A DNA stretch of 64,000 bases from Woeseiaceae bacterium (GTDB lineage Bacteria > Pseudomonadota > Gammaproteobacteria > Steroidobacterales > Woeseiaceae), in assembly GCA_021773055.1 (NCBI GenBank), contig JAJFKV010000039.1:1-64000 (forward strand), given 5' to 3'. The translations under genes were made by a program, and so were the position numbers. Shown piece by piece: positions 1 through 64,000 of the stretch (its first letter is position 1; every line of letters begins with the position of its first letter). The notes under the pieces are model-generated. The model worked only from the letters and a program-made list of their open reading frames with translations, searched no databases and had not been told where the DNA came from.

Positions 1-2123
1 GCATCAGACTTCATAATATGGCTATGAATCTCCGCTGGCGCCTCGCTCATCCGAATCATCGGGTAGGAATCAAAGTTGCCTTCGATTACAGCGCCATCTT
101 TTACCGTAAGCTCTCCGTGTAAGGCGAGGCTCATGCCAAAGATCCCGGCGCCTTCAAGTTGGGAGTGAACCCGGTCCGGGTTAACGACGATACCCGCATC
201 AATCGCCATCCAGAGTTCATGAACAATAAGTTTGCCTCGCGCATCGACACTGACTTCTGCGACCGCAGCTACGTAGGAAAGAAACGATCGATGCGCGGCG
301 ATACCAAGCCCGTGACCTTCAGGCAGATCGCGTCCCCAGCCCGCCATGTCCGCGGCTTTTTGGGCGACCGCATTCAGTCGCCCTGTATCCACAGGATGGT
401 TGGCGAGGTCCTGTCCGTAGTTTGAATACTGGGCTTCGTCATTCAACGGATCGATCTTGCGGGCCGGTCCGATCATTTCCAGTAGATGCTCTTTTGGGTC
501 CTTTCCTTTAATGTGCGCCAGCTCGTCGACGAAGCTACAGGCGCCAAAGGCGTGAAACACATTGCATACTGACCGTAGCCAGCCAATGCGAAGATGCGCT
601 TTGGCATCACAGGCTTCGATCCGCATGTTTGGCACGTTCCACGAATTATCGAGTACGCCGAGGCTGAGCTCGCCGTCGCTCGGGCCAGTGATTCCCGGCG
701 CGAAAGTTGAGGAGATCGATGGGAAACTGGTGCGCTGTAGCCAGGTCTCGGTATTCCCGTCTACGTCCATGCCCGCACGAAAATACTGGGCGCTGACGGA
801 ATGAAAGTAACCGTGTCGGATGTCGTCTTCACGTGACCAGGCAACCTTGACCGGCCGACCCGTCTCGCGCGCGAGCCAGGCCGCTTCCGCAATAAAGTCA
901 GGTTTCGATTTACGACCGAAGCCGCCACCGAGCATCGTGACGTTCATGGTCACCTGCTCTTTGTCGATGCCCAGCGTTCCTGCAACGGTATCACGCGCTG
1001 TCTGCGGGTCCTGCGTACACGCCCAAACCTCGCAGCTGCCGTCCTCTTTGACTATCGCGGTTGCGGCGGGCGGCTCCATCGGTGCCTGCGCGAGATACGG
1101 CGCGTAGTAAACCGCCTCATGTTGGCTGTGCACCTCGGCATCGGCATCGCCTCGCGTCAGCACCGCCTTTCCGGGTGCAGATGCCGATGCGATGAGGTCT
1201 TCCTTGTACGCATTGCTTTCGTGCACCGCATTTGCGCCACGGTCCCACTTTATTTCGAGCGCGCTACGACCCTTGTCTGAGGACCAGGTATTGCTGGCTA
1301 GTACGGCGATACCGCCTTGAATATTAAAAAGTGGCGGCGACGTTGGCTCAGGCATCCTGATGACGTCCACGACTCCTGCGACCGCTCGTGCAGCCGCGTC
1401 GTTAAACGATGTCACGGTACCGCCGACTGCGGGGCAACGCTCGATAGACGCATAAAGCATATTCGGCAACACGGTGTCAGTTCCGTACATGGCGCGACCC
1501 GTTGTGAAAGCCATGCCATCAATCGTGTCCATCGGCTTGCCGATATAGCGGTAGTCCTCCCGAGCTTTGAACGTAGCGCTTTCCGGTTGCGGCATACCAT
1601 CAGCCGTCTCGACGAGTTCGCCATATCCAGCGGACTTGCCGCTGCCTTCGTGGTGTACTGCGTGCTCGCGCGCCACACACTCGTCTGCCGGGACGCCCCA
1701 CATTTTTGCGGCTGCCGCGATCATCATGTCTCGTGCAGTCGCGCCGGCGTTTCTCAACAAGTCGAAGTGTTTACGAATGCTCGTGGAACCATCAGTGTTC
1801 TGGTCTCCATATTTCTCGTGACCGACGGCCTGGATAATCTCGATCTTGTCCCAGTCGGCCTCCAGCTCGTCGGCAATAACCTGCGGCAGTGAGGTGCGAA
1901 TGCCCTGGCCCATCTCGGACCGGTGACAATAGATCTCGACGATGCCGTCGTTGCGAATATTGACGTAGACGTTCGGCGCTACCGACGCGGTCGCGAGCGG
2001 ACCGACAGTCACTGCGTCGGGCTGGCATGCGCCGGCAAACGTCAAAGCGAATACGAGGCCTCCACCGGCCTGGCCTGTACGCTTCATGAATTCTCTGCGA
2101 CTGATCTTCCGGAGTTCGCTCAT
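1..2123 (-). CDS. Molybdopterin-binding subunit of IorB/xanthine-dehydrogenase-type hydroxylase (partial, C-terminus off left edge)
   Basis: Catalytic molybdenum-cofactor subunit of an aldehyde or N-heterocycle hydroxylase resembling isoquinoline 1-oxidoreductase beta, expected in the periplasm. About 707 residues are inside the window. The family usually runs to about 740, so the last few dozen residues, with the usual active-site glutamate loop, are missing. Residues 8-17 ([10 protein letters not shown]) are a twin-arginine signal, followed by a hydrophobic stretch ending TFAGAC, so a Tat-exported lipoprotein is possible. A GGGFGRK cofactor loop is encoded near 907-930. The start overlaps the small-subunit stop by ATGA, so the two are coupled. 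No FAD subunit is adjacent, which fits the two-subunit Ior type rather than xanthine dehydrogenase. The substrate cannot be read from sequence. Confidence 0.88.
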
Positions 2124-2578
2124 GACTTGTCTCCCGCGGCGCGGTGTATCGCCTTGCGAATTCTCGTGTAGGTGCCACATCGACAGATGTTGCCGCTCAT
2201 TGCCTCGTCGATATCGGCGTCGGTGGGATTAGGAATGCGTTCCAGGAGTCCGACCGCTGTCATTATCTGGCCAGACTGGCAGTAGCCGCACTGGGCGACA
2301 TTCAACTCGCGCCATGCAACCTGCACCGGATGGTTGCCGTCTTTGTCTATGCCCTCGATCGTTGTAACTTTTGCGCCGTCGGCCGCCGATGCCGGAAGCA
2401 CACAAGAGCGCACCGGCTGCCCATTGATGTGGACGGTACAGCTTCCACAAAGCGCTTTTCCGCAACCGTACTTGGTGCCGGTCAACCCTGCGATATCACG
2501 GATTGCCCACAAGAGTGGAATGGCAGGATCCACATCCAGACTCACACTCTCGCCGTTAAGTTCGAAATCGATTGCCAT
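2120..2578 (-). CDS. [2Fe-2S] small subunit of molybdenum hydroxylase (IorA-like)
   Basis: Iron-sulfur electron-transfer subunit of 152 residues that partners the large subunit downstream. The N-terminal plant-type [2Fe-2S] domain has the cysteine pattern in [19 protein letters not shown] plus a later Cys. The C-terminal helical domain carries CGYC and CRC, giving the second cluster of this family. The start is placed at 2578 (MAIDFELNG) because the family begins directly with this beta strand and a GGAT-containing ribosome site lies just upstream; a frame open to 2671 adds 31 residues without family character. This is the first gene of the pair; the stretch upstream of it contains an IS-end relic. 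Confidence 0.9.
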
Positions 2579-2901
2579 TGCAACATCCTGCAGTTTTGGT
2601 GGACTCAGGATATTAGCGCAGTCAAACGTCCATATGGGTCGAATTTCTTCGGGGGGGCGATAAGTTAACAACTATGGATTCCACCTGAGCCATCGGTGCC
2701 TATTAATCCATCGGTCAGGATCGGATCGTTTCAAGCGATAAATGCGATGCGTGAGTTTTGCGTCAATGAGCTGTGCACAGTCCTGCGTTGTACTGCAAAT
2801 TGAGCAACGGACGCTCCGGTCACATGGTTTACACCTTATACCGGAGACATAGTTAACACTTTCTCCGGTGCGAAATCGCCGCTGAGCCAAGTTCTATATA
2901 T
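2579..2901. other. Intergenic stretch with IS481-type end relic, no gene supported
   Basis: About 320 bases between the hydroxylase pair and the TRAP permease gene. A 72-codon minus-strand frame (2672-2890) crosses the IS-end relic, has no recognisable domain and no good ribosome site, and is not called. The segment must hold the promoter of the hydroxylase operon and the end of the TRAP transcript, but no clear hairpin with a T-run was seen. Confidence 0.6.
2815..2859 (-). mobile_element. IS481-type terminal repeat relic (two tandem copies)
   Basis: On the minus strand, GTGTTAACTATGTCTCCGGT (2840-2859) is followed after 5 bases by the variant GTGTAAACCATGTGACCGGA (2815-2834). The first copy is identical over 20 bases to 8812-8831, which abuts the remains of an IS481-family transposase. 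Tandem related motifs at an element end are a feature I associate with IS481-group ends (recollection). No transposase remnant was recognised next to this copy, so it is a solitary end left after decay or deletion. Confidence 0.6.
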
Positions 2902-4197
2902 CTAGTGTGTTGAAAAACCGAACCACTGCGGGAAAAGCACGAGAATGCCCAGCACGATCATCTGCAGGACGATAAAGGGCGCGACGCCATAATAGATATC
3001 CGTTGTGCGAACCTCGGCTGGCGCAACACCTTTCAGATAAAAAAGGCTGAAGCCGAATGGCGGAGTCAGAAAAGATGTCTGCAGGTTCATCGCGACCAGG
3101 ATGGCATACCAGATCGGGTCGATGCCCAGACTGGCAGCGATGGGAACCAGGATCGGGACGACAATGTAGGAAATCTCGACGAAGTCGATAAAAAAGCCCA
3201 GCGCCATGATGACCAGCATGGACAGGATCAGGAACCCCCACTCCTCGCCCGGCAGACTCAGCATGAATTCCTCGACGACCCAGTCGCCGCCCGTGTAAGT
3301 GAAGACCATCGAAAACGCGGTCGCGCCGATAAGGATTGCGAAGACCATCGCCGTGATCTTGACGGTCTGAAGCGAACTCTCCCAGACCATGCGAATCGAG
3401 AACCGGCCGTACAATGCCGCGAGGATGATTGCGCCAACGCCGCCGACCGACGACGACTCCGTCGGTGTTGCCACGCCGGTCAGGATCGAGCCGAGCACTA
3501 GAATGATCAGCACGAGCGGCGGGACGACCGCCTTCAATGCCTGGAAAACCTGTTGCTGTTTTGAGCCCGTCATCTGCTCGAGTTCTATCGGCGGCGCCAG
3601 CTCTTCGTTCATAAGCGTCACGATGACGATGTAGCCGACGTAAAAAACGACGAGGGTCAGGCCCGGCCAAAGTGCTGCCTTGAACAGATCGCCGACCGGC
3701 TCCTGGAACACATCACCGAGGATTATGAGAATGATGGACGGCGGGATGATTTGACCAAGGGTGCCTGCCGCACAGATGGTCCCGGTGGCCAGTCGCTTGT
3801 CGTAGCGATACTTGAGCATGACCGGCAGGGAGATGACTCCCATTGCCACCACGCTGGCACCGACAACGCCGGTGGATGCCGCCAACAAGGCGCCTACCAG
3901 GATTGTCGAAATAGCTATGCCGCCACGAATCTTGCCGAACAGGAAACCCATTGACTCGAGCAGGCGCTCGGCCAGGTGGGACTTCTGCAGCACGATGCCC
4001 ATGAAAATGAACAGCGGAATGGCCATCAGGATCGTGTTATTCATGATCGACCAGATGCGGTGCGGCATCAGCGAGAAGATCTCCGGTCCCTCGGCCAGCA
4101 GGCCGAAGAAGACCGCGACCCCGCCAAAAGTAAACGCTACCGGAAAGCCGACGAGCAACAACAACAGGGCAACGGCGAACATGATCAGCCCGATCAT
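2902..4197 (-). CDS. TRAP transporter large permease (DctM family)
   Basis: Large membrane subunit of a tripartite ATP-independent periplasmic transporter, 431 residues and about a dozen hydrophobic segments, the normal DctM size. It moves the substrate across the inner membrane using an ion gradient. Family-typical features are the N-terminal LLLLVGFPVAFTFGG segment and the LGQIIPPSIILIILGD region. The start codon overlaps the stop of the small permease by ATGA (4194-4197). It is the last gene of the binding protein - small permease - large permease operon on the minus strand. Confidence 0.93.
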   Translation of the reverse strand: MIGLIMFAVALLLLLVGFPVAFTFGGVAVFFGLLAEGPEIFSLMPHRIWSIMNNTILMAIPLFIFMGIVLQKSHLAERLLESMGFLFGKIRGGIAISTILVGALLAASTGVVGASVVAMGVISLPVMLKYRYDKRLATGTICAAGTLGQIIPPSIILIILGDVFQEPVGDLFKAALWPGLTLVVFYVGYIVIVTLMNEELAPPIELEQMTGSKQQQVFQALKAVVPPLVLIILVLGSILTGVATPTESSSVGGVGAIILAALYGRFSIRMVWESSLQTVKITAMVFAILIGATAFSMVFTYTGGDWVVEEFMLSLPGEEWGFLILSMLVIMALGFFIDFVEISYIVVPILVPIAASLGIDPIWYAILVAMNLQTSFLTPPFGFSLFYLKGVAPAEVRTTDIYYGVAPFIVLQMIVLGILVLFPQWFGFSTH

Positions 4198-4730
4198 AAT
4201 TTGATCTCGGGGCGACGTTCGGGCGGATCCTCGATGCCCAGGAGAATGCGGATATTGCGAATGACGAACCCGGCCGCAGAGACAATCAGGAAGACGAAGG
4301 AAGCCGGGATCACCAGCTTGATCAGCCAGCGATAAGGCAGACCGCCCGGATCGCCGCTGATCTCACCCGAACTGAATGCTTCGTTCACATACCAGATGGA
4401 GCCCTCGACGATCAGCACGCTCAGCGGGAGCAATAACAAGGCGGTGCCACCAATGTTGATAATGGCTTGCCAGCGGGGCGATAGACGATCGTAGATGACG
4501 TCAACGCGCACGTGGCCGTCTTCCTTCAGCGCGTAAGCGATGCCGAACAGGAAGACCATCGCGAACAGGTGCCACTCCATCTCCTGCATGGCAATCGAAC
4601 CGCTGCTGAAGAAATAACGCATGATCGCGTCATAGAAGACGTTGATCAGCATAAGCAGATTGAGAATGCCGGCGACCCACCCCATCAGGTCCGAGAAGCG
4701 ATCGAAGATTTTCTCCAGCCTCAGGAGCAT
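4194..4730 (-). CDS. TRAP transporter small permease (DctQ family)
   Basis: Small membrane subunit of 178 residues with four predicted membrane segments (about 14-36, 50-68, 90-112 and 136-160) and the acidic motif QEMEWHLFAMVFLFGIAYAL, typical of DctQ. It bridges the binding protein and the large permease. The charged tail (EDPPERRPEIKL) runs into the overlapping large-permease start. A perfect hairpin lies in the 59-base gap between this gene and the binding-protein gene upstream. Confidence 0.92.
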   Translation of the reverse strand: MLLRLEKIFDRFSDLMGWVAGILNLLMLINVFYDAIMRYFFSSGSIAMQEMEWHLFAMVFLFGIAYALKEDGHVRVDVIYDRLSPRWQAIINIGGTALLLLPLSVLIVEGSIWYVNEAFSSGEISGDPGGLPYRWLIKLVIPASFVFLIVSAAGFVIRNIRILLGIEDPPERRPEIKL

Positions 4731-4757
4731 AGAGACGCCTTTAGATTACGAGCGGAA

Positions 4758-4779
4758 ACTCCCGGCCGAAGCCGGGAGT
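4758..4779 (-). promoter_or_regulatory. Intra-operon hairpin with UUCG tetraloop
   Basis: Perfect 9-bp stem ACTCCCGGC / GCCGGGAGT. On the minus-strand transcript the loop is TTCG closed by C-G, the very stable cUUCGg type. Only two T residues follow before GC-rich sequence, so it lacks a terminator U-run. It lies 10 bases past the binding-protein stop and 27 bases before the small-permease start. Inferred role: stabilising the 3' end of the upstream message or partial termination, so that more binding protein than permease is made. Confidence 0.7.
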
Positions 4780-4789
4780 CCGGACGGGA

Positions 4790-5908
4790 CTATTCGAGGT
4801 TGTCCTTGAGATAAGCGTAGTCAGATATCTCTGTCCACTTGCGCGCCATCTTCATGTAGGTCACTTGCGAATCGAGGATTTCCTTGAAGGCCGGATCGCT
4901 GGCTGCGCTTTCTGCCAGCAGTTCCTGGTTGGCCTGCTTCATTGCTGCAATGATCTCAGGCGAGAAGGTGCGGATTTTGACTTCCGGATATTCCTCTTCG
5001 ATCGACGCCCAGTTGATTGCGCTGTCGTGGTAGGAGCGGGCGTACATATCGTAGGCCGAATACTGCATGGCAGTAGTCAGGATTTTCTGCAGATGCGCCG
5101 GCAGGGCATCGAACGCTTCCTTGTTGACCATGAACTGCAGTTCCGTCGCCGGCTCGTGCCAGCCAGTGTAGTAATAGGGTGCGATTTTCTGGAAGCCCAT
5201 GTTGAGGTCGAGGGAGGGTCCCACCCATTCCAACGCATCGATGGTGCCGCGCTCGAGCGCCGTATACAGTTCGCCGGGGGCGATGTTCGTCACGACAACG
5301 CCCAGTTTGGCAAGAATCTCCCCGGCAAAGCCCGGGATGCGCATTTTGAGGCCGTCAAAGTCGTCGAGCGTATTGATCTCCTTGCGGAACCAACCGCCCA
5401 TCTGGTTACCGGTATTGCCACCGGGAAAAGAATAGACGCCATGTTTGTCGTAGACCTTTTGCATCAACTCCATGCCGCCGCCGTAATAGAACCACGCGTA
5501 CTGTTCCGGTGCGATCATGCCGAAGGGCATGGTAGAGAAGAACATGGTGTTGGGGTCCTTGCCCTTCCAGTAATAAGAGGCAGAGTGACCCATTTCATAC
5601 TGGCCGGCCTTAACCATATCGAGGATACCAAGCGCTGCTTTATGTTTATTGGCCGAGTCGATGCGAATCTCCAATTCGCCGTCGGACATCTCCTTGACCA
5701 GGTCGGCCATATTGATGACCGCGTCGCCAAAGATCGGGAATCCCGTTCCCCATGTCTGAGCCAGTTTCCAGACAATGGCCTGCTTCTCTACTTTGGCTGT
5801 CTCTTGGGTTGCCGCCTGTTGTTTTTCCCCGCAAGCCGCCAGAGCCAGCAACGAGACGAGCACCCCCAGACCGGTAAGTTGTTTCGTAGTGTGCATCGGC
5901 TGTTTCAT
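4790..5908 (-). CDS. TRAP substrate-binding lipoprotein, 2-oxo-acid-binding (TakP-like) subtype
   Basis: Periplasmic receptor of the TRAP system, 372 residues. The signal peptide ends with lipobox LAAC (Cys about 26), so it is membrane-anchored rather than freely soluble. The segments ASYYWKGKDP, GGWFRKEINTLDDFDGLKMR, ERGTIDALEWVGP and YYTGWHEP follow the TakP/mannitol-chloroaromatic branch, whose known members bind 2-oxo acids such as pyruvate. The start at 5908 is preceded by AAGGAA; a second Met four codons later is less well placed. First gene of the TRAP operon. The ligand is inferred only from the subtype. Confidence 0.88.
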   Translation of the reverse strand: MKQPMHTTKQLTGLGVLVSLLALAACGEKQQAATQETAKVEKQAIVWKLAQTWGTGFPIFGDAVINMADLVKEMSDGELEIRIDSANKHKAALGILDMVKAGQYEMGHSASYYWKGKDPNTMFFSTMPFGMIAPEQYAWFYYGGGMELMQKVYDKHGVYSFPGGNTGNQMGGWFRKEINTLDDFDGLKMRIPGFAGEILAKLGVVVTNIAPGELYTALERGTIDALEWVGPSLDLNMGFQKIAPYYYTGWHEPATELQFMVNKEAFDALPAHLQKILTTAMQYSAYDMYARSYHDSAINWASIEEEYPEVKIRTFSPEIIAAMKQANQELLAESAASDPAFKEILDSQVTYMKMARKWTEISDYAYLKDNLE

Positions 5909-6034
5909 TGTTCTATTCCTTATCTGACAGAAGGAGATGGAATTCTAGCGCGTTCGTGAAGGGAATTGGTCGCTGGCGGATGCCTGGGTACAATCCTGGA
6001 CCTGACTTCCCGTATTCGCATCTGGAGGAGTGAC

Positions 6035-6421
6035 GTGAGAAAAGTCGGTTACAAGGGCCTCGTTGAAGCGGCCGAGGAACGAATACGAATCATTTCGGCC
6101 ACCGAAGCCATCGGCAAGCTGTCCGAGGACGACGTGGTCTTTGTCGACCTGCGTGACGTCAGGGAGCTGAAACGTGAAGGCGGGATACCCGGTGCGTTCC
6201 ACTGCCCGCGCGGCTTGCTTGAGTTCTGGATCGATCCGGAGAGCCCCTACCACGATGCTGTGTTTGCCGAGCCGAAAGAGTTCGTTTTCTTTTGCAACCT
6301 GGGATGGCGGTCTGCACTCGCGGCGGACATAGCTCAGCAGATGGGGTTGAATACCTGTCACATCGACGGGGGTTTCGAGGCCTGGAAGACAGCGGGTGGA
6401 GAGGTTCGGACAGGACGCTAA
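6035..6421 (+). CDS. Single-domain rhodanese-like protein
   Basis: Small cytoplasmic rhodanese of 128 residues, a probable persulfide carrier or sulfurtransferase. The active-site loop is CNLGWR (Cys87, CX4R), and DLRDVRELKREG is the usual upstream motif. GTG at 6035 is chosen because GGAGGAG ends 4 bases before it; the frame stays open 23 codons further upstream without a ribosome site. It stands alone, divergent from the TRAP binding-protein gene, so a shared regulatory region of about 125 bases lies at 5909-6034. Confidence 0.87.
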   Translation: MRKVGYKGLVEAAEERIRIISATEAIGKLSEDDVVFVDLRDVRELKREGGIPGAFHCPRGLLEFWIDPESPYHDAVFAEPKEFVFFCNLGWRSALAADIAQQMGLNTCHIDGGFEAWKTAGGEVRTGR

Positions 6422-6778
6422 CGGGACGACGGAAGCCCCGGTAACCGATGTGTCCAGCAGGGATTTGCGAGACCTCAACCGAATTGTACGGAGTTCTTCT
6501 TAGCGAGGTGTTCAACCGAGGAGCGCAGCGACGACAGGTGCTTGCGCCCATTCCGCCGTGCACGGAGAATCCCGGTGCCAGTCGATTGGCACGCCGATTC
6601 TACGAACACGGCCACCATTCCCAGTCTGTACGTCAAATTGACTCTGATCTGCATCGATTGCTAAAAATCATCCCACGCACCTATTTTGAGCAGTTTCACG
6701 ATGAATATTTCGTCTTAGCTGACGCCAGACAACCCCCGTTTATGCCAGTATCCGTGTACTTTCTGATTCAGGGTATAT
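6422..6778 (+). other. Intergenic stretch, no supported gene
   Basis: About 360 bases between the rhodanese stop and a decayed gene start. A plus-strand frame at 6448-6801 (117 codons) has no family resemblance, no ribosome site and poor composition, so it is not called. No clear terminator hairpin was found. The sequence probably held the promoter of the gene whose remains begin at 6779. Confidence 0.5.
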
Positions 6779-6919
6779 ATGTCGCTAATTCAAGAGCATA
6801 AACGCCGCAACTTTATCCGCGTAGCCGTGCTTAATTCAGTGGCCGCGTGACTGCTGTTGCAGCTAGCCGATGTGCTGTCCTCACTGCTTCCAGTGCCCGG
6901 ATCGGCGGGCTGGTACTGA
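6779..6919 (+). pseudogene. Decayed N-terminus of a membrane-anchored TolB/TPR-type protein
   Basis: ATG at 6779 reads MSLIQEHKRRNFIRVAVLNS, then VAA, an in-frame TGA at 6848-6850, then LLLQLADVLSSLLPVPGSAG and a second stop at 6917-6919. This closely matches the start of a widespread proteobacterial family of TolB-like/TPR proteins that begin M-S-L-x-x-E-L-K-R-R-N-V-F-R-V and continue with A-A-W-L-L-L-Q. The first stop falls exactly where that family has Trp (TGG to TGA). Nothing of the rest survives; the zinc-ribbon gene begins 30 bases later. Pattern memory, not an alignment, supports the match. Confidence 0.6.
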
Positions 6920-6949
6920 CAACCTAACAGTACCTTCGGAGATTTTTGA

Positions 6950-7318
6950 ATGATTTGCCCTAAATGCAAAACCGACATGGAGCCCATAGAGTTTGAAGGT
7001 GTCGAAGTGGATCGCTGCAAGAATTGCAAAGGGATTTGGTTCGATGTCGGCGAAGAGGGTTGGCTGTTCGGCGCGGATGCGGCAAAAGCGATTGATACTG
7101 GTGACCCCTCAATAGGCAGGGAAACAAATGAGATCGATAACTACCGTTGCCCTCGGTGCGACGGCGGCATGCTGCGCAGGGTCGATCCAAAGCAGTCGCA
7201 GATCCGCTACGAGGAATGCACGTCTTGCAAAGGCTCATTCTTCGACGCGGGGGAGTTCACCGATTTGTTAAAGGACTCTATTGCCGGTCTTTCGAAAACA
7301 AGAAAAAAATCTAAATGA
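6950..7318 (+). CDS. TFIIB-type zinc-ribbon protein (zf-TFIIB, two ribbons)
   Basis: Protein of 122 residues with two zinc ribbons: CPKC ... CKNC (about residues 3-25), each followed by a G-I-W-F-D type segment, and CPRC ... CTSC (about 70-93). This matches the bacterial zf-TFIIB domain of unknown biochemical role, whose four Cys bind zinc. CGGAG lies 9 bases before the ATG. Its stop overlaps the start of the next gene by ATGA, so the two are co-translated and may act together, for example in envelope protein handling. Confidence 0.82.
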   Translation: MICPKCKTDMEPIEFEGVEVDRCKNCKGIWFDVGEEGWLFGADAAKAIDTGDPSIGRETNEIDNYRCPRCDGGMLRRVDPKQSQIRYEECTSCKGSFFDAGEFTDLLKDSIAGLSKTRKKSK

Positions 7319-8103
7319 AAAAGGTACTTAGAAAGACGTTAATCATCCTTCTTGCGGGCGCATTGGTGTTGCTAATTTTCGTCTCCCTGCGTGAGCCATC
7401 TTTAAGCCGTACATGGGACGAAGATGTCAGCATCCTTGCGGGCGTCGAGGTATCGAATGACGCGGTCGTGACGCTCACACAGATTCGTGACTGGAGCTAT
7501 GCGATCAGTTCGATCTCGTCCAAGAAATACTTCGATGCCTCGTTCGATCCAAAGGACATCGTTGCGATGTGGATGTACGAGCAACAGCTCGACCCTTCCG
7601 GGCTGATAGCACACACCTTTCTTGTCTTTGAATTCGATGAGGGCTATGAGCGCGGACGCTACCTGGGCTTGTCGGTCGAAACCCGGCGCGAACAGGGAGA
7701 GGAGTACTCGATTATTGGTGGAGCATTCCGCTCCTTTGAAATAACGCACATCTGGGCAACGGAGATCGACCTCGTCACGCGGCGGGTACAGTACCTGGAC
7801 TATCCCCTTAGTCGCTACCGGCTTGAAATACCAGCGGAGTATCGTTCCCGAATTTTCTTGAAATTCGCGAATGAGACCCAGAGCCTCGCGTCTGTGCCGC
7901 GTTGGTATAACACCGTCAGCAACAACTGTACGAGTTCTCTTATCAAGTATGTGAATGAGAGTGAACCGGGCGCTATCCCGTTCCATTATAGTTATGCACT
8001 CACCGGGAAGGTTGACGAATACCTTGAGCAACTCGGATACAAGGCGTCTGATTACTCACTACCTATCACCCGGGATTTTCTTAAGTCGCATGAGCTCAGG
8101 TAA
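7315..8103 (+). CDS. Lnb N-terminal periplasmic domain (DUF4105) protein
   Basis: Membrane-anchored periplasmic protein of 262 residues with one N-terminal membrane segment (about 8-26). It carries the DUF4105 hallmarks: HTFLVFEF with His100, VETRREQGEEYS, and YNTVSNNCTSS with Cys205, a His/Cys pair that looks catalytic. The family includes Lnb, a lipoprotein N-acylating enzyme, but this protein has only the periplasmic domain and no C-terminal membrane bundle. Its substrate is unknown. It overlaps the zinc-ribbon gene by 4 bases and the opposing methyltransferase-like gene by 8 bases. Confidence 0.82.
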   Translation: MKKVLRKTLIILLAGALVLLIFVSLREPSLSRTWDEDVSILAGVEVSNDAVVTLTQIRDWSYAISSISSKKYFDASFDPKDIVAMWMYEQQLDPSGLIAHTFLVFEFDEGYERGRYLGLSVETRREQGEEYSIIGGAFRSFEITHIWATEIDLVTRRVQYLDYPLSRYRLEIPAEYRSRIFLKFANETQSLASVPRWYNTVSNNCTSSLIKYVNESEPGAIPFHYSYALTGKVDEYLEQLGYKASDYSLPITRDFLKSHELR

Positions 8104-8791
8104 CCGGGGCTAAAGCGCGAAAGGTGCCGATCCAAATGTGATGGCGTGGTCCCTTGCCGGCGCGATGCGGCCGCACCACGTGCTCGCGCACATCGAAGCC
8201 GGCTTGCCGAAGCCGTTTGCTGAACACGCGATCCGGGCTCGAAGACCAGACCGCCAGCACGCCGCGCGAGCGCAGTGCAGCGCGAGTGGCCCGCAGTCCA
8301 GCGGAGCTGTATAGCCAGTCATTTTCCCGGCGGACCAGTGCTTCGGGTCCGTTGTCCACGTCCATCAGGATAGCGTCGAAACCAGCGGGCTCTTGCCGAA
8401 TTATGTCGGCAACATCACCGACGATTACGTGGCTGCGCTTGTCAGTCAGCGGATCGCCGGCCGGCGCGCCGATCAGCGTGCGATTCCACGTCACCACTTC
8501 CGGCACGAGCTCAGAGACGACGACCTCGGCATCAGGGCCGACCGCCTTCAGGGCCGCTGCCAAAGTAAATCCCATCCCAAGCCCACCGATCAGCAGCCGC
8601 GGTTTCGTGTTGTCACCGAGCTTTTCGCACGCGAGGTTTGCGAGGGCCTTCTCAGAGCCGTGCACACGGCTGTTCATCAGATCGCCCCGGCCGGGAATCT
8701 TGATCGAGAAAAGGTCGCCGGATTGGTACAGCTGCATCTCCTTGTCAGTGTCAGGAATCAACGCGGTGCCAAGTAGGATGCGGGGAATCAT
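8096..8791 (-). CDS. Spermidine-synthase-like SAM-binding protein
   Basis: Rossmann-fold protein of 231 residues in the polyamine-synthase/methyltransferase group. RLLIGGLGMGFTLAAAL is the cofactor loop, VVSELVPEVVTW the acidic strand-2 end, and DAILMDVDNGPEALV the catalytic strand, where canonical spermidine synthases have a D-x-x-D-P-x-G-x-A. It lacks the N-terminal beta hairpin of true polyamine synthases, so the acceptor is uncertain. The ATG lies only 20 bases from an IS481-type end, and the only purine-rich sequence before it (TCAGGACC) borders that end. Convergent with the DUF4105 gene. Confidence 0.75.
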   Translation of the reverse strand: MIPRILLGTALIPDTDKEMQLYQSGDLFSIKIPGRGDLMNSRVHGSEKALANLACEKLGDNTKPRLLIGGLGMGFTLAAALKAVGPDAEVVVSELVPEVVTWNRTLIGAPAGDPLTDKRSHVIVGDVADIIRQEPAGFDAILMDVDNGPEALVRRENDWLYSSAGLRATRAALRSRGVLAVWSSSPDRVFSKRLRQAGFDVREHVVRPHRAGKGPRHHIWIGTFRALAPVT

Positions 8792-8811
8792 CGGGGGTGC
8801 ATTAGGTCCTG

Positions 8812-9003
8812 ACCGGAGACATAGTTAACACTTTTCTTTACCGAAGTATCCCAGATCATACTCCAAGAAGCTGGCCAGCCAGATGTGGCCGGGCTTAATG
8901 CGCTGGATATGGATACCGAGTCGCAGTACTCTTTGTTGCCCAGCATGAACTCGCCCTTGTAGTCGGCACACCAAAGTCCGTTGGGCGTATCAGCACAGAT
9001 TAG
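8812..9003 (-). pseudogene. IS481-family transposase relic with terminal repeat
   Basis: On the minus strand from about 9003, one frame reads ADTPNGLWCADYKGEFMLGN then KEYC, the start of the IS481 DDE catalytic core. After about 10 codons the similarity jumps to another frame: RIKPGHIWLASFLEYDLGYF followed by GKEKC and TAA, resembling the IS481 C-terminal end. The helix-turn-helix N-terminus and most of the catalytic core are gone. The stop overlaps GTGTTAACTATGTCTCCGGT (8812-8831), the element end. An internal deletion plus frame change leaves a non-functional remnant. Confidence 0.75.
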
Positions 9004-9155
9004 CGACGTTCCTTTCTTGCATGTATTTTCTGTGTAAATAAGCCGAGAAAAGCGGATATACAGAACGACAAATTCAGAACGTGACTTGTATCAAAGCATA
9101 AAGACGAATCAAGAACTCCGCAGACAAATCGAATTGAGATGCCGGTATTAAGCGA

Positions 9156-10619
9156 TTGAAGTCACCTAGCAATAGACTGAACGAACTGCGAAAGCTCGCC
9201 GCAACTCTGGAGACACCAGCGGCAACAAGAATCGCCCGGTTGCAGCAAGCGGGCGAGCACGCGGAACGATTTCTCGAATCCTTGCCGAAACGCGATGTCT
9301 ACGGCGCCGCCGGGCCGCGTGAAGCGGCAATGGCCGCGTTTGCCATACCGCAACACCCGGAACCGTTTGACGAGGCGCTGCAGGTACTCGATCAATATGT
9401 GGATGGCATAGGGCACAACCTCGGCTCAAGCCGTTTCTTTGCGTACATTCCGAGCGGCGGTTTGCATGATTCGGCCGTTGCGGATTACCTGGCGGCAGTT
9501 TCCAATCGCTACGGTGGAGTGGGCGCAGCGGCACCGGGTGCGGCTCGTCTGGAACACACGATGTTGCGCTGGCTGGCGGACGTCGTCGGTTACCCCGACA
9601 CGGCAGAGGGCGATCTGACCTCGGGTGGTAGCATGGCAGCACTGTCGGCGGTCGTCGCCGCAAGGGAAGCGAACAAGATACGGAGCTCGGACGTGCCATC
9701 GGCGGTGGTCTATCTGACCACTCATACGCATCATACGTTTCGCAAAGCGCTGCATGTAGCCGGGCTCGGCGAGTGCGTGATTCGGGAAATCCCGCTCGAT
9801 GCGAGTATGCGAATGGACTGCGACAGACTGCAGGAGAGTATTCGGGTCGATCAAAACGCCGGCCTGCGTCCCTGGCTAATCGGCGCGTCCGCCGGGACCA
9901 CTGACACAGGTTCTGTTGATGCGCTGGATCGTGTTGCCGATATTGCTGCAGAATCGAATGTGTGGATGCACGTTGATGCGGCCTACGGCGGAGCATTTGC
10001 GTTGTGTGAAGAAGGTCGGCGACGACTGAAAGGTATCGAGCGATCAGACTCTATGATTCTCGATCCGCACAAAGGCTTTTTTCTGCCCTGCGGTATTGGT
10101 GTCGTGCTCGTTCGTGATGGCCATAAGCTCTTTGATGCCTACCATGCGCGCGGAGCGTACATGCAGGACGTTGCCGGTGATAAAGAGCGCTCGCCCTGCG
10201 ACTATTCGGCCGAGCTAACCCGGCCTTCACGCGCGTTGCGTTTCTGGTTGCCATTCAAGGTCCATGGCAGTCAGGCATTCGCCGCGGCGCTCGAAGAGAA
10301 GCTGTTGCTTGCGCAGCACTTTTACGAGAACTGCGAGAACATCGAGGGCATTGAGCTCGGACCAGTGCCGGATTTGTCTATCGTTACATTTCGTTTTTGC
10401 CCCGTATCCACTGACGCTGACGTCGCAACTCGTGCGCTGCTCGAAGCCATTCGCCGAGATGGGCGCGTATTTTTGACATCGACTACCATCGCCGGTCAAT
10501 TCACGATCCGGATGGCCATTCTGACGTACCATACCCACCTGGAAGACGTTGATCTGGCACTTAAGGTCATAAAAGAATGTACAGCACAGATTGAAGCCGG
10601 GGGGCGCAATGACAAATAA
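9156..10619 (+). CDS. PLP-dependent group II amino-acid decarboxylase family protein
   Basis: Fold-type I PLP enzyme of 487 residues, similar to aromatic-L-amino-acid decarboxylases. Visible features are the substrate loop FFAYIPSGGLHDSAVADYLA, cofactor-stacking histidines in THTHHTFRKALH, MHVDAAYGGA with the PLP-binding Asp, and the Schiff-base Lys306 in LDPHKGF. Bacterial members include decarboxylases and some aldehyde synthases, so the reaction is uncertain. The start is TTG at 9156; no in-frame ATG is nearby. It overlaps the following symporter gene by 11 bases, pointing to an amino acid that is imported and then decarboxylated or otherwise processed. Confidence 0.83.
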   Translation: MKSPSNRLNELRKLAATLETPAATRIARLQQAGEHAERFLESLPKRDVYGAAGPREAAMAAFAIPQHPEPFDEALQVLDQYVDGIGHNLGSSRFFAYIPSGGLHDSAVADYLAAVSNRYGGVGAAAPGAARLEHTMLRWLADVVGYPDTAEGDLTSGGSMAALSAVVAAREANKIRSSDVPSAVVYLTTHTHHTFRKALHVAGLGECVIREIPLDASMRMDCDRLQESIRVDQNAGLRPWLIGASAGTTDTGSVDALDRVADIAAESNVWMHVDAAYGGAFALCEEGRRRLKGIERSDSMILDPHKGFFLPCGIGVVLVRDGHKLFDAYHARGAYMQDVAGDKERSPCDYSAELTRPSRALRFWLPFKVHGSQAFAAALEEKLLLAQHFYENCENIEGIELGPVPDLSIVTFRFCPVSTDADVATRALLEAIRRDGRVFLTSTTIAGQFTIRMAILTYHTHLEDVDLALKVIKECTAQIEAGGRNDK

Positions 10620-11976
10620 GAAAGCCGAGAATTGGTCCGGGCGATTCGCATTCATACTCGCGTCAGTTGGCGCCGCCGTTGGTCTTGGCAACATCTGGAA
10701 ATTTCCGTACACGCTTGGCAACAGCGGTGGCAGCGCCTTTGTTCTGATTTATGTACTGGCAATCTTGCTGGTCGCGACGCCCATCATGTTGTCCGAGATG
10801 ATTATCGGCAGGCACACGAGACGAAGCGCGCCGACAGCGATGCGCAATCTGGCGGTTGAGAGTGGTTCGAGTGGCTATTGGCAAATCGTCGGCTGGATGG
10901 GACTGCTGGCGTTAATGCTGGTGTTGAGTTTTTACAGTGTGATCGCAGGGTGGACGGCAGCCTACCTGATGAAATCGGTATCCGGTGGACTCAGCGGGCT
11001 CACGCCGGAAGAGGTTGGACGCGATTTTGGCGCGTTCTTGCACGATCCGACCTGGATGATCGTTTGGCACTTGTTGTTTACTGCGGTGACTGTGTTCATC
11101 GTTTCGCGCGGAATAAAACTGGGTCTCGAGCGTCTTGTAACAGTGCTGATGCCGGCACTTTTTTTAATGCTGGTCGCGTTGGTCATCTACTCCGGAGTAA
11201 CGGGCGACTTCAGTCGCGCGGTTGATTTCCTTTTCAGCGCGGACCTGAGCAAGGTGACGCCATTGGTTGTACTCGCTGCTGTTGGGCAGGCTTTTTTCTC
11301 GGTCAACGTTGGCGTTGGTGCGGTGCTGACCTATTCGGCGTATCTGCCCGACGATGTCAGCCTGTTTCGTTCGGCAATCGCCGTATCGATTGGCGACACA
11401 CTCGTCGCGTTACTCGCCGGACTGGCGATTTTCCCCATCGTGTTTGCGTACGACCTGAATCCCTCGGCAGGTCCGGGCCTCATCTTTGTCACGATGTCGA
11501 CGGCGTTCGCGGCGATGCCGGGTGGCGCCTTCGTGGCGACAGTCTTCTTTGCGATGCTGCTATTCGCGGCATTGACATCGTCCATCTCTATGCTGGAGAC
11601 AATGACGGCACGTGCGTACGAGGTTCGCGGCATGAGCCGGCCAAAGGCGGCCGGCGTGATTGGTGGAGTGGCCTTCCTGCTTGGACTGGTCACGGTGCTG
11701 TCGTTTTCACGTTGGGAGAACGTCTTTCTCCTGGACGGTTTCGCCGTGTTCGCGGGTAAAACACCGTTCGATCTGATTGATTACCTGGTCTCGAACATCC
11801 TGCTACCGCTGGGTGGCATGTTGTATGCGTTGTTCGCGGGTTGGTGGGTGTCGCGGGAAACGCTCGTTGCCCAGCTTGGCATCGGGGACGGCGCAGTTTT
11901 CACGTTATGGCTCGTGTTGACCCGAATATTCGCGCCGATCGCAATTGCATTCGTGTTCGTTTCGAATCTGGCGTAA
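10609..11976 (+). CDS. Sodium-dependent amino-acid symporter (NSS/SNF family)
   Basis: Inner-membrane LeuT-fold transporter of 455 residues that couples sodium to uptake of an amino acid or related amine. The TM1 motif GAAVGLGNIWKFPY gives the unwound segment that binds sodium and substrate. About eleven to twelve membrane segments follow, the size of bacterial members. ATG at 10609 is preceded by GGGGGGC; TTG six codons earlier lacks such a site. Overlap with the decarboxylase gene means co-expression. Gene context suggests a hydroxyproline-like or decarboxylase substrate, which is inference. Confidence 0.9.
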   Translation: MTNKKAENWSGRFAFILASVGAAVGLGNIWKFPYTLGNSGGSAFVLIYVLAILLVATPIMLSEMIIGRHTRRSAPTAMRNLAVESGSSGYWQIVGWMGLLALMLVLSFYSVIAGWTAAYLMKSVSGGLSGLTPEEVGRDFGAFLHDPTWMIVWHLLFTAVTVFIVSRGIKLGLERLVTVLMPALFLMLVALVIYSGVTGDFSRAVDFLFSADLSKVTPLVVLAAVGQAFFSVNVGVGAVLTYSAYLPDDVSLFRSAIAVSIGDTLVALLAGLAIFPIVFAYDLNPSAGPGLIFVTMSTAFAAMPGGAFVATVFFAMLLFAALTSSISMLETMTARAYEVRGMSRPKAAGVIGGVAFLLGLVTVLSFSRWENVFLLDGFAVFAGKTPFDLIDYLVSNILLPLGGMLYALFAGWWVSRETLVAQLGIGDGAVFTLWLVLTRIFAPIAIAFVFVSNLA

Positions 11977-12013
11977 TCAGCCGAATTAATCTGTAGCTGA
12001 ATTCGAGGTTAAT

Positions 12014-13114
12014 GTGAAAATATCTGCGATCCGTGTTTATCAGGTTGATCTTCCGCTGGTTGAGGGGCGCTATTCATGGTCTGAGGGAAAGTACGTTGAG
12101 GTATTCGATAGTACTGTTGTTGAACTTCTAAGCGAGGACGGCAATTCGGGATTCGGCGAGGTGTGCCCGCTCGGCCCGTTTTACCTGCCGGCTTTCGGCG
12201 CAGGTGCACGTGCGGGAATCGGCGAGCTTGCAACGACCCTGATCGGGCAGGACCCGACCGCGATCGGGCCCATCAATCACTTAATGGACCGGGCTTTGCT
12301 GGGCCACCCCTACGTCAAGTCCGCCATCGATATGGCTTGCTGGGACTTGCTGGGTAAAGCGACCGGAAAATCAGTTTGCGATCTTATGGGCGGCAAGTTC
12401 GGCGCCAGCGTCGCGCTGTATCGGGCGATCAGCCAGCGGCCCGCCGATGAAATGGCGGAAAATGTTGCCGCACATCGTGCGGATGGTTACACAAAGTTTC
12501 AGCTCAAGGTCGGTGGTCGGCCTGGCGAGGATATCGATCGAATCCATGCCGCCGCGGACATACTGACCGAAGCGGAAGTTCTGGTTGCCGACGCGAATAC
12601 AGGGTGGCGAGTTGATGACGCAGCGCGAGTCGTAAACGCCGTTCGAGATCGGGACGTATACATAGAACAGCCGTGCCGGTCTTATGAACATTGTCTGACG
12701 ATTCGCAAGCGGACGGCCTTGCCATTTATTCTGGACGAAAACATCGATGGCATCGTCGCACTGCTGCGCGGTCATCGGGATGGTGCGATGGACGCGATCA
12801 ATCTCAAAATATCAAAGGTGGGCGGGCTGACCAAGGCTCGCCAGATTCGCGATCTCTGTGTATCACTAAACATCCCCATGACGATTGAGGACAGTTGGGG
12901 AGGGGACATCATCACCGCGGCGATAGCGCATCTCGCACATTCGACACCAGAGGCCATGCGTTTCTCTGCAACGGACTTCAATAGCTACGTCAGTGTTCAA
13001 AACGCGACCGGCGCGCCGCAACGGGTAGACGGGCATATGGTCGCTTCGGACGAACCGGGGCTGGGGATCACACCAAATATGGACGCACTTGGCCAGGCCA
13101 AAGCGGAGTACTAG
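12014..13114 (+). CDS. cis-3-hydroxy-L-proline dehydratase (enolase superfamily)
   Basis: Mandelate-racemase/MLE-type enzyme of 366 residues. The order SWSEGKYVEVFDSTVVE, CPLGPFYLPAF, KSAIDMACWDLLGKATGK and DSWGGDIITAAIAHLA closely follows characterised cis-3-hydroxy-L-proline dehydratases, which make delta-1-pyrroline-2-carboxylate. The two catalytic lysines, Lys165 (FQLKVGG) and Lys265 (INLKISK), and the metal ligands in VADANTGW, IEQP and LDENIDG are present. The closest alternative is 4-hydroxyproline-betaine 2-epimerase of the same subgroup. GTG start with GAGG upstream. It follows the symporter by 37 bases and precedes a DapA-type enzyme. Confidence 0.78.
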   Translation: MKISAIRVYQVDLPLVEGRYSWSEGKYVEVFDSTVVELLSEDGNSGFGEVCPLGPFYLPAFGAGARAGIGELATTLIGQDPTAIGPINHLMDRALLGHPYVKSAIDMACWDLLGKATGKSVCDLMGGKFGASVALYRAISQRPADEMAENVAAHRADGYTKFQLKVGGRPGEDIDRIHAAADILTEAEVLVADANTGWRVDDAARVVNAVRDRDVYIEQPCRSYEHCLTIRKRTALPFILDENIDGIVALLRGHRDGAMDAINLKISKVGGLTKARQIRDLCVSLNIPMTIEDSWGGDIITAAIAHLAHSTPEAMRFSATDFNSYVSVQNATGAPQRVDGHMVASDEPGLGITPNMDALGQAKAEY

Positions 13115-13157
13115 ATATGAGCCAACGAATAAGCAAAGTACTGCACGAGCAATAGTC

Positions 13158-14102
13158 ATGCCGGCCGATCAAGCTGTTTTCTGTGGATGTGTCCCGGCGC
13201 TAATGACGCCCTGCAGCACGGCCGGAGCGCCGGACTTCGATGCCCTGGCGGCCAAGGGCAGGGAATTGATCGACGTGGGTATGCGCGCAGTTGTCTATTG
13301 CGGGTCGATGGGCGACTGGCCATTGCTCAGCGAAGCCCAGCGTGAAGAAGGCGTTGCGGCACTGATTTCGGCCGGGGTGCCGGTCATTGTTGGTACGGGC
13401 GCGCAAAATACCGCCCGTGCCGTGCAGCTGGTCGAGCATGCGAGAGACTGTGGCGCGGCCGGTTTGATGGTGATTCCGCGGGTGCTTTCGCGTGCTACGT
13501 CCACGGCGGCACAGCGAGCGCACTTTCTCGCGATTCTTGAGGCCGCCGGCGATCTGCCTGCCGTCATCTACAACAGTCCTTATTACGGATTTGAAACCCG
13601 GGGCGAATTGTTCTTCGAGCTGCGCAGCAAGTACGCGAACCTTATCGGGTTCAAGGAGTTCGGCGGTGCGGCGGCCCTTAGTTACGCGACAGAAAATATT
13701 ACCGGCAAGAACCCGGAGCTGACCCTCATGGTGGGTGTCGACACACAAGTGGTTCATGGCTTCGTACGCTGCGGGGCAAAAGGTGCTATCACCGGTGTCG
13801 GCAATGCATTGCCCAGACAAGTGCTGCGCCTCATTGAACTGTGTCGTCTCGCTGCTGACGGCGATGCAAATGCGTTGCAGCTTGCCAATGAACTCGACGA
13901 GGCGCTTTTGGAGCTGTCCAGGTTTGACGAGGGCCCGGATCTCGTTCTTTACTACAAGCGCTTGATGGTGCTCGAAGGCAACCCCGAATACGCGCACCAT
14001 ATCAATAAGAGTGATGCACTTAGTTCGGCGCAGCAGTCCTTTGTTGAGGCTGAGTGGCAGCGGTTTCGCGATTGGTGGGGCAATTGGGCAGGTTCGAACT
14101 GA
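13158..14102 (+). CDS. DapA-family aldolase, probably 1-pyrroline-4-hydroxy-2-carboxylate deaminase
   Basis: TIM-barrel lyase of 314 residues with Schiff-base Lys166 in IGFKEFGG and the conserved Tyr in VIYNSPYYGF. It is not expected to be lysine-pathway DapA: the string VYCGSMGDWPLL and the tail FDEGPDLVLYYK are those I associate with DapA homologues in hydroxyproline operons, where the enzyme deaminates delta-1-pyrroline-4-hydroxy-2-carboxylate. ATG at 13158 is chosen because upstream codons do not fit the barrel start. Adjacent to a hydroxyproline dehydratase, which supports the role. The exact substrate is inferred. Confidence 0.75.
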   Translation: MPADQAVFCGCVPALMTPCSTAGAPDFDALAAKGRELIDVGMRAVVYCGSMGDWPLLSEAQREEGVAALISAGVPVIVGTGAQNTARAVQLVEHARDCGAAGLMVIPRVLSRATSTAAQRAHFLAILEAAGDLPAVIYNSPYYGFETRGELFFELRSKYANLIGFKEFGGAAALSYATENITGKNPELTLMVGVDTQVVHGFVRCGAKGAITGVGNALPRQVLRLIELCRLAADGDANALQLANELDEALLELSRFDEGPDLVLYYKRLMVLEGNPEYAHHINKSDALSSAQQSFVEAEWQRFRDWWGNWAGSN

Positions 14103-14203
14103 GCGAAAACTACGGTCCTGGCAAGTCATTTATGCAACGAAGTTAATTTGTCGGCAGCACTTCGAAAGCTTGATTTACGGATGTTCGCCCGGCAAGTTGG
14201 GGT

Positions 14204-15238
14204 ATGACGGATTCGCAAACCATTCTCTTTAGCCTTCTGCTTCTCCACAGCCTGTTACTTGGCGCCTACCTAATCCGGGAAGGGCGGTTAATGACGTTGC
14301 GAATTTTTCTTTTCGTCTTCGCGCTACACATGAGTCTCAATCTTATCGAAAGCTGGCTGGCTCGCGACATCACGACTATGGTGGCGCCGGTGCTGGCACA
14401 GCTTTACGGGCCGTCTTTGTTGCTTTTTTTTACCGAACTCATGTACGCAGGCTTCCGTATTCAAAGGGCGCAAATTGTCCACCTTTTGCCGGCCAGCTTA
14501 GCCGTCATTCTGGTGTTTACCGCAGGCCCCGGCGGCTGGGTTGATATGGTTCTTAGCACCACGATCCTTCTTTATCTATTCGCAGCTCTGTACCGAGTTC
14601 TCAAATTTCACCGGGAGGTCAAGGACGCCTATTCGGACCCGTGGGGCACGCGCCTCGACTGGATGGTGATGATCATCCTCGGTTTTATTGTTGGCGGTAG
14701 CCTGGATGGGTTGTCTCGCTCGATTTTGGAGGTTGGCTCGGCGGCGGCGCTTGGTTTGCAGGTACTTTCTCTGATTGTGATTCTGGGCACGCTGACAGCG
14801 ATGGTCTGGAAGGCAATGACTCATCCAAAGGTACTGGTTGAAGTCACACCTACCCGAACCCGTGCCGCGGAAATCGAATTGTTTGATGTGGAGCGAATTG
14901 AAGAGTTCAAGAAAAATGTAGAAAAGCTCTTTTTCGACAATGCGCTGCACCTAAAGCCTCGGCTGACTGTGGGCGAGGTAGCGGAGAAGATGGACGCGTT
15001 GCCGAAGGACGTTAGTAGGTTAATCAATCTCGGTTTTGAGCAGAATTTCTCGGACTACGTAAATGATAAACGTGTAAATACGGCGATCGACCTGATGCGT
15101 GATCCGGACTATGTCCGTCGCTCACTTTTGCAAATCGCTTTTGATGCCGGATTCAATTCCAAAACGGCTTTTCACGATTCTTTTTCTCGCAAAATGCGGA
15201 CCACCCCTGCCGATTGGCGCAAACAGAACGTCACCTAG
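14204..15238 (+). CDS. AraC-family regulator with N-terminal membrane domain
   Basis: Protein of 344 residues. The first about 205 residues form six to seven hydrophobic segments; the last about 100 are a double helix-turn-helix (LTVGEVAEKMDALPKDVSRL and SLLQIAFDAGFNSKTAFHDSF), the AraC DNA-binding fold. Such proteins are membrane-embedded sensors that regulate nearby genes from the membrane. It starts 101 bases after the hydroxyproline-type cluster and precedes the amidohydrolase gene, so either may be its target. A 16-bp perfect palindrome lies just downstream of its stop. Confidence 0.85.
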   Translation: MTDSQTILFSLLLLHSLLLGAYLIREGRLMTLRIFLFVFALHMSLNLIESWLARDITTMVAPVLAQLYGPSLLLFFTELMYAGFRIQRAQIVHLLPASLAVILVFTAGPGGWVDMVLSTTILLYLFAALYRVLKFHREVKDAYSDPWGTRLDWMVMIILGFIVGGSLDGLSRSILEVGSAAALGLQVLSLIVILGTLTAMVWKAMTHPKVLVEVTPTRTRAAEIELFDVERIEEFKKNVEKLFFDNALHLKPRLTVGEVAEKMDALPKDVSRLINLGFEQNFSDYVNDKRVNTAIDLMRDPDYVRRSLLQIAFDAGFNSKTAFHDSFSRKMRTTPADWRKQNVT

Positions 15239-15265
15239 CTGTATTTCACGCCTGAAAAATATTTC

Positions 15266-15281
15266 CGGAATCCGGATTCCG
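15266..15281. repeat. 16-bp perfect palindrome
   Basis: CGGAATCCGGATTCCG is self-complementary over all 16 bases. It lies 27 bases after the AraC-type regulator stop and 63 bases before the amidohydrolase start. No T-run follows, so a terminator is unlikely. It could be an operator half-site pair or a short RNA hairpin with a CCGG loop. No second copy was noticed. Confidence 0.5.
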
Positions 15282-15344
15282 TGCGACAGCTCGTCCTCGC
15301 GGCGTCACTCTTGCTCCTTGAATTCACCATGAAGGAATTTTTTG

Positions 15345-16778
15345 ATGCGCAAGATTTTTCGTCACATCCTCCGATACAGCGGCCGTTTTCTCCTGTTCGT
15401 TTTGATCAGTGTTGTTGGCTTCCTGTCCGTATCCTATGTTGCAGGACAATATTCAACTTTCACGCCTGATGTCATGGCCCAATCAGCAGACCGGTTGGTC
15501 CTGAAGAATGTCCTAATAATCACCGACGGTGCCGATGCTTCGGGCTCGCTTAGCTCGGTGGTCATCGAGCACGGCAGGATCAGCGAGATCATCGATGCCA
15601 GAAGCGATCTGGAACCGCCACTGGACGCGTTGGTGATTGATGGCCAGGGCCAGTATCTGTTGCCGGGACTGATCGACATGCATGCCCATGTCTTTGACCG
15701 TTCCGATTTGGCGCTTTTTCTCGCTCACGGGGTGACGACGACGCGAAACATGATGGGATATCCGATGCATCTTCGTTGGCAGGAAGAAAGTCGAGCACCG
15801 GGATTTCCAGGGGCCACAATGATTACATCTAGTCCGACCCTGAACTCTGGCAGCTATATTCCTTTCCACGCCATGGTCCGAAGTCCTGAGGAGGCTCGGC
15901 AACGTGTACGTCGGTTCCGGGATGAGGGTTATTCCTTCATCAAGATTTATGATGGTCTGAACCGTGAAATATACGAAGCGGTATTGGCCGAGGCGAAGAC
16001 GCAGGGCCTGGACGTCGCCGGTCATGTTCCGCGTTCAATTGCATTCGACGAAATACTCTCCGACGGGCTGGTCAGCATTGAACATGTTGAGGAACTTTAC
16101 TATTACCCGCTCGACTACTCGAAAGACGCAGACGAACATCGCGCCCTGGCAAATAAGATGGTCGGGAATTCGGTTGCCGTATCGACAACCCTTACCGCCT
16201 ATTACAATATTCTTGCGATGGCCCGCGAGGGGGAGGAGTTCGTCAGCAATGTGCCAGTGGAATGGCTGACGCCAATCGGCCACTTCTTTGGTGTTAGAGC
16301 GGCATCGGACTATATGAATGAGACAGATGTCGAGGCTTACGAGCGCAAGTATCGAGCGCTTCAGTCGATCACGAAAGAGCTTTACTCTGCCGGTATTCCG
16401 CTAGTTCTTGGCACGGATACAGGCCCCGCGCTCACAGTGCCGGGCTATTCAGTTCATCGCGAGATCGAACGCCTGAAGGAAATCGAAATACCGATGGCAG
16501 ATGTATTGGCAATGGCGACCAGTAACGCAGCACTGGTTCTCAGACGCCAGGAGACGCTCGGAACCATCCGCAAAGGTGCAGATGCAGATCTAATTCTGGT
16601 CGCCGATAACCCTCTGACCAACAGCGCAGCGCTGGAACACCCGACAATGGTCGTAAAAGGCGGTGACGTTTACGATCTGGCGGCACTTGAGGCGCTGCGC
16701 GAGATTGGCAGAGATCACATCGGTTGGCCTGCAACGGTGGGGCAAGTTCTGGAGCAGATTTTCGCCTATGGAATCTGA
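15345..16778 (+). CDS. Exported/membrane-anchored amidohydrolase family protein
   Basis: Metal-dependent hydrolase of 477 residues. An N-terminal hydrophobic segment (about 11-30) suggests export or anchoring. The amidohydrolase fold follows with its metal site: LIDMHAHVF (HxH), KIYDG (bridging Lys), AGHVPRS (His), SIEHVEE (His) and LGTDTG (Asp). The C-terminal beta strands with GADADLILVADNPL are typical of imidazolonepropionase/prolidase-like members. ATG at 15345 has GAAGGA upstream. Substrates in this branch include N-acyl amino acids, dipeptides and cyclic imides; none can be chosen here. Confidence 0.86.
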   Translation: MRKIFRHILRYSGRFLLFVLISVVGFLSVSYVAGQYSTFTPDVMAQSADRLVLKNVLIITDGADASGSLSSVVIEHGRISEIIDARSDLEPPLDALVIDGQGQYLLPGLIDMHAHVFDRSDLALFLAHGVTTTRNMMGYPMHLRWQEESRAPGFPGATMITSSPTLNSGSYIPFHAMVRSPEEARQRVRRFRDEGYSFIKIYDGLNREIYEAVLAEAKTQGLDVAGHVPRSIAFDEILSDGLVSIEHVEELYYYPLDYSKDADEHRALANKMVGNSVAVSTTLTAYYNILAMAREGEEFVSNVPVEWLTPIGHFFGVRAASDYMNETDVEAYERKYRALQSITKELYSAGIPLVLGTDTGPALTVPGYSVHREIERLKEIEIPMADVLAMATSNAALVLRRQETLGTIRKGADADLILVADNPLTNSAALEHPTMVVKGGDVYDLAALEALREIGRDHIGWPATVGQVLEQIFAYGI

Positions 16779-16890
16779 TGGGCAAAACACTCGGTAACCT
16801 GGATTCAGGTGGTCTCTCCGGTCAACAACCAGACGTAGTCCGTACAGAATCCATCACGAAAGCCAATGCGGTGATCTATTCCACGAATTT

Positions 16891-17427
16891 CTACTCTGGG
16901 AGCATCGTGTGAAACTCGTGATCAGGCGTGAACACCATTTCATGCGATTGTCCGTCGTGTGTGGCGGTGATGCTGATCTGCTGTTCATCTGGCGTTTTGC
17001 CGTGCAATGCGATTCGCAGGCTGAGCGAAGACATAGGGTCATCGACAGGGAAGCGTCCTAATGCAATCAATTGCCTGACCGGAGCGGTTGGCGTGTCGTC
17101 CGGGGGGGTCAGTGACATCAGTAACCCCTGCAGCGGGAGTGGATTGCCTGAGCCGTCCAGCAATTGCACGCCGTCGTGGATCTGCTGTTCTATTTCTGCC
17201 GCGTGGCGGCTCAGTTCCTGCGCCGAAAGGGCGCCGTCGCCGTCGTCATCAGCGCCGTCGAATGCAGAGACCGGAACAGAAAGCACCAGGAATGCCCCGC
17301 CGTTCGCAAAGTTAACGGTGCCGTGTTGTTCGACCATCAAATGCGCATGCGATGTCGTGATCGCCATCAATACGCAGATGGCGATTACGAACTGTGAAAC
17401 GCCGCGACGTAGGTGTCGCGAAATCAT
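16891..17427 (-). CDS. Secreted EF-hand-containing protein, function unknown
   Basis: Protein of 178 residues with a signal peptide (cleavage after about SHA). An acidic loop DGADDDGDGALSAQEL reads as an EF-hand-like calcium site around residues 54-69. The rest is predicted beta-rich (RIALHGKTPDEQQISITATH). ATG at 17427 overlaps the YHYH gene stop by ATGA, which sets the start. It is the last gene of the YHYH operon and probably works with it outside the cytoplasm. No enzyme motif was recognised. Confidence 0.72.
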   Translation of the reverse strand: MISRHLRRGVSQFVIAICVLMAITTSHAHLMVEQHGTVNFANGGAFLVLSVPVSAFDGADDDGDGALSAQELSRHAAEIEQQIHDGVQLLDGSGNPLPLQGLLMSLTPPDDTPTAPVRQLIALGRFPVDDPMSSLSLRIALHGKTPDEQQISITATHDGQSHEMVFTPDHEFHTMLPE

Positions 17428-18389
17428 GGAGTGCCCTTCACACATCGTTGCAAGAACGGAAAGCCGTCAGTCGCGTAGTAGTGGTATATCCCTTCCGGGA
17501 ATTCCGGTGTGACACCCGTACGGCCGTTGCATTCGTCCAGATCACCGAGACCAGCGACATACTCGTAGTCTTGTGTAAACGTGCTCATCGCGAAGAGCGA
17601 GATGTCGGGCCGACCGGCATCGGGCGAAGACTTAATTTGGTAGCTACTTTGGACGACAACGATCCCTGAACTCGCGTCCATGGCGTCGAGGTAACCGTAG
17701 CGCGCGTAGATCGGGAATCCGTCCGCAGCCCAGGCGATTAAAGTCGGCTCGGTACCTTTGTTGAGACTGTCGACAAAACCTTCTGGTATTCCGTGGTAGT
17801 GGTATGAACCGCCGGGTTGCACGTGCGCATGGTTGGCGTCGTCGCCGAAGTTGAACGAGTTTTGCCCAAGCGCCTCGATATTCCAGCTACCCACATTGCC
17901 GGCCAGGCTGCAGGACCCACCTGCGTCGTTACAGGTTCCGGCGGTAGCGGGGTCGATCTTCACGCCATTTAGCACATAACCAAGCGCGCCCCTGGGCCCG
18001 CCAAGCGTCGTCGCTGTCGAGGTCAGGACCGGTTCGAGCGTGAAACTCGCCGATACCGCTTGCTGGGAAATAGCATTGGGATTATTGGCATTCGGAAATG
18101 TGCCGACATCATGATCCGGTATGCCATTCGCGGACAACGACCGGTTGCTTGCGTCGCAGAACCAGTCCGCCGTGCTCGTCGTATTTACAGAAGGTGAGCT
18201 GTTAAACGCACTGTAGCTGTACATGCATTCCACGCCGGACGTGGATCCGCTGGAAGTTGAACCTGCATCAGGTGTCGTTGTGGTAGTGCTGTCATCACTA
18301 TTGATGTTACTGCCACTGCCACACGCGGACAGCAAGGCGAAGATTACCAGCGTGGAAATCAGTCGGGATTGCGGCGTTTCGTTACTCAC
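17424..18389 (-). CDS. YHYH-domain lipoprotein
   Basis: Predicted lipoprotein of 321 residues starting at GTG 18389 (VSNETPQSR), with hydrophobic core and lipobox LLSAC, then a low-complexity linker rich in S/T/D. The YHYH domain is marked by GGSYHYHGIPEGFVD, with WAADGFPIYARYG and HYYATDGFPFLQRCV, all hallmarks of this secreted domain of unknown function with probable metal-binding histidines. AAGAGG lies upstream of the GTG. The frame is open further upstream to 18608 but that part overlaps the preceding gene. It overlaps the small secreted-protein gene by 8 bases. Confidence 0.84.
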   Translation of the reverse strand: MSNETPQSRLISTLVIFALLSACGSGSNINSDDSTTTTTPDAGSTSSGSTSGVECMYSYSAFNSSPSVNTTSTADWFCDASNRSLSANGIPDHDVGTFPNANNPNAISQQAVSASFTLEPVLTSTATTLGGPRGALGYVLNGVKIDPATAGTCNDAGGSCSLAGNVGSWNIEALGQNSFNFGDDANHAHVQPGGSYHYHGIPEGFVDSLNKGTEPTLIAWAADGFPIYARYGYLDAMDASSGIVVVQSSYQIKSSPDAGRPDISLFAMSTFTQDYEYVAGLGDLDECNGRTGVTPEFPEGIYHYYATDGFPFLQRCVKGTP

Positions 18390-18654
18390 GGTCGAGTTGC
18401 CTCTTGGGCGGACCGCCTTCCGGCCGGCAGGCCAATGGCTTGTCATCGGGTGCTTCGCAGGTGCCTTCAAGGGCATCGCCACGTCGTCCCTCGAAGGAGC
18501 AGGGATCACCCTGTACCGACGTTGAGCAGGCTTCCAATGCGACCTCGGGCGGACCGCGATGCTCGCGGCGTGGTTTGTTTTCCTGGTCGGACTCGGCGTA
18601 GGCCGCACCGATGAGAAACAGCGTTGCAGACAATGCGATAAGACTGCGATTCAT
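18382..18654 (-). CDS. Small secreted cysteine-containing protein
   Basis: Protein of 90 residues: signal peptide ending AAYA, then a short charged region and four cysteines in the pattern EACSTS..GDPCSF..GTCEAP..LACRPEGG. Similar short Cys-patterned proteins occur in proteobacteria beside two-component systems or YHYH genes (recollection), function unknown. AGGAG precedes the ATG. The 3' end overlaps the YHYH start by 8 bases, so it is the first gene of a three-gene secreted-protein operon next to a BaeSR-like system. Confidence 0.72.
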   Translation of the reverse strand: MNRSLIALSATLFLIGAAYAESDQENKPRREHRGPPEVALEACSTSVQGDPCSFEGRRGDALEGTCEAPDDKPLACRPEGGPPKRQLDRE

Positions 18655-18755
18655 GTCGAACTCCTCTTGCTCTATTGGATGTGAGCCTTGAGTCTGCTCG
18701 AGCGGTATGCAGTGAGCGTGAAGAGATTGTGTAGAAACAGAGGATTTGGCGCTCG

Positions 18756-19436
18756 TTACTCGAGCTTGTAGCCAACACCATAAATCGACCGGATAAGATC
18801 GTCCGAACCGATGGTGTCGTGTATCTTTTGGCGCAGATTCTTCACGTGGGAATCAACCGTGCGGTCGCTGACCACGCGTCCATCCATATAGATCTTATTC
18901 ATCATTTGATCGCGTGAGAAAACTCGACCAGGCTGACTGGCAAGCAAGGCCAGCAAACGAAACTCAACCGGCGTCAGGCCAAGGGCATGACCGTCAACGG
19001 TGGCGGAAAACTTGTTGTCATCAATCGTAAGCCCACGATAGGAGGTCGCTGGATCGGCTCTTGTCATCTCGGCGCGGCGCAAAAGTGCTTTCACGCGAGC
19101 CACGACTTCTCTCGGACTAAAAGGTTTGCAAATGTAATCGTCAGCACCGAGTTCGAGACCGAGTAGCCGATCGATTTCATCGACGCGTGCCGTCACCATG
19201 ATGATCGGAACCTGGGAGTGTGACCTGAGCTCGCGACAGACAGTGAGCCCGTCCTTGCCAGGCAACATGAGATCCAGCAGCACGATGTCCGGGTTGTTTT
19301 TTCTGCACCATTCGTCGACCGTGTCACCATTGTCGATCCAATGAGTTTCATAGTGCGACTGCCGCAGATAGTCTTCCAGCAACCCCGCAATCTTCGGCTC
19401 ATCTTCGACGATGAGAACCTGCGCCTGGTCGCTCAT
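18756..19436 (-). CDS. OmpR-family response regulator (BaeR-like)
   Basis: Transcription factor of 226 residues: receiver domain with phospho-acceptor Asp55 (LLDLMLP), acidic pair ED at 11-12 and conserved Lys in CKPFSPREVV, then an OmpR-type winged helix ending SIYGVGYKLE. Overall character is closest to BaeR. Its start overlaps the kinase stop by ATGA. The YHYH operon starts 101 bases downstream on the same strand, making those secreted proteins plausible targets or envelope-stress outputs (inference). Confidence 0.92.
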   Translation of the reverse strand: MSDQAQVLIVEDEPKIAGLLEDYLRQSHYETHWIDNGDTVDEWCRKNNPDIVLLDLMLPGKDGLTVCRELRSHSQVPIIMVTARVDEIDRLLGLELGADDYICKPFSPREVVARVKALLRRAEMTRADPATSYRGLTIDDNKFSATVDGHALGLTPVEFRLLALLASQPGRVFSRDQMMNKIYMDGRVVSDRTVDSHVKNLRQKIHDTIGSDDLIRSIYGVGYKLE

Positions 19437-20854
19437 GGTTTGCCTCCTGCTGAATAGGCGAGTGGCAGACGAACACGAATCAACAGGCCACCGGCATCGG
19501 AGTTCATTGCCTGGATCGTACCGCCATGCGCATCGACAATGGCTTCGCAGATAGAAAGTCCTAGCCCCGACCCGCCCGTGTCACGACCGCGGGATGCGTT
19601 CACGCGAAACAGGCGATCGAATAGCTGTTCTAATGATCGGTCCGGCACACCCGGCGCAGAATCGGCAAACTGAAGGTCGACCATATCCGAGTCGACAGAG
19701 CACATGACATGCAACGAGCCCGGAGAGTCGGTGTAACGCACGGTGTTCTCAAGCAGATTCGCAAATAGTTGTTCGAGTCTCGTCGCATCGGCAAGCACTT
19801 CAACGGTGTCTTTTGGCAGCTGCCGCGTAAGCCCGATACCGGCATCCTGTAATCGATTTTCTGCGTTCTCGAGCACAGCGCCCAGCAAGGCGCCGATATC
19901 GACGCGCTCGCTTTGACAATTCATAACACCTTCGTCGTAAACGGAGAGATCGTGTAAGTCACCGACCAGCTTGGTCAGACGTTCTACTCCTGCCTGCAGG
20001 GATTTTCGCGTTGTCGTATCAAATGTGCGCACTCCATCTTCGATCGCATCAAGTTCGCCGCGGAGTATGGCTAACGGCGTGCGCAGCTCGTGTGCAATAT
20101 CGGCAATCCAGCGCTGCCGTGACAAGCGGCTTTTCTCCAGCGTTTCGGCGAGCTGATTAAAGTCGCCTGCCAGGTCACCCAGCTCATCACCGTGAGCGAC
20201 CGGGATACGGGTATCGTAATGACCTGCGGTGATAGAGCGGGCGCCAGACGCCAGTGCTCGTATGGGTCTGGTGAGCTGTCGTGCCACGATGGCCGAAATA
20301 AACGCGGCGAAAAGCAGGGCAACCGTGGCAATCAGGTATATGGAGCGCTCCTGCTCTCGCGCGAAATTCTGATCAGCCGGGCTGGAAAGCTGTCGTCGAG
20401 GCGCGATAGTGACGTATCCCACAGTCTGGCCATCCACCAGAATCGGCACCGATCGGGCGACATCCTCGTTGAGTGGCCGACCGACGATAAGCTTGCCGTC
20501 CGCATCCTGCAATGCAATACGATGCCCTAATCCAAGCGGGTCATCGGGCGGCGGCCCGCCCGACCGTTGTTCCGGGCCCGGCCGCCTTTCTGGCGGTGGC
20601 CGCCCGCCATCCGGGCGTAGCAGGTCGTTCCAACGACGCGGGTTTCCGCGTAAAGATGCCCAGCCGCCTTCATTGCGATACACCTCGGCGAGATCAGAAG
20701 CAGCGCCGCTTATAGTATCGGCTTCCTGTTGGGCCACGTACTCGAGGAAGCCACGCTCGAAGTTCCAGCGAGTGACTACCGCGTTAAGTGTCAGAATCAC
20801 GAGGCTGGCCAGCGTCAGGGCCAGGAATATCCGTGTGGCTATGGTTATGCGCAT
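19433..20854 (-). CDS. Sensor histidine kinase (BaeS-like)
   Basis: Inner-membrane sensor kinase of 473 residues. Two membrane segments (about 8-28 and 172-192) flank a periplasmic sensor that holds a proline/arginine-rich stretch near residues 85-105 (RPDGGRPPPERRPGPEQR). HAMP domain next, phospho-acceptor His255 in AHELRTP, then an ATPase domain with N, G1 (DSAPG) and G2 (GGSGLGL) boxes. First gene of the pair. The Pro/Arg stretch in the sensor region is unusual and recalls metal- or peptide-sensing insertions. Confidence 0.92.
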   Translation of the reverse strand: MRITIATRIFLALTLASLVILTLNAVVTRWNFERGFLEYVAQQEADTISGAASDLAEVYRNEGGWASLRGNPRRWNDLLRPDGGRPPPERRPGPEQRSGGPPPDDPLGLGHRIALQDADGKLIVGRPLNEDVARSVPILVDGQTVGYVTIAPRRQLSSPADQNFAREQERSIYLIATVALLFAAFISAIVARQLTRPIRALASGARSITAGHYDTRIPVAHGDELGDLAGDFNQLAETLEKSRLSRQRWIADIAHELRTPLAILRGELDAIEDGVRTFDTTTRKSLQAGVERLTKLVGDLHDLSVYDEGVMNCQSERVDIGALLGAVLENAENRLQDAGIGLTRQLPKDTVEVLADATRLEQLFANLLENTVRYTDSPGSLHVMCSVDSDMVDLQFADSAPGVPDRSLEQLFDRLFRVNASRGRDTGGSGLGLSICEAIVDAHGGTIQAMNSDAGGLLIRVRLPLAYSAGGKP

Positions 20855-20982
20855 GCCACATAGAATATCAAGTCATTCAACAGATCTCCGAAATTGCACC
20901 GTTTCTCCATATTTTATGAAAACGTCAATGTTCTCATAGCTCCTCAGCAACGGACGCTCCAGCGGACTTCAAAGCTTGTGAC

Positions 20983-21001
20983 AATTATGATTCTCATATA
21001 G
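20983..21001 (+). promoter_or_regulatory. Possible Fur-type operator
   Basis: AATTATGATTCTCATATAG carries the TGATTCTCAT core of Fur-type sites and lies in an AT-rich patch 75 bases before the SAM-hydrolase/TonB-receptor operon. The match to the 19-bp Fur consensus is partial, about 11 positions by eye. A TonB-dependent receptor in the operon makes iron control plausible, but this is a weak call. Confidence 0.3.
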
Positions 21002-21075
21002 CTTGATATCTTCGGTGCCCTGCGGTGTAGCGCAGCGGTCTGTTATCGAGTGCGCTTAAGCGTTGGAGAGAAGTC

Positions 21076-21966
21076 TTGAGAAGAGTTTGGATCATATTTG
21101 CCTTCGTTCTGAGTACACCGGCCTTTGGCGGTTCCCCGTTAGTCCTGCAGTCCGATTTCGGCGAAAAAGATGGGGCCGTTGCAGCGATGCGCGGTGTCGC
21201 CATCTCGGTCTCTCCGACTATTCCTCTGTACGACTTGACGCACGAAATTCCGACTTTCAATATTTGGGAAGCTTCGCTTCGCTTGATTCAAACTGCTGAA
21301 TATTGGCCAGCGGGCACTGTTTTCGTCTCGGTGGTTGACCCCGGTGTCGGGACGAGTCGTAAGTCCGTTGTCCTTAAAACGAAAACCGGTCACTACATCG
21401 TAACGCCGGACAACGGCACGCTGACATTCGTTGCGCAACAAATGGGCATCGCTGAGCTGCGTGAGATCGATGAAGCGGTCAATCGACTAAAGAATTCCGA
21501 TGCGTCCTATACCTTTCACGGTAGAGACGTTTATGCCTACACCGGGGCCCGCCTGGCTGCAGGGGAGATTACGTTCGAAGAGGTCGGTCGAATACTGCCA
21601 GCTGAGGTGGTCTCGATTCCTTTCCAAAAGGCCACTTTTGCGAACGATGAAATACGCGGGAACATTCCAATTCTGGATGTTCAGTTTGGAAACGTATGGA
21701 CCAATATTGATCGAGAGACCTTGCAAAAGCTGAAGCCTGGCGAAGGAAGCACGCTCCGCATTCGGATCAGTCATGGTGACGAAACTGTTTTGGATGAGAG
21801 CTTGCCGTATCTCGATACGTTTGGTGCTGTCGAGATCGGTGAACCATTGGTCTACCTCAATAGTCTAAATAACGTTTCACTGGCCCTGAATCAGGGTAGT
21901 TTTGCCGCAGCGCATGGAATTGGTTCCGGTCCGGATTGGAGCATCCATATAGTAGTAGAACAATGA
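21076..21966 (+). CDS. SAM hydroxide adenosyltransferase / SAM hydrolase (DUF62) with signal peptide
   Basis: DUF62-family enzyme of 296 residues; known members hydrolyse S-adenosylmethionine to adenosine and methionine and are related to fluorinase/chlorinase. Key residues are present: Asp27 in QSDFG, Asp88 and Arg95 in DPGVGTSR, PDNG at 111-114, and His148 in FHGRD, i.e. the Asp-Arg-His set of hydrolases. The first about 18 residues (MRRVWIIFAFVLSTPAFG) look like a cleavable signal peptide, which would put it in the periplasm. TTG start with GGAGAGAAG upstream. The TonB receptor gene begins 24 bases later. Confidence 0.84.
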   Translation: MRRVWIIFAFVLSTPAFGGSPLVLQSDFGEKDGAVAAMRGVAISVSPTIPLYDLTHEIPTFNIWEASLRLIQTAEYWPAGTVFVSVVDPGVGTSRKSVVLKTKTGHYIVTPDNGTLTFVAQQMGIAELREIDEAVNRLKNSDASYTFHGRDVYAYTGARLAAGEITFEEVGRILPAEVVSIPFQKATFANDEIRGNIPILDVQFGNVWTNIDRETLQKLKPGEGSTLRIRISHGDETVLDESLPYLDTFGAVEIGEPLVYLNSLNNVSLALNQGSFAAAHGIGSGPDWSIHIVVEQ

Positions 21967-21989
21967 GTTTCCAGAAGGGGGACAGGATA

Positions 21990-24407
21990 ATGAAAACACG
22001 TACGAGAAAAGTAGTGCTATTAGCCTGTAGCGTGGCACTTTATTCTGGTGCTGCTACAGCTCAGGACAACAATGCGAATTCAGAGAGCAGTGCAGAGCTC
22101 GAAGAAATACTGGTGGTGGGTAGCAGGGCGCCTGGGCGAAGCGCCGAAGATAGCCCTGTTCCGGTAGACGTGCTGACCGCCGATGCCCTGGTGCAATCAG
22201 GAACCATTGGTGGCGAGGTAGGCAGTCTTCTGCAATCCAATATCCCCTCCTTTAATATGCCCCGTCAATCAAACTCAGACCAGGCCGACATAGTTCGGGC
22301 TGCTCAGCTACGCGGCCTGAATCCGGATCAAGTGCTAGTGTTGGTCAATGGTAAACGCCGACACGCGAACTCGGTAATCAGCGTGGAGTCCAAATTGGGT
22401 AAAGGGGCGGCCCCGGTCGATTTCAACAATATCCCGACCAGCGCTATTGAGCGAATTGAGGTACTGAGAGATGGGGCCGCGGCGCAGTATGGCTCTGATG
22501 CTATAGCTGGCGTCATTAATATCGTGCTCAAGCAAGGCAACGATGGCGGCAACGTTTCGGCATCCTACGGCGGCCACATTACCAGTGTTGATCCGGTAAA
22601 CGAGGACGTTACAGACGGTCAAACCGCGACTATTTCGTTCAACAAGGGTTTCTCTCTGGGCGACGGCTTTCTGAACGTCAGCGGTGAATACCGTGATCGT
22701 TCGGCGACCAACCGCGCAGGGTTCGATCAATTACCCACAATTGGTTTTGCAGAATTTATTGTTCCAGTACCCTCATCCGGTACGCCGGAAGCCGCGCCCA
22801 ATGATGCGGTGGCTGGTCAGCGTAACTACCGCATGGGTGATGGCGAGAGTGAAGATCTCAACCTGAGCTTTACTGCCGGCATTGACCTCGACTCCGGCTT
22901 CGAACTCTATGGATTCGGTACCTACTCCGACCGCGAGGCAGAAGGCTCCAACTTTTTCCGTTATCCGGTTTCAGATAACAACGTGGCCGCGATTCACCCC
23001 AATGGTTTTCTTCCCATTGGAGTGGCCGACGTTACAGACTTTTCATTGGCTGGCGGCATCAAAGGTGAACTATCCGACTGGACAGTAGATGGCAGTTTGG
23101 TTTTTGGCCAAAACACCTTTGACGATAATCTGAGAAACAGCGTCAACTCCTCTTTGGGCGCCGCAAGCCCGACATCCTTCAACCGCGCCGAATATGAGTA
23201 TTCGCAGACGGTTGTTAATCTGGATGCATCAAAAGGTTTTGAGTTTGGCGGCTCGCCAGTCAACATTGCCACTGGTCTGGAATTTCGACGTGAGGATTAC
23301 CAAAGTACCGCCGGCGATCAGGCGTCTTATATCGCCGGAACCGTTACCACCGGGGAAGCTGGAGGCGATGCCCGTATTGGTGCTCAGGGCGGCGCTGGTT
23401 TACAGCCGGGCGAAACTGTCGATGTAGATAGAAACTCATTTGCTGTTTACATCGATGCGGAATTTGAAATTACTGAAACATTTATGCTCTCGACCGCTGT
23501 TCGTTATGAGGATTTTGACGACTTCGGTAATACGACCAACGGGAAACTGGCCGCTCGTTGGGAAATCGCGAATGACTTCGCGTTAAGGGGCGCTGTCAGT
23601 ACGGGGTTTAGAGCACCATCTCTGGCTCAAGCCTACTTTTCGGGCAGTAGTAATAGTTTTGGTACCGGCGGTGCACTGATCAGCACAGTGAATTTGCCGA
23701 CTTCCGATCCTTTGGCGCGAGCCAATGGCGCCGTCGATCTGGAACCCGAAGAGTCGGATAGTCTCAGCCTTGGTTTTACCTGGAGCAATGACGCGTTCAA
23801 TCTTAGCTTTGATTACTATGAGGTCGATATCGACGATCGCATCGTGCTTGGTGGCACCCTGGCGGTTGCCGGTGTTCCTGGTATTGAGGGCATAAGATTT
23901 TTTAGCAACGCTATAGATACCGAGACAAAAGGCTTCGACCTGGTGGCGTCTTACACACTGGATCAGTGGAGTTTTGCTGCCGCCTATAACGACTCGGATA
24001 CAGATATCGTTAGTTCACCTGCCGGTTTCAGCATAGAGGAAGTCAACACGCTGGAAACCGCCGCGCCGGAGAATAAGATTATTCTTTCTTCAACCTGGGC
24101 CAATGACCAGGTGTCTGTGTTGGTGCGGGGGATCCGATACGGCGAGACGCAACGTATTTTCGACTTTGGTGGTGGCTTTGAGCCGACACAAAATTATTCC
24201 GAGGAATGGTCAATTGATACTGATATTCAGTTCAATATTACCGACGCCTGGAGTGTCGCGATTGGGGCCAACAATTTGCTGGATGAATATCCTGACGAAT
24301 CCATCTTTGACATTAGCTTCTTTGGGAACTTGCCCTACGATGGCGGGATAAGCCCTTTGGGTGTTAATGGTCGCTATGTATACGTGAGATCTTCTTTCGA
24401 TTTTTGA
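21990..24407 (+). CDS. TonB-dependent outer-membrane receptor
   Basis: Outer-membrane gated channel of 805 residues. Signal peptide to about AATA; plug domain with AQLRGLNPDQVLVLVNGKRR and the plug-end IERIEVLRDGAAAQYGSDAI; 22-strand-type barrel to a terminal aromatic (SSFDF). ATG at 21990 is preceded by GGGGGACAGG. It imports an unidentified ligand (siderophore, peptide, nucleoside or carbohydrate). Flanked by an exported SAM-hydrolase-like gene and an exported M20 peptidase gene, 22 bases downstream, so an organic nucleoside- or peptide-containing ligand is conceivable. Confidence 0.92.
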   Translation: MKTRTRKVVLLACSVALYSGAATAQDNNANSESSAELEEILVVGSRAPGRSAEDSPVPVDVLTADALVQSGTIGGEVGSLLQSNIPSFNMPRQSNSDQADIVRAAQLRGLNPDQVLVLVNGKRRHANSVISVESKLGKGAAPVDFNNIPTSAIERIEVLRDGAAAQYGSDAIAGVINIVLKQGNDGGNVSASYGGHITSVDPVNEDVTDGQTATISFNKGFSLGDGFLNVSGEYRDRSATNRAGFDQLPTIGFAEFIVPVPSSGTPEAAPNDAVAGQRNYRMGDGESEDLNLSFTAGIDLDSGFELYGFGTYSDREAEGSNFFRYPVSDNNVAAIHPNGFLPIGVADVTDFSLAGGIKGELSDWTVDGSLVFGQNTFDDNLRNSVNSSLGAASPTSFNRAEYEYSQTVVNLDASKGFEFGGSPVNIATGLEFRREDYQSTAGDQASYIAGTVTTGEAGGDARIGAQGGAGLQPGETVDVDRNSFAVYIDAEFEITETFMLSTAVRYEDFDDFGNTTNGKLAARWEIANDFALRGAVSTGFRAPSLAQAYFSGSSNSFGTGGALISTVNLPTSDPLARANGAVDLEPEESDSLSLGFTWSNDAFNLSFDYYEVDIDDRIVLGGTLAVAGVPGIEGIRFFSNAIDTETKGFDLVASYTLDQWSFAAAYNDSDTDIVSSPAGFSIEEVNTLETAAPENKIILSSTWANDQVSVLVRGIRYGETQRIFDFGGGFEPTQNYSEEWSIDTDIQFNITDAWSVAIGANNLLDEYPDESIFDISFFGNLPYDGGISPLGVNGRYVYVRSSFDF

Positions 24408-24429
24408 GTAAAGAGAAGGCTGGCGCGTC

Positions 24430-25845
24430 ATGGGTATGCGTTTATTTTTGCTGCTTGCACTTGGGCTGACATCGCTGTTTTCCAGTGCTCGTGCGAACGA
24501 GAGCGGCCACGATCAACAAGCTCAGGCCGCTCTCGATTTGCTTGCGGAGGCGATCCAATTCGAAACGGTTGCCGGACGGTCGCAGGTTTGCCCCTACGCG
24601 AGAACCTTAAAGGCGCGTTTCGTTGCGGCAGGCTTTGCCGAGACAGACACTCAAATTTTCGAGTTGAACGAAGACGACACCTGCAGTCTGGTCGTTCGTT
24701 ATCCGGGTGGTGATGGCAAACGCAGGCCCGTAATTTTTCTGGCGCACATGGATGTGGTCGAGGCGCTGCCGGAAGACTGGTCATACCCTCCGTTTGAGAT
24801 GACCCGCAAAGGCGATCGCCTGTACGGTCGTGGCGTCCTGGATAACAAAGGCAGCGTGGCCGCAATTACGAGTACGCTGCTACATCTCTGGGCGAGTGGC
24901 TATCGCCCTACTCGTGATCTGTATTTTGTCGTCACCGGAGATGAGGAAACAACAGCGAAAACAACGCGACTCTTGTTTTCGCAGGTAGCAGCGCTGGCCA
25001 CTGCCGAATACGCGCTAAATTCGGATGCCGGGCTTGGCGTATTGAACGCGGAGCGTAAGCCGATCTATTTTCAGCTGCAGACGGCGGAAAAAACATACGC
25101 GACCTTTGAGTTAACAACGACGAACTCCGGCGGCCACAGTTCGCTTCCGCGCGCTGACAACGCTATCTACGAGCTATCAAAGGCGTTGGTCCAACTGCAG
25201 GGCTTCCGCTTTCCTGTACGCAGTACGGAATCGACAATCGCCTATTTTCGGGCCTCCTCCAAACTCTATCCTGGCGAGGTGGGGCGGCATATGGCCGCGT
25301 TTGCGGCAGATCCTGCGGATAAGGTCGCTATAGAGTTTCTTGATCAGATGCAGGGTGAGGCAGCGATGATCCGTACCACTTGCGTTGCGACCATGTTGCA
25401 AGGCGGACATGCCGAAAACGCGCTTCCGCAAACGGCATCAGCCATGGTCAACTGTCGGATTTTTCCAGGGGTAAGCCTTGCGACTGTAGAGGCGCTGATC
25501 ACCCAGGCGATTGCTGATTTGGACGTCTCGATTCGAGCGTTGTTTCGGCCGTTCGAGAACCCACCTTCCGATATCAACCCGGATATTGTCGAGGCCGTAT
25601 CGTTCGCACTTGGGCGTGATTACGCGGGTACTCCCATCATTCCGTACGTCGCGCCGTACAGTACCGATGGCGCGATATTCAGGGCGAATGGCATTCCAAC
25701 GTACGGCGTGTCCGGACAATTTATTGTGTACCCGGAGGAAAAACGATCGCATGGTAAAGACGAGTTCTTGCCAGTCGAATCCTTTCTAAAGTCACTGCAC
25801 TACTGGAACGCACTTATTCGGACCGTATCGGGCGAAAGCCGGTAA
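24430..25845 (+). CDS. Exported M20-family metallopeptidase
   Basis: Di-zinc exopeptidase or amidohydrolase of 471 residues with a signal peptide (MGMRLFLLLALGLTSLFSSARA). Zinc ligands and catalytic residues: AHMDVV (His, Asp), GVLDNKG (Asp), GDEET (Glu-Glu), a later NSDAG and the C-terminal SHGKDE His. The dimerisation insert follows SGGHSSLPRADN. Probably periplasmic, acting on small peptides or acylated amino acids, possibly those imported by the TonB receptor just upstream. The next gene is 270 bases away in a stretch with no convincing gene. Confidence 0.88.
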   Translation: MGMRLFLLLALGLTSLFSSARANESGHDQQAQAALDLLAEAIQFETVAGRSQVCPYARTLKARFVAAGFAETDTQIFELNEDDTCSLVVRYPGGDGKRRPVIFLAHMDVVEALPEDWSYPPFEMTRKGDRLYGRGVLDNKGSVAAITSTLLHLWASGYRPTRDLYFVVTGDEETTAKTTRLLFSQVAALATAEYALNSDAGLGVLNAERKPIYFQLQTAEKTYATFELTTTNSGGHSSLPRADNAIYELSKALVQLQGFRFPVRSTESTIAYFRASSKLYPGEVGRHMAAFAADPADKVAIEFLDQMQGEAAMIRTTCVATMLQGGHAENALPQTASAMVNCRIFPGVSLATVEALITQAIADLDVSIRALFRPFENPPSDINPDIVEAVSFALGRDYAGTPIIPYVAPYSTDGAIFRANGIPTYGVSGQFIVYPEEKRSHGKDEFLPVESFLKSLHYWNALIRTVSGESR

Positions 25846-26115
25846 CAAGCAAGGCGTTGCTCAGAAAACGTCGTGCCTGACTAGAAGGTGTCAGCACCCT
25901 CCCCCGGACTGTTCAAACGTTGCATCTTTGCGCCCTATAAATACACCGCCGTTGCATAACTACATCGTTCACGGGATGCGTCTAAACCACGAGGCAAAAT
26001 TGCCGCTTTTGCGCATTGAACTCACTGGGCCGACGAGGGTCTGCACATTGAGGATGAAAGTTGATTCGCCAGATCAATTTGCTTCCACTCTCAAATTTGC
26101 CAAGGGGGATTCAAC

Positions 26116-29100
26116 GTGATTAACAGGTCTCGATTTTCAAGGGTGAAGTTCACTACGTTTATCGCAGTGACATTGCTCGCTTTACCCATCGCGTCAAACG
26201 CACAACAAACCACGGCTGAGCTTAAGGGTGTCGCATTTGGTGCCGCTGGTTCGCCAAGTGCTGGGGCTTCGATTGAAATCCTGCACGTTGGCTCCGGTGC
26301 ACGTTGGACGACCTCAACGAACCAGAACGGCGGCTTCCATCAAAGCGGGCTGCGCCCGGGTGGCCCATACACCGTATCAATAGTCGGCACAGGTGTCCGT
26401 GAGGAAGGCCTGTACCTGAACATCTCGACACCGACTAGTATTTTACTGACACCTCAGGGACCGACGGAAGAAATAGTGGTGGTGGGGACGCAAATCGATG
26501 GCGGCCTGAATATGGGCGCCGCAACCATGATCAGCGAACAGGATTTGGGCGAGGCGGCGTCAATAGCGCGAGACTTCAAGAATATCATCCGGACGGACCC
26601 GCGCGTTACGATTGACCCGTCAAATAGCAACGCCATTTCGATCGGTGGTGTCAATGCCCGCTTGAACAGCCTGACGGTTGATGGCGTTCGCCAGAACGAT
26701 GAGTTTGGCTTGAACCAGAGCGGTTTTCCAACCCAGCGCGGGCCAGTATCGGTAGACGCCATTCAACAGATTTCCGTCGAAACCGCGCCCTTCAGCGTAG
26801 AATATGGCGGTTTCCAGGGCGGTACGATTAATATCGTTACCAAATCGGGTGAAAACGATTTTCACGGCAGCGTTTTGTACAACAGATCCAGCGATGCGCT
26901 CATCGGTGACAAGTCGAAAGATCGTGACATCAATATCGGCAGTTTTGAAGAAGAATTCCTAAGCGCCACTATCAGCGGACCCATCGTCAAAGATCGTCTG
27001 TGGTTCTTTCTCAGTTATGAGGATTTTGAAGGGTCCGATCCAAGCGCCTTGCAGTTTGGCATAGCAGGATCTGGCCGCGCTAACGAAATTCAGGGCGTGA
27101 CACAGGCTGATATCGACCTGATTCGATCCATCTCACAATCGGTCTATGGTTATGACCCGCTCGAGCTGTTTCAAAACGCCACCGTCGTTGAAGATGAGAA
27201 ATGGCTCGCCAAACTCGATTGGCGAATCAACGATAATCACAACGCAATTTTTACCTACCAATTTGTCGACGGGACCGACCTGATCAACCAGGGCAACAGC
27301 ACTCGTTCGAACCGCTTGGGATTACCGTCCAACTTCTATAACCGCGGCGAAGAAATGACAGCGTATTCAGCCCAGGTCTTTTCGGACTGGACCGATGCCT
27401 TTTCGACTGAATTCAAAATCGCTTTCAAGGACATCGATAATTTGCAGGATCCGCTTGGCGGAAATGAATTCGCCCAAATGGAAGTCAGTCTGGGTAATGG
27501 CTCAGCGATTCGTTTCGGACCGGATGTCTTCCGGCACGAGAATTTCCTGATCACCGAGAATATCCAACTGAAACTAAAAGCCGATTACAGCTGGCGCGAG
27601 CATTTGTTTACCTTTGGCTACGAACGCGACAATGTCGATGTCTTCAATGCCTTTTCACCAACGTCGAGGGGCGATTACCGGTTCGCGAGTATTGCCGATT
27701 TTCAAAACCGCCTGGCGAGCTCGGTGTTCGTTGCCAACATATCCTCCACAGGCAACGTCGATGATCTGGCCGGCCGATTTGAGCAGACCATCGACAGCTT
27801 TTACATCCAGGACCGCTGGGACATGCGCGATAATCTAACCGTCATGGCCGGCCTCAGATTCGACTCTTACAGTAGCGACGAGGCACCGATCCTAAACAAC
27901 AATTTCGTGAGCCGGCATGGTTTTGCCAATACCGAGACAATGGACGGCCGCGACATCGTTATGCCAAGAATCGGTTTCAACTGGCAACCCTTAGATCGCA
28001 CCACCATACGCGGTGGCGCAGGCTTGTTCTCTGGGGGCGTCCCGTCTGGCTTTATCTCGAACAGTTTTTCGAACGTCGGCATACTCAACCAGAGCGGCTT
28101 TTTTGGTAGCGCCGCCCTGGCAGGTGTTGCGGTTGACGGATTCAATATCGATCCGTCGATTCTTGCACAATTGCAACCGGGCGATGGCGATGTTGCCGCT
28201 ATCGGTCCAGGGTTTGATATTCCATCGATATGGAAAGTCAATATTGCGTGGGATCAACAATTCGACATAGGCAAGCTGGAGAATTTCAACTTCACAGCCG
28301 ACCTGATATTCGGTTTCGTAGAGGATGCCCCCGTTTGGGTTGACCTTCGGCGAGAGGTCATTGGCAATGCAGCCGACGGTCGGCCCATTTACGGGGACTT
28401 CGGTTGTGCATCAGACCCGGCGACCACGGACCCGATCGCTCAATGCCGTAGTATTTTGAACTATGACATCCTGATGACCAATACGGGCGAGGGCACAAAC
28501 CACTCGTTCGCATTCTCGCTCGACAAGGATTGGGACCTGGGTGCCGGTGGAGAACTGAGCACCGCTATCTCCTATACTCGCCAGCGCTCAAGGACGGTCA
28601 GCGACGCCCTCAGCTCGACGCCGACATCCTTGGTCGGTCGAGAGCAGACGTTTGATCGCAACAACCCGGGCTTGGGTCGTAGTAGTTTCGAAACCGAAAA
28701 CCGCGGCACGCTAACGGTCACTTGGCGCAAAACCTTTTTCGACAACCTGCCAACGACGGCGAGCGTTTTCATTCAACGGCAGTCTGGCAAGCCGTTTGGC
28801 TATAGCTTCAACGCCCCGAGCAATGCTCTTGGCGATACCTTCGGTGGTAATGAGCCGATCGATGACGATGACACGCAGTTGCTCTACGTGCCAAGCGGCG
28901 CAGGCGATCCGAATGTCATCTTCGCTTCGGGATTCGATGTGGCTGCGTTTGATGCGCTTGTCGATGGCAATCCATGTTTGAGCGCGTTCCGCGGTCAAAT
29001 AGTGTCGCAGAACGCCTGCAATAGCCGATACACGACCCGTGCTGATTTGCGGCTTACGCAAGCGATTAGATTGAACAGCGTTCCATTTTTGGGGGAGTCG

Positions 29101-29328
29101 AGCTTCAAAATCTATCTCGATGTCGAAAACCTGGGCAACCTGCTCAACGACGACTGGGGCCGAGTCGACCTTATTGGATTTCCTTTCACCAATCAGTTGG
29201 TCTCGCTGGATCCCGATCTTGGCCCGAATGGCGAGCTAATTTTCAATAGTTTCCGCGATGAAAGCCCAACGGTTTTGAATATACCATCGCTGTGGAAAAT
29301 CCAGCTAGGTGCGAGCTTTAGTTTCTAA
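26116..29328 (+). CDS. Oar-like TonB-dependent receptor with N-terminal carboxypeptidase-regulatory-like domain
   Basis: Large outer-membrane receptor of 1070 residues. Signal peptide to SNA; a beta-sandwich carboxypeptidase-regulatory-like domain (about 32-105, AELKGVAFGAAGSPSAGASI); plug with NAISIGGVNARLNSLTVDGV; long barrel ending in ASFSF. This architecture is the Oar/OmpA-related TonB receptor class, linked to uptake of peptides or larger polymers. GTG start with AAGGGGGAT upstream. Preceded by 270 bases without a supported gene (a 63-codon frame at 25928-26119 is not convincing), which probably contain its own promoter. The 3' end overlaps the opposing kinase by 4 bases. Confidence 0.9.
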   Translation: MINRSRFSRVKFTTFIAVTLLALPIASNAQQTTAELKGVAFGAAGSPSAGASIEILHVGSGARWTTSTNQNGGFHQSGLRPGGPYTVSIVGTGVREEGLYLNISTPTSILLTPQGPTEEIVVVGTQIDGGLNMGAATMISEQDLGEAASIARDFKNIIRTDPRVTIDPSNSNAISIGGVNARLNSLTVDGVRQNDEFGLNQSGFPTQRGPVSVDAIQQISVETAPFSVEYGGFQGGTINIVTKSGENDFHGSVLYNRSSDALIGDKSKDRDINIGSFEEEFLSATISGPIVKDRLWFFLSYEDFEGSDPSALQFGIAGSGRANEIQGVTQADIDLIRSISQSVYGYDPLELFQNATVVEDEKWLAKLDWRINDNHNAIFTYQFVDGTDLINQGNSTRSNRLGLPSNFYNRGEEMTAYSAQVFSDWTDAFSTEFKIAFKDIDNLQDPLGGNEFAQMEVSLGNGSAIRFGPDVFRHENFLITENIQLKLKADYSWREHLFTFGYERDNVDVFNAFSPTSRGDYRFASIADFQNRLASSVFVANISSTGNVDDLAGRFEQTIDSFYIQDRWDMRDNLTVMAGLRFDSYSSDEAPILNNNFVSRHGFANTETMDGRDIVMPRIGFNWQPLDRTTIRGGAGLFSGGVPSGFISNSFSNVGILNQSGFFGSAALAGVAVDGFNIDPSILAQLQPGDGDVAAIGPGFDIPSIWKVNIAWDQQFDIGKLENFNFTADLIFGFVEDAPVWVDLRREVIGNAADGRPIYGDFGCASDPATTDPIAQCRSILNYDILMTNTGEGTNHSFAFSLDKDWDLGAGGELSTAISYTRQRSRTVSDALSSTPTSLVGREQTFDRNNPGLGRSSFETENRGTLTVTWRKTFFDNLPTTASVFIQRQSGKPFGYSFNAPSNALGDTFGGNEPIDDDDTQLLYVPSGAGDPNVIFASGFDVAAFDALVDGNPCLSAFRGQIVSQNACNSRYTTRADLRLTQAIRLNSVPFLGESSFKIYLDVENLGNLLNDDWGRVDLIGFPFTNQLVSLDPDLGPNGELIFNSFRDESPTVLNIPSLWKIQLGASFSF

Positions 29329-30614
29329 GCACGCGGTGGCCAGCTTATCGAAAAGCGGGCTCCGCCCAGGTTCGGTGAAGAGTTCACGGTGGCCGTGCCG
29401 CCGTGTAATTCGGCGACGCGGGCGACGACCGCGAGGCCGAGTCCGTAGCCGCCAGTCTCGCGGTTGCGACTGTCGTCGATACGCATGAAGGCCTTGAATA
29501 CCTTGCCGCGCACCTCTTCGGGAATGCCTTTGCCGTCATCCTCGACGGTCAGCACGTATTCTTTCGCCGTCTGCGCCAGCGAACAGTGCACCTGCTGTCC
29601 TGCGTACTGGCCAGCATTGACGAGCAGGTTGCTGAGCGCGAGCTCCATGAGATGCGGGTCCATCCAGATCTTGTCCGGTGCCTCCGCAGTGTCTCCCACA
29701 ATCTGCACCTGGTCGCTCCGGGATTTGCCGAGTATCTGCGCCAGCCAGGCACTGGATGGCACGGCCTGCCAGTGCATTTTGATGTCCGGGTGGTCAAGTC
29801 GAGCGTAGTTCAACATCGACGCGATCAAGTCGTCGATCTCCTGCACGTCGTCATTCAAGGCAACCAGCCTCTCTTGCAGCTCCTCGTCGTCCCGGTTGCC
29901 GATTACGGCGAGCGCGAAGCGGATTCGCGCGAGCGGCGTGCGCATCTCGTGCGAGAGGGCGGCGATCAGTTCCTTTTGACTGCGTAGCACGCCACTCAAC
30001 CGTGCGGCCATCTCGTCGAGGTTTTTCGCGAGAGCACTTAGCTCGGTCGTCTGCCTGGCGGTGGACAGCGGTTCGCGGTAATCGGCGGCGAATCGCTGCG
30101 CGCCGTCGGAGATCACGTTGATGTCCCTCAATAGCGGCCGCAGCCACAGGCCGACCACGACGAAGATCGACAGGTAAAAGAGCGGCGGCAGCAGATTCAG
30201 AAGCAGCTTGTTGGTGGGTTCGGCGATCGGCCCGAGCCGGATGATCGCGTCGATGGACTCCGCGTCATACAGGTAAGAGGTGCCGCCGTCGGCATCGACG
30301 AGCGCGGGCAGGCGATGTTCCGACGTCTGGTTCATGTAAACGTCGTCGCGTTCGAGGAGTCGCACGCCCACTTTGAGGTCCTCGGCTAATGTGGTTGCGA
30401 TCTCCTCGCGCTGTTGGTTCGGCACCGCTGCGAGCCGTTGTTCGATGAGTAGAAACGCGGACTCCAGCCAGCGGTCGGGGCCTGGTTCCTGCCTGGACTG
30501 CAAGTAGTCGAAACCCAGATCGAGCACTATGGCGATGACGAGCAATCCGCCGACGAGGAAAAGGAACGAACGGAACATCAGGCGCCGGTTACGCTCACGC
30601 AGCACGTTCTTCAC
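29325..30614 (-). CDS. Sensor histidine kinase (RstB-like)
   Basis: Membrane kinase of 429 residues: two membrane segments (about 13-33 and 145-163) enclosing a periplasmic sensor, HAMP, phospho-acceptor His222 in SHEMRTP, and ATPase domain with ALSNLLVNAGQYAG, DDGKGIP and GYGLGLAV. Sequence character is near RstB/CpxA. Its start overlaps the regulator stop by 4 bases. It is the last gene of mipA-DUF3019-rstA-rstB, a recurrent order in marine gammaproteobacteria (recollection). GC content in this block is visibly higher than around it. Confidence 0.9.
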   Translation of the reverse strand: MKNVLRERNRRLMFRSFLFLVGGLLVIAIVLDLGFDYLQSRQEPGPDRWLESAFLLIEQRLAAVPNQQREEIATTLAEDLKVGVRLLERDDVYMNQTSEHRLPALVDADGGTSYLYDAESIDAIIRLGPIAEPTNKLLLNLLPPLFYLSIFVVVGLWLRPLLRDINVISDGAQRFAADYREPLSTARQTTELSALAKNLDEMAARLSGVLRSQKELIAALSHEMRTPLARIRFALAVIGNRDDEELQERLVALNDDVQEIDDLIASMLNYARLDHPDIKMHWQAVPSSAWLAQILGKSRSDQVQIVGDTAEAPDKIWMDPHLMELALSNLLVNAGQYAGQQVHCSLAQTAKEYVLTVEDDGKGIPEEVRGKVFKAFMRIDDSRNRETGGYGLGLAVVARVAELHGGTATVNSSPNLGGARFSISWPPRA

Positions 30615-31330
30615 GCGGGACCGCCCCAGGCATCGGGCACCAGCAGATAGCCCTTGCCCCAGACGGTCTTGATACGCGTCGGTTCGGTCGCCGAGTCTCC
30701 GAGCTTGCGCCGCAGTTTGGAGATGCGTCCGTCGATCGAGCGGTCCAGACCGTCGTAATCGATACCGCGTAGATTGTGAAAGACGTCGTCCCGGCTTAGC
30801 ACGGTGCCGGCATGCCGTGCGAGCAAGAGCAGCAACTCGAACTCATGAGTCGTTAGCTGCACCGGCTTGCCGTCGAGCATCACTTCCTGCCCCGACGGGC
30901 TGATTCGTAACCCAGCGAGGATGATGTCGCCGCCGGAGTGGGTCGGCTTGTCGAACGACTCGACACGCCGCAGTAGCGCGCGGGTGCGTGCCAGGAGCAC
31001 CATCGGGTCGACAGGTTTGGTGACGTAGTCGTCGGCGCCGGCCTCGAGGCCGATTATCTGGTCTATGTCAGAATCACGTGCCGTGAAGATCAGGATTGGA
31101 CCGTCGAATATCTCGCGCAGCTCGCGGCAGATCGTCAGGCCGTCAGTGCCAGGCAGCATCAGATCGAGCAGCACGACGCGCGGTTTTACTTTGGCAAAAT
31201 GCGACAAGGCCTGGTCGCCGCGCGACTCGATTGCAACGCTTAGCCCGTTCTGTTCGAAATACTCAGCCGTGAGATCGGCGAGACGCCGATCGTCTTCCAC
31301 GAGCAATATGTCGATAGCATGTTTGCTCAA
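30611..31330 (-). CDS. OmpR-family response regulator (RstA-like)
   Basis: Response regulator of 239 residues: receiver with Asp56 (LLDLMLP) and conserved Lys in TKPVDP, winged-helix DNA-binding domain ending TRIKTVWGKGYLLVPD, the RstA signature. Start overlaps the DUF3019 stop by 4 bases. An RstA-box-like site lies upstream of the first gene of the operon (32634-32647), so autoregulation is plausible. Confidence 0.9.
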   Translation of the reverse strand: MSKHAIDILLVEDDRRLADLTAEYFEQNGLSVAIESRGDQALSHFAKVKPRVVLLDLMLPGTDGLTICRELREIFDGPILIFTARDSDIDQIIGLEAGADDYVTKPVDPMVLLARTRALLRRVESFDKPTHSGGDIILAGLRISPSGQEVMLDGKPVQLTTHEFELLLLLARHAGTVLSRDDVFHNLRGIDYDGLDRSIDGRISKLRRKLGDSATEPTRIKTVWGKGYLLVPDAWGGPA

Positions 31331-31725
31331 TTAATGTCCCAGACGTGGCGCGTGCGGCGCCTGCGTCGCCGGTCGTCGGAGTCCATGTGCAGGACTTCGA
31401 CTGTGACTTCGGCAAGACGGCGGTCGGGATTACTGCCAGTCATCCAGTAACTGAAGTTCTCCCGCACGATGCGATCCTCGCTCAGCTGGCCCGCTAGCTC
31501 TTCGCTCCAGCAGCGTACCGGCGCCTCGATGAAGTCGTTGAAAAGACAATAATAACCCGTATTGCCACTCTCCCACACCACGAGGAATGACATGTCGCAG
31601 CTCGGGTTGCGATTATCGGTAATGCACAGCACGGGCTTGATCGTGAGGCGCATGTCATCGCCCTCCTGGTCCTCGGCCAGGACAAATGCAGGAAGGAGCA
31701 GGGCAAGTGCAAGGAGGAGCCTCAT
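31327..31725 (-). CDS. DUF3019 secreted protein
   Basis: Small exported protein of 132 residues; signal peptide MRLLLALALLLPAFVLA, then a beta-rich domain with paired cysteines (PVLCITDNRNPSCD; YYCLF; VRCWSEE). DUF3019 proteins recur between MipA/OmpV and RstAB-like genes; function unknown. ATG at 31725 is chosen since the signal peptide starts there; the frame continues 18 codons upstream into the MipA gene. An Arg-rich stretch (DDRRRRRRTRH) near the C-terminus is unusual. Confidence 0.82.
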   Translation of the reverse strand: MRLLLALALLLPAFVLAEDQEGDDMRLTIKPVLCITDNRNPSCDMSFLVVWESGNTGYYCLFNDFIEAPVRCWSEELAGQLSEDRIVRENFSYWMTGSNPDRRLAEVTVEVLHMDSDDRRRRRRTRHVWDIN

Positions 31726-31729
31726 TACA

Positions 31730-32548
31730 TCAGAACCGATACGCCACGCCGGCAAAATAGCCCAGCACGTCGTGCTCATTCACGATCGGGCTGGCCGCTG
31801 CCTCGTTATTGATGCGCTCATATTCCGCCGCGATCGAGAGTCCCCAGTGACGTGACAGCTGGTAGCCGACCATGAGACGCGCATGCCAGTTGAGTCCGGC
31901 CTCAGCCTCGTAAGGCGCGACCACGACGCCGGCCTCGTTGTCGGCCACGCCCCAGTAGTAGTTGTTGAGATTGGCGCTCTTGTAGCTCACGCCAATCGAC
32001 GGCTCGATGTACAGGCGCTGGTCGCGCCAACCGTAGCTGTAGTTAGCATAGAGTTCGTAGCCTTCGTGCTTGCCCGAGACGTCGTGAAAGGCGGAGAGCT
32101 GCAGCGCACCCCAGGGACCGTCAGTCAGCATCTCCATGCCGAGCTCGACGGCGTAATCACGGTCCGGGACCTTGAACTCAACCGCCTGGGTCAACGGCAT
32201 GCCGGCGAGGTCGAGGACGACGAAGCGTGTATCGGTTTTGCCGAAAAACACGCGGTCGCTGTTGACGCGAGCAACGAGGCTCGCGGTGATTGTGTCGTTG
32301 TCGGCGACGGTGAGCCCGAGGTCGCCATTGTCGAAGAACCAGCGAGCGCCGAACCACGCGATGTCAAGGTCAACGATAATCGGGATGTCGTCGGACTGCA
32401 CGAGGGGGTTGGAGCGGATGCCATAGCCGAGCGCGGCGCCGAGCCGCCAGCGCGACTCCGTGACGTCTTCAGTTTTTTCTTCGGCCAGGCATGGTGTCGC
32501 ATCAAGGGCGAGCAGCAACAGGGCCAGCTGGGTCAATCGTCGGAACAT
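31730..32548 (-). CDS. MipA/OmpV family outer-membrane protein
   Basis: Outer-membrane beta-barrel protein of 272 residues with signal peptide (to about CLA), LGAALGYGIRSNPL near the start and a C-terminal aromatic end (FAGVAYRF). MipA/OmpV proteins are porin- or scaffold-like and often controlled by envelope two-component systems. First gene of the operon with DUF3019, rstA and rstB; only 4 bases separate it from DUF3019. Divergent from the beta-propeller lipoprotein gene, with 203 bases between them. Confidence 0.9.
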   Translation of the reverse strand: MFRRLTQLALLLLALDATPCLAEEKTEDVTESRWRLGAALGYGIRSNPLVQSDDIPIIVDLDIAWFGARWFFDNGDLGLTVADNDTITASLVARVNSDRVFFGKTDTRFVVLDLAGMPLTQAVEFKVPDRDYAVELGMEMLTDGPWGALQLSAFHDVSGKHEGYELYANYSYGWRDQRLYIEPSIGVSYKSANLNNYYWGVADNEAGVVVAPYEAEAGLNWHARLMVGYQLSRHWGLSIAAEYERINNEAAASPIVNEHDVLGYFAGVAYRF

Positions 32549-32633
32549 CCGGGCACATCTCCAGTCATTTCACGCACATGCGGTAATTATCGCAAGCCGG
32601 CTTTCCCGGCCGGTATTAAGGGTGTATGCAATT

Positions 32634-32647
32634 TGTCGAAAAATGTA
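32634..32647 (-). promoter_or_regulatory. RstA-box-like site
   Basis: On the minus strand, TACATTTTTCGACA matches 9 of the 12 fixed positions of the E. coli RstA box as I recall it (TACATNTNGTTACA). It lies 85 bases before the mipA-type start of an operon that itself encodes an RstA-like regulator, and between two divergent envelope genes. Site prediction by eye only. Confidence 0.35.
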
Positions 32648-32751
32648 AAGCACCACGAATACAAATTCTCACAATGTTGCGGAACATCTCAACAGACACT
32701 TCGCGCTGCCGGGCATAGGCTTGTTTCATCGACAAATAAGGAGACTACGCC

Positions 32752-34707
32752 ATGAAGAGACTCACAATGACTCTATCCGGTCTCGTGCTTCTGGCCATCG
32801 CCGGTTGCGGTTCTTCCAACTCGGGTTCCAACAACACGCCAGATCCGCAGCCGGCCGGTTTGCTAAGCGCGGTCACGGATTCGGCGGCCTTCGAGGCTTC
32901 CATCAAGTCGGGGCTCACGCAAATGAGCAGCGCTGAGCAGTTCGCGCTCGCCGGCGCAGCGCAGGATGCCAACTTTACCGGCACTTACACGCAGGAGCTC
33001 AATGTCGACGAACTCGATGCCGTGCGCTACGACGGTGAGCACCTGTTCGTTGCGCCGCAGCGGTATTTCCACTGCTGCTTCGTCCTGGCGACCGCGCAAG
33101 AGCCCGTGGGTGATCCGGCACCGGCGCCCGAACGCTCGATCCGCATCCTCGCTACGGACCCGGCGAACGGCGCCGCGGAGCCCGTCAGTACTATCCCGCT
33201 CGGGGATGATATCTCCGTACAGGGTATGTATCTCGAGGGTGGCAAGATGTTCGCGCTGACCGGGCAGATGATATACGGCAGCTACGGTGAGCTGTGGGCC
33301 GACTTCGCGATCTGGGCGCCCGAAAAGCTCGGATTCCGGGTCTACGACGTGAGCGATGCCGCTAGTCCCGGGCTCGAGATCGAGGCTAGCATCGACGGCG
33401 TGTTCGTCGAGAGCCGGCGCATCGGCAACACGGTCTACATCGTTAGCCGTTACACGCCCTGGATCGAAGGTCTGAACTATTATGTGACGACGGCCGAACA
33501 ACAGGCAGAGAACCAGGCGTTGCTCGCAAACGCAACGATGGATGACCTCCTGCCGAAGATCACGATCGCAGGTCAGACTCAAGCGCTTGTCGCACCAGAG
33601 AATTGCTATGTCACTACCAGCGACGACACAAGCAACTATCCGGTAATCACGAGCATCACGGCCGTGCCGATCGACGATCCCGCAAACTTCACGACCGCGT
33701 GCTACAACGAGGATGCCTATGGCGTGTATGTCTCCGAGAACGCGCTCTACTTCACGGAGCTTAGGCCGAATACGGGGCCGGAAACGGCAGCGCAGCGGGA
33801 CGTCACACGCGTTCACAAATTTGCCCTGGCGGGCACGAGCATTAATTATCGCGGTTCCTCGGACATTGAGGGTACTGTGTGGCGCGGTGGCCAGGCCGAC
33901 TTCCGCATGAACGAGCATAACGGGGATCTGCGGCTGATCGCCTCGCAGTTCGACTGGACCAACGAGGACTTCGTCGATCACCAGCTCTACATCCTGCGCG
34001 AGTCCAGCACGCGGCCCGATCTCGAGATCGTGTCGACGCTGCCGAATGAGAGCCGTCCCGAAGAAATCGGCAAACCGAACGAGGCGTTGTACGGCGTCCG
34101 GTTCCTTGGCGACACGGCCTATGCCGTGACATTCGAGCAAATCGATCCGCTGTACGCTATCGACCTATCCAACCCGGCGGACCCGTTCATCGCGGGCGAG
34201 CTTGAGGTGACGGGCTTTTCCGATTTCCTGCACCCTGTTACCGACGACCTGTTGCTCGGTCTTGGCAGCGGTGCGAATGGCGGCGTTAAGCTGGAGTTGT
34301 TCGACGTATCGAACATCGCCCAGCCGCTGTCGCGAGGGAGCGCAACGATCGGCGGCCCGGGTTCGTACAGCGAGGCCCGATATGACCGTCATGCGTTCAC
34401 GTACCGGGCGGACGCTAACGGCCCCGATCGCTTCACGATTCCGGCGAATGTGTTCGCCGCGGGTGGTAGTTACCAGTTTCTGGGCTCGGCGTTGTATCTC
34501 TTCGAGATCCTCGACAAAAACATGCCGGCGCTTGCGGTGCTGAATAGCATCGGTTCGATCGAGCCACCGTCAATCGGCCCGAACGACCCTGATTGGGTGG
34601 AACGGAGCCGGGCATTCATTCACGACGACACCGTGTATTACGTTCGTGGCGAGGATGTCTGGACGGTGTTCTGGCACACGCCGTCTATCGTAAACGGGCC
34701 GTTCTAG
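32752..34707 (+). CDS. Beta-propeller-domain lipoprotein
   Basis: Exported lipoprotein of 651 residues (lipobox AIAGC, then a Ser/Asn linker). The bulk is the secreted beta-propeller domain family: repeated blade motifs such as LRVYDVSDAASPG-type strings (GFRVYDVSDAASPGLEIE; AIDLSNPADPFIAGEL; LELFDVSNIAQPLSRG) and EELNVDELDAV-like entry (ELNVDELDAVRYDGEHLFV). Function unknown; likely an extracellular scaffold. It stands alone, divergent from mipA, and shares the GC-rich composition of that block. Confidence 0.85.
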   Translation: MKRLTMTLSGLVLLAIAGCGSSNSGSNNTPDPQPAGLLSAVTDSAAFEASIKSGLTQMSSAEQFALAGAAQDANFTGTYTQELNVDELDAVRYDGEHLFVAPQRYFHCCFVLATAQEPVGDPAPAPERSIRILATDPANGAAEPVSTIPLGDDISVQGMYLEGGKMFALTGQMIYGSYGELWADFAIWAPEKLGFRVYDVSDAASPGLEIEASIDGVFVESRRIGNTVYIVSRYTPWIEGLNYYVTTAEQQAENQALLANATMDDLLPKITIAGQTQALVAPENCYVTTSDDTSNYPVITSITAVPIDDPANFTTACYNEDAYGVYVSENALYFTELRPNTGPETAAQRDVTRVHKFALAGTSINYRGSSDIEGTVWRGGQADFRMNEHNGDLRLIASQFDWTNEDFVDHQLYILRESSTRPDLEIVSTLPNESRPEEIGKPNEALYGVRFLGDTAYAVTFEQIDPLYAIDLSNPADPFIAGELEVTGFSDFLHPVTDDLLLGLGSGANGGVKLELFDVSNIAQPLSRGSATIGGPGSYSEARYDRHAFTYRADANGPDRFTIPANVFAAGGSYQFLGSALYLFEILDKNMPALAVLNSIGSIEPPSIGPNDPDWVERSRAFIHDDTVYYVRGEDVWTVFWHTPSIVNGPF

Positions 34708-34750
34708 GAGCCGGGTTGCGGGCAGGTCGGTCTGACCGCAGACTTTACCC

Positions 34751-35713
34751 TCATTCCGTGCCGAGAGTCATTGGGTTCAGAGGGTCGGCGGTCCATTCCT
34801 GGAGCGAGCCCATGTAAACGGCAACGTCTTTGTAACCGAGTCTATGCAACGTGAATGCGACAGAAGCTGCAGCAACCCCTCCACCGCAATAGGTAATTAC
34901 TCGACTGTCAGCATCGCTATCGATCATCATCTCCAACTCGTCGAAATGACGGTAGAAGCCGGTTTCATCGAGAAGATCCGAGGAGGGCAGACTCGTGGCA
35001 CTGGGGATATGGCCGGGTCGGCCGTACATTGAAAAATCTCCCCGATAGTGAGCATCGCCCAACGCATCGACAATATTGACGCCGCTATCCTCGGTAGCTT
35101 CAAGCACCTGGTCACGGTCCGCTATCAATTCGGGGCGGAGCGTGACAGTGAACTTTTTCGCAGGCCGGTTGACTTGATCAGTCGAAAGCGGCCGGTCTTC
35201 GGCGACCCAGGCTGCCAGGCCGCCATCCAGCAACGCCACCTGGTCGAATCCGGCCCAACGCAACATCCACCAAACGCGCGCAGCCCAGTCGGGGTTGTTA
35301 ACGGTGTACAAGACCACCCGGGAATCATCGCCAACACCCAGCGCGCTCATGGCGGCTGCAAATTGTTCGGGTGTCGGCATGATGAACTGTGCAGGACGTT
35401 CCGGTTCGGAAAGATCGCCCATGAGATCCGCAAAGCCGGCAGACGGTATATGCCCAGCCTCATAGTTCTCCCGTCCACTCGAAATGCTGAAACCGCCATT
35501 TTCGCCGACCTCTATAAGAACGGTGCAATCCAGCACGATAAGGTCTGGATCATCGAGGTGTTCGCTCAACCATTTCGTACTTACGAGGGCCTCCATCGCT
35601 GGTTTGGTAATTTCGACAGTGACGGAGTGCGTATCTGATTTCGAACAGGCAGTCGCAAGCGCGAGCACTGAAAGCAGCGTAAGCAAATATCGTGCATGTT
35701 GAGTAATGTTCAT
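34751..35713 (-). CDS. Two-domain sulfurtransferase (SseA-like) with lipoprotein signal
   Basis: Tandem-rhodanese enzyme of 320 residues transferring sulfur from thiosulfate or 3-mercaptopyruvate. Catalytic Cys276 sits in TYCGGGVAAAS. The N-terminal inactive domain has VVLYTVNNPDWAARVWWMLR and the interdomain part DGGLAAWV. Unlike cytoplasmic SseA it begins with a signal peptide and lipobox ALATAC (Cys23), so it should be an envelope lipoprotein. 12 bases upstream lies the stop of a membrane-protein gene on the same strand, suggesting an operon. Confidence 0.87.
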   Translation of the reverse strand: MNITQHARYLLTLLSVLALATACSKSDTHSVTVEITKPAMEALVSTKWLSEHLDDPDLIVLDCTVLIEVGENGGFSISSGRENYEAGHIPSAGFADLMGDLSEPERPAQFIMPTPEQFAAAMSALGVGDDSRVVLYTVNNPDWAARVWWMLRWAGFDQVALLDGGLAAWVAEDRPLSTDQVNRPAKKFTVTLRPELIADRDQVLEATEDSGVNIVDALGDAHYRGDFSMYGRPGHIPSATSLPSSDLLDETGFYRHFDELEMMIDSDADSRVITYCGGGVAAASVAFTLHRLGYKDVAVYMGSLQEWTADPLNPMTLGTE

Positions 35714-35725
35714 TGGATATCCTGC

Positions 35726-36289
35726 TTACGCGGGCCACAACCAGGCGAATGATCCTGCTACGACGAGACCGTAAATCAATGCATCGAGTAAGTATTTAGC
35801 GGTTGTCGACCAGGGATGCCCGTACCAGATACTAAGTGGAATATTCGCCCAGCCAAACGTCATGAAACCGACTGCCGAAACGAATCGAAACACGACCATA
35901 TATTCAGGACCTGATGTTAAAGCGAGGGTTGCGCAGTAGGCGATCAAAATGCAACCGAAAAGAAAAAAGCTGATCTGCTGAACCATTAACTTGCCCATGG
36001 GCGGCATACCGTTTGGAAATACGGTAAGCATTGCAACAGGTCCCTTGTTGAACTTTTCCCGGACGTCCGGATTATTCATTTCAGCCATATCTATGCAATA
36101 CGGTAGCGAATGAATTCCAAGTGCCGGCGAACCGTTGCGTATGGCCGAGAGTACTTCATCTTCGTTTGATAGCTGTTGATAATCTGAATTGTGATACTTG
36201 ACCAACATGTGGATAAGCGCACTTGCGATCCATGCCAAGAACGTGCCCAGCAAGATTGGCTGCCATAGTTGTAATAGAGTAATTGTCAT
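35726..36289 (-). CDS. Integral membrane protein, function unknown
   Basis: Protein of 187 residues with one N-terminal membrane segment (about 10-29), a hydrophilic loop (30-98) and three C-terminal segments (about 104-124, 130-150, 160-184). The loop carries NEDEVLSAIRNGSPALGIHS and PYCIDMAEM. I do not recognise a named family. It is upstream of and likely co-transcribed with the sulfurtransferase lipoprotein, so a role in envelope sulfur handling is possible but unproven. Confidence 0.65.
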   Translation of the reverse strand: MTITLLQLWQPILLGTFLAWIASALIHMLVKYHNSDYQQLSNEDEVLSAIRNGSPALGIHSLPYCIDMAEMNNPDVREKFNKGPVAMLTVFPNGMPPMGKLMVQQISFFLFGCILIAYCATLALTSGPEYMVVFRFVSAVGFMTFGWANIPLSIWYGHPWSTTAKYLLDALIYGLVVAGSFAWLWPA

Positions 36290-36414
36290 TGGAATCTCCC
36301 ATTATTGTTGTTGCTGTATCCACAGCTTCTGCGCAGGGCTATGGACTTGACAGCTAGTCTAATTCCTTGCCCCTTTTTTATGCGAGTCTTTCCTGGTTGT
36401 CAACACAGACGAAT

Positions 36415-37299
36415 TCATGGCAATGACAGATCTGTGACCAGCGACCCGCGGATGCCATCTTCCGGGTTAGCGTATCGCGGTATCACGCCAAGTACGTCTC
36501 GCATCTTGCAAGTAACGATACGCCTTGACTCCCGCAAGAATGACAAGCGCATCTCGGGCCATACCTTCTCTGCATCGGCCCAACTGACAGTTGGCGGTGC
36601 TGCGAGCCCACATTGTCGTGCTACCTCTTTCCTAAACCAGGTTGGCGAACGGTAATCGCCATCGCCGACGTTATAGATACCGGCGGGCGCCTGGTCTGCA
36701 AGTGCTGCGATACAACATGTCACGAGGTCATCCACATGAATGCGATTTCCAGGGTTCGCATCTGATTCCTGGATAACAGCCATACCTTTTCGAATACGTT
36801 CGATGCCCAGTCGGCCTGGGCCATAAATACCGGGAACGCGCAGGATGCCGATGTGCACACCGTGTTCATTTCCCCAGGCCTGCAACAATGATTCGGCGGC
36901 AAGGCGCCGCAGCGCACGGCTCGTTGTCGTTTGCGGCGAGGTTTCCTCAGTCACCATGTCGCCGCCATGATCGCCGTAAACACCAGTTGTACTGATGTAG
37001 ACGAACCGTCGCGGTGCGGGCTGCAGAAGATGCAACAGTCGTTTGAGGCGAACATCATCATCCGCTTTATCAGAGGGTGCGATGGTATATAGAACCGCAT
37101 AGCGCTCTGGCAATGTGACAGGCAAGCTCGCGTCGGTATCAAGATCGAACGTAGTTGCCGGGAAATCTGCACCCAGTGAAGAGCGACTCAGGCCGAAGGC
37201 AGTGTTGGGCTGTTCTTTGAGTACGCGTCGGCCGACGTAACCAGCACCGACGATAAGCGTCGTGTTATCGGTGATTGTCCTGCGCGCGACCTTTATCAA
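36415..37299 (-). CDS. NAD-dependent epimerase/dehydratase-like protein (YeeZ type)
   Basis: Extended-SDR-like Rossmann protein of 294 residues. The cofactor motif TLIVGAGYVGRRVL is of the G-x-G-x-x-G type; VYISTTGVYGDHGGD holds the usual Thr/Ser and Tyr; PGIYGPGRLGIERIRKG and RIHVDDLVTCCI follow the YeeZ/YbjT style. No known reaction is assigned to this group. It is translated 3 bases after the large unknown protein upstream (37303), pointing to an operon of the two. Confidence 0.82.
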   Translation of the reverse strand: MIKVARRTITDNTTLIVGAGYVGRRVLKEQPNTAFGLSRSSLGADFPATTFDLDTDASLPVTLPERYAVLYTIAPSDKADDDVRLKRLLHLLQPAPRRFVYISTTGVYGDHGGDMVTEETSPQTTTSRALRRLAAESLLQAWGNEHGVHIGILRVPGIYGPGRLGIERIRKGMAVIQESDANPGNRIHVDDLVTCCIAALADQAPAGIYNVGDGDYRSPTWFRKEVARQCGLAAPPTVSWADAEKVWPEMRLSFLRESRRIVTCKMRDVLGVIPRYANPEDGIRGSLVTDLSLP

Positions 37300-37302
37300 T
37301 TT

Positions 37303-38979
37303 CTACTCGTTCGCCGCTGCAAATGCTGCAACGGCCCGTCGCAGGCGCGGGTGCGCATCAAATAGCTTCACGTAGTCCTTTTCGTGAACTTTCCCTTTCG
37401 CCCGAATCACGTCGGTCAGTGCATCGCGGTCAGCCTTCGGCCATTTTCTAATGTCAGCGACTGCCGCGATGACGGGGCTCAGACGATGCCACATCAGCCG
37501 TTCGTCGGCCGTCCAGCCGGAGATTGAACCGATGCCCAGCGCCTTCGCCAACTCTTGTGAACATTGCCGTGTGCCTTGTTCCCGTTGCGAGCCAAAGCGT
37601 TGCGATACGTAGTCCAGCACGCCGAGGCTGATCGTATCAGTGCACACCATCGGTAAAACATCCTGTCTCTTCCGGGCGAGCGAAAAGTACAGTGGATAAT
37701 TGGCCAGGCGCCGCAACGTGTTTTTGCTGCTGCGATAGCCCTTTTTCCGCGCCTTTCGAAGTTCTGCATTCGCCAGTTTGGTCGCCTCTCGATCGCGCGG
37801 ACGAAACCCCATGCGCGCATAGAACCACCACGCGCCGGAATCGATCGCCTCTTCGTTGTCGGCGCCAATCTGGTAACTGTCGACGGAAAACGTGTCGGCA
37901 TCAAACAAGCGGTGAAATGTTGCAAGTACGCTCGCATACAGTTCCGTAGTTTCCGCTCCGCGAAAAGTCGGAAACAGGTTAAATGCAATCTGGCAGGAAG
38001 CAAACAGGCCGGTGCCAGTACCGTAGCCAACGACGACGCCGTTTCTAAGCATCAGGTACCCATATTCGCATTCCAGCATGTAGCGTTTTTCCGGCAACAT
38101 GCCGATGAGTACGATCTGGATGCCATGTTCGCAATGCACTTGCATCACGTCATCCGCGCTCGCGTAGGCGAAGGCGTCGAGGTCACGCGAGCGCGCGACC
38201 ATTGCGCTTTTGGCAAGATCCACCCAGCGTGTCGCCTGCTTGCGGTTCACTTTCTCGATGAGAATTGGCCTGTGCGCAGCCTTTCGAAGATCAACGGCAT
38301 GTCGCTCGATGCCGCGCCGCTGGTACTGGGTAGCTTTCGGCCTGACGTACTCCTGCGTGCGTGTCGGTGTCGTGGCAGATGCGGACAAATAGAACGGAAT
38401 ATCGAGCTCGTCATACACGCCATCCAAAACTGCCTCAGTGGCACCTCGCGCTGCAAAAAGGTGAACCAGGAACGCCGCATCGGTTTCGTCATCGCTGCGC
38501 ATCCGGTCGATCCACTCAGCAGCGTCGCACACGTATTGCTGCAACGCGCCTCGTTCACTGAAGTGCACCAGGCTTTCAAGCGTCCTGGAAAGCCGCTCCC
38601 TGGCCTCAAATTGCTCCCAATCGATGTGCAATGAATCGCCGCAACGTTGTGCCAGCCATAGCGCCGTCACCCGGTAGAATCGAAAACGGATGTCGGTCCC
38701 GTCAATTCCAGAGTCTTCCAGTGCACCGGCGAATCTGTTCAGATCCGCTCGATCGGAAAAATTCTTCAGCATCCGGTTAACCGTCGCCAGCAGTTTCGGA
38801 TTGTCTGGCCAGGCACGCGAGAAACACAATGTCTCATGCAAACGTCCGACTTCGGCGGCGCGCCCCAACGACTTGTGCTCGAGTGCGGTAAGCAGCTGCA
38901 GCTTTTCTCTGGCCGCGGCTGCGCCGAACTCTTCGCGTAAGGATTCCAGACGCTCGAGCTTTGTTCGAAGAGAAGCCAT
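37303..38979 (-). CDS. Large protein of unknown function with GNAT-like segment
   Basis: Protein of 558 residues, no signal peptide. The N-terminus is helical and charged (coiled-coil-like, residues 1-35). The middle has strands YLMLRNGVVVGYGTGTGLFA, then RGAETTELYASVLATFHRLF, and a GAWWFYARMGFRP ending, which together recall an acetyltransferase-fold core. A basic helical tail (RKARKKGYRSSKNTLRRLAN) follows. I recognise no family. It precedes the NAD-binding epimerase-like gene by 3 bases on the same strand and is probably functionally linked. Real coding is supported by length and tight spacing. Confidence 0.65.
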   Translation of the reverse strand: MASLRTKLERLESLREEFGAAAAREKLQLLTALEHKSLGRAAEVGRLHETLCFSRAWPDNPKLLATVNRMLKNFSDRADLNRFAGALEDSGIDGTDIRFRFYRVTALWLAQRCGDSLHIDWEQFEARERLSRTLESLVHFSERGALQQYVCDAAEWIDRMRSDDETDAAFLVHLFAARGATEAVLDGVYDELDIPFYLSASATTPTRTQEYVRPKATQYQRRGIERHAVDLRKAAHRPILIEKVNRKQATRWVDLAKSAMVARSRDLDAFAYASADDVMQVHCEHGIQIVLIGMLPEKRYMLECEYGYLMLRNGVVVGYGTGTGLFASCQIAFNLFPTFRGAETTELYASVLATFHRLFDADTFSVDSYQIGADNEEAIDSGAWWFYARMGFRPRDREATKLANAELRKARKKGYRSSKNTLRRLANYPLYFSLARKRQDVLPMVCTDTISLGVLDYVSQRFGSQREQGTRQCSQELAKALGIGSISGWTADERLMWHRLSPVIAAVADIRKWPKADRDALTDVIRAKGKVHEKDYVKLFDAHPRLRRAVAAFAAANE

Positions 38980-39160
38980 ACTTACCTCTGCCGGTGTCGC
39001 GCGAACGGCATACGCCAGTTGCGCGGAGACCCCATTTGACTATTTGTGCATGAACAGTGCAACGTGTCTGATGCTCAGGGAAAGAATAAAAAGAATGGTG
39101 TCAGAGTAGCCTTTTCCCGTGAACGTCATTTGCGTACTAAAGACGCGGTTGCTATTCATT

Positions 39161-40606
39161 TCAAATCTCATCGGTGCTGATACCCAGTGCCGTTGCAACG
39201 CCCTTGCCATACGCCGGATCTGCCCTGGAACAATGTCGAATATGACGTAGCTGGATTTCTCGCGGTGCACCGCCGACAGAGCGCGCGGTATTTTCAAACA
39301 ACACCTGCTGTTGCGTTTCGCTCATTTGTCGAAACAATATACCGGGTTGAGAAAAATAGTCCTCGTCTTCACGATGATTCCAGTGTGCGGCCGCGCCAGA
39401 AAGCTCAAGTGGCGGTTCCCTGTAGTCCGGTTGTTCGGCCCACTCACCCTGGTTGTTTGGCTCATATCCGATCGTACTGCCGTGATTACCATCGACTCGC
39501 ATGGCGCCATCACGATGATAGTTGTTCACAGGACAACGCGGGGCATTAACCGGGATCAGGTTGTGATTGACGCCCAGGCGGTAACGTTGCGCGTCGCCGT
39601 AGGAGAACAATCGGCCTTGCAGCATCTTGTCCGGCGAGAAACCGATGCCCGGTACTACGCTGGCGGGATTGAACGCCGATTGCTCGACCTCAGCGAAAAA
39701 ATTCTCCGGATTACGATTGAGCTCGAACTCTCCGACCTGGATCAAAGGATAGTCTTCGTGAGGCCATATTTTTGTGAGGTCGAAGGGGTTGTATGAAACA
39801 TCTCCCGCATCTGCCTCCGGCATGATTTGTACGGCGAGGGTCCACTTTGGAAAGTCTCTATTTTCGATGTTGTCGTAAAGGTCACGTTGATGGCTTTCTC
39901 GATCCTGGCCGACCAACGTCTCCGCTTCAGCATCGGTCAGGTTCTTGATGCCTTGCTGCGACTGGAAATGAAACTTGACCCAGCTACGCTCGTTATCCTT
40001 ATTGATGAAGCTAAAGGTATGACTACCAAAGCCGTGCATGTGTCGATAGGTTGCGGGGATGCCACGATCGCTCATGACGATAGTCACCTGATGCAATGCC
40101 TCGGGCAACGAGGTCCAGAAGTCCCAGTTATTTTTCGCGCTGCGTAGATTCGTACGCGGGTCACGTTTCACCGCATGATTAAGATCGGGAAACTTCATGG
40201 GGTCACGCAGGAAAAACACCGGTGTGTTGTTGCCAACGAGGTCCCAGTTACCTTCCTCGGTGTAGAACTTCAACGCAAACCCACGAATGTCACGTTCCGC
40301 ATCTGCGGCACCGCGTTCACCGGCGACCGTGGTAAAACGAGCAAACAGATCAGTCTTCTTGCCGATCTCAGAGAATATTTGCGCGCGGGTGTGTTTGGTG
40401 ATGTCGTGGGTCACCGTGAAAGTACCGTACGCGCCGGAGCCCTTGGCGTGCATGCGCCGCTCGGGGATGACTTCTCGATCGAAATGGGCAAGTTTCTCCA
40501 GGTACCAGACGTCCTGGAGCAGTTGTGGGCCTCGCGGACCCGCCGTCATCACATTCTGGTTGTCGGCAACCGGACAACCGGCATTTGTGGTTAGTTTCTT
40601 AGTCAT
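39161..40606 (-). CDS. katA: Monofunctional haem catalase
   Basis: Hydrogen-peroxide dismutating catalase of 481 residues, small-subunit type. Distal His53 in RRMHAKGSG, the Asn in [11 protein letters not shown], and the proximal haem Tyr in [14 protein letters not shown] are present. ATG at 40606 is preceded by GAGGAC; six codons further upstream lack such support. Cytoplasmic by lack of signal. Divergent from oxyR with a 145-base shared region, a classic OxyR-regulated arrangement. About 180 bases downstream (38980-39160) hold no gene. Confidence 0.95.
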
Positions 40607-40662
40607 GTTCGTTAGTCCTCGCAATATTCATGAGCCAAAACAGGGCTGAAAGCGTGCTGTTG

Positions 40663-40691
40663 TTGACTACTGTGCGTGAACCTCGAATAAT
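40663..40691 (+). promoter_or_regulatory. Sigma-70-like promoter for oxyR in the divergent katA-oxyR region
   Basis: TTGACT (40663-40668) and AATAAT (40686-40691) are separated by 17 bases, a good sigma-70 fit, oriented towards oxyR. The next about 50 bases are AT-rich with repeated ATTCGATT/AATCGATT-like sequences (40711-40735) that could form the OxyR operator shared with katA. The operator is inferred from context, not from a full consensus match. Confidence 0.45.
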
Positions 40692-40751
40692 CATCCAATG
40701 AATAATAATTCGATTCATAATCGATTCAGTCGATAACGCTTATTGGCAATC

Positions 40752-41651
40752 ATGAACCCGAGTCCCACCTTCAAGCAACTGCAGTACCTGGTCGCCTTGT
40801 CCGAGCAGCTCAATTTTACGAGAGCGGCAGAATTGTGCTTCGTTACTCAGTCAACGCTGAGCGCAGGCCTGAAAGAGCTGGAACGGCTACTCGGCACCCA
40901 ACTCCTGGAACGAGACAGGCAAACCGTTTTGATGACACCCCTCGGGGCGGAGGTTGCCGAACGTGCGCGGGCTATTGTGACTGCGACGATGGATTTGGCC
41001 GATCACGTGGCCGCCGCACGGGAGCCAATGACGGGCTTGCTGCGACTTGGTGTGATTCCGACCATCGCGCCATTCCTGCTTCCACAATGCCTGAAACTCC
41101 TTCGTAAACACTATCCGGAGCTGCGTCTGGCTTTGCGAGAGGACTTGACGGCTAACTTGCTGTCACGCATGGAAGATGGACAACTCGACTTCGCACTGAT
41201 TGCCCTGCCGTATGACACCGCCAACTTGTTGGTGGAACCTCTTTTTGACGATGACCTGGTGGTCATAGGTCGGAAGGGAGACCCGGCAATGGAAAGAGAA
41301 ACGATCACCGTCACACAGTCTCTCACTGATCGCTTGCTGCTACTCGAAGAGGGGCACTGCCTGCGTGATCACGTCTTGTACGCGTGCAACGCATCAAACC
41401 GCGATTCGTCATCCGGGATGGAGGCTACGAGTCTTCTGACATTAGTACAAATGATTGAGTCAGGCCTGGGTCTCGGGCTGGTTCCGGAAATGGCCGTATC
41501 GAGCGGTCTAACTGAAAGCGCAAACCTGGTTTCTCGGCCAACTGCCAAGCCCTGTCCCAAGCGCACCATTGCGCTCGTGGCACGGCGCTCCACCTCACGA
41601 TTGATCGTCTTGCGGGCAGTTGCTGACCTGATAAGAAGCACCAAAGCCTGA
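40752..41651 (+). CDS. oxyR: OxyR, peroxide-sensing LysR-type activator
   Basis: LysR regulator of 299 residues: winged helix-turn-helix at residues 5-60 and effector domain with the OxyR redox pair Cys203 and Cys212 in EEGHCLRDHVLYAC, the same nine-residue spacing as E. coli Cys199/Cys208. Oxidation to a disulfide activates catalase and related genes. ATG at 40752 is preferred to the TTG at 40743. Divergent from katA, which fits. A second protein with the same Cys pair lies at 58059-58994. Confidence 0.94.
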   Translation: MNPSPTFKQLQYLVALSEQLNFTRAAELCFVTQSTLSAGLKELERLLGTQLLERDRQTVLMTPLGAEVAERARAIVTATMDLADHVAAAREPMTGLLRLGVIPTIAPFLLPQCLKLLRKHYPELRLALREDLTANLLSRMEDGQLDFALIALPYDTANLLVEPLFDDDLVVIGRKGDPAMERETITVTQSLTDRLLLLEEGHCLRDHVLYACNASNRDSSSGMEATSLLTLVQMIESGLGLGLVPEMAVSSGLTESANLVSRPTAKPCPKRTIALVARRSTSRLIVLRAVADLIRSTKA

Positions 41652-41703
41652 GTCCAACAGGTGTTACTGCCTTTTGCGGCCGTGCATCAGCGTCGTTGGC
41701 TGT

Positions 41704-42309
41704 TCAGGCCGGTTCAATAGCCGCCTGCGTTGCTTTGCACAAAGCGGGCAACACCGATTTCGCAAACCACGGGTTCTTCTTGAGCCAGATGTTGTTTCTC
41801 GGACTTGGGTGCGGCAGAGGAAAAATACCCGGCGCATAGTCCTGCCACGCACGAACGGTCTCGGTCAGGTTCCTTTGAGTACGCGGCAAGTGCCACTTCT
41901 GTGCGTATTGGCCGATGACAAGCGTTAATTCAATTTGTGGGAGATGTTGCAACAATTGCCTTCGCCAGGCCTTCTCGCACTCGGGCCTTGGCGGAAGATC
42001 GCCCGATTTTCCCGTGCCGGGATAGCAGAATCCCATCGGGAGGATCGCGACTTTTGTTGCGTCGTAAAATTGTTCTCTTGAGATTCCCAACCATTCTCGC
42101 AGCCTTTCGCCACTCGGGTCGTCAAATGGCACGCCACTTTCATGGACACGCCGACCAGGAGCTTGTCCGGCAATCAGGATCGTCGCCCGAGGATCCAACT
42201 GCACAACAGGTCGAGGACCCAGGGGAAGAAATTCCGCACACAATCGGCACCGCCTAACGGACTCGAGCAGCTCGGCGAAGGTCGGGTCGTCCGACTCTTC
42301 ACGGCTCAT
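41704..42309 (-). CDS. Uracil-DNA glycosylase superfamily protein
   Basis: Protein of 201 residues with the glycosylase motif 1 in LIAGQAPGRRVHESGVPFDD and motif 2 in PLPHPSPRNNIWLKKNPWF. The N-terminal RRCRLCAEFLP has a C-x-x-C, but the usual four-cysteine Fe-S set of family 4/5 enzymes is not evident. It probably removes uracil or a related base, or is a non-catalytic relative. Starts within the 3' end of the AraC-type gene (11-base overlap), so likely co-transcribed with it. Confidence 0.8.
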   Translation of the reverse strand: MSREESDDPTFAELLESVRRCRLCAEFLPLGPRPVVQLDPRATILIAGQAPGRRVHESGVPFDDPSGERLREWLGISREQFYDATKVAILPMGFCYPGTGKSGDLPPRPECEKAWRRQLLQHLPQIELTLVIGQYAQKWHLPRTQRNLTETVRAWQDYAPGIFPLPHPSPRNNIWLKKNPWFAKSVLPALCKATQAAIEPA

Positions 42310-43237
42310 TTTGTGATCGCCTCAGCTCGTTCGGTGTGCAACCGTAGCGGCGACGGAACGCCTTGCTTAGCGTTCGCGCCGACGCAAAGCCCGTGGCATC
42401 GGCAACGTGGTCGAACGGCGTGGCGGAATACTTGATCAGGTTATGTGCTTTCATGAGCCGCCAGTCTGCGATGTAGGCCATCGGGGCAATACCGACAACT
42501 TCCTGAAATCGCCGAACCAGGGTGGCCCGTGACATTCCCACTCTTTCGCCAAGCGATGCGAGTGTCCAATTGAATTCCGGCTCCTGATGAATCAGCATAA
42601 GCGCGCGGTAAACCCGCCGGTCACGAAGCGCAGCAAGGAAGCCGGATGCTTCTTCATTCTCGCGAACGTAATGGTTAAGAAGTTGCAGAAACAGCACTTC
42701 GGTAAGTCGATCAGCAATGCGGCTGCCGAGATTCGGACTGCCCTGCATTTCAGCGTCAATCAGCTTCACGACAGACCAGATAGGACCGGCTGATTCGAGC
42801 ATTGAAAAGTGCATCATCTCGGGTAGTGCATCGAGGATGGGGTGTGTTGCCCCCTGATCAAAATGCACCATGCCGCACATGAGGCGATTCGTTATCTGCC
42901 CTTTTTGAAAAAGCCGGTTGCCGAGTTCACAAGCCTTGCCCGCTCGCGTACTGGGGACCAGTTCGCGACCGGCCTTGTCGGCTATCCAGTGAGAACCCCC
43001 ATTCGGCAGCATGATGATGTCCGCCTCTTCAGCCTTTACAGCATCGTGGGTGTCGGAGCCAACAAAACACTCTCCGGACAACATCATATGGAAACGAGGA
43101 GTTCCCATTTCCGACAGGGACATGCCCCAGGGTGCTGCCAGGTCTGAGCGAAAGAATATCGAACCCCGGAATCGCAAGGTTTCAAGAATGTCACCAAGCA
43201 CGTCAAATTCTGGTCCCTGATTGAGTCGCTCAGACAC
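42299..43237 (-). CDS. AraC-family regulator with cupin sensor domain
   Basis: Regulator of 312 residues: N-terminal cupin (about 10-190; FHMMLSGECFVGSD, IIMLPNGGSHWI) and C-terminal double helix-turn-helix (WTLASLGERVGMSRATLVRRF; HVADATGFASARTLSKAF). Cytoplasmic. Divergent from the cytochrome P460 gene with only 104 bases between the starts, so it is the obvious candidate regulator of that redox operon. A GATCCTCCT on the plus strand shows the GGAGGATC ribosome site before its ATG. Confidence 0.88.
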   Translation of the reverse strand: MSERLNQGPEFDVLGDILETLRFRGSIFFRSDLAAPWGMSLSEMGTPRFHMMLSGECFVGSDTHDAVKAEEADIIMLPNGGSHWIADKAGRELVPSTRAGKACELGNRLFQKGQITNRLMCGMVHFDQGATHPILDALPEMMHFSMLESAGPIWSVVKLIDAEMQGSPNLGSRIADRLTEVLFLQLLNHYVRENEEASGFLAALRDRRVYRALMLIHQEPEFNWTLASLGERVGMSRATLVRRFQEVVGIAPMAYIADWRLMKAHNLIKYSATPFDHVADATGFASARTLSKAFRRRYGCTPNELRRSQNEP

Positions 43238-43341
43238 TCGATTGATCCTCCTGGGTACACAGATTCAAGGCGCTGTCTCCCATGATTCGTTGCATCACTA
43301 ATCGCGCACCGCTTGGCGCGCAATGAACAGATGGGAGATTC

Positions 43342-43968
43342 ATGATGCTCAAGAGCAAGACCATATTATCCGCAGCTTCCAAGGCTATGTTCGGGCTAAT
43401 ACTAGCAGTCGTCGCGGCGAGTGCCGTGGCCGAGGAGTATTTCACGATTACCGATGGCCTGTTGGAACGTCCGACCGGGTATCGCGAGTGGGTGTACGTC
43501 GGCACACCGGTTACACCGAATGACTTGAACGACGGTAAGGCTGCGTTTCCCGAGCATCACAATGTCTACATCGATCCCGAGAGCTGGGCGCACTGGAAAA
43601 AGGCCGGCGAGTTTCGTGAGGGCACTATTCTTATGAAAGAGCTGGTCAATGTTGGATCGAAAACCGCCGTGAGCGGCAATGGCTATTTCCAGGGAGACTT
43701 CATTGGTCTGGAAGCCACTATTAAGAGCAAGAAACATTTTCCGGATGAGCCTGGCAACTGGGCCTACTACAGCTTCTCTACGCCAGAGCATAAGACGCTG
43801 ACGACAGAGGCCAGGGCGTTTCCGGCAGCGGCGTGCAACGGCTGCCACGCTGGCGCCGCGGCGGATGACTTCGTCTTTACCCAGTACTACCCCGTATTGC
43901 GCGAAGGCAAGGCGGCCGGCGAAGACGCGACCGGCGGCAAGAGTGACTTGCTCGCTTCAAGGAAGTAG
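43342..43968 (+). CDS. Cytochrome P460 family protein
   Basis: Exported c-type haem protein of 208 residues: signal peptide to ASAVA, a P460 beta-sheet domain (GYREWVYVGTPVTPNDLN, FREGTILMKELV, NWAYYSFS) and the haem-attachment motif CNGCH at 165-169. Biochemically studied P460 proteins oxidise hydroxylamine, and relatives (cytochrome c'-beta) bind NO. The special Lys cross-link cannot be assigned by eye. GGGAG precedes the ATG. First gene of a three-gene cytochrome operon, 2 bases before the next. Confidence 0.88.
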   Translation: MMLKSKTILSAASKAMFGLILAVVAASAVAEEYFTITDGLLERPTGYREWVYVGTPVTPNDLNDGKAAFPEHHNVYIDPESWAHWKKAGEFREGTILMKELVNVGSKTAVSGNGYFQGDFIGLEATIKSKKHFPDEPGNWAYYSFSTPEHKTLTTEARAFPAAACNGCHAGAAADDFVFTQYYPVLREGKAAGEDATGGKSDLLASRK

Positions 43969-43970
43969 AC

Positions 43971-44516
43971 GTGAATCATATCCAGAAGGTGGGTTTCACG
44001 TTGATCCTTGCAGTACTTTCGTTCTCGGCCGGCTCAATCGCCACGGAGCCCGGGAAGAGCTCAGGAACAGCGGTAGACGACGCATATGCCGCGAAACTAT
44101 GGACGTACATGCTCGAGAATAGGTTGATTGGAGAAAATCGTGTGCGCAGCTTCCCTTTCGTCGGGTCACGACCCCACGGCAGTATTCAGGAATTTATTGC
44201 GACGGAAGCGACTATCGATGGGCAGAAAGGCCGGCTGCTCATTAAGCATAACTATGGTGCGGAAGAGAAGCTGACGCCAAAGGAAGTTTACGCGGCGGAC
44301 CATGATGAATACTCCGAACCACTTGCGATAATGTTTCAAAGGGAGGATGGCTACGATCCCGTCAATAGCAACTGGTTCTGGGCCGAATACAACCCGGACG
44401 GCTCAGTCCTCAACTATCAAGGAGCCAATCTATCCGGCCGCTCGCCATTGTGTCTCGGCTGTCATACGCCGCTCGGCGGCAAAGACAGGGAAGTTCTGAA
44501 CGGCATTGCGAAATAA
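43971..44516 (+). CDS. Monohaem c-type cytochrome, P460-operon partner
   Basis: Exported protein of 181 residues: signal peptide (to about GSIA), C-terminal haem motif CLGCH at 161-165, and before it DPVNSNWFWAEYNPDGS, a segment seen in several P460-like c-type proteins. The haem being at the extreme C-terminus, as in the upstream P460 protein, suggests the two are distant relatives or fold alike. GTG start 2 bases after the previous stop. Probable electron acceptor or second sensor unit of the operon. Confidence 0.78.
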   Translation: MNHIQKVGFTLILAVLSFSAGSIATEPGKSSGTAVDDAYAAKLWTYMLENRLIGENRVRSFPFVGSRPHGSIQEFIATEATIDGQKGRLLIKHNYGAEEKLTPKEVYAADHDEYSEPLAIMFQREDGYDPVNSNWFWAEYNPDGSVLNYQGANLSGRSPLCLGCHTPLGGKDREVLNGIAK

Positions 44517-44535
44517 AACAAGCCGGAGAAAACGG

Positions 44536-45066
44536 GTGAGAAGACGGCTGCACTGGTGCATTGTGGTCAGCGTAGTAGTCGCGTACGGATCCGCCTATTA
44601 CAGAGACTGGTTCACGACACAATCAGAATCGGCCAACTGGTACCTTTTGGTCGTGCATATGAATGTCGGTGTACTCATCTTCGCATTGAGTACGCTGGCC
44701 CTCGTTGCACGACGTAATTCATCAAAGACTTCCACGCGAACGCATTCTAAGTGCATCCGAACTCTCTCTCGGACGATGCATTACACTCTGTACCTTATGT
44801 CGTTCGCGTTACCGATCACTGCGTACATAGGAACTGGTTTTGATCTCCCTCTACTCGGACTAACAAATTTACCAGGCCTTATGCGGTTTGAAAACGTTCA
44901 GACCTTCGTGCAGGAAGATCTGCATATGTTGATGATCACGTTCATGGAGCCATTCGCAGAATTCCATCGTCATATCGGCGCCACTCTTATCTTGCCGGTA
45001 TTGCTTGCAGGCCATGTGGCCGCCGCGCTTTATCACGGCTTCGACTATGCTCCAGCTGCTCGGTAA
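44536..45066 (+). CDS. Cytochrome b561-type membrane protein
   Basis: Inner-membrane di-haem-like cytochrome b of 176 residues with four hydrophobic segments. Candidate haem ligands: His in RRLHWCIVV, VVHMNVG, LSRTMHYTLY and the AGHVAAALYHGF end. This is the bacterial b561/cytochrome-b fold that passes electrons between quinone and periplasmic partners. GTG at 44536 is chosen because GGAGAA lies 8 bases upstream; an in-frame TTG at 44506 would overlap the cytochrome c gene. The 3' end overlaps the opposing NrtS-like gene by 22 bases. Confidence 0.8.
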   Translation: MRRRLHWCIVVSVVVAYGSAYYRDWFTTQSESANWYLLVVHMNVGVLIFALSTLALVARRNSSKTSTRTHSKCIRTLSRTMHYTLYLMSFALPITAYIGTGFDLPLLGLTNLPGLMRFENVQTFVQEDLHMLMITFMEPFAEFHRHIGATLILPVLLAGHVAAALYHGFDYAPAAR

Positions 45067-45575
45067 CGATAACGCCGATACGAGATAACTTGGGATAGTT
45101 CCGCGAACAGCAACGGAAGCACAAAGGCCTGGCCCAGAGACACGACGGACACCGCCGCGAAATCTCCCGAACGCAAGAGCACGTCGGCTAAAACCAACCC
45201 TGCGTTCAAGCTGCCGAAAGCCAGCCCGATTAACACGGCTCTTGCTGGAATCCCGTGTGAGACTGCAGTGGCCATAACGCGTTCCGGAGTTGCGGGTGCG
45301 CTGTGACCGACGGAATCCAGATACGCTCGACGTAGCCCCGCAATCTGCGAGATGGTAACTACACCAAAGGGTAGTCCGAACACCAGTATTACCTGCAGAA
45401 TCTCCACCGGCTCGTTACCAAAGACCGAGCCGGATTGATTGATCAACGTCAATATGCTGCCAATAATGATCGCGAGGATGGTCGCACGAACAAAAATGCT
45501 GCGGTCTACCAACGACAACCAGCCCGATTCGCGTGGCTGAAACTTTCCTTCTTCGTATCCTGTTGTTGTGGTCAT
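45045..45575 (-). CDS. NrtS-like membrane protein (two fused repeats)
   Basis: Membrane protein of 176 residues. Residues about 28-73 (FVRATILAIIIGSILTLINQ ... EILQVILVFGLPFGVVTI) match the short NrtS nitrate/nitrite-transporter type. A second similar half follows (ARAVLIGLAFGSLNAGLVLA ... LGQAFVLPLLFAELSQV), so the protein looks like an internal duplication of a two-helix unit. ATG at 45575 is preceded by CAGGAG. Transport role is by family name only. A 26-bp element shared with the NmrA promoter sits 99 bases upstream. Confidence 0.65.
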   Translation of the reverse strand: MTTTTGYEEGKFQPRESGWLSLVDRSIFVRATILAIIIGSILTLINQSGSVFGNEPVEILQVILVFGLPFGVVTISQIAGLRRAYLDSVGHSAPATPERVMATAVSHGIPARAVLIGLAFGSLNAGLVLADVLLRSGDFAAVSVVSLGQAFVLPLLFAELSQVISYRRYRYRAAGA

Positions 45576-45674
45576 GGTCTTAATCTCCTGATATTTAGTT
45601 TGAGACTTCGCTTGCCGTCTGGTATCTGACCTGCCAGCGACTGACTGTGATCGTCCTCCGAAGTCGTCACACAA

Positions 45675-45700
45675 AGAAGTCGGTAACGGTAAGTAACCTT
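45675..45700 (-). promoter_or_regulatory. Direct-repeat operator-like element (copy 1)
   Basis: This 26-bp element differs at one base from 53647-53672. Its minus-strand core is GGTTACTTACCGTTACC: two GTTAC half-sites exactly 10 bases apart, and the only difference between copies is in the spacer. It lies 99 bases before the NrtS-like start; the other copy lies 88 bases before the NmrA start, in the same orientation. One-helical-turn direct repeats fit an AraC-, OmpR- or winged-helix-type regulator. Confidence 0.6.
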
Positions 45701-45854
45701 TTGGTTTGGCATACTTCTATTCCGGAGATATTGTGCAAGAGTGGGGATTCTTCGATGGGACGTTTCTTGAATGGCGGGTGGGCACGCGGATCGATAGGCT
45801 ACGAGTGCCACTGCAACCTGCAACAGTTCGATCAACAGTTCACTCTTGATGAGA

Positions 45855-46328
45855 TCAAACAGCCTTCATTGAATTCAGGCGCGTTTTTAGATAATTGTCC
45901 AAACTCGATTGGTCGTCATCGCAAAGCACAGTCTTGATCCAGGCTTCGCTTTCGAAATTCACGACTCTCAGCTCATGCACGCATGCGATTAGCGACTTGT
46001 CGGGCTCGGGAGAAATAGAGCCAGGGTTGTCCAAAGGGGACGAAAACAGTTTGTGATGAATGATGTCTTCCTGTTCCCACCAGTCCAACAGGAACCAGTT
46101 TCGAATCGATCCACTATGGATGATCAGGAATCCGACGCCATAGCGAAGATCAGTTAGAGCGGGTTGTGGCAAGTGGGGTAAGACCTTGTCGATTCCCGCT
46201 GATACGATTTCGCTGGAGAGGGGTAGTGACGTCGAAGAAATCGCATAGACCTTAAGGCGCCAGCCGTTGAGGTCGACTTGATCAACAAACTCAATAGGCC
46301 GGGCAATATATGGGGTGACGCTATGCAT
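45855..46328 (-). CDS. Protein of unknown function, last gene of RND operon
   Basis: Cytoplasmic-looking protein of 157 residues starting MHSVTPYIARPIEFVDQVDL, with a mixed alpha/beta pattern (GWRLKVYAISS; YGVGFLIIHSGSIRNWFLLDWWEQED). No family recognised. Its ATG at 46328 overlaps the RND pump gene stop by 8 bases, so translation is coupled and the protein belongs to the efflux operon. The 279-base gap after it (45576-45854) has no gene but holds the promoter region of the NrtS-like gene. Confidence 0.68.
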   Translation of the reverse strand: MHSVTPYIARPIEFVDQVDLNGWRLKVYAISSTSLPLSSEIVSAGIDKVLPHLPQPALTDLRYGVGFLIIHSGSIRNWFLLDWWEQEDIIHHKLFSSPLDNPGSISPEPDKSLIACVHELRVVNFESEAWIKTVLCDDDQSSLDNYLKTRLNSMKAV

Positions 46329-49300
46329 TATTACCTGTCCTTTCAACTATCAACACGTAGAGTGACGGGATCACAAATAGCGTTAAACCAGTCGATACAA
46401 TCAAACCAAATATCATTCCGTTCGTCATGGGCGAAAAGAGCGCGCCGCCAAATAATGACAGCGGCAGCAATCCACCGATCGTTGTAAGCGTCGTGAGGAT
46501 GATCGGCCGCATTCGTACCCGACCAGCCATCGCAACGGCGCTTTTGAGATCCTGACCTGTCGCGACATTGGTTTCAATAAAGTCGACCAGAATGATCGCG
46601 TTGTTGATAACGATACCACCCAACGACAGGATTCCGAGCATGGCCATGAATCCCATGGCCCACCCGGTGACAAACAAACCGATAATTACTCCTATCAAGC
46701 CAAGCGGTACAGCGGCCATAATGATCACAGGCTTGAGCAACGAGTTGTACTGAATTGTCAGAATAAGAAACATCAATACGACTGAGATGCCCACGGCGCG
46801 AACGACCTGTATCTGCGCCTTCGCTGTTTCCTCGAGCTCACCGTCGATCTCGATAAAGTACCCATTCGGCAGGTCGGCGAGCATTGCATCAAGTTTGGGG
46901 CGAACTCGTCCTGATACCGTATTCGCAAGCAGGCCAGATTCAATTCGTGCGCCAATCGTGACAGTCGGTAAACCATCGCGTCTGGCGATTACTGATGGTT
47001 CCCAGCTCGGAATTACGGTAGCCACCGAGTTTAGGGGCACCTTGCCGAATTGACCGCTGACAAAGATATCGGCAAGGTCGCTCAGGTTCTTCCGTTTTTC
47101 ACGCGTGGTTCTGAGCATCACCGGTATCAGGTGATCACCCTCTCGATAGGTCGTGAGCGGGGCACCGGATAACAGAGCACTTGCAGTAAATGCGATGTCT
47201 GCATTCGTAACGCCGGCCAGGTTCGCGGCATAGGAATCAATCGCAATCTCAACCTGGTTGGCCGGGGCACCCCAGTTGCTATACGGGCGCACGATACCGG
47301 GCGTTTGTTTGAAGAGGCGGATCATCTCCCGCGCCTTCGCGCCGATGACATCCCGGTCTGGTCCGGTCAGGCGGAATGCGACGGGATCCTTAATCGGAGG
47401 CCCGAGCATGAATTGGTCCACGGTAATGCGGGCATCCACAAAGCCGGCCAATCTGTCCCGGACCGCCTTGGCATAGGGTTGTGTGTGGTCTTCGTCGGTG
47501 GTGTTGACGAGAATAAATGCGAAATACGGGTACGGGTACTCGGGTTCCTGCGTCAGCATAAGCCGTGGACCGCCGGTGCCAATGTAACTCATGGCATTAG
47601 CGAGCCGATGGCCGTTTTCATCACCCGGTATGGGACTCTCTTCCAGAAGGATGGCTTCAACCTGTCGCGCGACGTCCGCGGTGGCGCTAATAGGCGAGCC
47701 CTCCGGCAACCAGACCTTGATGAAAAATTGATCGCGCGAACCTGCCGGAAAAAATTGCGAGCCAACAACCGGCAATAGCAGCAGGCTCACGAGGAAGATT
47801 GCACCTGCCGTGGCACTGACGTTGCCAGGCCGCTCGAGACACCAGCGAATCGCGGCGTCATATCGCTCCAGTAACCGTGCGGTGCGCGAGTCGTCCTGGT
47901 CCTCGCTCTCATCCACTTTCAACAGCCACACACACATGATTGGTGTTACCAGCATGGCGACGAAGAAACTGACGGCCAAGGTCGTCGCGACAACGATGGG
48001 CAAACTTGCCACGTACTCACCGACATCGCCGACGAGCGTCAACATCGGCAGGAATGCAGCCATCGTCGTCAGGGTGGATGTCAAAATCGGAATCGCGAGG
48101 TCCTGGGCACCCTTGATAGCGGCCTCGAACCGGGGAACGCCTTGGCGAATCAAACGCGATGCGTTGTCGGATACGACGATCGCATTGTCCACAACCATGC
48201 CCAGCGCGATAACCAGGGATGCGATCGAAAACTGCTCGAGTTCAATGCCGAAGTAACGTACCACCGCGAACGCAGCAATCATCGACAAAGGCACTGCTGT
48301 TGCCATGATCAGGGCTGGACGCCAGCCCATCGCGAGGAGCGCAACCGCAAGGACAATCAGGATTCCCTGCACCAGGTTGAGCTGGAAATCGACGATGCGT
48401 GTATTCACCTGCCGCGGCAAGTCGTTGACACGTGTTAACGCGACATCCGGTGGAATGACGCTGGTGGTTAAGTCGCCGATGGCCTTATCGACGGCCGAAT
48501 TCATCTGAGCTACATTGCGCCCGCTCTTCATCGATATTCCGATTACGACTGCGTTCTGGTGGGCGATCTCCGGTGTCGTGACTCGGGTTATTGATCGCGC
48601 CGGCTCTTCATATCGTCGTTCGATGGTTACGGGTAGATCGCCAAGCTGCACCGGCAATCGACCATCGACGCGGGCAATCACGAGGCCCCTCATCTGCTCG
48701 AGCGATGTGAATTCTCCGGTCGGGTTGATCGCATACCGAGCGTCCGCTGTATCCAGTTCGCCGCCAGGAAATACGATGTTGCGTGCCTGGAAGAGCTGTG
48801 CCAGTTCTGCCGCTGTGACATCGAGCCTGGCCCAGTCGGCGCTGTCGAACTCCACAAAGATTCGCTCCGGTTGGTCACCCCAGAATTCAACCCGGGCGAC
48901 ACTGTCGATCAGTTCGATCTCCTCTTCGATTCGTTCCGCCAGTTTTTCGAGTTCTCGCGGCGAATAGCTGTAGTCACCAGCCCCGCTAAGCGGGCTCGGA
49001 TGCAGGGCGAAAACGATCTCGTAGACATCGCCAAAGTCGGAATTGACAAAGGGTGCTGCCGAGCCGACAGGCAGACTGCTGCGAATCGACTCCACCTTGG
49101 CCCGCACATCGTCCCATACCTGGTCAGTCTTAGTAACGGCGTCGGCCGCGGAAACCTGAATCAGCGACAGTCCAACCATCGACTTGGACTTCACCGTTTC
49201 GACTTCGGCGATTTCCACGATCACATCCTCGATCGGATCGGTGATGAGTTCCTCAACGCGGGTGGATGGGGCACCCGGCCATGCTGTGACGATCAACGCG

Positions 49301-49431
49301 TCGCGGATTGTAATTTCGGGATCCTCGCGTCGTGGCATTGTTGCGAAGTTGAATGTGCCGACAACCAGAAACACCACGATGAACGCGAGAATGATCGATC
49401 GGTGCGTTAGCGAGAAGTGCGGCAGGTTCAT
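46321..49431 (-). CDS. RND efflux pump, inner-membrane permease
   Basis: AcrB-type resistance-nodulation-division transporter of 1036 residues: twelve membrane segments, two large periplasmic domains, proton-relay Asp in IALGMVVDNAIVVSDNASR (TM4), and the repeat-half motif LGGIVINNAIILVDFIE. Early FNFATMPRREDPEITIRDAL is typical of the branch distinct from AcrB itself. Exports drugs or other compounds with the adaptor and outer-membrane proteins encoded just upstream. Start and adaptor stop share one base. Confidence 0.94.
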   Translation of the reverse strand: MNLPHFSLTHRSIILAFIVVFLVVGTFNFATMPRREDPEITIRDALIVTAWPGAPSTRVEELITDPIEDVIVEIAEVETVKSKSMVGLSLIQVSAADAVTKTDQVWDDVRAKVESIRSSLPVGSAAPFVNSDFGDVYEIVFALHPSPLSGAGDYSYSPRELEKLAERIEEEIELIDSVARVEFWGDQPERIFVEFDSADWARLDVTAAELAQLFQARNIVFPGGELDTADARYAINPTGEFTSLEQMRGLVIARVDGRLPVQLGDLPVTIERRYEEPARSITRVTTPEIAHQNAVVIGISMKSGRNVAQMNSAVDKAIGDLTTSVIPPDVALTRVNDLPRQVNTRIVDFQLNLVQGILIVLAVALLAMGWRPALIMATAVPLSMIAAFAVVRYFGIELEQFSIASLVIALGMVVDNAIVVSDNASRLIRQGVPRFEAAIKGAQDLAIPILTSTLTTMAAFLPMLTLVGDVGEYVASLPIVVATTLAVSFFVAMLVTPIMCVWLLKVDESEDQDDSRTARLLERYDAAIRWCLERPGNVSATAGAIFLVSLLLLPVVGSQFFPAGSRDQFFIKVWLPEGSPISATADVARQVEAILLEESPIPGDENGHRLANAMSYIGTGGPRLMLTQEPEYPYPYFAFILVNTTDEDHTQPYAKAVRDRLAGFVDARITVDQFMLGPPIKDPVAFRLTGPDRDVIGAKAREMIRLFKQTPGIVRPYSNWGAPANQVEIAIDSYAANLAGVTNADIAFTASALLSGAPLTTYREGDHLIPVMLRTTREKRKNLSDLADIFVSGQFGKVPLNSVATVIPSWEPSVIARRDGLPTVTIGARIESGLLANTVSGRVRPKLDAMLADLPNGYFIEIDGELEETAKAQIQVVRAVGISVVLMFLILTIQYNSLLKPVIIMAAVPLGLIGVIIGLFVTGWAMGFMAMLGILSLGGIVINNAIILVDFIETNVATGQDLKSAVAMAGRVRMRPIILTTLTTIGGLLPLSLFGGALFSPMTNGMIFGLIVSTGLTLFVIPSLYVLIVERTGNNA

Positions 49432-50960
49432 TACAATACCTCGGTGACGGTGACCGGCTGTCCATCGGACACGTAGTGCACGCCCCCGACGATCACCTTT
49501 GCGCCCCCGGCGATTCCTTCGCCCTCGATACGGCGAAGCTCTTCGAAGGACTCGTGCACGGATACCGCGCGTGCGGTCGCGATACCGTCTTCGGCGACGT
49601 AGACGATTTCGCCGTCACCAAGCAATGTAATCGCACGGTTGGGCACATAGAATCCGGGCGTCGTTTTGGATAATGAGAACTGCACCGGGATCAGGTCGCG
49701 CGGCCGCAGCAGCCATTGGGGCCGACCACCAGCGACACCGTCGACGTAACTCGGCAAGGGGTTCAGGATGATGAAGTCGCCCTCGGCCAAACTCTCATTT
49801 GGCACGATGCTGCGAAATGTCCAGGTCACTACTGTCGTGTATTGATTGCCGAGCGAGACCCGCACCTTCTCAGGGATATGCTTGCCAACAGCACTTCGCT
49901 GGCCACCCGAGTTAAAGCTCACGCCGGGCAAGCGCAACACATAGTCGCCGTCGTCATCGCGGAGAACACCCTCTACTGGTACAAACATCGGGCCGTCCTC
50001 GCCCTGAAATTCGCGGACGACAGGCAGGTATTCGTTAATATTCGGCAGGCCGGCAAGTTCCGGATGCATCTCGCCGACATGGCGGCGCAGGTTGCGTGCA
50101 ATCATGTCGATGCGAAAGGTCCTGAGCGCCAGATCAGCGACCGCACTTTTTTCAAACACAATCGCATTGACCGGCATACGCTCACCGTTGTGAAGCGGGT
50201 CCTTCGGCCAAATGACGGCGCGATCGCCGGTTTCGATGTCCCGCTCATCGTCCGCGGAAACTTCTACCTGTATACGAACAGGGTCCATCAGTGTGAGCGT
50301 GACGATAGGCATGCCGGCCTGTACAACAGCGCCTTCCGAGATATGGACTTTCGTAATCCGGCCCGAAAACGGTGCAAACAAGACCGCGTCGCCAAGATCC
50401 TCAGTGGCCGTGTCCAGGCGCTGAGCTACTTCCTGGACTGTGGCGCGTTGAGAAGCCAACCGTGCAGACGCCTGATCAAACGCGCTTTGTGCGTCATCAA
50501 CAGCTTGTTGTGCTCCGGCCCCCTCGGCGAGGATCGCCTTCTGTCGTTCCAGCGTTTGTTGCGCAAGCGTAACCTGCGCGGCGACCGCCTGCAGGTTGCG
50601 ACGTGCAGCATCCATTCGTGCCTGCAGAGCACCGACCTGGCTGCCGTAACGGGTCGATTCCATCGCGGCAATCGGATCGCCCTGCCTGATCAATTCACCC
50701 TGCTCATTGAATGCCGGGCCGCGCACTTCCAGTCCTTCATTCAGGACGGTCGTTACTCGGCCGCCAATCTCGAAGCCGATGTTTTCTTCGCGGTAGAGGC
50801 CCACCACGCCGGTTAGCGTGCGTTCACGAGCGAAATCCTGCTGCGACAATTCGATAACCGTGACCGGCCGTGTCGGCATTGCCAATCGATCGATCTCTTG
50901 TTCGCAGCCGGCTGCAATTACGAGCACGGCGAGCGTCCATAGACGACTACTGGTCTTCAT
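49431..50960 (-). CDS. RND efflux periplasmic adaptor (membrane-fusion) lipoprotein
   Basis: Adaptor of 509 residues, longer than usual (about 370-400). Lipobox VIAAGC near residue 19. Features: the barrel-sandwich entry IGFEIGGRVTTVLNEGLEV, a long alpha hairpin (about 105-190, rich in A/Q/R), return strand LFAPFSGRITKVHISEGAVV and later beta-barrel strands. The extra length is in the C-terminal part (about 300-420). Links the pump and outer-membrane channel. Its 5' end overlaps the outer-membrane gene stop by 4 bases. Confidence 0.9.
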   Translation of the reverse strand: MKTSSRLWTLAVLVIAAGCEQEIDRLAMPTRPVTVIELSQQDFARERTLTGVVGLYREENIGFEIGGRVTTVLNEGLEVRGPAFNEQGELIRQGDPIAAMESTRYGSQVGALQARMDAARRNLQAVAAQVTLAQQTLERQKAILAEGAGAQQAVDDAQSAFDQASARLASQRATVQEVAQRLDTATEDLGDAVLFAPFSGRITKVHISEGAVVQAGMPIVTLTLMDPVRIQVEVSADDERDIETGDRAVIWPKDPLHNGERMPVNAIVFEKSAVADLALRTFRIDMIARNLRRHVGEMHPELAGLPNINEYLPVVREFQGEDGPMFVPVEGVLRDDDGDYVLRLPGVSFNSGGQRSAVGKHIPEKVRVSLGNQYTTVVTWTFRSIVPNESLAEGDFIILNPLPSYVDGVAGGRPQWLLRPRDLIPVQFSLSKTTPGFYVPNRAITLLGDGEIVYVAEDGIATARAVSVHESFEELRRIEGEGIAGGAKVIVGGVHYVSDGQPVTVTEVL

Positions 50961-52399
50961 TGTTGTGCTCCTTCTGCTTGTTCTGTTGCCCAGCCGCCGC
51001 CAAGCGCTTTGTAGGTTGCGACAAGATTCAGTGCGACGTCGCCCCTGGTGCCGGCCAATTGATCTTCTTGCCGCACGAGGAAACGCTGCGTGTCCAGCAC
51101 TCGCTGATAGGTCGTCGAACCCTGCCGGTACTGGACCAACGCCAATTCAACGGAGCGCCTGGCGTCACCTACGCTATCCGCCAGGTAGCCAACGCGCGTT
51201 TGGCTCCGCAGGTATGCGGCCAACGCGTCTTCAACTTCGCGTGCTGCTTCAAGCACGGTGTTTTGGTAGTTGAGTGCAGCTTGTTGGAATCGGGCGTCCT
51301 GCGCGCGAACGTTGTTGCGAAGACGGCCGTAATTGAAGATCGGCCAACTGAATCTTGGGCCGACCGTGTAGGCAACGCTGTCGCTCGAAAAAAGATCACC
51401 GCCGTCACCGCTCGATGCGAAACCTATCGAGCCAAACAGCGAGAATCGCGGGTACAAATCTGACTTCGCGATTCCGATGCGGGCACTTTGAGCGGCCGCC
51501 TGAAACTCGGCAATACGTACATCCGGACGTCGACGTAGCAGGTCGACCGGGACACCGATTGCGATCTCGGCAGGCGCGGATGGTATTGACGAGTCCTGTT
51601 GCAGCAGTTCAGCGAGCTGAGTGGGTGGTTGGCCTATTAATGTGCTGATCGCATGCCTCGTTTGTCGCACACCGGTTTCCAGGCTTGGAATCGATGCTTC
51701 GGTATCACGTAAGAGAGCTCGTGCCTGAGTAACGTCGAGCTCAGTGACCGCACCGTTTTCGAATCGAACTTTGGCAATTCGCAGCGTCTCGTTCTGAATC
51801 ACAACGTTTTCCTGCGCTAATTTCAGACGTGCTTCAAAGGTCCGAAGCAAGATGTAGGCGCGGGCAGTCTCGGCCGTAACTGTCACCAACGTATCGTCGT
51901 AACCGGCAAGTGCACGGCCGTAGTCAGTATCTGCCGCCTCGACACCGCGACGCAAGCGGCCCCAGATGTCGAGCTCCCATGTGGCATCAAGTCCAAATCT
52001 GTAAGACGAAAACGACTGATCTGCGACCGCTACTTTCGGGGCGTTCTCACTGAGTTCAACGCGGACAGCTTGCCCAGAGACCTGTTGCTGCTGTGGAAAT
52101 CGCAGGCCGCGAGAAATCCCGAGAGCGGCTCGAGCCTCGAGAATCCGGGCGGCTGCGATCTGCACGGGAAGATTCTCCTTGCTCGCAATCTGCACCAGTC
52201 GCTCCAGGGTAGGATCGTCGAAAACAGTCCACCAGGGGCCGTATTCAGCAGGATCCGTGAGCAAGCCGGAATCAATCGACTCGGACCAGGTATCGGCGGT
52301 ATCAGCGTCGGGGCGAACATAGTTAGGTCCGACCGCACATCCGGCAGTTAGTACGAGTAGTACACATAGTCGAAGCGTATTTACGATTGATGTCTTCAT
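50957..52399 (-). CDS. RND outer-membrane efflux lipoprotein (NodT/OprM type)
   Basis: TolC-like outer-membrane channel of 480 residues. Lipobox LTAGC near residue 20, then AVGPNYVRPDAD typical of NodT-type factors, two OEP repeats (first with ALAGYDDTLVTVTAETARAY; second with FNYGRLRNNVRAQDARFQQA). ATG at 52399 begins the signal peptide; an open frame to 52513 would overlap the NmrA gene and add nothing. It follows the NmrA gene by 34 bases and is followed by overlapping adaptor and pump genes. Confidence 0.92.
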   Translation of the reverse strand: MKTSIVNTLRLCVLLVLTAGCAVGPNYVRPDADTADTWSESIDSGLLTDPAEYGPWWTVFDDPTLERLVQIASKENLPVQIAAARILEARAALGISRGLRFPQQQQVSGQAVRVELSENAPKVAVADQSFSSYRFGLDATWELDIWGRLRRGVEAADTDYGRALAGYDDTLVTVTAETARAYILLRTFEARLKLAQENVVIQNETLRIAKVRFENGAVTELDVTQARALLRDTEASIPSLETGVRQTRHAISTLIGQPPTQLAELLQQDSSIPSAPAEIAIGVPVDLLRRRPDVRIAEFQAAAQSARIGIAKSDLYPRFSLFGSIGFASSGDGGDLFSSDSVAYTVGPRFSWPIFNYGRLRNNVRAQDARFQQAALNYQNTVLEAAREVEDALAAYLRSQTRVGYLADSVGDARRSVELALVQYRQGSTTYQRVLDTQRFLVRQEDQLAGTRGDVALNLVATYKALGGGWATEQAEGAQQ

Positions 52400-52433
52400 T
52401 AGCTCTACTCTCAGCCTGGTACCTGGGGGCCGA

Positions 52434-53558
52434 TTACCCGGCCAGCAATGCAGGGCTATGGGCATTGGCTGGCCGGTCCGGAACGAATCCCGCAGCCGAA
52501 TCATGCGAGTCAACCCATTCCTGGCTGTCGCGGTTCAATGTCGGTGACTTGAGCAACACATGTTCGGCGCGCCGTTCGATCACCTCGGGATTCGCTCCGA
52601 ACGTGAACGGGACTTTCATGAAGTTCCAGACTGCTTTCAGCTTGTTGCCGATGGTGCGTACGGCTTCCGGGCGCTCGGCAACGATGCGCCGAGTGATCGT
52701 CTCGAAATTTTCCGCTTGTTCGCCGGTAAGATTTCGGACAACATTATTGGGCGCATCGATCGCGAATGTGCCGCGACGGTACTCTTCGCCGTAAATAACC
52801 AATTGCGCCACCATCGACGCGGGGAATCTCTGCGAAATGAGCGCCTTCATCACCATCCAATCGGGTGCATCCAGATATTTGACAGTGCGCCCGAGGACCT
52901 TACCCATGATCGCAGCCATTTCGTTCGGCGATAGCAGCACGGGTCCGGTCGGACGATAAGTGTTACCGGCGTGAGCGACAGGATCGATCAGTGCCGCTAC
53001 TGCGGCGGCGGCGATGTCGTTATTGGATGGTGGCGCGTTTTTCTTTTCATCGCCATCCCCAAGCGGAATCGGCCAAATGCCAAGCTGCGAAACTGTTTCC
53101 AAAACGCCCATGAAATAGTTTTCGGCAAACCAGCCAACATTGATAACCGTTAGCGTCGTATTTGGCAGCTGTTTCAAGAGTTGCTCGTTCATCCAGAGTT
53201 CGCGCGACACAATCGACGGGTGGTTCGCCGCTGCGGTCCACTGCGTCAGCATGACGACGTGCTCGAGCTTGGCCTCCTTAGCCGCGATAGTGAAAACCGC
53301 GCCAGCATGCAACGTATTGGTTTGCGTCGGCGAGCATTGATAAGCGCGCTGTACACCGGTCATGGCCTTGCGCATGTCAGCGATCGAGTACACATCGCCA
53401 ACGAAGATCTCGGCGCCGGCATCTTCAAGCCGCTTTGCACGATGGTCATAACTGCGCACGAAAGCACGAACCGGGAATCCGTAATCCAGCAGTTGCAGTG
53501 TCGCGGGTAGACCGGTTTTCCCGGCCGCGCTCGTTACGAGTATTTTGGGTGTGGACAT
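52434..53558 (-). CDS. NmrA-like NAD(P)-binding protein
   Basis: Atypical SDR-fold protein of 374 residues. ILVTSAAGKTGLPATLQLL is the cofactor-binding loop; HVVMLTQWTAAANHPS and the GWFAENYF segment resemble NmrA/HSCARG redox-sensing or quinone-oxidoreductase-like proteins. The C-terminal about 90 residues extend beyond the usual fold. It starts what looks like a five-gene operon with the efflux genes, and it is divergent from the TolB/TPR regulator-like gene. The 26-bp direct-repeat element is 88 bases upstream. Confidence 0.84.
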   Translation of the reverse strand: MSTPKILVTSAAGKTGLPATLQLLDYGFPVRAFVRSYDHRAKRLEDAGAEIFVGDVYSIADMRKAMTGVQRAYQCSPTQTNTLHAGAVFTIAAKEAKLEHVVMLTQWTAAANHPSIVSRELWMNEQLLKQLPNTTLTVINVGWFAENYFMGVLETVSQLGIWPIPLGDGDEKKNAPPSNNDIAAAAVAALIDPVAHAGNTYRPTGPVLLSPNEMAAIMGKVLGRTVKYLDAPDWMVMKALISQRFPASMVAQLVIYGEEYRRGTFAIDAPNNVVRNLTGEQAENFETITRRIVAERPEAVRTIGNKLKAVWNFMKVPFTFGANPEVIERRAEHVLLKSPTLNRDSQEWVDSHDSAAGFVPDRPANAHSPALLAG

Positions 53559-53646
53559 GATCGATCTCCTTGAGTAGTGAGGTTCGGATAGACCGCGCTG
53601 TGCGGCTTTCCTTTGTCTGCCATAATTAAGTGAGAGCGGCCCTCAC

Positions 53647-53672
53647 AGAAGTCGGTAACGGTTAGTAACCTT
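53647..53672 (-). promoter_or_regulatory. Direct-repeat operator-like element (copy 2)
   Basis: Same 26-bp element as 45675-45700 with one change in the spacer; minus-strand core GGTTACTAACCGTTACC with GTTAC half-sites 10 bases apart. It sits in the 173-base divergent region between the NmrA gene (minus) and the TolB/TPR gene (plus, start 53732), so it could control both. The shared position and orientation before two minus-strand genes suggests one regulon. Confidence 0.6.
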
Positions 53673-53731
53673 GGTCGATAATCGGTGATGTCTTAATAAA
53701 ATCAAATAGTTGCGAGCGCTGAGTCATCCAA

Positions 53732-55348
53732 ATGACGGAAAATATCAGCAACTGGGGCGACCAGGAGGAGGGCGAGATCCGGGATCAGTTAGGTACTGTT
53801 CTCGAAAGCGCGTTGTTTGCTCACGCTGAGCGCCAGGCTCGGTTTCTGAAGTTTGTCGTTGACGAGACCCTGGCTGGTCGCGCGGATCGAATCAATCAGT
53901 ATGCGATTGCCGTAGACGTTTTCGATCGTGATGAGACTTTTGATCCGGCGATTGATGCAATTGTTCGGGTCGAGGCGGGGCGGCTGCGCTCAAAGCTCCT
54001 GGAGTATTACGCTGATTTGGGTCGCGACGACCCGATCCGCATCGAGTTGCCGAAACGAAGCTATGCGGCAACATTCCGACACACATTCGGCAGTGACAAC
54101 TCGGGATCGGCCGGGGACGCGAAATTCGATCGCGAGGTTTCTTCAAAAATCGATTCGGCAAGGTCCGCTCTGCTAGCCGACCCGATGATCGCTGTCTTGC
54201 CATTCGTCAACATGAGTCCCGATCCGGAGCAGGAGTACTTCGCCGATGGCATCACGGAAGACCTGATCACGGATCTTTCCAAGCTTCCCGGGATTGCTGT
54301 GATTTCCCGGCATTCCACATTCACCTATAAAAACAGTGATGTGACCGTGCAGCAGGTGTGCGAAGAACTTGGTTCAAATCTCGTGCTGGAAGGCAGCGTG
54401 CGAAAAGTCGGAGACAAGGTGCGCATTACGGCACAACTTATCGAGGGATCCAGTGGCCAGCACCTGTGGGCGCAACGCTACGATCGCAATCTCGAAAACA
54501 TATTCGAGATTCAGGACGAGGTGAATCAAAAGATCGTCAGCGCCTGCAGTGTGCAATTGTCGGACGGCGAACGCCAGGGTCTGAATCGACGAGGGACAGA
54601 AGTCATTGACGCCTATGACTACGTCCTGCGCGGCATGAAGGAAACACAGGCGAATACCATGGAAGGGTCGGCGCGAGCCCGGTACTGTTTCGAAAGCGCG
54701 CTCCAGTTGGATCCAGACTACGCGGCGGCGTACGCGCGCCTGGCGCTCAACTACCTATTTCGCTGGATTCAAAATTGGAGCGATTCCAAAGAGGACTCCC
54801 TTGATAAGGGACTTGAGTTTGCTCTCAAGGCTGTCGCCGTCGACAGCCGGCTTGCGATGGCACATGCAGCCTTGTCCTGGGCTCACCTGTGGCAGGGTGA
54901 ACACGATAAGGCGATAGCCGCGGGCAGGCTTGCAATTGATCTGGACCCGGACGACGTTCTCGCACTCGAGCGTCTTGCAATGAGCATGATCTTCTCGGGC
55001 GATGCTGAGTCGAGCCTGGATTTGATCGAAAAGGCCAGACGGCTCAATCCAAATTTCACCTACGATTTCGTACACGGCCTGGCCATGTTCATGATGTCGA
55101 ATTACGCTGAGGCGATCGAAAGTACTCAACGTAGCTTCGATGTGAGCCCTAATTTTGTGCCTGCAGGTTTGTATCTTGCCGCCAGTCACGCACTGGCAGG
55201 TAATCATGAAAGGGCTGAGGCCACCGTTGCAAAGATCAGGCAGGCCAATCCGTCCTATCAACTGTCCGATGGATTTCTTACGCAGTTCAAAAATTCAGAG
55301 GACCGCGAGCGTTTCACCGGCGGCCTGCGACAGGCCGGGCTTACGTAG
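53732..55348 (+). CDS. TolB-like/TPR protein with winged-helix-like N-terminal domain
   Basis: Soluble protein of 538 residues. Residues about 12-115 end with AIVRVEAGRLRSKL and DPIRIELPKRSYAATF, which mirror the recognition helix and wing of OmpR/CadC-type DNA-binding domains. Residues about 145-275 form a TolB/FlgO-like domain (IAVLPFVNMSPDPEQEYFAD; LVLEGSVRKVGDKVRITAQL). The rest has several TPR repeats (ALQLDPDYAAAYARLALNYL). No membrane segment. Often annotated as adenylate-cyclase-related; no cyclase domain is present. A probable regulator of the divergent efflux operon. Confidence 0.78.
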   Translation: MTENISNWGDQEEGEIRDQLGTVLESALFAHAERQARFLKFVVDETLAGRADRINQYAIAVDVFDRDETFDPAIDAIVRVEAGRLRSKLLEYYADLGRDDPIRIELPKRSYAATFRHTFGSDNSGSAGDAKFDREVSSKIDSARSALLADPMIAVLPFVNMSPDPEQEYFADGITEDLITDLSKLPGIAVISRHSTFTYKNSDVTVQQVCEELGSNLVLEGSVRKVGDKVRITAQLIEGSSGQHLWAQRYDRNLENIFEIQDEVNQKIVSACSVQLSDGERQGLNRRGTEVIDAYDYVLRGMKETQANTMEGSARARYCFESALQLDPDYAAAYARLALNYLFRWIQNWSDSKEDSLDKGLEFALKAVAVDSRLAMAHAALSWAHLWQGEHDKAIAAGRLAIDLDPDDVLALERLAMSMIFSGDAESSLDLIEKARRLNPNFTYDFVHGLAMFMMSNYAEAIESTQRSFDVSPNFVPAGLYLAASHALAGNHERAEATVAKIRQANPSYQLSDGFLTQFKNSEDRERFTGGLRQAGLT

Positions 55349-55379
55349 ACTGAATCGAAGCCCCTATCTACAGATCGCC

Positions 55380-56357
55380 TCAGCCACCTACAGAAATTAC
55401 CACCGTCCCTAATCTCCGTTCTGTTTCAACACGCCGGTGTGCTTGCGCTGCTTCCTCCATTGGGTAGATCTTGTCGACAGTTGCGGCAATCTCGCCTGCC
55501 TCAATCATTCGCTTTAGTTCAAGTAGTTCTTCCTCTTTTTCACCGGCAAACGCAAAAAGAACCTTTCGGTCGCCGAACCGCGAAGTTACCGGAGACCTCA
55601 GCATGTCACTGAGCTTCGGGTTGGCCATAACATAGCGACCGCCCGGCTTGAGTGCTCGAACGCAACTGGAATAGGACGTCCCCGCGACCATACTGAAAAT
55701 CACGTCATAGGTGTGGCCACGCTTCAAAAAGTCTTCCCTGGTGTAGTCCACAAAATGATCTGCACCGATGTCCCTCAACATCGTTTCCTTGATCCCGCTA
55801 TCAACTGCCGTGACCTCAGCGCCCATCGCCTTTGCGATCTGCACCGCGAACGTACCGATGCTCCCACCTGCGCCGTTAATGAGCACCTTGTCTCCTTGCT
55901 GAACGCCAGCTTTGCGCATGAAGTGCAAAGCATTCAGGCCACCCAAAGGCACCGAGGCGGCCTCCGCGAACGACATGTTGACGGGCATGGTCACCATCGT
56001 GCAGCTGTCCGCGATGCAGAGATGCTCAGCGTACGCACCCATCCGCAGGCCAGCACCCCCAAAGACGTCTTGTCCGGTCTGAAATCTGCTGACATCGTTG
56101 CCCGTCGCCTCGACTACACCAGCGAAATAGTTACCAAGGATCGGGTTGCGCGGCTTTCTGAGGCCGAGCGCTATCCGGAGGGGCAGCCAAAACCAGCTCA
56201 CGGCAAACTTGAAACTGCGCATCTCGCAGTCCGCTTTCGTGGCTTCGACAGCGCGCACGCTGATCAGAACCTGATCCGCTTCTGGCCTGGGCTTCTGCAC
56301 GTCTTCCACGTGAAGAACATCCGGGCCGCCATACTCTTCGTAAACGATCGCTTTCAT
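55380..56357 (-). CDS. Quinone-oxidoreductase-like MDR enzyme
   Basis: Medium-chain reductase of 325 residues without the structural zinc cysteines: MKAIVYEEYGGPDVL at the start, the GroES-like domain, then VLINGAGGSIGTFAVQIAKA as the NADPH loop and SVPLGGLNALHFM. Zeta-crystallin/QOR-type, reducing quinones or enones. Cytoplasmic. Same strand as the aminotransferase gene (start 57848) with 84 bases between; convergent with the TolB/TPR gene with 31 bases between stops. Confidence 0.88.
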   Translation of the reverse strand: MKAIVYEEYGGPDVLHVEDVQKPRPEADQVLISVRAVEATKADCEMRSFKFAVSWFWLPLRIALGLRKPRNPILGNYFAGVVEATGNDVSRFQTGQDVFGGAGLRMGAYAEHLCIADSCTMVTMPVNMSFAEAASVPLGGLNALHFMRKAGVQQGDKVLINGAGGSIGTFAVQIAKAMGAEVTAVDSGIKETMLRDIGADHFVDYTREDFLKRGHTYDVIFSMVAGTSYSSCVRALKPGGRYVMANPKLSDMLRSPVTSRFGDRKVLFAFAGEKEEELLELKRMIEAGEIAATVDKIYPMEEAAQAHRRVETERRLGTVVISVGG

Positions 56358-56441
56358 TTGCTTCTCTCAAGTCGACTCGGCGCGCCAATCGTCGATGCGA
56401 ATAATCGTTGAATTCGGATCGATATTCAGTGCGATTCAACA

Positions 56442-57848
56442 TTAGAAGCCTGCTACGCCACTCGGATAGGCCGCCGCATCGCCCTCTGTGTGGCCGTGTT
56501 CCTCAACGTAGCGGATCGCATCTTCCATGATCTCGAGTCCTTCGCGAAGCACAGACTCATCCATGTTGAGCGCGGGATACAATCGAATCGTGTCTTCATG
56601 ATCGGAAAGCGCCCATGCGCCGTTTTCGAGCATCTTTCCGCGCACAGCTCGCGCTGTCCACCAATCCTTTTCATCAACGCCCGCGTTCTCCGGCTTGCCG
56701 AAGCTCACACCGAGTAGTAAGCCGTTGCCACGCGCCTGGCGCACAATACTGTAGCGTTCCCATTCACGCATTATTCCGGCTGCGATATTGCCGAGTCGTT
56801 TCGCGTGCGCGACGATATGGTCTCGTTCGAAGATTTCCAGTGTCCTGATCGCTGCCGCGCACCCTGCAGGTGTTCCGGCGAAGGTCGAGCCGGAGGCGAA
56901 TGCAGTGTTGTCGCCCATGATTTCATCTCGCGCGGAGATTCCGCACAGTGGTGCAATACCGCCGGACAGGTTTTTTCCGTACACGAGAATATCGGGTACG
57001 ACGTCATAATGATCGATACCCCACATTCGGCCAGTACGACCCAGCCCCGTCAGTACTTCGTCGGAGATCATCAACCAGTCGTTCTTGTCACAGATCTCCC
57101 GAATGCCACGTAAGAAACGCGTTGACGGAATCCAGTTACCGCCTTCGGCGAGACCCGGCTCGACAAGGATGCCCGCGATGTTGTTACGTGCTGCAATACT
57201 GGAAGGAATGTGGTTGTCCAGATACCAAAGGCAATACTCGGTGTACTGATCCTCGTCCATTCCGGCTGGGATGTGATCACTGTATGGATAAGGTGCCTTG
57301 ATAACGCCGCCGCCCCAGCCTTCGAGATAGGTGCTGTAACCGCCATCGAGCCCGCTCAGTATCTTCGTGCCGATGCCCATGCCGTGATAGGAAGAACTGA
57401 AGGTGATGATGTAACGTCGCTTCGTGTGCGTGAGAGCGAGGTGGACAGCCGCTTCGGCCGCCTCGGTGCCCGACACCTCGTAACTCGTCCGTGGCAGCGC
57501 CTTGCCCGGCATAATGTTGGCAAGCATTTCAGCCAGGTCATAGCGCAAAGGGTGGTCATAATGAAAACCAAAGCGCCGGTTAGCGGCTTCTACGACCTCG
57601 AGGATCTCGGGATGACAGTTGCCGAGCGGGTTTGTCGCCCAACCATTCTGGAAATCGATGTAGCGATTGCCGTCCAGGTCCCAGACGAAATCGCCCTCCG
57701 CCTTATCAATAACAATCTGCCGTACCGGACGAAAACCGCGTTGCCCGGCTCGCTCCATTTCGGCATCGAACCGCAAGCCGTTCCTGAAAAGCGGAATGCC
57801 GCGTTCGAGTGCCGCGCGCGTTTTGGGCCCCGGGAACTTGTGATCCAT
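56442..57848 (-). CDS. Class III aminotransferase
   Basis: PLP-dependent omega-type aminotransferase of 468 residues. Schiff-base Lys292 in YGKNLSGG, upstream DEVLTGLGRTG (PLP-contacting Asp), and ENIMPGK-like/SGTEAAEAAVHLA phosphate-binding region are seen. The N-terminal IVIDKAEGDFVWDLDGNRYID is typical of the GabT/acetylornithine group. The amino donor is not deducible. ATG at 57848 (MDHKFPGPK) matches the family start. A perfect inverted repeat lies 85 bases upstream, and an OxyR-like regulator gene is next. Confidence 0.88.
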   Translation of the reverse strand: MDHKFPGPKTRAALERGIPLFRNGLRFDAEMERAGQRGFRPVRQIVIDKAEGDFVWDLDGNRYIDFQNGWATNPLGNCHPEILEVVEAANRRFGFHYDHPLRYDLAEMLANIMPGKALPRTSYEVSGTEAAEAAVHLALTHTKRRYIITFSSSYHGMGIGTKILSGLDGGYSTYLEGWGGGVIKAPYPYSDHIPAGMDEDQYTEYCLWYLDNHIPSSIAARNNIAGILVEPGLAEGGNWIPSTRFLRGIREICDKNDWLMISDEVLTGLGRTGRMWGIDHYDVVPDILVYGKNLSGGIAPLCGISARDEIMGDNTAFASGSTFAGTPAGCAAAIRTLEIFERDHIVAHAKRLGNIAAGIMREWERYSIVRQARGNGLLLGVSFGKPENAGVDEKDWWTARAVRGKMLENGAWALSDHEDTIRLYPALNMDESVLREGLEIMEDAIRYVEEHGHTEGDAAAYPSGVAGF

Positions 57849-57932
57849 GACATGCAGCCTCGAAACTACTAATGCCCTCAATTTTGGCACATAAGCATCG
57901 AAAAGAAGAAATAATACCGGCGCTCACCGAAA

Positions 57933-57957
57933 CATAACCGCCATCATCCCGGTTATG
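57933..57957. promoter_or_regulatory. Inverted repeat upstream of aminotransferase gene
   Basis: Perfect 8-bp arms CATAACCG and CGGTTATG separated by 9 bases, 84 bases before the aminotransferase start and about 100 bases after the LysR-type gene stop. On the minus strand it is followed by TTTCGG, so it could be a weak terminator of the regulator gene, or an operator; the arm spacing suits a dimeric repressor or activator. Confidence 0.45.
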
Positions 57958-58058
57958 GGTAAGCTCGACTAAATTGGTTCCCGGAAGCGTCCTGAGGCAT
58001 CGCGGTGTCCTGGGTTGCTTCGCGAATCGATCCGCCCCTGACCACCAACCCTATTGGG

Positions 58059-58994
58059 CTATATGTCGTTAAGCGCACTCCGAAATTCCTCAGGGACGCA
58101 CCCGCGCACCAACTCGAAAAAAAGCTCGACGTCATCGCCTCTTTTGAAAGAGTGTCGCCAGGCAAGCACGATTTTCCTGCCGTACTGTCTCTTGCCGCCA
58201 AGCTGTCTATAGCGAATTAGCTCGGTAAGGGGTGGGCTTGAGCCAACCGCGAGGGACGGCAAAAGCGTATAACCAGCACCGGTGGCAACCATGTGCCGAA
58301 GCGTCTCCAATGTCATGGCGTGCAAACGCTGGCGACTTTGCCGCTGTTTGGCGGGACATACATCCAGTGCCTGACCAGTCAGACAGTGACCATCCTGCAA
58401 CAAGACCATGTCACTACCGCAAAGGTCCCTCGCATTTACGTCCTTTCGCGATGCAAGTTCGTGATCAAGCGGGACAGCCAGGACAAATGGCTCATAAAAC
58501 AGGTCCATCTCCTTCAGGCCCGTGGCATTAAGTGGCGCCGCCGCAATAATCAGGTCAAGTGAGCCAGCTTGCAGAGATGGTATTAGCGATTCGGTCAGAC
58601 CTTCGTGCAGGATCAGCTCCAAATTCGGATAAGCCTTGCGGAGACGTGGAAGTACCAGAGGCATAAGGTACGGGCCCAAGGTCGAAATAATTCCGACGCG
58701 CAAGTGGCCGCGAAGAGGCTCACGGGATGTTGATATTATCTCGTCAAAATCGGCAGTTTCATCCAATAATTCGCGGGCTTTTTGAACTAACCTCTCCCCG
58801 ACGGGCGTTACTCTAAACGCCCGATTACCTCGTTCGAACAATTCGACATCAAGTGTTGCCTCAATACGTTTGATGCGTTCACTCAGGGCCGGCTGCGTTA
58901 TAGCGCAGGCCTCCGCAGCGCGGCTGATCGAGCCACTTTCGGCCACTGCAACGATGTACTTGAGATCTCGAAACCCCAGGTTTTGAATGCTCAT
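58059..58994 (-). CDS. OxyR-like LysR-family regulator (second copy)
   Basis: LysR regulator of 311 residues: N-terminal winged helix-turn-helix (SISRAAEACAITQPALSERI) and effector domain with Cys204 and Cys213 in QDGHCLTGQALDVC, the same nine-residue spacing as OxyR. The region around the pair differs from the 40.7-kb OxyR (LTGQALDV for LRDHVLYA), so it is a paralogue, not a recent copy. Probably redox-responsive. Next to the aminotransferase gene on the same strand, not to an oxidative-stress gene. Confidence 0.87.
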   Translation of the reverse strand: MSIQNLGFRDLKYIVAVAESGSISRAAEACAITQPALSERIKRIEATLDVELFERGNRAFRVTPVGERLVQKARELLDETADFDEIISTSREPLRGHLRVGIISTLGPYLMPLVLPRLRKAYPNLELILHEGLTESLIPSLQAGSLDLIIAAAPLNATGLKEMDLFYEPFVLAVPLDHELASRKDVNARDLCGSDMVLLQDGHCLTGQALDVCPAKQRQSRQRLHAMTLETLRHMVATGAGYTLLPSLAVGSSPPLTELIRYRQLGGKRQYGRKIVLAWRHSFKRGDDVELFFELVRGCVPEEFRSALNDI

Positions 58995-59067
58995 AGGAAA
59001 GTCCGATGGGCTTACCAGAAAAAGTCTATTAGACCCTATGCGGTCTCTGCTCTAAGGTCAATGCAGC

Positions 59068-59379
59068 TTAGTGCTCTCGCGCATCAAGGATCGCCTTGAT
59101 GAGGTCCTCGGGCACTTCTTCCAGTACGGCATCATTCGGAAGCGCCGATATTGCACGGGTAATTTCTCTGGTGCGCTCATAGGCCGCCAGATATTCGCGA
59201 CATTCGCGGCAAAGCCGCAAGTGCCACTCAAAAACAGACTTCTGCTTTGTCGAAAGTTCATCGTCAAGGTAGCTCAGCACGAAGTCCTCAAACTCCTTAC
59301 AGGTGATCATGCGATGCACATGTCTGAGAAAAAGGCCCTTAAGCCAACGTCTAAGACTCCTCTTGTGTGTATGGCTCAT
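59068..59379 (-). CDS. Anti-sigma factor with zinc-finger (ZAS) domain
   Basis: Small protein of 103 residues. MITCKEFEDFVLSYLDDELS and HLRLCRECREYL form the H-x-x-x-C-x-x-C zinc anti-sigma domain with an upstream Cys. There is no membrane segment, so it is a soluble ZAS protein, which in other systems senses redox state or metals. The N-terminal basic region (HKRSLRRWLKGLFLRH) is about 25 residues longer than usual. Starts in ATGA overlap with the sigma factor stop, a classic cognate pair. Confidence 0.84.
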   Translation of the reverse strand: MSHTHKRSLRRWLKGLFLRHVHRMITCKEFEDFVLSYLDDELSTKQKSVFEWHLRLCRECREYLAAYERTREITRAISALPNDAVLEEVPEDLIKAILDAREH

Positions 59380-59960
59380 AGATATACCTCCCCGCGAAGG
59401 ACGGGCTCGAGTAAACCCTTAAGTGCGGAACGGGCACGGTGTAAACGGACCTTCACATTGCTTATGGAAATGTCCAACATCCCGGCGACCTCAGCGGTGT
59501 CGTATCCCTCGACGTCGCGAAGCTGCAAAACAACTCGGTATGAATCCGGTAACGCGTCGATAGCCTCGCTGACCATCAAGCGAAGGTCGCTGCGCTCAAG
59601 CACCTCCTGCAGCGTTGTCAGGTTGTGCCAGGGAGCCTCAATACGACAATCAAGTCGATCAAATTCCGGCAAATGTTCATCGATCGACTGTTCGGCGCGG
59701 CGCTTGACCTGGCGAATTTTCGTAATCGACGCATTCACCGTAATCCGATGCAGCCAGGTCTTCAGACTCGAGCGTCCCTCGAAGTCGGGCAGTCCTTTAA
59801 ACGCTGCCATGAACGCCTCTTGTACGACATCCTCGGCCAGCCCTCGGTCGCGCAATAGTCGTTCCGCCAACGCCAGCATCCAAGCAATATTGTCGCGCAC
59901 CAACTGTTCGGTTTCTGCCAGCTGGTGGGGTTCTTGTGCTCCGGAATCTATTGGTTTCAT
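59376..59960 (-). CDS. ECF RNA polymerase sigma factor
   Basis: Group 4 sigma factor of 194 residues: region 2 (ERLLRDRGLAEDVVQEAFMA; TWLHRITVN), and region 4 (LPDSYRVVLQLRDVEGYDTA; LDISISNVKVRLHRARSALK) with the helix-turn-helix that reads the -35 element. It should be held by the overlapping anti-sigma factor. Divergent from the Mla-type lipid-transport operon with 47 bases between starts, so that operon is a natural target. Confidence 0.92.
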   Translation of the reverse strand: MKPIDSGAQEPHQLAETEQLVRDNIAWMLALAERLLRDRGLAEDVVQEAFMAAFKGLPDFEGRSSLKTWLHRITVNASITKIRQVKRRAEQSIDEHLPEFDRLDCRIEAPWHNLTTLQEVLERSDLRLMVSEAIDALPDSYRVVLQLRDVEGYDTAEVAGMLDISISNVKVRLHRARSALKGLLEPVLRGEVYL

Positions 59961-59979
59961 AAAGTTAATTACTGCCCGG

Positions 59980-60008
59980 TGTAACCAATCGCCAATGGCG
60001 AGCGTCTA
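59980..60008 (+). promoter_or_regulatory. Possible ECF-type promoter of the Mla-like operon
   Basis: TGTAAC (59980-59985), 17 bases, then CGTCTA (60003-60008) resembles an ECF -35/-10 pair and faces the lipid-transport operon. A second GTGTAACC occurs at 60027-60034. If this promoter is used, transcription would begin near 60015 and the ATG at 60008 could not be the start, favouring ATG 60050. Consensus and spacing are judged by eye only. Confidence 0.3.
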
Positions 60009-61228
60009 TGCCTTTCAACTCCAACAGTGTAACCCGCGTGGCGAGACAAATGAATTTTGCAGCTGACATCCAACCGCAGGCGGGTACCGAGTTGAGTGGA
60101 CCGGATGACGGTGTGCTTATTATCAAGTTGTTCGGCGACTGGACTGAGTTTGAAGATGCAACTACCGCTTTGAGTGATGCGGTCCTGGCTGCGATTGGCA
60201 GCGTAACGACTTCCGAGTTGCAACAGACTGACATAAAACGCGTCGAACTCGATGGCACAACTCTCGGTTCCTGGGATAGTCGAGTTTTGGTAGGCATAAC
60301 ATCGGCCTCCACTTTGATGACGCAACTTGATCTGGAGCTGGGTCTGGAAAAACTGCCGTCGGGCCTGCGAGGATTGCTCCGCCTGTCGCAAGCTGTTCCC
60401 CCCAGGGGCGAGCGCCGTGCGTCGCCGGCAAGCGACGATATGTTGACATTGATAGGCCAATCCGCGTTGCAGGTCTATCGATCGCTTAGCGACACCAATT
60501 TGTTTCTTGGCCAGTCCCTGCAAGCATTTTGGCGATTCGTACGTGGCAGAGCTCACTTCCTGCGCTCGGACATAACTGCCTACATCCAAACCACCGGACC
60601 TCAGGCATTGCCGATCGTCGGCATTATCAACGTGTTGCTAGGCGTAATTCTGGGTTTTATGGGCGCCGTACAGCTGCAACAATTCGGCGCACAAATTTAC
60701 GTCGCCGACTTGGTTGCGCTGGGGCAAACCCGGGAGATTGCCCCGATGATGACGGCGATCGTTATGGCAGGACGCACCGGCGCCGCCTACGCTGCACAGC
60801 TCGGTACCATGCAGGTCAATGAGGAAATCGACGCATTGAAAACCTTCGGTTTCTCGCCGATGGATTTCCTGGTGTTGCCGCGCATGTTGGCGCTCGCGAT
60901 CATGTTTCCCTTGCTTGTCCTGTACGCCGACGCTCTAGGCATCTTCGGCGGCTACCTGGTCGGTGTTGGCATGCTGGACCTGAGTACCACCGAATACATA
61001 GAGCAAACGCGGCATGCGATTGACATGGGTGACATTGCATTGGGCGTAGTGAAGGGCAGCATCTTCGGTGTTTTGGTTGCAGTTACGGGTTGCATGCATG
61101 GTATGCAAAGCGGGCGCAGCGCATCGGCCGTCGGCGATGCGACAACGAGTGCTGTTGTTAGTGGAATCATCGCCATAATTTTTACCACAGCAATTTTCTC
61201 CGTGCTCACCAGCGCGTTGGGAATCTAA
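60008..61228 (+). CDS. MlaE-family ABC permease with N-terminal STAS-like domain
   Basis: Permease of 406 residues: residues about 30-130 are a STAS/MlaB-like domain (VLIIKLFGDWTEF; GTTLGSWDSRVLVGI), residues about 180-406 the MlaE permease (GPQALPIVGIINVLLGVILG; MVMAGRTGAAYAAQLGTMQV). In E. coli these are separate MlaB and MlaE proteins; here they are fused. Part of an ABC system moving phospholipids or other lipids between membranes. ATG at 60050 is an alternative start. Next gene starts 2 bases after the stop. Confidence 0.9.
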   Translation: MPFNSNSVTRVARQMNFAADIQPQAGTELSGPDDGVLIIKLFGDWTEFEDATTALSDAVLAAIGSVTTSELQQTDIKRVELDGTTLGSWDSRVLVGITSASTLMTQLDLELGLEKLPSGLRGLLRLSQAVPPRGERRASPASDDMLTLIGQSALQVYRSLSDTNLFLGQSLQAFWRFVRGRAHFLRSDITAYIQTTGPQALPIVGIINVLLGVILGFMGAVQLQQFGAQIYVADLVALGQTREIAPMMTAIVMAGRTGAAYAAQLGTMQVNEEIDALKTFGFSPMDFLVLPRMLALAIMFPLLVLYADALGIFGGYLVGVGMLDLSTTEYIEQTRHAIDMGDIALGVVKGSIFGVLVAVTGCMHGMQSGRSASAVGDATTSAVVSGIIAIIFTTAIFSVLTSALGI

Positions 61229-61230
61229 GT

Positions 61231-62013
61231 ATGACCACGCCGACAATCGCGATAGCGGTAGACAATCTCAAAATGGCTTACGGTGACTTCGTCATTCAAC
61301 GCGAGCTCAACTTCCGCGTTCGTAACGGAGAAATTTTCATCATCATGGGTGATAGCGGAAGCGGCAAAAGCACGTTGTTACGACACCTCATCGGTTTGCA
61401 GCGCCCGGTCGAAGGAAATATTCACTACGGCGATACCAACTTCTGGTCACTGAGTGAGAGTCAACGCCGTAAGCACTCCAATCGTTTTGGCGTGCTGTAT
61501 CAGAGCGGCGCGCTATGGAGTTCAATGACGCTCGCGCAAAATGTCGCGTTACCGCTGAAAGAGCATACCGATCACACGGCGCGGGATGTTTCCGATCTGG
61601 TGTCCTTCAAACTATCGCTTGTCGGTCTCGCTGGCTTTGAAGACTACTACCCGGCTGAGATCAGTGGAGGTATGCGCAAGCGTGCGGGTTTGGCGCGTGC
61701 CATGGCGCTCGATCCGGAAATCCTGTTTTTCGATGAACCGTCCGCCGGGCTGGACCCGATCAGCGCCAAGCGTCTGGATGATCTCATTCTCGAATTGAGA
61801 GACAGCCTCGGTTCGACGATTGTCGTCGTTACACATGAGTTGGCAAGTATTTTCGCGATCGCCGATAACGCTGTTTTCGTTGACGCAGAAGCAAAAACAC
61901 AAACCGCGCTGGGCAACCCAAAAGAGCTGCGCGACAACCCGCCGAGCGAAAAGGTTGGTGAGTTTCTGACCCGCGGTGACAGCCATAAAATTTCAGCAGG
62001 AGTTCGTCAATGA
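61231..62013 (+). CDS. ABC transporter ATP-binding protein (MlaF-like)
   Basis: ATPase of 260 residues. Walker A GDSGSGKST (40-48), signature SGGMRKRAGLARAM and Walker B LFFDEPSAGLDP, Q-loop and H-loop (VVVTHELAS) present, the MlaF/Ttg2A type with the SGGM signature variant. Powers the lipid transporter. Located between the permease and MCE-domain genes; overlaps the next gene by 4 bases (ATGA). Confidence 0.93.
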   Translation: MTTPTIAIAVDNLKMAYGDFVIQRELNFRVRNGEIFIIMGDSGSGKSTLLRHLIGLQRPVEGNIHYGDTNFWSLSESQRRKHSNRFGVLYQSGALWSSMTLAQNVALPLKEHTDHTARDVSDLVSFKLSLVGLAGFEDYYPAEISGGMRKRAGLARAMALDPEILFFDEPSAGLDPISAKRLDDLILELRDSLGSTIVVVTHELASIFAIADNAVFVDAEAKTQTALGNPKELRDNPPSEKVGEFLTRGDSHKISAGVRQ

Positions 62014-62972
62014 AAGAAGCAAACCCGAAACTAATCGGTGTGTTTGTGATCGGTGCAATCGCTTTACTGGTTAGTGCGCTGGTCCTGTTTTCGAGCCAGG
62101 ATTTGTTTACGCCAAAACGCCAGTTCGTGGCGTACTTTCAACAGTCGGTCAATGGACTGAATGTGGGTGCCCCGGTGCGATTTCGCGGCATTCCGGTCGG
62201 TGAAGTAATCTACATTGACGGCGTCTACGATCCAGACAGCGGCAATATGATTCCCCGCCTGGTTTTCGAATTTCGTCCGGAAACGCTGGAGAACGCCGTA
62301 GTCCAGGATGGCGAATACACCTTGTTGCCATTACTCCTCAAAAACGGTCTGCGAGCCAGCCTTAAGTCGGCAAGCTTGCTGACGGGGCAGCTCTATGTGG
62401 CGCTCGATTTTCATCCAAACACACCCGAACGCAGGCTCGGTACGGGTAGTGATGCGTACCCCGAGATGCCGACGATCGATTCCGGCTTCGACGAAGCGCT
62501 GGCCAAACTCTCGGAGTTGCCACTTGAGGAAGTGCTATCTCGCGTAAGTGGTGCGTTTGCAGCGGCGGAAGATCTGCTGCGCAACCCCGATGTAACCGCC
62601 ACATTGGCGGCACTGCCGCCGCTGCTGACAAATGCGGATAGTGCTGTTGTTGATCTGCGGGGTTTCGTGAACAACGATCTCGTCTTCGCTGCACGTGACG
62701 TACGACAGGCCCTGGCGATCATGCGTACATCGGTGCAAAGCGTAGCGTCGACGTTGACGGAATCCTCGCTGGTGCAGGTCGACGCGACGCTGAAAGAAAT
62801 GGACAGTGCTCTGCAGCTCGTTAGCGAGCGCTTGCAACCGGATGACCCGCTTAGCTATGAACTTATGCGCGCACTGATGAGCGTTAGCAGCACGGCCCGG
62901 GCCATGCGCGAACTCGCAGACACTCTGGAAGAACACCCGGAATCACTACTACGAGGTAAGTCGACACAATGA
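62010..62972 (+). CDS. MlaD-family MCE-domain protein
   Basis: Periplasmic-facing protein of 320 residues with one N-terminal membrane anchor (about 10-29) and a single MCE domain (about 37-130; FQQSVNGLNVGAPVRFRGIP, SASLLTGQLYVALDF). A long C-terminal helical region (about 155-315, ELPLEEVLSRVSGAF) follows. MCE proteins form hexameric rings that carry lipid between membranes. It overlaps both neighbours by ATGA, in the usual E-F-D order of the operon. Confidence 0.92.
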   Translation: MKEANPKLIGVFVIGAIALLVSALVLFSSQDLFTPKRQFVAYFQQSVNGLNVGAPVRFRGIPVGEVIYIDGVYDPDSGNMIPRLVFEFRPETLENAVVQDGEYTLLPLLLKNGLRASLKSASLLTGQLYVALDFHPNTPERRLGTGSDAYPEMPTIDSGFDEALAKLSELPLEEVLSRVSGAFAAAEDLLRNPDVTATLAALPPLLTNADSAVVDLRGFVNNDLVFAARDVRQALAIMRTSVQSVASTLTESSLVQVDATLKEMDSALQLVSERLQPDDPLSYELMRALMSVSSTARAMRELADTLEEHPESLLRGKSTQ

Positions 62973-63592
62973 ACAAACTCGCACACACAATACTTTGGGT
63001 TGTCGGACTGGCGCTCACCGGCTGCGCGACCTCGCCATCAGCGCGCCTGTATGTCATCGAGCCAATGCTTATATCGGATCGCGAAAGCGTAGAAAGTGAC
63101 TTGACCATTGTCGTCGGACCGATTTCCTTGACGGAACAGCTAAATCGCAGGGGGATTCTGACCCGCGACCATCGCTACAGAGCCACTGTGGCGGAGTTCG
63201 ATCGGTGGGCGGAACCGCTCGATGACAATATAGCCGCGGTGATTGCCGAGAACTTGTCGGCGCTGGTGCCGACCGGTCTTGTAACGGCGTATCCGTGGGA
63301 GCATTCCGGGCCGGTCGACTACACGGTCCGGCTTCAGATTCATCGCTTCGGCAGGGCTCCCGGCGGGGAGGTTGTGCTGAGCACGTCGTGGACGATCGTG
63401 GATTCGGACAATGCGCTGATCAAACTTAAGCGGGATCGCTACATCGAGTCGCTGGACGGTAACGACGTTGTAGCGACGGTCGCTGCGATGAGCCGAAGTC
63501 TTGAGCGACTCAGTCGCGACATATCAAACGACCTGGTTGACGCAGAAGCGGCTGTGCGGCAACTCTCGATGGTTCAGGACTTAAAACCATGA
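62969..63592 (+). CDS. ABC-type transport auxiliary lipoprotein (PqiC-like)
   Basis: Outer-membrane lipoprotein of 207 residues: lipobox LALTGC (Cys about 19), then SARLYVIEPM and the DRWAEPLDDNIAAVIAENLSAL motif of the PqiC/DUF330 family. PqiC-like proteins sit at the outer-membrane end of MCE tunnels and probably take delivered lipid. Overlap with MlaD-like and DUF3313 genes by ATGA makes it part of the same operon. Confidence 0.87.
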   Translation: MNKLAHTILWVVGLALTGCATSPSARLYVIEPMLISDRESVESDLTIVVGPISLTEQLNRRGILTRDHRYRATVAEFDRWAEPLDDNIAAVIAENLSALVPTGLVTAYPWEHSGPVDYTVRLQIHRFGRAPGGEVVLSTSWTIVDSDNALIKLKRDRYIESLDGNDVVATVAAMSRSLERLSRDISNDLVDAEAAVRQLSMVQDLKP

Positions 63593-64000
63593 CTCGGCGT
63601 CTGAAACCGATCTTGCCGGGGGTGCTTTTGATCATTGTCAGCGCTTGTGCTGCACCTGTAACAGAACAGGATCGATCAGGGTTCATCACCGATTACTCGT
63701 CATTGGAACGTGTTGCCGACAACGCCTACCGTTACACGGGTCCTAAAGTGAAGGACTATTCATCGTTCATCATTGATGGCCCGGCGATGCTGTTTCAAAA
63801 CGAATCCGCCGACGGAAGCCGCGAGTTCAGTGATGCAGAGCTTGAAGAGCTCGTGACCTATTTTCGAGATCGTTTGACAAAGGCGCTAACACAAGATCAT
63901 GGTTATGCTGTCGTGACTGACGCGGGCCCCGGCGTTGCGACGATCCGTATTGGTATTACCGCGTTGGATGCCACCATTGGTGCACTGAATGTGACTATTT
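63589..64000 (+). CDS. DUF3313 lipoprotein (partial, runs off right edge)
   Basis: The first about 137 residues of a lipoprotein: signal with lipobox IVSAC, then FITDYSSLERVADNAYRYTG and a later DRLTKALTQDHGYAV region, the entry of DUF3313 proteins (usual length about 220). Function unknown. Its ATG overlaps the preceding stop by ATGA, so it is co-translated with the Mla-like operon and may be its further outer-membrane component. The C-terminal part is outside the window. Confidence 0.8.
   Translation, partial: MTRRLKPILPGVLLIIVSACAAPVTEQDRSGFITDYSSLERVADNAYRYTGPKVKDYSSFIIDGPAMLFQNESADGSREFSDAELEELVTYFRDRLTKALTQDHGYAVVTDAGPGVATIRIGITALDATIGALNVTI

Follow-up and report, generated by a model that had tools for sequence, protein, structure and literature searches.

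A recurrent operon of marine bacteria places a cytochrome P460 of the catalytic type next to a P460-fold partner that lacks the carboxylate. The P460 is probably an active hydroxylamine-oxidising haem protein, as judged from its residues, and the operon is accompanied by a divergent AraC-type regulator and, in some lineages, by a membrane cytochrome b561. That it is a periplasmic operon against hydroxylamine and NO (nitrogen-oxide stress) is a proposal to which we give about even weight.

Among the matches listed in the open-access literature (the search did not extend to subscription papers), none describes a unit of P460, partner and b561, and no open-access full text joins cytochrome P460 with b561. 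In a 2025 review, P460 is discussed chiefly for ammonia and methane oxidisers, and the words operon, gene cluster and b561 are absent from its text (PMC11928373).

Layout of the locus and its regulator

The draft genome from which the window (the whole stretch of 64,000 nucleotides that was analysed) comes comprises 89 contigs, with 89% completeness and 5.6% contamination. All five genes named in a preliminary description of this DNA were found in their places, by the positions of the open reading frames and, for P460, b561 and AraC, by Pfam (Table 1). The same description had put P460, a second cytochrome and b561 in one operon. The layout is indeed operon-like: the three genes on the + strand span 43342–45066 and are spaced by 2 and 19 bases, counting b561 from its GTG start. 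The TTG start listed for b561 overlaps the preceding gene, CYTX, and the GTG fits the Colwellia homologues better.

Table 1. Features of the P460 locus (positions in the window).
Feature	Positions	Strand	Remarks
AraC-type regulator (Cupin_6/AraC)	42299..43237	-	PF12852 + PF12833; divergent from the operon
Shared intergenic region	43238..43341		Presumed regulator site and promoters, from position only
Cytochrome P460	43342..43968	+	PF16694; signal-like N terminus; haem site CNGCH; pocket residues Lys99, Glu124, Phe69
Partner cytochrome CYTX	43971..44516	+	Divergent P460/c'-beta fold; C-terminal CLGCH haem site, Lys92; Ala aligns with the carboxylate
Cytochrome b561-type membrane cytochrome	44536..45066	+	PF01292; GTG start preferred over listed TTG 44506
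NrtS-like gene	45045..45575	-	176 aa; remote NrtS resemblance only

The b561 and NrtS-like genes are convergent and overlap at 45045–45066. Resemblance of the latter to the nitrate/nitrite transporter NrtS is remote and appears at the level of the family: 16 of 30 aligned members match the NrtS model NF038050 (best E 0.006), and the window protein itself gave no match at E 10. It had been proposed as part of the unit, but it was seen in none of the other operon neighbourhoods that were read, and its membership of the operon is not supported.

Inspection of the whole window for Rfam families revealed nothing at gathering level, and a promoter and terminator scan gave about the same result as shuffled sequences. 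In the intergenic region, the consensus scan found no sigma-70-like site. Catalase and OxyR-like genes lie within 4.5 kb of the operon in the window (207 bits for the OxyR model, versus a cut-off of 329).

The regulator, announced earlier as a cupin-AraC protein divergent from the operon, carries a Cupin_6 domain (PF12852, E 6.7e-33) and an AraC helix-turn-helix (PF12833, E 1.7e-21; both Pfam), as do RclR and other Cupin_6 AraC regulators. RclR was its best NCBIfam match, but at 104 bits versus 400 it is far under the cut-off of the equivalog (NF040475), and the window regulator adjoins a P460 operon. Two cysteines recur among 13 distinct genes, window included, C121 in all of them and C103 in ten.

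The membrane cytochrome was correctly recognised as a b561: it matches PF01292 at E 6.1e-15 (Pfam), and several b561 histidines are kept across four aligned sequences, the window and three from Colwellia and near kin. Its sole sequence match in the PDB is E. coli b561 (5oc0, E 1.1e-4). Similarity to the superoxide oxidase CybB is weak, with 31 bits versus 170 for the CybB equivalog model PRK11513. In the LcoA-BcnA system, as in the window operon, a b561 is encoded beside a secreted partner (PMC9113575, in the part available); that partner is a lipocalin, whereas those of the window are P460-fold cytochromes.

The catalytic-type P460 and its partner

The assignment of the first gene as a P460-type haem protein is well supported. 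PF16694 is matched at E 5.6e-27 (Pfam; 95 bits versus a cut-off of 27), the C-terminal CxxCH reads CNGCH, and solved cytochromes P460 (6e17, 6amg, 2je2) match over most of the length at E 1e-57 to 1e-60. In the available part of the 2025 review, the cross-link lysine, the distal carboxylate and the capping residue are the features studied for hydroxylamine oxidation, Table 2 ties activity to the lysine and the distal carboxylate, and the A131E mutant of NsP460 is reported to oxidise NH2OH (PMC11928373). By alignment to NsP460, all three features are present in the window protein: Lys99, Glu124 and Phe69 align with Lys106, Glu131 and Phe76 of that mutant.

This residue set is widely kept. In the best 120 of 3454 homologues, Lys and Glu were each found in 120 and Phe in 119. 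The fetched loci, which partly overlap, contain 25 P460 genes, with Lys in 24 and Glu in 20; among the 16 core loci described below, Ala replaces Glu in one P460 only (G426, locus L023), and the other exceptions are matches below 200 bits. Two P460 domains share a single chain in two relatives, and in one the P460 is fused to a cytochrome c domain. P460 was also seen in ten plasmid records, every one below 60% identity. The window protein is a clear homologue (E about 1e-60) of NeP460 and NsP460, from Nitrosomonas europaea and Nitrosomonas sp. AL212. It shares with them the cross-link Lys, the capping Phe and the CxxCH, with Glu as in NeP460. Unlike them, it belongs to a marine gammaproteobacterium, where its gene is grouped with those for AraC, another P460-fold protein and b561.

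The second gene had been described as a cytochrome with a C-terminal haem, and its C-terminal CLGCH agrees. That it is a divergent member of the P460/c'-beta fold was missed. CYTX alone matches PF16694 at E 0.0012, under Pfam's cut-off, and a search with an E limit of 0.001 added 100 proteins; among 52 family members, 51 match PF16694. Fold match and C-terminal CxxCH together place it in the P460/c'-beta superfamily. No solved relative was found by sequence, and the profile-profile comparison with P460, at a probability of 3%, is too weak by itself.

The aligned cross-link lysine (Lys92) is kept in 52/52 family members, whereas cytochromes c'-beta have no lysine at this position, which sets CYTX apart from them. 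At the position of the distal carboxylate that marks hydroxylamine-oxidising P460s, Thr is found in 35 and Ala in 17 of the 52, in an alignment that is weak (hhalign probability 3%). With a cross-link lysine and apparently no carboxylate, CYTX resembles the ‘halfway house’ proteins, of which NsP460 is one, though the two sequences are only distantly similar. The available part of the review calls the function of such proteins unresolved, and finds it intriguing that some organisms have both kinds of protein (PMC11928373).

Gene order in other genomes

Conservation of the gene order had been set beforehand as a point on which the preliminary description could fail. The order AraC / P460 / CYTX / b561 recurs in Colwellia, and on this point the description stands. 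Sixteen loci were tabulated, the window and 15 fetched loci with P460 matches of at least 225 bits; seven weaker loci (L006, L024, L025, L030, L032, L033, L036) stand outside the table, as do L039 and L040. The 16 loci are not independent, four being from Colwellia or near kin (L018–L020, L037), and L018–L020 were found via CYTX, which biases the counts toward partner and b561.

Among the 16, a divergent AraC gene was found in 12, a partner in 11, MsrB in 7 and b561 in 5; a thirteenth locus (G036) has another AraC-type gene upstream of P460, on the same strand. For the 12 fetched loci that remain when L018–L020 are removed, the numbers were 8 for AraC, 2 for CYTX, 5 for P460b, 1 for b561 and 4 for MsrB. 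The partner always lay directly downstream of P460, and belonged to the CYTX family in six loci and to the P460b subfamily in five. The b561 gene was present in 5/6 CYTX loci, in one of them (L020) only as an 81-aa open frame, and in 0/10 others.

The seven MsrB genes come from four lineages (G010, G068, G407, and Colwellia with near kin), and all five that were scanned were confirmed as SelR. An MsrA-type gene accompanies MsrB in six of these loci; in G407 its place after MsrB is taken by a glutaredoxin/pyridine-nucleotide reductase fusion. In L019, L020 and L037 the series runs AraC / P460 / CYTX / b561 / MsrB / MsrA / second MsrA-type, and L018 differs by its single MsrA-type gene. In L026 a CMD (AhpD-like) gene lies between P460 and MsrB. 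The window operon itself has no adjoining MsrAB. Presence of MsrB after the operon in seven loci points to stress and repair, an aspect absent from the preliminary description.

P460 carriers are sparse. Counted at E 1e-30 with the centre genomes included, they are 6/73 in the genus, 8/369 in the class and 4/398 in the phylum, 3/394 and 6/295 around Colwellia, and 1/5 in the order of G068. This scarcity (the class count includes the window's own genome) and the variable tail of the operon are what one would expect of unrelated neighbours, whose proximity reflects chance or common descent alone. However, AraC and a second P460-fold gene adjoin P460 in several families, and two partner subfamilies occupy the same slot; we consider such an assembly of unrelated neighbours very improbable.

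A proposed function in nitrogen-oxide stress, and its competitors

In a nitrogen-oxide stress operon, which we take as the best reading, the AraC protein would switch the genes on under hydroxylamine, NO or derived oxidants, and P460 would oxidise hydroxylamine to N2O or NO. The carboxylate-less partner would bind the released NO and/or relay electrons, and b561 would hand electrons to ubiquinone. Where present, MsrB and MsrA would reverse the methionine oxidation that this stress causes. This function is supported by the Lys/Glu/Phe set, since it aligns with that of the NH2OH-oxidising NsP460 A131E. The earlier interpretation, a detoxification chain for hydroxylamine, NO and nitrite that would feed the quinone pool, is supported in part, by the residue set of the P460, the operon-like layout, the divergent AraC, the b561 and the conserved gene order, but not in its NrtS-like member.

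Cytochrome d1 (NirS-like) was looked for in 17 of the 22 genomes that carry P460 at E 1e-30, leaving aside the weaker carriers G196, G400, G867, G1210 and G1398. A long match, defined as 297 bits or more, was present in 12 of the 17, which lends some weight to the nitrogen-oxide theme; the substrate is one that we infer. In the genus, 42/73 genomes had a long match and 46/73 a match of any strength. Long matches were found in 6/6 P460 carriers versus 36/67 non-carriers (Fisher one-sided p 0.031), a weak test that ignores completeness and relatedness; one of the six carriers, G434, has P460s at 51–52% only. For the 11 carriers outside the genus, where the counts cover carriers only and give no non-carrier rate, d1 was long in six, a fragment in one, and absent or weak in four. 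Five of the six outside genomes with long d1 hold three d1-type genes, presumably a nirS/nirF/nirN set. In the window's genome, one long d1 gene was found and no second strong one. Its product has 730 aa and cytochrome c-type matches, and genes for a NahK-like kinase and ccoN lie nearby. With this single long gene, a full d1-haem pathway is not established there.

Several observations weigh against the nitrogen-oxide function. The b561 gene is missing from 11/16 loci and present in only one of the 12 fetched loci that were not found via CYTX. MsrAB fits oxidant stress equally and is absent beside the window operon. Four outside carriers have no long d1 and one has a fragment. Finally, Ala stands for Glu in G426, and the carboxylate position of the partner comes from weak alignments.

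The same genes could instead form an envelope operon against oxidants or hypohalous acid, with an RclR-like sensor, a CybB-like b561, Msr repair, and the P460-fold pair as a peroxidase or radical sink. RclR as best regulator match, the two conserved cysteines, MsrB in 7/16 loci with its five SelR confirmations, the reductase fusion of G407, the CMD gene of L026, and the catalase and OxyR-like genes near the window operon are all in line with it. Similarly, peroxidase-like activity is named for a c'-beta (PMC11928373), and CybB is termed a superoxide:ubiquinone oxidoreductase (PMC9113575), each in the part of the source available, E. coli b561 being the only PDB match of the window b561. In contrast, the scores for RclR and CybB stay far below their cut-offs, the hydroxylamine-site Lys and Glu are invariant in the best 120 of 3454 P460 homologues, and d1 co-occurs with P460. 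We regard an oxidant operon of this kind as unlikely, though not negligible. The MsrAB, CMD (one locus), catalase and OxyR-like genes nevertheless argue for an oxidant component. Since oxidants derived from NO damage methionine, one kind of stress does not exclude the other, and the best reading of the Msr genes is that methionine-sulfoxide repair is attached to the operon in some relatives.

Electrons might also run outward, from quinol via b561 to the two P460-fold haems, where NO would be reduced to N2O. NO reduction by cytochrome P460 and NO binding by c'-beta are both mentioned in the available part of the review (PMC11928373), and the NirS-like d1 protein of many carriers would make NO. 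However, the wild-type P460 midpoints given there, −340 to −424 mV, make ubiquinol a poor donor, and electron flow toward the quinone is therefore favoured; b561 is moreover missing from 11/16 loci. An NO-reducing chain is, in our view, improbable.

Returning to nitrogen-oxide stress, the pair of P460-fold proteins could be a two-part machine, in which the catalytic P460 is joined by a cross-linked, carboxylate-less protein serving as NO trap or electron relay. We advance this only tentatively, and think it rather unlikely as it stands. The neighbourhood of P460 and CYTX makes both the role of the ‘halfway house’ proteins and the co-occurrence of the two kinds testable, and the operon points to a possible source of N2O outside the nitrifiers. 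If the two-part machine were true, it would give a role to the unexplained ‘halfway house’ proteins, and marine denitrifying bacteria outside the nitrifiers would be a hydroxylamine-dependent source of N2O, which some lineages would have coupled to b561 and methionine repair.

Neighbours of the operon in the window

The catalase/OxyR-like pair ends 1.7 kb ahead of the P460 start, and a homologue of the uracil-DNA-glycosylase-superfamily gene, which lies between this pair and P460, also adjoins P460 at two other fetched loci, L017 and L031. Downstream, the two halves of the NrtS-like protein seem to resemble each other, as judged by eye.

Features in the window and at the fetched loci
Feature	Location	Remarks
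Catalase/OxyR-like pair	window 39161-41651	catalase gene divergent from OxyR-like LysR regulator
Uracil-DNA-glycosylase-superfamily gene	window 41704-42309	overlaps AraC gene
Membrane-type protein, 176 aa	window 45045-45575	conserved unnamed family, remote NrtS resemblance
Second P460 cluster, window's genome	L006:8179-10786 (G000 contig C69)	P460, P460b type, dihaem cytochrome, third P460-like gene
Cytochrome d1 protein, 730 aa	L041:7029-9221	cytochrome c-type matches
Glutaredoxin/pyridine-nucleotide-disulphide oxidoreductase fusion	L027:8243-9550
P460-like gene	L036:6038-6682	Met at Lys position, Thr at Glu position
P460 domain + cytochrome c domain, one fused protein	L039:4762-5748

Related loci in the window's genome and in relatives

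In the second P460 cluster (51% for its P460), the Lys position of the third P460-like gene is occupied by Phe. Two clusters resembling it, L024 and L025, were found in the relative G434, and a divergent pair of putative sensor/response-regulator-like genes is present both at L006 and at L025. Genes for a NahK-like kinase and a haem-receptor-like protein lie close to the cytochrome d1 gene of L041, as does ccoN. The P460 operon of the relative G407 (L027) contains MsrB, immediately followed by the glutaredoxin fusion.

Variant P460 proteins

Two homologous proteins, P0102 and P0171, carry two tandem P460 domains within one chain, the second being partial in P0102. The L039 protein, in which P460 is fused to a cytochrome c domain, gives a hint of a natural electron acceptor.
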